In this document: positions 1-35,036 of the stretch, one piece after another
Layout of the letters: every line of letters starts with the position of its first letter
How positions within the stretch are numbered: position 1 is the first letter of the stretch
DNA from: Mariprofundus sp.
Lineage (GTDB): Bacteria > Pseudomonadota > Zetaproteobacteria > Mariprofundales > Mariprofundaceae
Direction: 5' to 3'
DNA: 35,036 nucleotides
Assembly (NCBI GenBank): GCA_030951045.1
Contig: JAUZQJ010000101.1
Coordinates: 1 to 35,036 of the forward strand
Program-made: the position numbers and the translations under genes
Notes under the pieces: generated by a model
What the model was told of the DNA's origin: nothing
Databases searched by the model: none
What the model saw: the letters and a program-made list of their open reading frames with translations, nothing else

Positions 1-492
1 TTCAATTTTGCGCACTACATCCATGCCGTTGGTGACTTTACCGAATACTGCATAGCCCCATCCACGGGCTGTCTTGCCGCTATGGTTGAGAAAGTGATTG
101 TCATTGGTGTTGATGAAAAACTGATTGCTGGCTGAATGCGGGTCTGAAGTGCGTGCCATGGCAATGGAACCAGTGGTATTGGATAAGCCATTATCGGCTT
201 CGTTGTGGATGGGGGCGAGTGATGTTCGTTTTTGCATAACCTTGTTGAAACCGCCGCCCTGAATCATGAAACCGGGGATCACGCGGTGAAATATGGTGCC
301 ATTATAGCTGCCTTTTTTTGCATATTGCAGGAAATTGGCGACGCTTATGGGGGCTTTATCCCGATTCAGCTCCAACTCGACCACACCCAGTGATGTGGTC
401 ATGCTAACCTGAACCTGATCAGCGCTGGCTGTCTGTATGGATTGAAATAAAATGCCTGTGCCTAGTGCCAATAAGATAAAAAAACGTTTCAT
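1..492 (-). CDS. Peptidyl-prolyl cis-trans isomerase, cyclophilin type, with signal peptide; C-terminus may be cut by the window edge
   Basis: Reverse-strand reading from ATG at 492 gives [24 protein letters not shown] (signal peptide), then ...[31 protein letters not shown]...[24 protein letters not shown].., the cyclophilin core motifs. Confidence 0.93.
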
Positions 493-621
493 TTTTTGCC
501 TCCATCGTTGAATCCGCGGTGAATTCCATCATATATTACAGTCTTTCGCCAACACTACGGTTGGCCGTGTTTTATGTGATATTGTCAGCCTCTGTTTATA
601 TTGTTGGATGGTATGGAGGAT

Positions 622-627
622 TATAAT
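622..627 (+). promoter_or_regulatory. Candidate -10 box (TATAAT) upstream of the anti-sigma/STAS/ubiD operon
   Basis: Exact TATAAT; only a weak -35 candidate (TTGTTG near 601) at suboptimal spacing. Confidence 0.35.
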
Positions 628-636
628 ATAAGAACA

Positions 637-672
637 ATAGCTAGCACCCTGATTAAATCAGGCTTAAGCTAT
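637..672. repeat. Nested inverted repeat ATAGCT-N5-CCTGATTAAATCAGG-N4-AGCTAT
   Basis: CCTGATT/AATCAGG 7-bp arms (648-662) flanked by ATAGCT/AGCTAT 6-bp arms. Confidence 0.6.
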
Positions 673-792
673 GCTCTGGTATTGGGGATCAACAGGGCGT
701 AGTTGCGTTTGCGCCAAATCGCAGCCAAGCTTGGGGTGCAAGAGCATATCTGCTCGAAATGCGTGCCGAGATACGCATATCTGAGGGGTGAA

Positions 793-1287
793 ATGACAGC
801 CAGTAAGTGTATTCAGGATGTATCGTTTTCCGAGTGCGAAAGTAGTCATGTGGGTAAGCTACACCTGCAAATTAATTGCAATAGTGATTGCATATACGTG
901 TTGCGCTCAATGGTTGCAGTGATGACAACCAGGGCCTGCATGGAGGCTCGTCAGAGTAATCGTGTTTCTATTGCTGTGGACGAGCTCTTTGCCAATATTT
1001 CCAAGCATGCTTATGGTGGAAAAGCAGGTCGTGTTGAGCTTGAGACTTTTATCGAGGTTGACGCGCACGGTGAGCAGGAACTCGTGTTTGATTTTCGGGA
1101 TTATGCTTCGCTTGGCTGGAAAGGCAGCATGGAAGAGGCGGCCGAACGCTCTATTGATGTTGAAAACCTGTGTCCCGGAGGCTTGGGACTAAAGCTCATT
1201 TGTTCAGCTGCTGATCATTGTGAGCATGAGGTGCTCAGTGATGGTAATCATTGGCGTTTAAAATTTTGTATTAATAAGAGTTTATGA
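793..1287 (+). CDS. Anti-sigma regulatory factor (RsbW-like, HATPase_c_2 serine/threonine kinase)
   Basis: ORF 703..1287; preferred ATG at 793 with GAGGGGTGA upstream. VSIAVDELFANISKHAYGG (N-box-like) and LCPGGLGLKLICSAADHCEHE (G-box-like). Confidence 0.85.
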   Translation: MTASKCIQDVSFSECESSHVGKLHLQINCNSDCIYVLRSMVAVMTTRACMEARQSNRVSIAVDELFANISKHAYGGKAGRVELETFIEVDAHGEQELVFDFRDYASLGWKGSMEEAAERSIDVENLCPGGLGLKLICSAADHCEHEVLSDGNHWRLKFCINKSL

Positions 1288-1643
1288 GAGAGATGATGAT
1301 GGATGCAAATCTTAAGTTTACACGGCATGATCAAAACGAGACTCAGGTGGTATTGCAGGTGGATGGTGATGTCACCATACATACATCACCACGCATGCGG
1401 GATCAGTTAAAACCGTTATTTACAGCTACGATGAAAGAGATTCGTGTTGAACTCAACGGCGTTGACTTTATGGATTCGTCAGGCATTGCTACGCTGGTGG
1501 AGGGCTTGCAATGGGCGCGACTGACGGGTGGTCGATTTATTCTTTCCGGTTTGAGCGAAAATGTGCGCGATGTGTTTGCACTGGCCAAGCTTGATACCGT
1601 ATTTGACATTGATGCCAACGTGATTGAAGAAAAATCTGCGTGA
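1284..1643 (+). CDS. STAS-domain anti-anti-sigma factor
   Basis: [21 protein letters not shown]...[25 protein letters not shown]...: canonical D-S-S-G STAS phosphorylation-site motif; ATG overlaps the upstream stop. Confidence 0.9.
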
Positions 1644-3115
1644 GTTATTCAGATTTACGCGCTTTTATTGATGATCTGGAAAAGCGAGGCTTATTAAAGC
1701 GCATCACTGCGGTAATCAGTAGCGCTCTGGAAATTACTGAGATTTCTGACCGGGTGTTGCGCCAGGGCGGCCCTGCGCTGTTATTTGAACATGTAGTCGA
1801 TGCACAGGGCAACAAGGCTAGCATGCCTGTGTTGGCGAATCTGTTTGGTACGGCTGAACGTATTGCGCTGGGTATGGGACGCGAGTCGGCAGATGAACTG
1901 CATGAGATAGGTGAACTGCTAGCATATTTGAAAGAGCCCGAACCACCAAAAGGTATCAAAGATGCCTGGAATAAATTCCCCATTCTGAAAAAAGTGATGC
2001 ACATGCAACCCAAGCATGTCAAAAAGGCGGCTTGGCAGGACATAGTGCTGCATGGTGATGATGTGGATCTGAATAGACTGCCCATCCAGACTTGTTGGCC
2101 TGAAGATGTGGCTCCCTTACTGAGTTGGGGTCTGGTTGTAACCCGGGGGCCAAACAAAGATCGCCAGAATATGGGTATTTATCGCCAGCAACAGGTTGGC
2201 AAAAACAAATTAATTATGCGATGGCTCAAACACCGTGGTGGGGCTCAAGATCACCGCGAAGCAAAGCAGGCCGGTGCAAGCAAATTTCCATGTGCTGTCG
2301 TTATAGGAGCTGATCCTGCGACTATTTTAGCTGCAGTTACACCGATTCCCGATACCCTCTCTGAATATCAATTTGCCGGTCTGTTGCGTGGTAAAAAAAC
2401 CGTGTTGGCTGATTGCCTGAGTGTGCCCTTGCAGGTGCCTTCATCAGCAGAAATTGTGCTGGAAGGTTATGTTTCACTGGATGAATATGCCGAAGAGGGG
2501 CCATACGGCGATCACACAGGCTACTACAATGAAACAGAAATGTTTCCTGTATTTACTGTCGAAACGATGAGTATGCGAAAGGATGCCATCTATCATTCAA
2601 CCCATACAGGTAAACCGCCTGATGAGCCTGCCGTGCTGGGTTTGGCATTCAATGAGGTGTTTGTGCCTATTTTGAAAAAGCAGTTTCCTGAAATAGTGGA
2701 TTTCTATTTACCGATGGAAGGTTGCTCCTATCGTATGGCGGTCGTGTCGATCAATAAGGGTTATGCCGGTCATGCCAAGCGAGTGATGTTTGGTATCTGG
2801 TCTTATCTGCGTCAGTTTATGTACACCAAGTTTATCATTGTTGTGGATGCCGATATTGATTGCCGTGACTGGAAAGAGGTGATTTGGGCGATTACCACCC
2901 GTTGTGATCCTGTGCGTGACTTCACCATGGCTGAAAACACACCTATTGATTATCTTGATTTTGCTTCGCCTGTGGCGGGGCTTGGTTCCAAGGTGGGTAT
3001 TGATGCAACCAATAAATGGGAAGGTGAAACAACTCGTGAATGGGGGCGAACCATTGCAATGGATCCGTCTGTCAAAGAACGGGTGGATGCCATTTGGTCA
3101 GAGCTGGATTTATGA
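1640..3115 (+). CDS. ubiD: UbiD family decarboxylase (3-polyprenyl-4-hydroxybenzoate decarboxylase)
   Basis: 491 aa with UbiD motifs: ..[14 protein letters not shown].., ..[32 protein letters not shown].., ..[20 protein letters not shown].., ..[16 protein letters not shown].. Confidence 0.95.
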
Positions 3116-3140
3116 TAGAGATGCGTTGTGATATGTAAGC

Positions 3141-5051
3141 ATGGCTAAATTACGGTTACCTTTATTGCTGATGGTCTTGCTCGCCGTTGGGGTAGCACTC
3201 TATCTGCTTTTTTCTGCTCCCGATTATGGCGATATCAATGCAGATGGTCTGAATCTGGGTAAAACGGCTTACCAGGAAGGGGATTATCATAATGCGGCCA
3301 AATGGTTCCGTTTAGCGGCCAAAAAAGGTGATAAAGAGGCACAATACCTTTTTGCCATGTTATATCGTGATGGCAAAGGTGTGCAGCGTGATGATGTGGA
3401 AGCGGTTGTTCATCTTAAGCTTTCCGCAAAACAAAAATTTGCACAAGCGCAATATCAACTGGCCAATATGCTGGAGTATGGGCGTGGTGTACCTGCGGCT
3501 GATTTGAAAGCTGCATTTGGGTGGTATAAGAAAGCGGCAGAGAATGGCTTAACAGCAGCCGAATTGCGTATGGCAGTGATGTACTCAGAAGGACGTGGCG
3601 TAAAGAAGTCTGATGCAGATGCGTTACTATGGGCTATTCAAGCCGCCAATTCACACAGTATTGAGGCAACATCTTACCTGCAGCGTTTACTCAATAAGGT
3701 TAGTGCCAAGGCATCGGCAGGAGATTCATCGGCGCAATTTGTATTGGCTCGTATATATCAGCAGGGCCAGGGTCTTAATGCGGATATGGAAAAGGCTGAG
3801 CAGTGGTTGCATCAAAGTGCTAGCAGTGGAAATGCCAAAGCTCAGTTTCATTTGGCGGAATTGCTTTTGCACAGCAGTAAACCCGAAGCCATCCAGCATG
3901 CAGCAGGCTGGTATGCCAAAGCTGCTGAACAGGAGAATATGCCGGCAGCAGCAAGGCTCGGTGTACTCTATGCGCTTGGTGAGGGTGTAGAACTAAATCG
4001 TGTTGAAGCATTAAAATGGTTACAGAAAGCGGCTGAGAGCGGCTTGCCATCACCACAAAGTAATCTGGGTATTATGTATGCCGAAGCAGGCAACGACGCA
4101 CTTGCAGCGTCATGGTTGGAAAAAGCAGCCGAGCAGGGTGATCGGGTTGCACAAAATAATCTTGCGGTCATGTATGCACTGGGCAGTGGTGTAAAGTTGG
4201 ATTTGAAAAGTACCGTGAAATGGTTGAAGGCTGCTGCTGAAAATGATGATGCGTTGGCGCAGTATAATCTGGCTCTGATGTACTTGCGTGGTATTGGTTT
4301 GATGCAGAATGAAGATGTTGCGCTAGAGCTACTAAAGAAAGCACAAACTGCAGCAGGCTTTGAAGCAAAATTACTGTTGGGTATGATGTATGATCTGGGT
4401 TATGGCATTGTCACCAGCAGCAGCGATGCAGAAGCGTGGTATCAACAGGCCCGTGGGCTTGGTAGTGAAGATGCACTGTATAATCTGGCGGCACTTTATT
4501 ATAGACAATTGAAATATAAAAAGGCCTTTGATCTGTTTGTGCAGGCGGCTGAAAAAGGTGATATGGAGGCACAGAATACCATTGCATCGATGTATCAGAA
4601 TGGGCAGGGGGTAGATGTGAATACCAAGCAATCTATCCACTGGTACACTCTGGCGGCAAAGCATGCTTATGCTCCGGCCCAGTTCAACCTGGGAAATATT
4701 TATCGCAAAGGTGATGGTGTTGAACAGCAGGATGACAAAGCCGTGCAGTGGTATCGTGAGGCAGCCATACAAGGGTTTGCTGAGGCACAAAACGCTCTGG
4801 CTTATATGTATGCGCTGGGGCGTGGTGTTGGCATAGATCGGGTGAAGTCTGATCATTGGTTTAGTAAAGCAGCGAAGCAGGGCTTACGAATTGCGGAGCA
4901 AAACATCTCTGTGCTCAGACAGAATAAAAGTGGCTTTACGCTAACCAGTGGTGCTATTGATATTCAATTGAGACTCGAAATTCTGGAAGAAAAACCGTTT
5001 AATCTTGCCAGCCGTTTACAAACCTACCATACAGCTCAATTGAATAAATAA
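3141..5051 (+). CDS. Membrane-anchored Sel1-like repeat (SLR/TPR-like) protein
   Basis: N-terminal TM (LRLPLLLMVLLAVGVALYLLF), then about 15 Sel1 units of the form A..WY.KAA..G...AQ..LA.MY..G.GV. Confidence 0.93.
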   Translation: MAKLRLPLLLMVLLAVGVALYLLFSAPDYGDINADGLNLGKTAYQEGDYHNAAKWFRLAAKKGDKEAQYLFAMLYRDGKGVQRDDVEAVVHLKLSAKQKFAQAQYQLANMLEYGRGVPAADLKAAFGWYKKAAENGLTAAELRMAVMYSEGRGVKKSDADALLWAIQAANSHSIEATSYLQRLLNKVSAKASAGDSSAQFVLARIYQQGQGLNADMEKAEQWLHQSASSGNAKAQFHLAELLLHSSKPEAIQHAAGWYAKAAEQENMPAAARLGVLYALGEGVELNRVEALKWLQKAAESGLPSPQSNLGIMYAEAGNDALAASWLEKAAEQGDRVAQNNLAVMYALGSGVKLDLKSTVKWLKAAAENDDALAQYNLALMYLRGIGLMQNEDVALELLKKAQTAAGFEAKLLLGMMYDLGYGIVTSSSDAEAWYQQARGLGSEDALYNLAALYYRQLKYKKAFDLFVQAAEKGDMEAQNTIASMYQNGQGVDVNTKQSIHWYTLAAKHAYAPAQFNLGNIYRKGDGVEQQDDKAVQWYREAAIQGFAEAQNALAYMYALGRGVGIDRVKSDHWFSKAAKQGLRIAEQNISVLRQNKSGFTLTSGAIDIQLRLEILEEKPFNLASRLQTYHTAQLNK

Positions 5052-5084
5052 TGGGTCAATGAACAGGAAACGTTAAAAAGTGGG

Positions 5085-5621
5085 TTAAGATCCGGTAACG
5101 ATAGCCTGCACATGAACATAGCCGGGCTTACCGGCCGTCTGGAATTTTAACTGTTTTAGACCAAGATCACGTTTGGCCAGAGCATGTATAAATCGCAACA
5201 TGCTATCATAGGGTACATTTTTGATACTTAGCATCAGCCTTTGCGGTCCGCCATTCAATGAAGTCAGGGGTTTAATCCGGGTCATAAATGTTCTGATATT
5301 GGTCTGACGGGCCAGTTGATCGACGGTGCTTAACAGGCTTTCAGTGTTGTTGTTTGATTTCAGGTCTGTGGCATGTGCAGTTAAATAACTGGCGAGTTGA
5401 TTCGCTTTTGCAGCCTGATTTGTGGCAATACTTAACTCTTTCTGCAATGTGAGTTGTCGGTCATGCAGTGGTATCATAAGCCCGAATACGATGATGATGA
5501 GTGGTAATGCGATAGTAGCGACCAGTACAAGTTTCTGTTCACGACTCTCCAGTTGTTGATATCGAGGTAATAGCTGTTCTTCAAAGCGTTGCGTAATGGC
5601 GCGTTTCCATGCTTCAATCAT
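5085..5621 (-). CDS. gspM: Type II secretion system protein GspM
   Basis: N-terminal cytoplasmic segment + TM (LVLVATIALPLIIIVFGLMI), periplasmic ferredoxin-like tail; directly after gspL. Confidence 0.8.
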   Translation of the reverse strand: MIEAWKRAITQRFEEQLLPRYQQLESREQKLVLVATIALPLIIIVFGLMIPLHDRQLTLQKELSIATNQAAKANQLASYLTAHATDLKSNNNTESLLSTVDQLARQTNIRTFMTRIKPLTSLNGGPQRLMLSIKNVPYDSMLRFIHALAKRDLGLKQLKFQTAGKPGYVHVQAIVTGS

Positions 5622-6961
5622 GACCAGACCAACTTGAATTTGACTTCGTTGCCACTACTAAGGTTGGTGTCTTGAATTTTGATATCCTCTCCAGACGCGC
5701 TCTGCAGCGCCTGATGAATATTATTCATGGTTTGTAAATCTTTACTGCTTCCCGTGAGTGTCATGGTGCCATCTTTGAATGATATTTCCTTTACCGTCCA
5801 GTTTATTTGTTGATAGACGCGATTGATAATATCCATGCGCTGCAACCATTGCGAAGCAAGATTACGATGGTTTTGAGCACGCATGTCCGTGCCGCCGTCG
5901 CCAGCAGCTTTGCGTAGCTGAGCAAGTGCATCAATGATCACTTTTTCATCTGGTAACCCTTTATGAAATGCTTCAATAACCTGTTGTTGATGCATGATAA
6001 GCTGTTGTTCAAGTTGCCGGTTTTGCCAAACCTGAGATACGGACCAGACCAGCATGAGTACAGCTGCCAATGCCAGACTACGATACCACGGTTGTATTTG
6101 ATTCATGTGTGAGCCGGAGCGCCATCGACCGTGGCGGAAATTAAAGCTTGAAACCGTTGCAACAGCGATGGTGGCATCACGGCGAGAGGGTAATTCGCCA
6201 GCCTCACATAATTCACCGCGCCATGTAGAAAATTTAAGTGCTTGATGTAAGTCCACACTTAACCTGCCAGTAGCAGCATCTCCTTCATCCTCTCTCCAAC
6301 CCATGCTATGCAGTGAGCGCCGAATATTTTCAACGGTGCCAGATGTATCACTGCCTTCATCAAGATTAAGGCGCCGCATGGCAAGCCAGAAACCATCATT
6401 GATCTGCTCACCGGGGCAGTTCCATACACCGAAAAACAGCCCGGATGCATCGTTATCAAAGACGGCAAGCTTTCTGTTGGCGGTCACTTCTGATTCTTCA
6501 GTGACTTGTGTTGTAGCGTGATGATCGCGCTGGTCATTGAGTCGAGCCCATATATCACTGCCTATAAAGCTGATGTCGCGCCAGTTATCATTGATATCAA
6601 TGCCTTGGCGTAATGATTCCGCGACACCGAACATGATGCCGGCTACTGCTTCACTATCTTTTTGACCAGCTCTCCATGATAGCCACCATGATTCGGCACT
6701 TTCTGAGCTGCGTTCCTCCAGTTCCTGAGAAAGGATATCCTGATCAATAAATTTAGCGTTGGAGAAGGGTAAATGAAATGTTCTATTAAGGAGTTGTTCA
6801 ACTGGCAATAGCAATCGAGCAACCGTAGCTCCATCCGGCAGTGTGGGTAGCAGATCATTTTCAGATATGGCTAAGGTCATCATATTATGATTGGCATCAA
6901 TAGCATGCCATTGCTTACCATCAGAGCAAATCGTAACTGCCTGTTTTATGATAGCGCTCAT
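5618..6961 (-). CDS. gspL: Type II secretion system protein GspL
   Basis: Actin-like cytoplasmic domain start (LLLPVEQLLNRTFHLPF), single TM, periplasmic ..GTMTLTGSSKDLQTMNNIHQAL..; 4-nt overlaps with gspK and gspM. Confidence 0.85.
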   Translation of the reverse strand: MSAIIKQAVTICSDGKQWHAIDANHNMMTLAISENDLLPTLPDGATVARLLLPVEQLLNRTFHLPFSNAKFIDQDILSQELEERSSESAESWWLSWRAGQKDSEAVAGIMFGVAESLRQGIDINDNWRDISFIGSDIWARLNDQRDHHATTQVTEESEVTANRKLAVFDNDASGLFFGVWNCPGEQINDGFWLAMRRLNLDEGSDTSGTVENIRRSLHSMGWREDEGDAATGRLSVDLHQALKFSTWRGELCEAGELPSRRDATIAVATVSSFNFRHGRWRSGSHMNQIQPWYRSLALAAVLMLVWSVSQVWQNRQLEQQLIMHQQQVIEAFHKGLPDEKVIIDALAQLRKAAGDGGTDMRAQNHRNLASQWLQRMDIINRVYQQINWTVKEISFKDGTMTLTGSSKDLQTMNNIHQALQSASGEDIKIQDTNLSSGNEVKFKLVWS

Positions 6962-7974
6962 GGTGTGGTGCTCGTTGCTGGAAGGGCGGCTGCGCTGCGG
7001 TCGCGTTCAAATGTCAGCAGCGTTACTATTCCGGGTTGGCGACGCAGCATAAATGTCTCCCTTAAATTAGCCCGACCAAAACTGGCCTGTGTTCGTACCA
7101 TAAAGTGATCACTGATTACGCTCAAGTATGGCTGCTTCAGGCCTGTGGCCCAAGTGCGGTTTTGTAGTGCCGCAGCGACCGATGCAAAGGGGCGTTCGGA
7201 GATAAATATTTCAACATCTGAAACAGTTATATTTGGTGCCAGAGCCATAAGCACCGGAGCAGATGCCGTATTGATATTGATGCTTGAAATACCGCTTACT
7301 GGCACCTCTCTTACGCTAGTGTAAGGCTCCAGTTGCGCCAGTATCTCTGGCTTGAAACCGCGAATAAGCAGTAGTTCATGCCAGCGATCAAGGCGGGCAT
7401 TTTTAACATGATAATCCTGATCATAATAACTAGCGTCTTCTGCTCCATTGCTACCATGTACGGATGAGTCGGTGTCCATCCAGTCAATTAATGCATCAAC
7501 TAGCCCTGCATCGAGTTCAAGCTGCGTGAATAAGGATTTCAGATATGTTTCAACCAGCTGATTCACCATACCTTTGTTATTGACCAGATCATTAAGATTG
7601 ATCATGCGATTGCTATCAATAATGTCTCCCTGAACAAGACCATCATCAATAGGGAATGCTTCACTCTGCTGTGCCCACGCTTCATCCAGATCATCGGTTT
7701 GAGACTCTTGCAAATCTTCACGTAATATTTTCGCACTTAATATTAATGCCGATTGATTAGCCTGCTCTGCACGCAGGGCGTTATCGCTGTTCTCAGTGCG
7801 ACGTAGCGCGATACTATCTTCGTACATGGCATCTATGGCCCAAGTGCTGATCAATGCAACCAACCCTAGTACAATGATCAGAGCAGCTCCGCGTTGATGT
7901 TTTTTGGGGGGGCATGGAAGTTGCTGGGTGAGATCGCTCATAGCTGTTTGCCCGGCAATACCGGCATCAACCAT
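6958..7974 (-). CDS. gspK: Type II secretion system minor pseudopilin GspK
   Basis: RGAALIIVLGLVALISTWAID pseudopilin N-terminus; ..NLNDLVN..; ..ALIDWMDTDSSVHGSNGAEDASYYDQDYHVKNARLDRWHELLLIRGF.. characteristic of GspK. Confidence 0.92.
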   Translation of the reverse strand: MVDAGIAGQTAMSDLTQQLPCPPKKHQRGAALIIVLGLVALISTWAIDAMYEDSIALRRTENSDNALRAEQANQSALILSAKILREDLQESQTDDLDEAWAQQSEAFPIDDGLVQGDIIDSNRMINLNDLVNNKGMVNQLVETYLKSLFTQLELDAGLVDALIDWMDTDSSVHGSNGAEDASYYDQDYHVKNARLDRWHELLLIRGFKPEILAQLEPYTSVREVPVSGISSININTASAPVLMALAPNITVSDVEIFISERPFASVAAALQNRTWATGLKQPYLSVISDHFMVRTQASFGRANLRETFMLRRQPGIVTLLTFERDRSAAALPATSTTP

Positions 7975-8603
7975 TGACGTTGGCTGGCGATCGTCGCCTT
8001 GTCATCTACTTGTAGTGTTACCCTGACTGCTTTGGGCCATGCAAAAGCCTGCGCATTAAAATTCCAGTCTTGCCGCCAGTTGGCATGCTCATCCCATACT
8101 TCTACGGACCAGGAGCGTATTGCTCCAAAATCCCAGCGCATGGGCTCAACATGATCGCGAGCCAGTAGTAAACGAGATTCACGAATCAGGTGGTTATCGG
8201 TTTCATCGATAAAATAGTGTACCTCGGAAATGCTATTCAGACCTGGTTCCTTAACCAGTAGCCACAGTTCATCGAGCTCTATATCTCCGCGATTATCATT
8301 TTTGATACGGATTGGTACGATATTCAGGGCACTGGATTGTATGCCTGCTTTGGGGGCGGGGTAATGTGGTGCGGCGGTTAAATAGCGCATGTCTTTGCGG
8401 ATCTGCTTCCCTGCCCAGCCGGACTGTTCCTGCTGTTGGCGTACCTCACTGAGGATATTGAAACCGGTTCCGGCACTGTCCAGCGTGGTGTATGCGAGCA
8501 CAGAAATCAGTGCAAACACAGTCAGCGCCATCAGTACTTCAATCAGCGTAAAACCGTGTTCACTGAATGCCTGTTTTGAAGGAACAGAAGAAATGCTATG
8601 CAT
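7938..8603 (-). CDS. gspJ: Type II secretion system minor pseudopilin GspJ
   Basis: EHGFTLIEVLMALTVFALISVLAYTTLDSA prepilin motif; ..QIRKDMRYL.. Confidence 0.9.
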   Translation of the reverse strand: MHSISSVPSKQAFSEHGFTLIEVLMALTVFALISVLAYTTLDSAGTGFNILSEVRQQQEQSGWAGKQIRKDMRYLTAAPHYPAPKAGIQSSALNIVPIRIKNDNRGDIELDELWLLVKEPGLNSISEVHYFIDETDNHLIRESRLLLARDHVEPMRWDFGAIRSWSVEVWDEHANWRQDWNFNAQAFAWPKAVRVTLQVDDKATIASQRQWLMPVLPGKQL

Positions 8604-8608
8604 GATGT

Positions 8609-8962
8609 TTATGGGACGCTCTGGTAGATGAATAGTGTGACTTCCGGTTCATCGGGTAGCTGTACGCTGACATTGATGCGCACGAAGCCATCCAACATTG
8701 TTTTTTCACTCCAACGTCGCCATTCCAGTTGCATGTCTGCAACTTCAATAGTGCCTTGTTGCTCATCAAGGTTCGTCGGCGAGGCAGAAAATTCGACCAG
8801 CTTATTCTGAGCCTGTTCCATCGCCAGTTGATGCATGGATAGTGTATGCTGGGTATTGGCGGATGTGCCAAGGCTACCCATCAAAACAACCAGTGCTGTA
8901 GCTGCAATCATTAATGCAACCAGAGCCTCGATGAGTGTAAATCCAGACTGTCTGTTTTTCAT
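8609..8962 (-). CDS. gspI: Type II secretion system minor pseudopilin GspI
   Basis: QSGFTLIEALVALMIAATALVVLMG prepilin motif; short length and position between gspH and gspJ. Confidence 0.9.
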   Translation of the reverse strand: MKNRQSGFTLIEALVALMIAATALVVLMGSLGTSANTQHTLSMHQLAMEQAQNKLVEFSASPTNLDEQQGTIEVADMQLEWRRWSEKTMLDGFVRINVSVQLPDEPEVTLFIYQSVP

Positions 8963-9483
8963 GGCGATGATGTGTCTGCATCATTGACGATGCGAATGCC
9001 ACCCGGCCCTGGTCTGAATTGAATATGAAGCGTGCGATTGTCGGAGGCCTGGGTCAGGGTAATATCGGATATTTGATTCAGGCCTTCAGGATAAAGTATG
9101 AGATGCCCAAGTGCCGGTTCTTTTTCGGGGTCATCTTTTTCATCCAATGGCGGTTGCGGTTTGATCTGTTCAATGCGGATACCGTCAATTAGTTGATGGC
9201 TTTGGTACGGAGATGACTGTAATGGAGTCCATTCCGCGTCAATACTGATGGATTGAAAGGAGTAACTATTATTGCGCAGTGTTATGCGTAATGTTTGGCC
9301 GGATAATGTTGCTTCATCCTGAGCCAAACGCAGCGTTTGTACCAGCCGATGGCCCTCATCATCCAATGATGCCGAGGAGGCAGAAAAGAATGAGGGTGCA
9401 ACCATCATTGTTGTAACAGAGAGAATGACGATGACCATCATGATCTCCAGTAAGGTAAAACCGGATTCAGGCTTTCTAAGATG
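8959..9483 (-). CDS. gspH: Type II secretion system minor pseudopilin GspH
   Basis: ORF 8959..9510, preferred start MHLRKPESGFTLLEIMMVIVILSV; prepilin motif; ..LVQTLRLAQDEATLSGQTLRI.. Confidence 0.88.
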   Translation of the reverse strand, partial: HLRKPESGFTLLEIMMVIVILSVTTMMVAPSFFSASSASLDDEGHRLVQTLRLAQDEATLSGQTLRITLRNNSYSFQSISIDAEWTPLQSSPYQSHQLIDGIRIEQIKPQPPLDEKDDPEKEPALGHLILYPEGLNQISDITLTQASDNRTLHIQFRPGPGGIRIVNDADTSSP

Positions 9484-9539
9484 CATGGTGATAGTGGTCG
9501 CGTCGAGCATATGCTATGCGCAATGCAGGCGGTATCTGT

Positions 9540-9950
9540 TTACTGCCAATTCCCGATATCTGCATCCATGCCACTACCTCCTGCCTGGCCATCTACGCCA
9601 TAAGAGAGTATATCAAAGTCACCATGCACACCGGGTGAGAGGTACACATAATCATTACCCCAAGGATCTTTAGGAATGGTGTCGAGATAACGTTTACTGC
9701 CACTGGTCAATACGTTCAGCCCGTCCCCGGAATTCGGGTATTTACCATGCTGTAGGCGGTAGAGCTTGAGTGCCTGACCGATGTTTTTCATCTGTACCTT
9801 GGTTGCTTCAACCTTGGCTTCATCGGCGCGTTCAAGAAAACGCGGTGCGACAAGGGCTGCCAGCACACCGATAATGACCAGCACCACCATGATTTCTAAT
9901 AGCGTAAATCCCTCTTGATTCTTTTTCGAAAGCACTGTTCTGTTTTGCAT
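9540..9950 (-). CDS. gspG: Type II secretion system major pseudopilin GspG
   Basis: QEGFTLLEIMVVLVIIGVLAALVAPRFL...ALKLYRLQHGKYP...DPWGNDYVYLSPG.HGDFDILSYGVDGQAGGSGMDADIGNW: full GspG signature. Confidence 0.98.
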   Translation of the reverse strand: MQNRTVLSKKNQEGFTLLEIMVVLVIIGVLAALVAPRFLERADEAKVEATKVQMKNIGQALKLYRLQHGKYPNSGDGLNVLTSGSKRYLDTIPKDPWGNDYVYLSPGVHGDFDILSYGVDGQAGGSGMDADIGNWQ

Positions 9951-9993
9951 GGTGATTCATCCATCCATTATCTATTTTTGTAAAACAATCCGG

Positions 9994-10027
9994 TTCTCTG
10001 AATAGGTATAGACGATTATTCAGAGAA
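9994..10027 (-). terminator. Strong intergenic hairpin between the CTERM protein gene and gspG (candidate partial terminator or processing element)
   Basis: Perfect 11-bp inverted repeat TTCTCTGAATA (9994-10004)/TATTCAGAGAA (10017-10027), 12-nt loop; weak U-tract on the minus strand. Confidence 0.5.
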
Positions 10028-10041
10028 TGGGTTATTTTTAT

Positions 10042-13000
10042 TTACATGTTCTGTTTTCTGCGCATGAAGTGGAATAACAGGATTATTGTGAACAACAGCG
10101 GTAATAGTGGATCAAAGCTTGCATGCGGTTGTAATGTGCAGCCACCACCACCGGGGGCTCCACCATTGGCACCGAGAACAGCTGGGGCGGTTCCGAAAGC
10201 TATTGGGTCAACAATCACCCCGTTGGCGATACCATCCAAATCGAATCGGCCACCATCAGTTAGGGTTAAAGTAATACTATTTGCCCCTGTAGCGCGCACA
10301 ATACTGGCGGGTATTAAGGTGTAATTTCCGGCTGCATCCACTTTATAAAACTGCGCATTTGTTCCGAATGACAGTACAGACTGAATTTGAATCGTTGCTG
10401 TGCCACCGACTGTCGTGATCACCTGATAAGACAATAAGCCATAGCTATTGATGACATTGACTGGAGCGGAACCGATCTGATTTACGGCGACTGAGCGAAT
10501 GGCATTGCCATTACCCTGAATAGTAAAGTTTGTGATGCCACTAACGGCCGGGATGCCGGTAACTACGGTTGGATCCAATGCGCTACTGTTATCTTCAAGA
10601 ATATCAATGATGCTATCCCCGTCACTGTCGCTGGGGTTATTGAGGTACACGGCATCCTTCAAATCATTGATAGCTCCAGATGCATTGGTATTAGGTACTT
10701 TAGGGTTGGTGCCAAGTATGCGTTCAAGGGCATCGGTTAGTCCATCAAGGTCAAAGTCGGTGCCAGGCCCTGCAATAGCTAGCAAAGGGTCACCAAAGAC
10801 GGCGATTTCCCATGCATCGGGCATGCCATCGGCATCAAAATCTGTGGCAGCGCCAGGATTTTGCGCTAAACCACTGACACTAACGACAGCTTCTGCAGTG
10901 CCTATATTGCCTTGAGCATCTCTGGCAGTGAATGTCACAATTGTTTTGCCGACGGGTAAAACAGCTGGTGCATTATTGGTAATGGCTCCCGCCAGAGCAA
11001 TATTATCCACCGCAGTTGCAGCTGCAAAAAAGGCAGTCAGAGCGGGGGATGTCCTGGCAATGCCAGCAAAGCTTGTCGAGGCAACCAGAATGTCCGCTGG
11101 AGGTGTGGCAACAGGGGGCAATACATCTACGCCAGCAATAGCTGCGACTACATCTACGGTGCGAATGGCTGTGGCATTGTTGCCGGCAAGATCAGTTGCG
11201 CTGTAGGTCAATACGGTGCGGCCTACGATAGAGGTGTCAATCGTTGGTGTTGCCAGAATGACTCCAGGTGTGAGACCATCAAAATTATCAATGACGGTAG
11301 CGCCGGGATCGACATATAACGCAACAGCCGGTGTCTGCAATACAGTTACATTTTTATTGCCAACCAGTTTTATGACCGGCGGGATTTGATCAATGCCGTT
11401 GGCCACGGGAACAGGGCCGATGCCACCACCAGCTCCGGGGCCTGCTACAAAAGCAGATACGGTGATATTGGTGGTTGCGGTGGATATATTGCCGAACAGG
11501 TCGGTGGCCGTGAATGTTACGGTAGTGGTACCAACAGGGAACTGTGCCGGTGCATTATTAGTGATGGACTTGATCCCCACAGCATCGGTTGCGGTCACTG
11601 TCGCGAGATAGCTTGCCAGTGCGGTGTTGGTGCCCGGAAGTCCTGCAGCTGAACTGGCAGGGAACGTGTTTAGGGCAGGTGCAACCAGCTGTGGTGGAGT
11701 CGTATCATTGACGGTCACAGTTGATGTGACTGGTGCACTGATATTGCCAGCCTGGTCAGTTGAAAGCCATGTGACAGTGGTGATTCCTAATGGGTAGGGG
11801 CCAAGGCTGGACGCGATTGCCCGGGGATTTTGATCTACATTGTCGGTTACCACAGGCGCGCCGAGATTGGCCGACGTTAATGTTCCAGTCGCTTCAATAA
11901 TGACATTAGCTGGCGCTACAACGATAGGCGGAAAGACATCACCGACGCCCATGCCGCTTTGGTTCACTATGGATGAAGCCTTCATGTTGCCGATAATAAT
12001 GGCTGAATCAATCAGGGCATCGTTGTTATCGGCAATACTAATTTTAATGGTGTGGGTGTTACCGACTGTAGGTGCAATGGTTGCTGTTAATGTTTGTACT
12101 TGTGAGACATTGGTGAAACCGGGAACCAAAGCGCCATTGGTTGCAGTTAAAAATGCAACGTTGAGATTGGAAAGTAGTGAACCGTTGTTAAACACGGCTC
12201 TATTGGTGCCATCAATCATCACAACAGCGGCATCAGGGAATGCAACACCGCCAATAGCTTCATTGGTAGCATAAATCACATCAAAACTTAGCGACGTAGT
12301 GCCTGCCGGTACGGTGAAGGTGAAGGCCAGAGAGGCAGCGTCGAATGTACCACCTGTAGTAAATGATGGGTTGGCAATCAGGGCGTTTGAAACATCGGCA
12401 TCGGCTCCGGCAGCCGGAACGGTCAGGCTGTTGCCAGTACCTAAGGTGTTGCCAGTGCTCAGCATGATCCCGGTTTGCGGAAGTGATAACGATACTGCTG
12501 TCACTGGTGGTGCTCCTGCAATGAGTACACCAAGGTTGGTGGCGATGATTTCTGCTGTTTGGGAGGCGCCGTAGGTTGTTAAGGTGGCCGTGGCTGGCGG
12601 GGTAATATTGGAACCTAATAGTAAACGGTTCACTAGATTGATCCCGAGCGGCTGTGGCTGAACGGTAGTGGAGGTGACAATGATATCTCTTGTCACTGGA
12701 ATAGCGGCGTTCAGCGAGGCATCGCTTACATTGAATGTTACGGTTGTTGTGCCGATTGGGAACCCGGCAGGAGGGGCGTTATTGGTGATTGCTGCAGCAA
12801 GAGGAGCGCCCAGATCGGTAGCAGTTACGGTTGCTAAATAGGCAGTAATATCTGCCTGATAGGTAGGGGTAGCCGTTGAAAATACATTCTCAGTACCGCC
12901 TGGGATGGTAAGCAGCGGAGGGATAATGACTGGAGGCGTTGTATCGGTAACCGTCACCGTCTGTGTGGCGGTGCCAACGTTTCCTGCTGCATCAGTGGCC

Positions 13001-13977
13001 GTCCAGGTTACTACCCTTGCACCAACGGCGTATGGACCAGCTGGAGCAGGAATAGCTTGAGGCACGGGGGCGAAGTTATCCGTAACTGTATGCGCCCCTA
13101 AATTCACCGGCGTCAGCAGTGCAGTTGCTTCCTGGGTGACAACAGCGCCAACGGCGGGGTCCAATGTAATAATGGGAGGGAAGAAATCAGTCCCTTTAAC
13201 GCCCATGCCGCCCTGTGCGCTCGTGGTGGCGTTTAAGTTGGCAACGATCACGGCGGAATCTCTGAGTCTGTCAACGTTGTCAGCGATGGCTATTTTAAAC
13301 GTATGTGGTCCGACGCCGATTAGCGGAGCTGTGACAGTGAACACTTGTGATGCACTGTTGAAGCCGGTGACAACTTGATTTGGAACTGGTGTCGCAATCA
13401 ATATGCCGGCTGTTTGATTGCTTAAAATGCCGCCATTATTGAGTGTGGCGTAGTTTATGCCATCCACCATCACAACCGCTGCATCAGGAGTGGCGCCTCC
13501 AATGGGCTCATTACTTGCAAATACGAGGTCAAATGTGACGGCCGTTTGTGCGCCTGTGACGGAGAACGTGAATGATAGGGCTGCTGCATCAAATGTGCCT
13601 GTTGTTGCTGTGAGTGCCGTGGCGATATCTGCATCACCACCAGTGGTAAGGGCAGTGCTAGTGCCTCCCATGTGGCCATTGGTGAGTATAATGCCTTGTT
13701 TGCCCATGATAACCGGTGTGAGTGGGGTAGCCTGAGGAGCTACTGTTATAAGGCCTAAATCGGCACTATTGAGTGTGCCTGTTTGGTTAAGCACAACGCC
13801 AGGATTCAGTGCCGGCGCAGGCACTGCTGGTTCTACTACGATGTTGGAAGTAGCTCCAAGAAATTGGGTCACTAGCTGGCTGGCAACCGTATTGGATGTT
13901 GGGGTGGTGGCAGCCAATAATTGCATTGGCAAGACAAACAAGCTGCAGAAGATAAAAGATAAAAGATAACGTTTCAT
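10042..13977 (-). CDS. Large secreted adhesin-like protein: two units of choice-of-anchor-L-like plus HYR-like domains, Ca-binding (TSP3-like) region, choice-of-anchor-U-like domain and Cys-containing C-terminal sorting signal (JDVT/MYXO-CTERM-like)
   Basis: Signal peptide MKRYLLSFIFCSLFVLPMQLLA; repeated ..YAVGARVVTWTATDAAGNVGTATQTVTVTDTTPP..; DFDADGMPDAWE..DFDLDGLTDALE..DSDGDSIIDILED; ..LTDGGRFDLDGIANGVIVDP..; C-terminus GGAPGGGGCTLQPHASFDPLLPLLFTIILLFHFMRRKQNM. Confidence 0.88.
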   Translation of the reverse strand: MKRYLLSFIFCSLFVLPMQLLAATTPTSNTVASQLVTQFLGATSNIVVEPAVPAPALNPGVVLNQTGTLNSADLGLITVAPQATPLTPVIMGKQGIILTNGHMGGTSTALTTGGDADIATALTATTGTFDAAALSFTFSVTGAQTAVTFDLVFASNEPIGGATPDAAVVMVDGINYATLNNGGILSNQTAGILIATPVPNQVVTGFNSASQVFTVTAPLIGVGPHTFKIAIADNVDRLRDSAVIVANLNATTSAQGGMGVKGTDFFPPIITLDPAVGAVVTQEATALLTPVNLGAHTVTDNFAPVPQAIPAPAGPYAVGARVVTWTATDAAGNVGTATQTVTVTDTTPPVIIPPLLTIPGGTENVFSTATPTYQADITAYLATVTATDLGAPLAAAITNNAPPAGFPIGTTTVTFNVSDASLNAAIPVTRDIIVTSTTVQPQPLGINLVNRLLLGSNITPPATATLTTYGASQTAEIIATNLGVLIAGAPPVTAVSLSLPQTGIMLSTGNTLGTGNSLTVPAAGADADVSNALIANPSFTTGGTFDAASLAFTFTVPAGTTSLSFDVIYATNEAIGGVAFPDAAVVMIDGTNRAVFNNGSLLSNLNVAFLTATNGALVPGFTNVSQVQTLTATIAPTVGNTHTIKISIADNNDALIDSAIIIGNMKASSIVNQSGMGVGDVFPPIVVAPANVIIEATGTLTSANLGAPVVTDNVDQNPRAIASSLGPYPLGITTVTWLSTDQAGNISAPVTSTVTVNDTTPPQLVAPALNTFPASSAAGLPGTNTALASYLATVTATDAVGIKSITNNAPAQFPVGTTTVTFTATDLFGNISTATTNITVSAFVAGPGAGGGIGPVPVANGIDQIPPVIKLVGNKNVTVLQTPAVALYVDPGATVIDNFDGLTPGVILATPTIDTSIVGRTVLTYSATDLAGNNATAIRTVDVVAAIAGVDVLPPVATPPADILVASTSFAGIARTSPALTAFFAAATAVDNIALAGAITNNAPAVLPVGKTIVTFTARDAQGNIGTAEAVVSVSGLAQNPGAATDFDADGMPDAWEIAVFGDPLLAIAGPGTDFDLDGLTDALERILGTNPKVPNTNASGAINDLKDAVYLNNPSDSDGDSIIDILEDNSSALDPTVVTGIPAVSGITNFTIQGNGNAIRSVAVNQIGSAPVNVINSYGLLSYQVITTVGGTATIQIQSVLSFGTNAQFYKVDAAGNYTLIPASIVRATGANSITLTLTDGGRFDLDGIANGVIVDPIAFGTAPAVLGANGGAPGGGGCTLQPHASFDPLLPLLFTIILLFHFMRRKQNM

Positions 13978-13990
13978 ATGAACCTACGAC

Positions 13991-14632
13991 TTAAAAATCA
14001 AATAATTTATTAACAGATATGCCGAAGCCGCCAAAGGATGCACGCGAATTACCTGCTGTGGAGATTGACATATCAACATTGGTCCAGTACTGAATCCATT
14101 CCATTTCTACAGAGAAATCGCGATTGGGTTTATATGCAAGGCCCAAGCCATAGGTGAATCCGGTTTTGATGGCGCTGGAGTTGAGCAATACACTGGTGCC
14201 ACCAGGTTTGATCGCGAACCTGGCCATGGTGCCCCCAAGCAGTAGGTAGGCTTTAAAATTGTCAGTGAACGGATACTGCAATTTACCAAGGTAGGAGAAA
14301 AACGGGCTAGCCTGAACATCGATATTGAAGGGCGTGGCGCTGCCTATAGTACTGGCGGGAAAGTTTTTGCTGGCGCTGCCCATAAGGCCAAGGCGGAGTT
14401 CAGCTCCCCATAACTGGGCATCGACACCTACTTTTAAAAGACCGGCAGGCACTGCGGTTTGTTTGACGCTGAGTAGTCCTGTTGGGCGTGATTCTGTATA
14501 TTCCACTGCATATAGCCCTCCACCCAGAGCTCCATAATATACTTCGATTTCCTGTTCCTGAGCGTGCAGGCTTTGCGTAGTAAAAAAGGCCATGAACAGA
14601 GCCGGTAGAAAAAATTCTTTTTTCAGCAACAT
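13991..14632 (-). CDS. Small outer-membrane beta-barrel protein (OmpA/OmpW-like porin fold)
   Basis: Signal peptide MLLKKEFFLPALFMAFFTTQSLHAQ; alternating strands ..AYLLLGGTMARFAIKP..FTYGLGLAYKPNRDFSVEMEWIQYW.., terminal aromatic (KLFDF). Confidence 0.75.
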   Translation of the reverse strand: MLLKKEFFLPALFMAFFTTQSLHAQEQEIEVYYGALGGGLYAVEYTESRPTGLLSVKQTAVPAGLLKVGVDAQLWGAELRLGLMGSASKNFPASTIGSATPFNIDVQASPFFSYLGKLQYPFTDNFKAYLLLGGTMARFAIKPGGTSVLLNSSAIKTGFTYGLGLAYKPNRDFSVEMEWIQYWTNVDMSISTAGNSRASFGGFGISVNKLFDF

Positions 14633-14740
14633 AAGATCCTCACGCAATAGATTTTTTTGTAAATATTTAGTTCTGCAACTGAGTGGGTTTAATCATTTCA
14701 GCCGTGCAGTAAAAAAATATCTGGCGCAAGCATAGACTAA

Positions 14741-15097
14741 TTATAACCAAAATGCATTGCGCTCGATCGGATCATTTAAGCGCTCTTTACCATCAACATA
14801 AAGCCAGGGGCCGGATTGTAAATCACCCCCCTCGTGAATCAGTCTGTCCAGTGTCAGCCATGAGCCAATCAACAATCCATATTGATGTGTTGCCTGAGCA
14901 GCATATTGGGAACAGACCGGAAAGCTTGGGCAGGAACGACCATCGAGAGAGCCAATAACATGCTGATAAAAATAAGCAGGGAAGCTTTGAGGTGTCACTG
15001 GTGATGTGTGAAATGTCTGCATCCAGCCTATGGCAAGGCATAGACTCGCCCCGGCCAAAGGCAGATAGATACGAAAAAAACGCATCACCATCACCAT
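14741..15097 (-). CDS. YidD-like membrane protein insertion efficiency factor family protein
   Basis: ORF 14741..15139, likely ATG at 15097 overlapping the upstream stop; N-terminal TM then PVTPQSFPAYFYQHVIGSLDGRSCPSFPVCSQYAAQATHQYGLLIGSWLTLDRLIHEG, matching the YidD cysteine core. Confidence 0.75.
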   Translation of the reverse strand: MVMVMRFFRIYLPLAGASLCLAIGWMQTFHTSPVTPQSFPAYFYQHVIGSLDGRSCPSFPVCSQYAAQATHQYGLLIGSWLTLDRLIHEGGDLQSGPWLYVDGKERLNDPIERNAFWL

Positions 15098-15759
15098 GGT
15101 CTTCCTGGCAGGCCGGAGCTTTGCCAGACGTGTTGCCACCAGGTCAGATAGGTCTCAAGGTTGCCGCGTTCGGCTAGAGAAATAGCTGAAAAAACAGTGC
15201 CGGACCATAGCCACAGGGTAACCAGAGCAAAAAACAGGGTGACTGGCCCCATGCCTCTTTTAAAGGCCCATAGGGTTAATAACAGTAATGGCCATACCAT
15301 CAATGCGGCAGTGCGAGCATCAGACCAGCGTCCAAGCCATGCGTGGCCGGCACCGGGCAAGAGGGTGGCGAGTATGGCGGCAGGCCATGTGTTGATTTCC
15401 CGAAACAGTGGATGGCTGCTGGCGTAGGCAGCAGCCAGACTGATATATGGATTAGGGCTACGTTGAGCAGGGAAGTCCGTTTGTTGCAATGTTTTCATGC
15501 GAATCAGTTGTTGAGCGGCGAACATGCGTTCATGCCAATTCGAAGATTGTGGCATCACTTCAATCAGAGCGGATAAGCTTGTAATGGCCTCCTGTTCATC
15601 TCCCTGGGCGGCCATGTTGATAGCCATGCGGTAGGCTTCGGTGGGGCCTGCCTGACTGGCAGGTATGCAGAACAGAAAGGATGCAAGCAGACAGAAAATC
15701 CCTGTCGTGCATGCCGATAACATGTGATGGATGCGGGGGTTTTGCGCTGTGTTGATCAT
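15091..15759 (-). CDS. TPR-like periplasmic segment plus C-terminal multi-TM 'LPGAGHAWLGRW' membrane protein
   Basis: N-terminal TM/signal, helical repeat (AYRMAINMAAQGDEQEAITSLSALIEVMP), LLPGAGHAWLGRWSDARTAALM plus 3 TMs. Confidence 0.6.
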   Translation of the reverse strand: MINTAQNPRIHHMLSACTTGIFCLLASFLFCIPASQAGPTEAYRMAINMAAQGDEQEAITSLSALIEVMPQSSNWHERMFAAQQLIRMKTLQQTDFPAQRSPNPYISLAAAYASSHPLFREINTWPAAILATLLPGAGHAWLGRWSDARTAALMVWPLLLLTLWAFKRGMGPVTLFFALVTLWLWSGTVFSAISLAERGNLETYLTWWQHVWQSSGLPGRPW

Positions 15760-16958
15760 TTTACAAGCTGATTCATTTCAGCAATAGGTAATAAAATAGC
15801 CATCGCCAAGGCTCCAACACCCACTGCCATAAACATGACCAGTAGAGGTTCTGCGATGGTTAACATGCGCTTGAGGTTGCGTGAGACCTCTTTCTCGTAG
15901 TGATCGGCAATGCGCAATAACATGGCATCGAGTTTTCCACTCTGCTCTCCAACGGCCAGCAGTTGGGTCGCCATAGGGGGAATATGATTCCCTTTTTTTA
16001 GCGCGCCGGAGAGTGATTCGCCTTCTCTTAATGCTTCGCGCGCCTGCTCGCCAAGCGCTTTTAATGGCAACAGTGACCAGCTTTGATTGGCGATTAGCAT
16101 GGCTGCCAGAGCTGGCACGCCACCGGATAACAGCATGCCTAATGTGCGTGAAAAGCGGGCAGTATCAATGGTGATTAAAAGAGTTGATATGCCGGGTAGG
16201 CGCATGAGCCATACATCCCGCCACGCTTGTGCCCATTGCTTTCGCATGAGCAGCTTATAGAGCAGGATCAAGGAGGCGATTGCCACCACCAACCAACCAC
16301 CGTGGTCGCGTAAAAAATCAGACAGAGCAATCACTACTTTGGTTAGGGTGGGTAGATCTCCACCCGCACGCTCGAATACTGCAACCATTTTTGGCACCAC
16401 AACGGCCATGAGAAACAGCATGACCACAATACCAAAACTTAAAATGATGGCAGGATAAAGGGTGGCGGATAACAGTTCGTTATTTAATGCCTGTCTATGC
16501 TCTAACAGCTGTGCCAGTCGGGATGCTACTGCTTCCATTTGACCAGTCTCTTCACCGGCTGCAATCATGTTGCAGATGACTTCATCAAAATGTTGTTCGC
16601 GCAAGGCGTCGGCCAGCGCGCCGCCCTCGAGTACTTTTTTACGAATGGTGAAGACCGCTCGGCGTGATTGTTGGCTGCTCATGCCTTCGCCCATGGAGGA
16701 GAGCGCTTCAATGAGCGGCATGCCGGCCTCGGTTAAGGTGGAAAGTTGTTGTAAAAAAAGTACCGTTTCTGATGTGCTAAGGTGGTCCTTGCCAGCACGT
16801 TCTCTGCCTCGTGATTGCTTTTCGATAGCGCTTAATTTACGTACGATTAGTTGTTGGCCTTTAAGTTTCTGGCGAGCGCTGCGTTCAGAGTCGGCTTCTA
16901 TCTCGCCTCGCTTTTTACGCCCTGCATGATCCAGCGCCTCATAAGAAAAAACACTCAT
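15756..16958 (-). CDS. gspF: Type II secretion system inner membrane protein GspF
   Basis: MSVFSYEALDHAGRKKRGEIEADSERSARQKLKGQQL.. ; FLQQLSTLTEAGMPLIEALSSM ; ..MVAVFERAGGDLPTLTKVVIALSDF.. ; GEQSGKLDAMLLRIADHYEKEV. Confidence 0.97.
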   Translation of the reverse strand: MSVFSYEALDHAGRKKRGEIEADSERSARQKLKGQQLIVRKLSAIEKQSRGRERAGKDHLSTSETVLFLQQLSTLTEAGMPLIEALSSMGEGMSSQQSRRAVFTIRKKVLEGGALADALREQHFDEVICNMIAAGEETGQMEAVASRLAQLLEHRQALNNELLSATLYPAIILSFGIVVMLFLMAVVVPKMVAVFERAGGDLPTLTKVVIALSDFLRDHGGWLVVAIASLILLYKLLMRKQWAQAWRDVWLMRLPGISTLLITIDTARFSRTLGMLLSGGVPALAAMLIANQSWSLLPLKALGEQAREALREGESLSGALKKGNHIPPMATQLLAVGEQSGKLDAMLLRIADHYEKEVSRNLKRMLTIAEPLLVMFMAVGVGALAMAILLPIAEMNQLVK

Positions 16959-17028
16959 TCCGTTATACTCATGCCATTACCATCATGCGATTGTGCCCAT
17001 GCCGGATATTTATTCATGCCGATCATGT

Positions 17029-18591
17029 TCATGGTTCAGTAGCAACCACATCCTCCATGGTGACACGGAGCACTTCCTCAATACTGGTAACGCCCGCTGC
17101 GACATGGCGGGCCACATCCTGTCGCAGGGTGATCATGTGTTCTTGTTTTGCGATACGGCGCATCGTGGGCAGACCTTTGCCTTCATGGATGGCAGTACGC
17201 ATGGCATCTGAAATGCGTGCCATTTCGTAAATAGCGATACGGCCGGCATAGCCAGTGTCCATGCACAAATCGCAACCTCTGGCATCGTAAATGTGTGTAA
17301 TGCCGGAGAAATCGTCCTGATTTACTTCCAGCCTTTTCCAATCTTCAGCAGTCACTGGGCGTTGCTGACGGCAGTGCGGACACAATCGACGAACCAGTCG
17401 CTGGGCCTGTACCATAATCAGAGATGAGGCGACCAGATAGGGTTCCAGTCCCATGTCCTGCAAACGCAATATGGCTGAGAGTGCGTCATTGGTATGCAGG
17501 GTGGCAAATACCAGGTGACCGGTTAATGAAGCCTGGATAGCAATCTCAGCAGTTTCCAGATCACGAATCTCACCGATCATGACAATGTCTGGATCCTGTC
17601 GCAAAATTGAGCGTAGTCCGGCTGCAAACGTTACACCGATTTTGGGTTGAACCTGCATTTGGCCAACGCCTTCAACCTGATACTCGATAGGGTCTTCAAT
17701 GGTCATGACATTGCGGTTTTTACGATCAACTTCCATCAGGCCAGCGTAGAGTGTGGTACTTTTACCAGAGCCTGTAGGGCCGGTGACCAGCACGATACCA
17801 TGCGGCGATGTAATGACCTCTTGCATGTTTTTCAGCTGCGGAGGACTCATGCCAAGTTGTGGCAGGGTCAGCATGGCTGAACCACGATCAAGTAGTCGCA
17901 TCACGACGCGTTCACCGTGCGCCGTTGGTAGCAGAGATACACGTACATCCACCTCACGGCCGGCAATTTTAACGCGAAAACGACCATCTTGCGGGTGCCT
18001 TTTTTCAGCAATATCGAGCCCTGCCATCACCTTGATGCGGCTGGTAATGGCGGCCTGTACCCCTTTGGGGGGATGTACGATGGTATGCAGTACGCCATCA
18101 ATACGGAAGCGTACCAGCAATCGTGTTTCAAAGGGTTCGATGTGGATATCACTGGCGCGTTCTTTAAGTGCCTGCGAAATTAATGTGTTCACCAGCCGAA
18201 TGACCGGCGCATCGTCTTCTGATTCGAGCAGATCTCCAACTTCTTCGAGTTCACGCGAAAGATCATCGCCGCCCATATCCTCAAGCATCTGCTCGGCTGA
18301 GGCTGAAGCCATATCAAAGACCTGATTCAAGGCGGTCAGCAGTGCTTCTTTAGGAACCAGTACCGGTGATGGTTCAGCGCCAAACATACGCCGACAATCA
18401 TCCAATAGTTCCCATGGCCATGCATTTTCATCGCAAACGGCGACAGGATTTGCCTCATCCTGTGTTGGTTTTAGCGGCAAAACGAGGCTTGCGCGCAAAA
18501 CTGGCAAAGAAAATTTCAGTACGCGTTGGACATCAACGAGCTCATTGCTTAGGCGAGGGATCTGTTTCAAAAGATGGGTCGCATCAATCAA
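17029..18591 (-). CDS. gspE: Type II secretion system ATPase GspE
   Basis: Walker A GPTGSGKST, Asp box (TIEDPIEYQVEGVGQMQV), Walker B (QDPDIVMIGEIRD), His box (GHLVFATLHTNDA), C-terminal tetracysteine (CPHC...CDLC). Confidence 0.98.
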   Translation of the reverse strand: MIDATHLLKQIPRLSNELVDVQRVLKFSLPVLRASLVLPLKPTQDEANPVAVCDENAWPWELLDDCRRMFGAEPSPVLVPKEALLTALNQVFDMASASAEQMLEDMGGDDLSRELEEVGDLLESEDDAPVIRLVNTLISQALKERASDIHIEPFETRLLVRFRIDGVLHTIVHPPKGVQAAITSRIKVMAGLDIAEKRHPQDGRFRVKIAGREVDVRVSLLPTAHGERVVMRLLDRGSAMLTLPQLGMSPPQLKNMQEVITSPHGIVLVTGPTGSGKSTTLYAGLMEVDRKNRNVMTIEDPIEYQVEGVGQMQVQPKIGVTFAAGLRSILRQDPDIVMIGEIRDLETAEIAIQASLTGHLVFATLHTNDALSAILRLQDMGLEPYLVASSLIMVQAQRLVRRLCPHCRQQRPVTAEDWKRLEVNQDDFSGITHIYDARGCDLCMDTGYAGRIAIYEMARISDAMRTAIHEGKGLPTMRRIAKQEHMITLRQDVARHVAAGVTSIEEVLRVTMEDVVATEP

Positions 18592-20535
18592 CTATTGCTG
18601 CTGAGTGGCAGCAGGGGCAGCTGATTTATTACTAGCATTGGGTGTGAGCTCGGCGGGCATTTGTTTTTCTTTTTTGGGGAAAATGATTGTACCGCCTTGT
18701 AGTGGCTGCTCGTACAATTTTTTAATGTCGATGTACTTGTGATCGGTGATCTCTTCAATCTGGCTGGCATTTACGATGATATTGGGTTTGAGGAATACCA
18801 TTAAATTGGTTTTGGTTGTGATGTTTTCAGTGAATTTAAACGGTTCACCAAACAGAGGTACTGCTCCTAAACAAGGCACCTTCTGCACAGTGGCTGTTTT
18901 GTCATCCCGCATTAAACCACCGAGCACAATCATCTGTTGATCATTGGCCAGCACCACTGTTTTAATGGAGCGCTTGCTTGTGATCAGACCGCCTTCTGCC
19001 GCTGTGCCACCATCAACACTGGATATCTCCTGATAGATTTCTAATCGAACGGAATCACCTTCTGAAATTTGCGGTTTTACGCGCAGTGTCAGCCCTACAT
19101 CTTTGCGTTCAATGGTTTGGAATGGGTTGGATATGCCTCCCTGGGTTGAGTTCTGACCAGTTAAAAACGGCACATTTTTACCTACGATAATTTCTGCCTC
19201 TTCATTATCCATGGTTAGCAGGTTGGGTGTAGAGAGCACATTGGCATCCACATCTGATTGCATGGCCTGTGCTAATGCGCCAATGGATAGGGCTTTATTG
19301 AGTACGCCCAGTGTCAGGCCGGTGGGAGCTGCTGCGGTTAGTGCTGTAGCGGTACTGGTAGGGGCTGCTGCTACGGCATTGGCTGCCAAAGCCGCGCCAA
19401 CCGGCTTGATATTTTGAAAGTTCTGTACACCTGCACCGATGCCGCTGGTGGCCATCCATTCAACACCAAAACGTTCGATCGCATTACCGCTGACTTCAAC
19501 AATCAGGGCTTCTACCAGCACCTGCCGGCGGCGAATGTCCAGTCTGTCGATAATGCGGCTGACAGCCTTAATATCGCTGGGGTCAGCTGTGATAAGCAGT
19601 GCGTTGGTCGATGCATCTGCCACAAGTTTCACATCGCCTGAAAACAGCGGTTTTGTCTGCCCTGGTTTGGCAATTACAGCAGATTGCCCTCCAACCAGTT
19701 CATTGATAACTTTAGCAACATCTTCGGCATTGGCGTGTTTAAGATAACGCACCTGTAAACGATCACTGTCAGATTCGGGCGCGACATCGAGACGTTCAAT
19801 CACCCCTGCAACTTCGTTTATGATTTGTGGAGCGGCGACAACAATTAACATATTACCGGGCTGATGCGCTAAGGCTTTGACAGCCCCATGCTGGGCTCCT
19901 GGAGTGTTAGCGGCATACAGGGTGGTAAGTGTAGTAGCCAGCTTGTCAGCGGATGCATGTTTGAGTGTGAATAGTTGTACGCCAACAGCATCCTTGCGAT
20001 CTAGCAGGGTCATGATGCGTTGGATGCGTTGAATGTTGCTTGCGCTATCGGTGAGCAGCAACATATTGCCGCGCGGGTAAGCGACCAGATGACTGTTCGG
20101 CGATATTAGCGGGCGAATGAGTGCAACCAGTTGTTGGGCATCGGCAAAGCGTAACTTGATCACTTGCGTAACCATAGAATCGTCACCCACACCCTGACTC
20201 ATACGTACAGGTAGCGCTTTTTGTTTACTTTCAGCCCTGGGAACGATTTTGGTGATGGATGAACCGGGCACCGTGGCGAAGCCATTGACCTCTAGTACAG
20301 AGAGGAATACTTCATAAGCATGCTCTTCGGAAATTGGTGTGGGCGATACGATAGTGACTTTGCCTTTAACACGGTTATCCACGAGAAAGTTTTTGCCGGA
20401 GAAGCCTGCTACAAATTCAATAAAGGCACGGATGTCAGCATTTTTGAAATTTAATGTGATTTCTTTAGAGATGGCTAAAGGAGCACTGAAAAATAGTGAA
20501 AAACACAGTGCTATGGCGATAAACTTTAAATTCAT
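18592..20535 (-). CDS. gspD: Type II secretion system secretin GspD
   Basis: ORF 18592..20553, preferred start MNLKFIAIALCFSLFFSAPLAISKEITLNFKNADIRAFIEFVAGFSGKNFLVD; N0-N3 domains; secretin core VLSTPNLLTMDNEEAEIIVGKNVPFLTG.. ; VLGGLMRDDKT..VPCLGAVPLFGEPFK. Confidence 0.97.
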   Translation of the reverse strand: MNLKFIAIALCFSLFFSAPLAISKEITLNFKNADIRAFIEFVAGFSGKNFLVDNRVKGKVTIVSPTPISEEHAYEVFLSVLEVNGFATVPGSSITKIVPRAESKQKALPVRMSQGVGDDSMVTQVIKLRFADAQQLVALIRPLISPNSHLVAYPRGNMLLLTDSASNIQRIQRIMTLLDRKDAVGVQLFTLKHASADKLATTLTTLYAANTPGAQHGAVKALAHQPGNMLIVVAAPQIINEVAGVIERLDVAPESDSDRLQVRYLKHANAEDVAKVINELVGGQSAVIAKPGQTKPLFSGDVKLVADASTNALLITADPSDIKAVSRIIDRLDIRRRQVLVEALIVEVSGNAIERFGVEWMATSGIGAGVQNFQNIKPVGAALAANAVAAAPTSTATALTAAAPTGLTLGVLNKALSIGALAQAMQSDVDANVLSTPNLLTMDNEEAEIIVGKNVPFLTGQNSTQGGISNPFQTIERKDVGLTLRVKPQISEGDSVRLEIYQEISSVDGGTAAEGGLITSKRSIKTVVLANDQQMIVLGGLMRDDKTATVQKVPCLGAVPLFGEPFKFTENITTKTNLMVFLKPNIIVNASQIEEITDHKYIDIKKLYEQPLQGGTIIFPKKEKQMPAELTPNASNKSAAPAATQQQ

Positions 20536-20790
20536 TGTGGCCCCAAAAATCATTTCTTAATGTTGGCATCATAGTGAAATGCCCGTGAGTGACCAGCACT
20601 CTTTGTTGTGGTGAACACTAGTGTAGCCTGTTTTCCGAATTTTGGGGCAATAAGAGTTCACTTGATGATGGTTTGTTGTCCGTGTGGTTGATTCTTAACC
20701 GCAATGATCACATCGTGAAATATATAGTACTTCTTCAATTGAAATAAAACACATACAGTTCATGCAAAAGTATCATGCGAGATAAGGGGA

Positions 20791-21813
20791 GTGCTGATGG
20801 ACATGGAGTTCGCCAAGCAGCTGATTGACCAATATGGTTATCTGGCTGTGTTTTTATCTACCGTTATCGAGGGCGAAGTGGTTGTGCTGGCTGCGGCTGC
20901 TTTGGCTGCTTTGGGGATGCTGGAAGCGCATTGGGTGATTGCTGTCTCTGCAGCAGGTGCTTTTGTCGGGCATCTCCTGCTCTTTGCAGTGGGGCGTTGG
21001 AAAGGCATGCTGATTATAGAAGCGTTCCCGTTATTACGCCGTCACTATCCTAAGGCCAATAAAATTATGGATGATTATGCCAATTGGTCGGTGTTTATTT
21101 TTCAATATTTGTATGGCATGCGCATTGTTTCAGCTATCCTGTTTGGATGTTCAACGATCAGCGCCAGCCGTTTCTTCTTTTTGCAATCGATCAATTGTAT
21201 TATTTGGGCATTTGTAGTCTATTTTGCAGGGCATATGATAGGCATAGTGGCTATGCAGTTATTTGAGATGGTAGGTATATACGGTTTGCTTGTAGTGATT
21301 GCCGTGGTTGGCCTGGTAGTGCTTAAATTATATCACCGTTATGGCCATCATCACGTTATGGCCTTTCTGGCGAGTGGACGTAAGGTAGGTAAGGAACAGC
21401 TTGATGAAAGTGAAGGCAGGCATTTTGTACTGGAACAGCTGGATTACCATATGGGACTGGCAAATCGTAGTGAGCAACCGTTAACGCTGCTGTTAATAAA
21501 ATTGGCTACAAAAGATGAAAAGAACAATAGGCTCACTCTTAAATTTATCACTAAAGAACTCAATATGCTGTTGCAAGAGGGTGATATTCCGGCGCGTTTC
21601 TCGCATGATACCTATGCCATTATTTCCCCATGCTCGACTGAAGCTAGTGCAAAACAATCGGTGCATGATTTGATGATGCAAATGGAAAAAGATTTGCCCA
21701 AACATGCACATCTTGCGCCTATGTGTATTGGTTACTCCGAGTGGCATTTCAAGATGACTTCCGGTCAACTGTTGGATGAGGCCTATGGAAGTATGAGGCC
21801 GCTTACATCTTAA
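20791..21813 (+). CDS. DedA family membrane protein fused to a degenerate GGDEF-like C-terminal domain
   Basis: DedA core: QYGYLAVFLSTVIEGEVVVLAAAALAALGML..FVGHLLLFAVGRWKG..F..QYLYGMRIVSAILFG; C-terminus RFSHDTYAIISPCSTEASAKQSVHDLMMQMEKDL..APMCIGYSEWHFKMTSGQLLDEAYGSM aligns by eye with GGDEF pattern. Confidence 0.85.
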   Translation: MLMDMEFAKQLIDQYGYLAVFLSTVIEGEVVVLAAAALAALGMLEAHWVIAVSAAGAFVGHLLLFAVGRWKGMLIIEAFPLLRRHYPKANKIMDDYANWSVFIFQYLYGMRIVSAILFGCSTISASRFFFLQSINCIIWAFVVYFAGHMIGIVAMQLFEMVGIYGLLVVIAVVGLVVLKLYHRYGHHHVMAFLASGRKVGKEQLDESEGRHFVLEQLDYHMGLANRSEQPLTLLLIKLATKDEKNNRLTLKFITKELNMLLQEGDIPARFSHDTYAIISPCSTEASAKQSVHDLMMQMEKDLPKHAHLAPMCIGYSEWHFKMTSGQLLDEAYGSMRPLTS

Positions 21814-21854
21814 AATAGATTTTTTGAACTTGATAAATATAAGTATTATTTTTC

Positions 21855-21863
21855 TGCTATAAT
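21855..21863 (+). promoter_or_regulatory. Candidate extended -10 promoter (TGCTATAAT) for the 49-aa zinc-ribbon ORF
   Basis: TG-N-TATAAT 53 bp before the ATG at 21917. Confidence 0.4.
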
Positions 21864-21916
21864 CAGAGCGACAACATACCAATGCTATGTGTATGGATTG
21901 GTTGTAGGAGGATCTG

Positions 21917-22066
21917 ATGTCAGTTAAATGCCCTTATTGTGGCGGCGTGGAAGTAAGCAGAACATATCGAAAGAACTGGATGCGCTTTATCTTATATAGT
22001 AAGCGGTATAAATGCTGGGAATGTCAGCGCGTCTTTTTGAAGTGGGTCGGTTGGACTTTTTCTTGA
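21917..22066 (+). CDS. 49-aa zinc-ribbon microprotein
   Basis: GTAGGAGG RBS, ATG; MSVKCPYCGGVEVSRTYRKNWMRFILYSKRYKCWECQRVFLKWVGWTFS with two CxxC knuckles; below the ORF track cutoff. Confidence 0.75.
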   Translation: MSVKCPYCGGVEVSRTYRKNWMRFILYSKRYKCWECQRVFLKWVGWTFS

Positions 22067-22321
22067 TTTTCGCGTTATGTAATGTGCGTTATAGGGTTGT
22101 TGTCATCGCCTTAATAAGGGGGGTCTCATTATTTCAATGAAGATGTTTCTTTTTCAATTTTTATTGTAAATTATAGACTTCTATGCTGTTATCTTAGTCG
22201 GGTGAATCCTATTTTCTATTTTCTTATATGTTGAATTGATGATTTTATCGATGGGCTAATTAGAGTTCCTGATGGTGAAAGGGCATACTTGCCCGCCTGA
22301 ACAATTTTTAAGGGATGAATC

Positions 22322-23698
22322 ATGAATCAATTTGAAAAGCGAGGCACATTCTCACTGGCAGCTATTTATGGTCTGCGCATGATGGGCTTGTTTCTTATCT
22401 TACCGGTATTCGCTTTGTATTCCGAAGGTTTACAAGGTGTTACGCCAATGTTGATGGGGCTGGCGTTAGGTGCTTATGGCTTTACGATGGCAATGCTGCA
22501 AATTCCATTTGGCTGGATGTCTGATCGCATAGGCCGCAAGCCGGTGATTGCAGCGGGCCTGTTGATATTCGCCGTGGGTAGTGTGGTGGCAGCTATGGCT
22601 GATTCGATTGGCTGGGTGATTGTCGGGCGAGCGTTGCAGGGGGCAGGGGCAATCGCTGCTGCAATGATGGCTCTATTGGCTGATCTGACACGTGAAGAGG
22701 TGCGCAGTAAGGCGATGGCGACAGTCGGTATGACGATTGGTATGTCCTTTACGTTGGCGTTGGTGCTGGGTCCATTTCTAGGTTCCAGTATCGGGGTGGA
22801 TGGTATTTTCTGGCTGACCGCTGTGCTAGCGATTCTTGCGATTGGCGTGTTGTTTTGGATGGTGCCTGATCCATTGCCAGCCGATACCCATACGCATAGG
22901 GATGTACAGTCGCTACCCAATGAATTTGGTCGTGTGCTTAAAAACCCACAGCTATTGCGGCTGGATGCCGGTATCATGATTTTGCATGCCGTGATGATGG
23001 CGGTATTTATCGGATTGCCATTTGTACTGCGTGATCACCTTGGAATTGCTGTCTCTTCTCATGCCTGGGTCTATCTACCTATTCTGGTGGTTGCTCTGAT
23101 CCTGATGATCCCCATGATTATTGTGGCAGAGAAAAAAGAAAAAATGAAACAGGTGTTTTTGACCAGTATCGTCTTGATCGCTACGGCATGTGCACTGCTT
23201 GGTTTGTGGCATGACTCGATGTTTGCAGTGGTTGTTGGCCTGTTTCTCTTCTTTGTGGCTTACAATGTATTGGAAGCAACACTGCCCTCATTGATTTCGC
23301 GCATGGCTCCGATTGATGCCAAAGGGACAGCCATGGGTGTCTATTCTACATCACAGTTCTTCGGTGCTTTTTTGGGTGGCATCGTGGGTGGCTGGTGTTA
23401 CGGCGCATTTGATGTGCAGGGTGTGTTCTTCGGGGCGGCGGGTGTAGCTGTCTTGTGGTTGCTGGTAGCGATGGGCATGCAGATGCCAGTAATGCGTTCA
23501 TCTATGATGGCGCACGTGGATAGCAATACCAATGCCGATGAGTTGCAGGTTAAGCTGCTTGCTCTGGCCGGTATTAGCGAAGCGAAAGTAGTGCCCGATG
23601 AAAATGCTGTGTTTTTGCGTGTAGATAAAAAGGTGTTTGAGCCGGAAGTGTTTGAGCAACTACTCAAACCGTACCAAACCCAATCAGATCACGCTTAG
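22322..23698 (+). CDS. yajR: MFS transporter, YajR-like with C-terminal ferredoxin-like (YAM-type) domain
   Basis: FEKRGTFSLAAIYGLRMMGLFLILPVFALY..LMGLALGAYGFTMAMLQIPFGWMSDRIGRKPVI; C-terminal DELQVKLLALAGISEAKVVPDENAVFLRVDKKVFEPEVFEQLL. Confidence 0.85.
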   Translation: MNQFEKRGTFSLAAIYGLRMMGLFLILPVFALYSEGLQGVTPMLMGLALGAYGFTMAMLQIPFGWMSDRIGRKPVIAAGLLIFAVGSVVAAMADSIGWVIVGRALQGAGAIAAAMMALLADLTREEVRSKAMATVGMTIGMSFTLALVLGPFLGSSIGVDGIFWLTAVLAILAIGVLFWMVPDPLPADTHTHRDVQSLPNEFGRVLKNPQLLRLDAGIMILHAVMMAVFIGLPFVLRDHLGIAVSSHAWVYLPILVVALILMIPMIIVAEKKEKMKQVFLTSIVLIATACALLGLWHDSMFAVVVGLFLFFVAYNVLEATLPSLISRMAPIDAKGTAMGVYSTSQFFGAFLGGIVGGWCYGAFDVQGVFFGAAGVAVLWLLVAMGMQMPVMRSSMMAHVDSNTNADELQVKLLALAGISEAKVVPDENAVFLRVDKKVFEPEVFEQLLKPYQTQSDHA

Positions 23699-23758
23699 TA
23701 TTCACATTGCTTCGTCTGAATTAAGAAGCAGGTCTCTGATCCTTTAAATGATATATCT

Positions 23759-23789
23759 ATCAGGCTCCTCTTTGAGGGGCCTGATTTCG
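23759..23789 (+). terminator. Rho-independent terminator-like hairpin downstream of yajR
   Basis: ATCAGGCTCCT-CTTTG-AGGGGCCTGAT then TTTCGCTT. Confidence 0.6.
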
Positions 23790-23870
23790 CTTGGCCAATA
23801 GAGAATTATTCACTTTTCGGAAATTAAATTGCCAATCTACCCCATATGGGTGATTCGGATTGATTTATAC

Positions 23871-23899
23871 TATAGTACTTCATATCATGAAATACTATA
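23871..23899. repeat. 13-bp inverted repeat with 3-bp spacer
   Basis: TATAGTACTTCAT-ATC-ATGAAATACTATA (12/13 arm match). Confidence 0.6.
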
Positions 23900-23958
23900 A
23901 GTTGTAGCGATTGGCCGAACTTGAAGGAAATTACTGATGTTTGAGTGCGCTAAATATT

Positions 23959-24486
23959 TCAGGCTTTTTTCTTTTTATCCAGGCGATTTTTGAGTTTGGT
24001 GTTTTTGACCCAGCGGCGAAACAGCATTAAACGTTTGCCGCCGCGCTTCTCTTCACAGATCGGGCAGGTGAGGTAACTCATGTAGAGTTCTTTGGGCATT
24101 AAGCCTTCATCGAGTAGCTCAGATTGCATTTTACGCACTTCTTTACGGATCTCGGTGACATCGCCATGCAAGAGATGCACACGGAGATGAAACGGATTGG
24201 GAAGCACTGCGATATTGCGCGCTGGAGAGTTCTCTTCCGCCAACGGGCAAAGCATCTGGCCACGAAAGGCACCGGTGCGAGTCAGGTTAAATCCTGGCCA
24301 TTTTTCATTAAGTTCCAGACGTTCAATGTCCGCCTTTTGCCTGATCAAGTTGGATTCATAACCAATCGGCATATGCATGAACATTGGTATTTTCAGTGTG
24401 TGGACAAGTTGACCACCCAGATCAATGTCTCCGCTACGCCAGTCCGGGTATTCAGATGGGCAACCACATTCTAAACGGGGGCTCAT
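23959..24486 (-). CDS. Conserved-looking hypothetical protein with Cys motifs (CGC, CPICEEK) and basic C-terminus
   Basis: 175-aa ORF ending 3 nt before the CcoN-like gene region; no family recognised. Confidence 0.65.
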   Translation of the reverse strand: MSPRLECGCPSEYPDWRSGDIDLGGQLVHTLKIPMFMHMPIGYESNLIRQKADIERLELNEKWPGFNLTRTGAFRGQMLCPLAEENSPARNIAVLPNPFHLRVHLLHGDVTEIRKEVRKMQSELLDEGLMPKELYMSYLTCPICEEKRGGKRLMLFRRWVKNTKLKNRLDKKKKA

Positions 24487-24489
24487 TGA

Positions 24490-25053
24490 TCAGGAGTTCT
24501 TGTACAGGCCCTTTACGGACAATAGTACGTTGGCTAGGTAAGCCCAGAAGCCGATCGCAAGGGCGGTCGCAGCAATAGATATAACCGGGCCATAGAAGCG
24601 GTGAATGGCAGGAATTTCTTCAGGGCTTGTGAGCCAGAGGTTGCCTTCCCAAATACCGAAGATCATTAATGAGATATAAAATGCAGACACACCACAGGCT
24701 GACCACCAGAAGGAGTGCTCTGCCATGCTGCGAGAATAGATCGGTTTGTGGGTGATTTTCGGAATTAAATAATAGGTGATGGCCATGCCGAGAATGGTCA
24801 CGCCACCAACCAGGTTGATATGAGCATGTGCTAGAGGGTCAATCATGTGGCCGGGGCCACCATATGGGCTGCCTATAGAATCCAGCCAAGCGCGAATGGC
24901 CGGAATAACCTGCAGTACACCATGAACAGTACCTACAAAAAAAGAGACTACGGAGAAAATAAGGAACTTGGCAAGATAGCGTAATTCCTTTGGTTTTTGA
25001 TCATCTGCGGAACGTGATGGTGTGTGTGTGTTTTCAGACAGGTCATTTGACAT
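24490..25053 (-). CDS. Truncated CcoN/heme-copper oxidase subunit I-like membrane protein (about 187 aa), non-catalytic
   Basis: ORF 24490..25107, preferred ATG 25053. DPLAHAHINLVGGVTILGMAITYYLIPKITHKPIYSRSMAEHSFWW aligns with CcoN [40 protein letters not shown]. Confidence 0.8.
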   Translation of the reverse strand: MSNDLSENTHTPSRSADDQKPKELRYLAKFLIFSVVSFFVGTVHGVLQVIPAIRAWLDSIGSPYGGPGHMIDPLAHAHINLVGGVTILGMAITYYLIPKITHKPIYSRSMAEHSFWWSACGVSAFYISLMIFGIWEGNLWLTSPEEIPAIHRFYGPVISIAATALAIGFWAYLANVLLSVKGLYKNS

Positions 25054-25440
25054 GGGCGAAGCGTAGCGATTTAAGCATCGAGTGCAATACAGATGCGTTA
25101 TATGCACAGGGTAATCGTATTAAAACACCTTATGTTTTACAGCTTATTCAGTATTTTCCACCGCAGTCCCCAGGGGGAAAGTTTCGCAAAGTAAGTCAAA
25201 GGCGGCAGTTGTAAAAGTAGATGTATTCACCAGCTAACTATAGTAAGTATTAGGAAGAAAACCCTAACATGTTAAAATAAAGGGTTTTACTCTGCGCCAA
25301 GGAGAATTGTGCTTGCGCAAGAGAAGACGCCCTGGGGTGAGCTTTGCGTCCTCTATGGTAAATGCTTTTATTATTTTAATGCGAATACACTTACCACTAT
25401 CTTCTCAAGGGTGACGCATGATGTTTTATCTGCGTAGGGT

Positions 25441-25854
25441 TTGCACATGCCTATAACTGTAATACTCGTGTTATGTAGTTTTGTAGTGTTGTTTGCAGCG
25501 TGGTTCTGGCGCAAGCAACGCCGTTTTCATATTTCAGCCATGATCTCTCTGATGGTGTTTGATCTGTTTTTTCCGGTATATCTTTATTTGACGCATGATT
25601 GGAAGGAACGTTTGATTGATCACGGAGAGATATTTTCATTTCTCATCTGGAGTCATGTGATGATGGTGATGATTCTGTATGCGCTGTATGTATTACAGAT
25701 TATGGCTGGTCGTGCGATGCTTGCAAACGCGACTGGTGAGAAACATCATCACCATCGTACGGAGCACAAGAAACAATTTGTCGGTGTGGTAGTAGTGCGG
25801 TTCCTGGTGTTTGCATCCGGCTGGTTACTGTTTGTGCCGGGAGCTACTCAATAA
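25441..25854 (+). CDS. Small multi-TM membrane protein with His-rich loop (HHHH)
   Basis: About 4 TMs; DHGEIFSFLIWSHVMMVMILYALYV; EKHHHHRTEHKK. Possibly DUF420-like, not certain. Confidence 0.65.
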   Translation: MHMPITVILVLCSFVVLFAAWFWRKQRRFHISAMISLMVFDLFFPVYLYLTHDWKERLIDHGEIFSFLIWSHVMMVMILYALYVLQIMAGRAMLANATGEKHHHHRTEHKKQFVGVVVVRFLVFASGWLLFVPGATQ

Positions 25855-25865
25855 AGGGAATAAGG

Positions 25866-26150
25866 ATGATTGAGATGGATTCGTCTGAAATGAAAAAAAC
25901 AGAAGTAAAAGAGACTGAAGCGCAACCGGGCAACAAGCCTGACCTCGGTGTTTGGAAGCGCATGATGCGTAATTATGCGCTTGCGATGATTGCAGGTATC
26001 GCTCTGTTGAGTTATCTCGTGCCAAACATGCCTGATAATGCATCAGATTTCATGCTTGGCACAATGATTGTTGGTGGTTTATTAGTATTTGCCGGAGCTT
26101 TTGGCGTTGTGGTATCCGTGTTCTTTTATTATTTAAATAAGAGCAAGTAA
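25866..26150 (+). CDS. Small two-TM hypothetical protein
   Basis: 94 aa, charged N-terminus then two TMs; starts 11 nt after the previous ORF. Confidence 0.6.
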   Translation: MIEMDSSEMKKTEVKETEAQPGNKPDLGVWKRMMRNYALAMIAGIALLSYLVPNMPDNASDFMLGTMIVGGLLVFAGAFGVVVSVFFYYLNKSK

Positions 26151-26192
26151 TATATTTCACTTTAAGTCTTTAGCGCATTAAGGCTGAGTTGA

Positions 26193-27632
26193 CTATTCAG
26201 GCGTTGCATTGACCTGTAAAATTACACCGGCAGGTAGAATTTCAATAGCTTGCAAATGCTGTGGCATGCTAACACCTATTTTTGATAAGGCTTCGTTCTC
26301 CGGTGCATTGGTGTCGAACATGAAATGTGTCACGCTGGCAGTTTTAGCGATAAAGGTATCTGCGTCCTGCAAAATGCGTTCTGGTGGTAAAGGCAGTACA
26401 TCACGTTTGGTGGCGAGCATGGTGCGCGCTGGCCATTGGCTGGCGATAAGGAACTCAACGTCGTGGTTGTTGGCGATATAAGCGGCTGAAGCAATCAAAT
26501 TATCGGTGTCTGATTTGAGTTTTAGTTGACTGATCTCGCGGTAGTGTTTGTCGGCTGATGTGCAGATGCTGGTGAAAACAACCACCAGTAAAATGATCAG
26601 CCCACGCTGGCCGATCATGTTCTGAACGCCCGTTCTGCGGTGGGCTGCGATGAACATCGGTAAACCAAGAAATAGAATGCATGTCAATGCTAACAGGGCC
26701 CATGAAGTGTCTGGTAGGAAGAGACCAATCAGGCAGGCAATGACCAGTGTTAAACTGAATAGCTCAAAATAACGGCGGTAGATATAGATGGCGATGACAA
26801 AACCGAGCAGGCTGGCAATGATCAGGCCAAAACCGGTAGGTGGTGTGCTTTGCAGAATCGGTGAGCCAGTTAGCACTGCACCAAGGCTGGCGAGGTGATC
26901 ACTACCTTTTTCCAGTCCACCCCAGCCCCAACGAACAAATACGAGTAAAGCTGTGGTGATGGCAAGACCGATAAACAGGTTGCGACGTTTATCGAGCATC
27001 TGGTCGTTTTGTGCTGATGTATTGTCATCGTTTGACAGGGCCTTTTTAGGCAACCAAAGCAATGTCAGGGCAATAGGAAGAGCCAGTCCCATCGGATGCA
27101 GACTGACGGCAAAAGCACTCATCAACAGCAACAGGAAATATGAAGCAGACATGGTGCGGATGGCTTTTTGAAAGTATTCGTTCATCCAATATGATGTTGC
27201 GAAACAAAACAGCAGGAATACTCCTGGTGAGAGGGAGTCTGTCTGCATGATTGTAATCGGTGAAATAAGCAACATGGCGGTTGCCATGGTGCCAACTTCA
27301 GAGCTGTCATTGGCTTCTGACCAGCGGTAGAGCATCAATGCAGTACCCAATAGCATGAACAGGGTAAATACCTTGGCGGCGGCCAGACTGCCGGCCCAGT
27401 GGAGATCAAGGAACATAAACATGATGGCGCGCAGGTCAGGAAAACCAAACAATGGCGTGGCATTGGCAACATGATCAATAATTGACCAGTTGATGAGAAG
27501 AGCGCGTGCAGCCCCTTCTTCGATGCCGTAGGCATCATAACGAAATAGCGCCATGTATATAAAAGCCAAGACGCATAGTGCAAGCAGACCGAAATGGCGG
27601 GGTTCGATATGTTGAGTGATTTTGGACAGCAT
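26193..27632 (-). CDS. Polytopic membrane protein, glycosyltransferase-39-like topology
   Basis: 479 aa, many TMs, first loop with acidic residues (ALFRYDAYGIEEGAARALLINWSIIDHV); family uncertain. Confidence 0.6.
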   Translation of the reverse strand: MLSKITQHIEPRHFGLLALCVLAFIYMALFRYDAYGIEEGAARALLINWSIIDHVANATPLFGFPDLRAIMFMFLDLHWAGSLAAAKVFTLFMLLGTALMLYRWSEANDSSEVGTMATAMLLISPITIMQTDSLSPGVFLLFCFATSYWMNEYFQKAIRTMSASYFLLLLMSAFAVSLHPMGLALPIALTLLWLPKKALSNDDNTSAQNDQMLDKRRNLFIGLAITTALLVFVRWGWGGLEKGSDHLASLGAVLTGSPILQSTPPTGFGLIIASLLGFVIAIYIYRRYFELFSLTLVIACLIGLFLPDTSWALLALTCILFLGLPMFIAAHRRTGVQNMIGQRGLIILLVVVFTSICTSADKHYREISQLKLKSDTDNLIASAAYIANNHDVEFLIASQWPARTMLATKRDVLPLPPERILQDADTFIAKTASVTHFMFDTNAPENEALSKIGVSMPQHLQAIEILPAGVILQVNATPE

Positions 27633-27775
27633 AATATTCTCTCTATAAACGGTGGATGTCTTTTTTCAAACACGGCACGCTAAACATTCACCCTTAAGGG
27701 GCAAGCTGAATGTCGTTTGGTTTAAATGTTAGTGCATCAACAGTGCTGAAAGCATGTGTCCGAAAGAAATCGTTT

Positions 27776-28243
27776 TTAGCCGCGTGAAGGGAGGGGGATC
27801 GGGACAAGGTGTTCAGAAAGGGAATGGGCAGGAAGGGTCTCTTCTGAGACTAGTATGTCTGCGAGTGTGTAATTGTTGAGTACACCGATAAAACTGCGTT
27901 TGGCCTCAAAGAAAACACCTTTTAATTTGCACTGGGTTGAGATTGGACAGGTGTTGATTTTATTGTCAAAGCATTCCAGTAGATTCATGTGTGGTTCAAT
28001 GCGTTGAACAACGGCTGAAAGATTAATCTGATCGGGTTCCATGGCCAGAACCATGCCACCTGACTTACCTCTCGTGGTTTTGATGTAGCCTAGCTGCGCT
28101 AAATTATGTACCACTTTGACCAGGTGATTACGAGATATGCCAAAATGATCTGTGATTTGACTAATTGTAGCCCGCTTGCCGGGATGAGCGCCTAAGTATA
28201 TTAATACACGTAAGGAGTAATCTGTATATCGTGTCAAATGCAT
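27776..28243 (-). CDS. nsrR: Rrf2 family transcriptional regulator, NsrR-like
   Basis: ORF 27776..28354, true start likely MHLTRYTDYSLRVLIYLGAHPGKRATISQITDHFGISRNHLVKVVHNLAQLGYIKTTRGKSGGM; Fe-S Cys cluster ECFDNKINTCPISTQCKL. Confidence 0.88.
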   Translation of the reverse strand: MHLTRYTDYSLRVLIYLGAHPGKRATISQITDHFGISRNHLVKVVHNLAQLGYIKTTRGKSGGMVLAMEPDQINLSAVVQRIEPHMNLLECFDNKINTCPISTQCKLKGVFFEAKRSFIGVLNNYTLADILVSEETLPAHSLSEHLVPIPLPSRG

Positions 28244-28286
28244 GAGGCTAGTATAGATGGCTATTGGTGATATGCAATTAATATAA

Positions 28287-28340
28287 TATATTCTATTGGC
28301 ATCTTTTAATTTTTTAAAATACATTCTGTTGACATCTTTT
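28287..28340 (-). promoter_or_regulatory. Two direct repeats (candidate NsrR operator sites), minus-strand consensus AAAAGATGYCAAYAGAATRTA
   Basis: 28287-28307 and 28320-28340, 18/21 identical, 33-bp periodicity, just upstream of nsrR ATG; AAGATG core resembles known NsrR half-sites. Confidence 0.6.
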
Positions 28341-28455
28341 GTAACCGTCATCATATTTCTCCAACATCAGGTGTGTTCTTTACCACAGGGCAGGGGTTGA
28401 GAGCTTTTTACGAATCATCTGAGTGCATAGAAGAATATATATACCGGAGGATTTT

Positions 28456-28821
28456 ATGAGTTTATATGATGAGTTAGGCGGTGAGGCATCCATTGATGCA
28501 GCGGTTGGTATTTTTTACCGTAGAGTATTGGGCGATGCATATATCAAACGTTTTTTTGAAGGCATCGATATGGAAAAACAGGCAGCTAAGCAGAAAGCCT
28601 TTTTGACCATGGTCTTTGGTGGCCCTAATAATTATACCGGCATGGATATGCGTGTAGGTCATAAACACCTGGTGGAAAAAATGGGCTTGAACGATACTCA
28701 TTTTGAACATGTATTGGCGCATCTGCGTTCGACGTTGGCAGAGCTGGGTGTTGGTGAAGCTAAAGTTGCAGAAATCATTGCGATTGCAGATAGCGTCCGC
28801 GATGATGTGCTTAATCGATAA
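28456..28821 (+). CDS. Truncated hemoglobin (group I/N-like)
   Basis: ORF 28423..28821, ATG 28456 with GGAGG; MSLYDELGGEASIDAAVGIFYRRVLGDAYIKRFFEGIDMEKQAAKQKAFLTMVFGGPNNYTGMDMRVGHKHLVEKMGL. Confidence 0.93.
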   Translation: MSLYDELGGEASIDAAVGIFYRRVLGDAYIKRFFEGIDMEKQAAKQKAFLTMVFGGPNNYTGMDMRVGHKHLVEKMGLNDTHFEHVLAHLRSTLAELGVGEAKVAEIIAIADSVRDDVLNR

Positions 28822-28847
28822 ATAATAGTGAATAAAGAGAGTATGCC

Positions 28848-29807
28848 ATGCCGATGATTACGTTTGATGGTCATGATTATGACTGTCATCAAGGTGAAAC
28901 GATTCTTGAGGGTTTAACCCGGCATGGTGTACTTCTCCCTTCTGCATGTGGGCAGGGTGTGTGTCAGACATGCATAAGCAAAGCAGTCAAAGGGAAGCCA
29001 CCTGTTGAATCTCAAAAAGGTTTGAAAGATACATTGGCTGCACAAGGTTATTTCCTAACATGTATCTGCAAACCCGAAGAAGATATGGAGCTAGCTGTTG
29101 CGGATGTGTCAAAAGGTTGGCTTAAGGCTGCCGTGATTGAAAAGCAGATGTTGAATGAATCTGTCATGCGTTTGCGCCTTCAAAGTGAAGAAACGTTAGA
29201 TTATTTTGCTGGTCAGTTTATTAATTTGAAACATCCTGAAACAGAGTTGGTGCGTAGTTATTCATTGGCAAGCTTACCTGATGATGGGGTGTTGGAGTTA
29301 CATGTTAAGCGTGTACCTAATGGCCAGATGAGCGGATATTTGCATGATGACGCGCAGATTGGTGGTCGCTTTACGATAGACGGGCCTGTCGGCGATTGTT
29401 TTTATACGGATAAAGATTTAGACCAGTCTCTACTGATGGTGGGGGTTGGCACAGGGCTTGCTCCATTATACGGTATTGTGCGTGATGCACTGCAACATGG
29501 TCATCGTGGTGAAATTCATCTGTTTCATGCAAGCCTGGCAGAATCAGGACTGTATTATACTGATGAGTTAAATGCGCTGGCACAACAGCATGAAAACGTG
29601 CATTATATCCCTTGCGTATTGCATGGCGAAGTGCCTGAGGGAGGCATGAAGGGCGATATTCAACAGCTTGTTCAGACCGCTGTTCCACAATTAACCGGTT
29701 GGCGGATTTATGTGTGTGGTGATCCTGAAATTGTGAATGGATTGAAGCAGACGTGTTTTATGGCAGGTGCATCCATGGCAGATATTTATACTGATCCATT
29801 TGTGTGA
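28848..29807 (+). CDS. 2Fe-2S ferredoxin-FAD/NAD(P)H oxidoreductase (oxygenase-reductase type)
   Basis: Plant-type 2Fe-2S motif PSACGQGVCQTCISKAVKG..YFLTCICKP; FAD motif VRSYSLAS; NAD motif LLMVGVGTGLAPLYGIV; ..IYVCGDPEIV.. Confidence 0.93.
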   Translation: MPMITFDGHDYDCHQGETILEGLTRHGVLLPSACGQGVCQTCISKAVKGKPPVESQKGLKDTLAAQGYFLTCICKPEEDMELAVADVSKGWLKAAVIEKQMLNESVMRLRLQSEETLDYFAGQFINLKHPETELVRSYSLASLPDDGVLELHVKRVPNGQMSGYLHDDAQIGGRFTIDGPVGDCFYTDKDLDQSLLMVGVGTGLAPLYGIVRDALQHGHRGEIHLFHASLAESGLYYTDELNALAQQHENVHYIPCVLHGEVPEGGMKGDIQQLVQTAVPQLTGWRIYVCGDPEIVNGLKQTCFMAGASMADIYTDPFV

Positions 29808-29860
29808 TCTGCATAACGTTGCGTGTTTATACGCAGTATGAAAAAAGAGGAGGATAGATA

Positions 29861-30916
29861 ATGAGGGTATTAAGGTTAATGGTAGCAATGTCACTGGCGA
29901 TCGGCGGGCTGTTTACAGCGATGACGACGGCAGAGGCTGCAACACGTGAAATGAATATGACGATTGACGAAGTGTCACTGGCAGTAGCTCCGGATTTGAA
30001 CTACAAAGTATTTGCATTTAACAGTCAGGTACCTGGTCCACTGATTCACGCGCAAGAGGGTGATGATCTGGTTGTTCATGTCACCAATAATACGACGCTA
30101 TCCCATACCATTCATTGGCATGGATTCCATCAGAAGGGTTCATGGCGGATGGATGGTGTTCCCGGCATCACGCAGGAACCTATTAAACCAGGTACCACAT
30201 TTACCTATAAGATGAAGGCGGATCGCCCAGGCACGCTCTGGTACCACTGCCATGTAAATGTGAATGAACATGTTGGTATTCGTGGTATGTGGGGCCCGAT
30301 TGTTATTGATCCGAAGCATCCAACAGCCTTGGAAAAGACAGTGACCAAAGAAGTGTTGATGATGATGTCTACATGGGAATCAGCCAATGCTGATAAATAT
30401 GGTACAGGTTCAACGCCATATGATGTGGAAGATTACTTTTCTGTAAACGGTCGTTCATTCCCTTATACGCAACCGATTCGCATGAAGACTGGTGATGTGG
30501 TGCGTGTGCGTCTGTTTGGTGCAGGTGGTGCCATTCACTCCATGCATGTACATGGTCATGACTGGACTGTAACCCATAAAGATGGTTTGCCTTTGGCTGC
30601 ACCATATAAATCAGAGACCATTATGTTTGGCCCGGGTGAACGTTATGATGCAATCTATACCGCTGATCATAAGCAGGGCCGTTTCATTTTCCACGATCAT
30701 GTTGATAAACATGTAACTGCGCGTGGTAAATTCCCTGGTGGCCCGATTACAGTACAGGAGTACGAAGGTACACCGATGGATGACTGGTATGTATGGAAAG
30801 ATATCAAATATGATCCTGATTTCTTCTATCAGGAATCTATGAAAAAAGGTTATGGACTCTTTGAGCAAACAGGACATAAGGGTACTGCTATTAAAACAAG
30901 ACGCAGAGGACACTAA
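29861..30916 (+). CDS. Two-domain multicopper oxidase with signal peptide
   Basis: Copper motifs HTIHWHGFH, GTLWYHCHVNVNEHVGIRGMWG (T1-like Cys/His/Met), HSMHVHGHDW, FIFHDHVDKHV. Confidence 0.92.
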   Translation: MRVLRLMVAMSLAIGGLFTAMTTAEAATREMNMTIDEVSLAVAPDLNYKVFAFNSQVPGPLIHAQEGDDLVVHVTNNTTLSHTIHWHGFHQKGSWRMDGVPGITQEPIKPGTTFTYKMKADRPGTLWYHCHVNVNEHVGIRGMWGPIVIDPKHPTALEKTVTKEVLMMMSTWESANADKYGTGSTPYDVEDYFSVNGRSFPYTQPIRMKTGDVVRVRLFGAGGAIHSMHVHGHDWTVTHKDGLPLAAPYKSETIMFGPGERYDAIYTADHKQGRFIFHDHVDKHVTARGKFPGGPITVQEYEGTPMDDWYVWKDIKYDPDFFYQESMKKGYGLFEQTGHKGTAIKTRRRGH

Positions 30917-30918
30917 AG

Positions 30919-32001
30919 ATGAAATATCTGACTCGCACTTTATCAGTTGCTTGCACAGCCTTTGCATTGCTGTTTTGCACATCAGCATTTGCAGACAGTG
31001 CAGCGGGCTTGAAAGTGATAAAAAAAATGGAATGTGCGTCTTGTCATAATATGACTGGCAAACCAGGGCCTGAAACTGCAGGGCTCTGGCGTAAAGGACC
31101 TGCGCTCTATTATGCCGGCAATAAATACAATGAAAGCTGGTTGAAAGAGTGGTTGCAACATCCAACACAAATTCGACCTTCCGGCATGTTTTATCTGGAT
31201 CATGTTGAATCAGGTAAAAAGAGGGATATGATACGTACTACATCCTTCCCTGAGCACGTGAGCTTACCTGCCATGGAGGCGGAAAGTGTAGCTGCGGTCT
31301 TGTTGGCCAAGAGAACAAAAACTGCATTGATTAGAGCTGAAAAGCTTGATCCATCCATCAATGCAGGGTCCGCAGGCGAAGTGCTGTTTGATAAAGGTAA
31401 TGGCTGTATGGCTTGTCACCGTATCGCACCTGATTACGGAGGCTTGTCTGGTCCTGAGCTATACTCAGCTGGTAAGCGTTTAAAATCGGAATATATGTTA
31501 AGTTTTGTCCGTGATCCAAACAGATGGAACCACAAAACATATATGCCTCGACGTGATCTTTCTGAAGAAAACTTACAGAAACTGGTTAACTATATTGATT
31601 CTCTTGCAGGTGTTGTTGTACCAAAGGTAAATGAAAATACCGAAGAATCAGTGGCTGATCAGGAACCTGCTGGAGAGATGCCAGTATTCAAAACAGATGA
31701 TGTGAATGAATCGGCTGCTAAAAACTACCGTCATTATTGCATGCAGTGTCATGGTATTTCCGGACATGGAAGTGGTATTAACTCTCGTGATATGGCTGTA
31801 CCTGCCCGTAACCATAGTAATGGTAAATATATGCAGGCCAGGTCAGATGCTGATCTGTTCAAGGTAATTAAAGAGGGCGGTGTATCGATCAATAAATCAG
31901 CTTTGATGCCACCTTGGAAATCACTTCTGACAGACGCTGAGATTCATGATCTTGTGAAACATGTACGCAAATTATGTCACTGTGAATTTGAGCCTAAATA
32001 A
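30919..32001 (+). CDS. Periplasmic triheme c-type cytochrome
   Basis: Signal peptide; three CXXCH motifs CASCH, CMACH, CMQCH; adjacent to the MCO stop. Confidence 0.92.
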   Translation: MKYLTRTLSVACTAFALLFCTSAFADSAAGLKVIKKMECASCHNMTGKPGPETAGLWRKGPALYYAGNKYNESWLKEWLQHPTQIRPSGMFYLDHVESGKKRDMIRTTSFPEHVSLPAMEAESVAAVLLAKRTKTALIRAEKLDPSINAGSAGEVLFDKGNGCMACHRIAPDYGGLSGPELYSAGKRLKSEYMLSFVRDPNRWNHKTYMPRRDLSEENLQKLVNYIDSLAGVVVPKVNENTEESVADQEPAGEMPVFKTDDVNESAAKNYRHYCMQCHGISGHGSGINSRDMAVPARNHSNGKYMQARSDADLFKVIKEGGVSINKSALMPPWKSLLTDAEIHDLVKHVRKLCHCEFEPK

Positions 32002-32030
32002 GGGCTGAGAATTCGCACATTATGTATAAA

Positions 32031-32050
32031 AGGAGGGGGAAACCCCTCCT
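32031..32050 (+). other. Perfect 8-bp hairpin with GAAA (GNRA) tetraloop in the intergenic mRNA
   Basis: AGGAGGGG-GAAA-CCCCTCCT with no downstream U tract. Confidence 0.6.
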
Positions 32051-32109
32051 GATACGTTCAGAGAGAGCAAGTCTGTATCTGTTTCAAACAATGGTATTAG
32101 GAGAGAAAT

Positions 32110-32883
32110 GTGCTAACTAAAAAGCTAATATTTACCTTGGGATTACTATTTTTCATAGTCTCAAATATAGGCGGCTATGTATATAAGGTTGAAAGTCTGC
32201 CTGTAATTATTCCTCAAAAAGGCATCCAGGCAAATATGGATTCGACTTTTTATATTAAAAATACTTCTCAAAAAACCGGTGTTACTTATGAAATGCTGGA
32301 TCCACATGTAACAATCCTGGATTCAGGTGACGTGGCTGTGAAGCTGGACCTAACGTTGACAGCAAATCCTCAGGTTGAATGGGGAACAGTAGAGTTTGTA
32401 TCAACGCTTGATTTCGATAATGTGGTGAACGTTGTCCTGTTGAAAGTCGTTGATCAGGCTGTTATCACCGTCTTGGATAAAAACTCAACCAGTCCTGATT
32501 TTAACCTCTGGAATAAAGACATAAAAGTGCTTGTCGAAGATATGACAACTCAGATTAATAACTATCTGAGTAAAAATGTACTTTATACCTTGAAAGGTGC
32601 CGAATTAAGGGTGCAGGCTTCATCTTATGCGATTGGCCCATATAAGAAGACACCGACCGGTCTGGATATTACCTTGATGGTGGATCAAGGCATGACGATC
32701 TTTATTTTATATACTGTGATGCTCTTGTCAGTATTGACCTTTGCAGCGGGTTACTTCTTCGTTGGTGGTGTAGCAGGCTGGAAAGATCCGGATGATACAG
32801 GCTGGCACGATCCAAGAAAATTCGCCAAGAAAAGACGCCCTGGTGACTTTGATCGTGAACATAAACCTGATGATAAAAGCTGA
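32110..32883 (+). CDS. Hypothetical membrane protein: N-terminal TM, periplasmic beta-rich domain, C-terminal TM and charged tail (GTG start)
   Basis: KLIFTLGLLFFIVSNIGGYVY; MTIFILYTVMLLSVLTFAAGYFFVGGV; tail DPDDTGWHDPRKFAKKRRPGDFDREHKPDDKS; GGAGAGA upstream. Confidence 0.75.
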   Translation: MLTKKLIFTLGLLFFIVSNIGGYVYKVESLPVIIPQKGIQANMDSTFYIKNTSQKTGVTYEMLDPHVTILDSGDVAVKLDLTLTANPQVEWGTVEFVSTLDFDNVVNVVLLKVVDQAVITVLDKNSTSPDFNLWNKDIKVLVEDMTTQINNYLSKNVLYTLKGAELRVQASSYAIGPYKKTPTGLDITLMVDQGMTIFILYTVMLLSVLTFAAGYFFVGGVAGWKDPDDTGWHDPRKFAKKRRPGDFDREHKPDDKS

Positions 32884-33033
32884 GTGTTGAATAGATGAAT
32901 CGAATGTGATCGCTTCAATATAAACAAGTAGGTTATTTTGCTGACCATAGTGAGATGTGGCTAAAGCTTGCAAGGATTGCATAGAGTGACTAAGCTCCCG
33001 AACAAGATTCATTTTCTGGGAGGTTTTTACACT

Positions 33034-33141
33034 ATGGAACAGCAATTAACTGCTTTTATTTATCCTTTTATCCTGTTTGTTGTATTGGGTGTAGTAGCAC
33101 CTTTACTGCTTGCTGGCGCTGCTGATCGCAACCGTGACTAA
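33034..33141 (+). CDS. 35-aa single-TM microprotein
   Basis: GGGAGG 10 nt upstream of the ATG; MEQQLTAFIYPFILFVVLGVVAPLLLAGAADRNRD; followed by a terminator. Confidence 0.65.
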   Translation: MEQQLTAFIYPFILFVVLGVVAPLLLAGAADRNRD

Positions 33142-33196
33142 GCATAAATAATTACCTTAGTCAGCTAGACGACCAAGGGTATTAAGATTAGATTGT

Positions 33197-33231
33197 AAAC
33201 CGCCTCGGAGTGATCCGCAGGCGGTTTTTTT
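33197..33231 (+). terminator. Rho-independent terminator
   Basis: AAACCGCCT-CGGAGTGATCCGC-AGGCGGTTT followed by TTTT. Confidence 0.88.
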
Positions 33232-33291
33232 CGTTATGAAATAACTTCTACATTCCATAAAATATTAACGATGCTCAAACAGGAGAAAGAA

Positions 33292-34413
33292 ATGACTTCC
33301 CCGCAATCATCCGGTTCTGTTCCTAAACTGCGAAAGAATGCCGCCATGGATCAGCGTTTTATGAAAACATTGGGCTTCTGGGTTATTTGGCTGTCCATTA
33401 CTACAGGCGTGTTTATGCAGCTCTATCAGCAGGCGGATCTGTGGGACTTTGTGATCAATGATACCTCCCGTGTTACATGGGTCATTATGATCGCATTTGC
33501 GCTAGGTGTAACTGTCAGCTTGATTCATGTGTTGTTGTTAACCGTGGAGTGGTTTTATGGTTACAAGTTGGAGGGGCAGTTAAAAAGACGCGGCTTGCAA
33601 GCGGCACGTATGACCAAACGTCGTATGTCGAGTACATCGAGTCGTTTTCTTGAGGCTATTCAGCATATTAGCCAGTCCGGTGGTCAGGTGAACCTGATAG
33701 AGCTCAGTACGGTAGAGTTTGCTTCGCATATTCGTGGCAGTCGTTTTGTTGGTTTGCTGGGCAGTTTATTGATCACAGTAGGTTTGATTGGAACGGTCAT
33801 GGGGCTAACCATTACTTTAACGGGCTTAAATGGCGCATTGAACAATGTTGGTTCAGATAGTGCCACCATACTGGTGAGTCTAAGTGAAGCATTGTCAGGT
33901 ATGGGGCTGGCATTTTATACCACCTTATTGGGTGCAATCATGGGTGGTGTGTTGCTGCGCGTGTTTGCCTATATTTCTGATAACTCGATTGAAGCATTGC
34001 AGGATCTGCTGGTGCGCAGCTGCATGGTGTATGCCTCGGTAGAACTGACATCTACGGTTCAGCGTGATTATCTCGCACTGGATGAGTCGTTAGCAGGCAT
34101 GGAGCAGCGCATGGCTTCATTGGGGCAATCAATGCAAGCCAGCAAGCATGCCATGTCTGAATTTGCACAGGAAATGCGTGAACTCAAACAGGCAACGCGA
34201 TTAAGTGAAGATGATGATGAGGTATTTAAAGCGATTGCTGTACATCGTCATTACGCCAAAGTACTGCGTTATGAGTTAAGTCTTCAGAAACAGTTGGCGA
34301 GTTTTAAACAGCGCTTGTTGATGGCGATGGGATTTCAGCCAAAAAATAATCAAGATCAGATCGACTCAATGAAGAACAATGCAAGCACAACAGATCAAAA
34401 AACCGAGCTCTGA
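33292..34413 (+). CDS. MotA/TolQ/ExbB-type proton channel family protein
   Basis: ORF 33271..34413, preferred ATG 33292 (AGGAGAAAG upstream). Two N-terminal TMs, then FVGLLGSLLITVGLIGTVMGLTITLTGL and SLSEALSGMGLAFYTTLLGAIMGGVLL, typical MotA/ExbB TM3/TM4; short coiled-coil tail. Confidence 0.88.
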   Translation: MTSPQSSGSVPKLRKNAAMDQRFMKTLGFWVIWLSITTGVFMQLYQQADLWDFVINDTSRVTWVIMIAFALGVTVSLIHVLLLTVEWFYGYKLEGQLKRRGLQAARMTKRRMSSTSSRFLEAIQHISQSGGQVNLIELSTVEFASHIRGSRFVGLLGSLLITVGLIGTVMGLTITLTGLNGALNNVGSDSATILVSLSEALSGMGLAFYTTLLGAIMGGVLLRVFAYISDNSIEALQDLLVRSCMVYASVELTSTVQRDYLALDESLAGMEQRMASLGQSMQASKHAMSEFAQEMRELKQATRLSEDDDEVFKAIAVHRHYAKVLRYELSLQKQLASFKQRLLMAMGFQPKNNQDQIDSMKNNASTTDQKTEL

Positions 34414-34415
34414 TC

Positions 34416-35036
34416 ATGCGCACGCGTAATAATCAGGAGACCGGCTCTATTTACGAAGTCTTTTCAGATATGGCGTTGTTAATGCTCGCAGCATTTATCT
34501 TTATCCTGGCCATGATTTTGATGGTCTCGAAAATGCAGGGTAACGGCGATTCTGAACTGGACAAAGCAGCCATCGCTTCGCTTGAAGATTCACTGGCGAA
34601 GTCTAATGCGCGTAATGTTGAACTGATGCAGGAGATGAACTCTCTGGTTGGTGCCGATAGTGAACAGCAGATGAATAAGGTATTGGCATCAGCCGGATTT
34701 GGTGTCGGCCAGGGCCGCAAGGATTTTGAATTGATGGTGCAAGGTCTGCGTGCTCTACCTGGTAAAGATCTGCATCTGGTGATTGATGCTACAGGTTCGA
34801 TGCATGGTGCGACCTCTTTTTTGATTCCGGTACTGCGCGTGATTGCAATCAGGTCGGGTAAGAAACTGGCTGCAGTAAGCTGGTATGCGGACAATAAAAC
34901 CAATACTGCAACAGGCTCCATGGGCGCAATGTTTGATCAATTGATGCAGGAGGCTCCTTTTAGCGGTAGCGATGAGTCGATTGGCCATGCCTTTGATGCG
35001 ATTGCGCAAAACTCTCCTATACCCGGTGCTTATCTG
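34416..35036 (+). CDS. MotB/ExbD-like N-terminal TM with conserved Asp, coiled-coil linker and periplasmic von Willebrand A domain; truncated by window end
   Basis: ATG 34416, open to the window end (207 codons). IYEVFSDMALLMLAAFIFILAMILMVSK (Asp18 at TM start as in MotB/ExbD); MIDAS LHLVIDATGSMHGA (D124-x-T126-x-S128). Confidence 0.85.
   Translation, partial: MRTRNNQETGSIYEVFSDMALLMLAAFIFILAMILMVSKMQGNGDSELDKAAIASLEDSLAKSNARNVELMQEMNSLVGADSEQQMNKVLASAGFGVGQGRKDFELMVQGLRALPGKDLHLVIDATGSMHGATSFLIPVLRVIAIRSGKKLAAVSWYADNKTNTATGSMGAMFDQLMQEAPFSGSDESIGHAFDAIAQNSPIPGAYL

Follow-up and report, generated by a model that had tools for sequence, protein, structure and literature searches.

Two genes lie at the right-hand end of the window, that is, the whole stretch of 35,036 nucleotides analysed here, which corresponds to one entire contig (C4, 35036 bases) of a 2.26 Mb draft genome in 164 contigs. 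The nearest named relatives of this genome are Mariprofundus species, among which Mariprofundus EBB-1 carries a 97% identical protein, and the source is accordingly a Mariprofundus-like zetaproteobacterium, an iron oxidiser of the sea. The pair consists of two plus-strand open reading frames, at 33271-34413 (with a better start at 33292) and 34416-35036, separated by 2 nt. The start at 33292 is preferred over that at 33271 because it has an AGGAG site and because the second genomic copy of the gene has the same start codon. The window ends with the contig, and the second protein, which carries a von Willebrand A (VWA) domain, therefore stops at residue 207 of about 260. Another contig (C102), taken as its reverse complement, shares the final 132 bases of the window apart from 2 mismatches and supplies the rest of the VWA gene; it was assigned to this copy of the pair on the basis of synteny with relatives. 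The features of the locus are as follows.

33199..33231, plus strand: intrinsic terminator upstream of the pair, stem-loop ACCGCCTCGGAGTGATCCGCAGGCGG then T7, -18.6 kcal/mol
33292..34413, plus strand: MotA/TolQ/ExbB-type channel, 373 aa (PF01618, Foldseek, MotA profile match)
33721..34035, plus strand: channel TM3-TM4 core, residues 151-255 in numbering from 33271 (columns invariant or nearly so)
34036..34410, plus strand: channel C-terminal tail, variable, helical, predicted to be cytoplasmic (AF2 helices 263-309 and 313-352)
34416..35036, plus strand: transpore-helix/vWA protein, residues 1-207 of about 260 (length from complete relatives)
34467..34469, plus strand: codon of Asp18, which is predicted to carry the ion and stands at the head of the transmembrane helix (from conservation)
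34470..34526, plus strand: single transmembrane helix, residues 19-37 (hydropathy 3.0; AF2 helix 12-42)
34536..34706, plus strand: coiled-coil linker, residues 41-97, fast evolving (AF2 helices 50-78 and 82-92)
34707..35036, plus strand: VWA domain, N-terminal two thirds (alternating strands and helices; Foldseek)
34785..34799, plus strand: MIDAS motif 1, DATGS, D124-x-T126-x-S128 (alignment of 31)

The initial annotation described a MotA/TolQ/ExbB-like channel gene followed 2 nt later by a VWA gene, and Pfam and Foldseek bear out this description of the two frames. The channel matches Pfam MotA_ExbB (PF01618) at 5e-6, above the cut-off, and MotA in a profile comparison (E 3e-4), and its AlphaFold model resembles ExbB, ZorA, MotA and TolQ. 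Within its TM3-TM4 core Thr169, Thr175, Thr217 and Thr218 are conserved. The home genome encodes eight MotA/ExbB-type channels in total, seven of them above the Pfam cut-off.

The second protein begins with basic residues, which are followed by YEVFSDMALLMLAAFIFILAM, the coiled coil and HLVIDATGSMHG. Neither it nor its complete relatives matched any VWA family in Pfam or NCBIfam, and a PDB sequence search with the VWA profile returned nothing useful, MotB (6ykp_F) appearing only at E = 1. We therefore call it a VWA protein by its fold. In the AlphaFold model of the closest complete relative (260 residues, 16 aligned sequences) a clear domain of alternating strands and helices extends from residue 98 onward, and Foldseek placed the model with integrin beta3, VWF A2, calcium-channel alpha2-delta, TFIIH p34 and NorD (E 2e-4 to 1e-3 to VWA/integrin domains, at moderate model confidence). 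One moderate-quality model was available for each protein; that of the VWA protein has a mean pLDDT of 63, with the transmembrane helix below 50, which we count against the motor reading proposed below. MotB_plug was detected below the Pfam cut-off only, and the Pfam and NCBIfam results contained no OmpA-like domain and no ExbD/TolR family. Thus the proposal that a coiled coil and a VWA domain take the place of an OmpA-like or ExbD domain held up, as did that of a MotB/ExbD-like helix with an aspartate; Asp18 is invariant in the Zetaproteobacteria alignment and present in 30 of the 31 sequences of an alignment (A6) that spans both classes in which the protein was found. The one departure, at L155 6845-6920, has Ala for Asp18 through GCT in place of GAT, the gene being intact apart from this, and its sister L152 keeps the Asp. 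It reflects either an error in the draft genome or a variant of the ion path, and we count it against the motor reading as well.

The window covers the first MIDAS motif only, in which D124 and S128 are found in 31/31 sequences and residue 126 is T or S. The remaining motifs were read from complete relatives, where they were assigned from the order of elements, secondary structure and spacing rather than from a metal-bound structure. On this basis the second motif is expected in the loop G184-x-x-E187-T/N188 before helix 189-199, and the third would be D211, within LIGDE, a residue that is invariant in complete relatives. The truncated window was thus too short to judge the original call of an intact MIDAS; complete relatives support a MIDAS, with the qualification that its second motif reads E-T/N. 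D124, S128 and D211 are all invariant.

Upstream, the terminator separates the pair from a preceding globin/oxidase cluster; it was overlooked by a simple scan owing to a bulge and was recovered by folding. Downstream of the VWA gene on C102 lie convergent genes on the opposite strand which, from their translations and general knowledge, we take to be pgl, zwf and gnd. Both the upstream and the downstream gene order are identical in another genome (G012, L038), and a further one (G010) has the same downstream order. Given the terminator on one side and the convergent genes on the other, the two genes alone most likely form the transcription unit at this locus. No third gene recurs near the pair in both classes, so any ligand of the VWA domain is probably not encoded nearby; the lack of a recurring ligand or partner gene is a further point against the motor reading. 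The expectation that more components would follow beyond the contig end is thus contradicted, both by the convergent pgl-zwf-gnd genes and by the lack of a recurring third partner.

Contig C6 ends with a second copy of the channel gene, which follows a CcoG-like gene at a distance of 16 nt. At their 5′ ends the copies (G000 C4:33281-34250 and C6:14228-15196, L005) share 70% identity, and further downstream 97-100%, a gradient that suggests gene conversion, which may in turn explain the assembly breaks.

Profile searches within Pseudomonadota detected the VWA protein in 43/78 Zetaproteobacteria genomes and, at E below 1e-97, in 22/274 genomes of a second proteobacterial class (that of G247), which judged by its gene content is probably Gammaproteobacteria. 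The class of G320 (190 genomes) yielded only weak matches, mostly confined to helix plus coiled coil, and a plasmid search and a first wider attempt on a small class gave no matches. A 399-genome sample of the phylum likewise gave no match outside Zetaproteobacteria; the 274-genome sample was searched with a broader profile than this one, and the distribution figures depend on sampling. Presence is patchy even among close relatives, and two single-contig Mariprofundus genomes lack both genes. With many close relatives lacking the pair, its job is dispensable, and this too we count against the motor reading.

Fifty inspected stretches contained 49 VWA genes and 49 channel genes, and both genes were on the same strand in 48/48 loci showing both; the exceptions, on C6 and C102, are contig ends. 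With 48 same-strand pairs in 50 stretches and contig-end fragments in the other two, chance pairing is excluded. All 20 pairs of the second class consist of neighbouring genes, with -43 to +29 nt between called ORFs in 19 of them and 252 nt in one, distances for which the start codons are uncertain. The distance matrices of the two proteins are correlated (r = 0.84 over 54 loci), to which shared phylogeny contributes. A second vWA gene was seen in none of the 49 VWA-bearing loci.

The genomic surroundings bear on one alternative, in which the pair would be a gated ion leak or sensor whose channel opens or closes upon ligand binding by the VWA domain, reporting envelope or redox state. Several Zetaproteobacteria pairs do adjoin globin, cytochrome, multicopper oxidase or CcoG-like genes. 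However, the second class does not retain this redox-gene neighbourhood, and the best-studied members with a 5:2 arrangement work by ion-driven movement (general knowledge; PMC9389320), so we regard such a sensor as quite unlikely. A functional link to the globin and CcoG neighbours was rejected as a general rule, the neighbourhood being lost outside Zetaproteobacteria. A link to the twisted stalk (sfz) was considered and set aside, the second class not being known to form stalks.

The cluster itself (window 28423-32883) encodes a globin, a 2Fe-2S/FAD reductase, a small multicopper oxidase, a cytochrome c in three stretches and a conserved membrane protein (32110-32883) with no Pfam or NCBIfam match, and it is syntenic in Mariprofundus. 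Between this cluster and the terminator, at 33034-33141 on the plus strand, is a 35-aa membrane micropeptide, MEQQLTAFIYPFILFVVLGVVAPLLLAGAADRNRD, which many Zetaproteobacteria loci encode as an ORF of its own and which also recurs at the N-terminus of the cluster's Bac_globin protein, as its transmembrane segment.

Conservation across the two classes points to the parts of the pair that matter. In the VWA protein D124, S128, H120, H130, W156, D159, T164, E187, D211, E212 and D216 are invariant in both. Mean between-class identity is 59% for the VWA domain, 55% for channel TM3-4 and 54% for the transmembrane helix, and falls to 24% for the coiled coil and 23% for the channel tail, a pattern which argues that selection acts on the ion path and the VWA domain. 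It also weighs on a second alternative, namely that the VWA domain is a mere anchor and that the output comes from a turning pentamer whose cytoplasmic tail acts on a cytoplasmic partner. Axles with an OmpA-like domain are thought to be anchored, as by the peptidoglycan-binding domain in MotB and ZorB, and the channel does have a helical C-terminal tail and a weak ZorA resemblance. Yet the tail is the least conserved part and the VWA domain the most conserved, and no cytoplasmic partner gene recurs; we therefore consider this arrangement unlikely. The conserved VWA domain and the poorly conserved tail instead point to a useful output in the periplasm.

The architecture as such is already in print. 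A family of vWA proteins adjoining tolQ homologues, in the absence of tolR or exbD, was described in 2025 (Williams-Jones et al., PMC12204202). These TPH-vWA proteins have a 'transpore helix' with an essential Asp, occur predominantly as heterologous pairs and are assigned no function, and AlphaFold 3 models of this related family set the helix Asp in a Thr ring (PMC12204202). The present pair shares with them a tightly adjacent TolQ/MotA/ExbB-like gene, an N-terminal Asp helix and a vWA fold with a MIDAS. A locus of that kind, L163 (genome G420, 4114-6973), combines a single TolQ-like channel gene with two TPH-vWA genes that differ from each other. Against the present family its channel scored E 2e-19 (hhalign) and its helix E 3e-9, and a profile of its two vWA proteins matched members of the family at E 1e-6 over the region between the helix and the beginning of the MIDAS, whereby we place our pair among the TPH-vWA motors. 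Pfam VWA models recognise the VWA domain of L163, whereas they do not recognise that of the present family. Consequently, the earlier remark that no well-described pathway has this architecture has been overtaken by the published description, which assigns no function, and the architecture as such cannot be called new. The difference lies in gene number, as the published family has mostly two different vWA genes and the pair described here has one. This single-gene version is simpler and differs from the predominant arrangement, and one vWA gene would probably mean a homodimeric axle. Single-gene members may already sit in the published, Idiomarina-seeded set, given the paper's wording 'predominantly'; Zetaproteobacteria are not named in its available parts. 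In the literature we found no experiment on any family member, which likewise counts against the motor reading.

Other known systems resemble the pair in part. The analogy drawn at the outset to 5:2 motors is supported, since MotAB, ExbBD, TolQR, GldLM and AglRQS share the channel fold, the Asp-bearing helix and the two-gene unit (PMC9389320). Their periplasmic domains are OmpA-like, ExbD/TolR-like or GldM, whereas here there is a VWA domain, and the MotAB stator in particular differs in that MotB_plug scores below the cut-off here and no OmpA-like domain was detected. The SHLS-motif vWA force transducers, the first class in PMC12204202, are also TM-tethered and adjoin motor genes. They attach laterally to a complete TolQR-like motor; in contrast, the present family lacks the SHLS motif and its vWA protein itself has the Asp helix.

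Another stator-like arrangement was observed in the form of a trio comprising a MotA-like channel, a protein of ~200 aa and a membrane protein of ~172 aa. The ~200-aa protein has a DPFTDLLFN...F helix and the motif 'KAEYIITVSWPDNxPDDIDTWVEDP', and its L164 copy is without a Pfam match. The trio occurs at L164 4368-6274, L166 3158-5049, L167 2925-4690, L168 4278-6753, L169 4686-6482, L171 1-1786 and L174 3538-5374, and is possibly another motor.

The resemblance to Zorya ZorAB raises a third alternative, an anti-phage system. Both have a MotA-like channel with a C-terminal tail and a MotB-like axle. The channel has a ZorA fold match, and in PADLOC it matched ZorA weakly, at E 1e-8 to 1e-6 with only a portion of the profile covered; a single match to ZorB was obtained at E 0.019. 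However, the peptidoglycan-binding domain of ZorB is replaced here by the VWA fold, and an OmpA-like domain is required in Zorya (PMC11890865). Moreover, no ZorC/D/E or nuclease partner was found: in the home genome the pair is flanked by housekeeping genes without PADLOC matches, and elsewhere by varied housekeeping genes. A Zorya-like role is thus very improbable.

On balance, we consider it probable that the pair is a stand-alone two-gene, ion-driven 5:2 motor of the inner membrane that exerts torque or tension on a periplasmic ligand through its MIDAS. Five channel subunits would form the pore, and two VWA proteins would insert their N-terminal helices into it as a plug, bringing Asp18 opposite the channel threonine ring. 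Flow of ions, probably protons, would then turn the helix pair relative to the pentamer, and the coiled coil would carry this motion several nanometres into the periplasm. There the VWA pair may grip a conserved ligand through its MIDAS metal ion, placing torque or tension upon it. A coiled coil rises 0.15 nm per residue, such that about 55 residues would span roughly 8 nm. Such a shaft would reach the peptidoglycan zone but not the outer membrane, except if the ligand extends inwards.

We also put forward, tentatively and with considerably less confidence, that pairs with a single vWA gene form a separate class. Each would be a homodimeric machine of two genes, powered by the PMF, in which ion-driven turning would exert mechanical control over an integrin-like, metal-dependent grip on one conserved envelope ligand. 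Working with no partner gene of its own, it might then act as a motorised adhesin or a clutch. Those 5:2 motors whose job is known fulfil important tasks in the cell envelope, namely motility, iron uptake, division, gliding and phage defence. Reduced to two genes without accessories and ending in an output recognisable as metal-binding, the pair is probably among the simplest to reconstitute. It is widespread enough for testing, its conservation pattern directs attention to the VWA surface, and reconstitution would offer a direct test of whether the axle of such a motor turns against a ligand that it holds.
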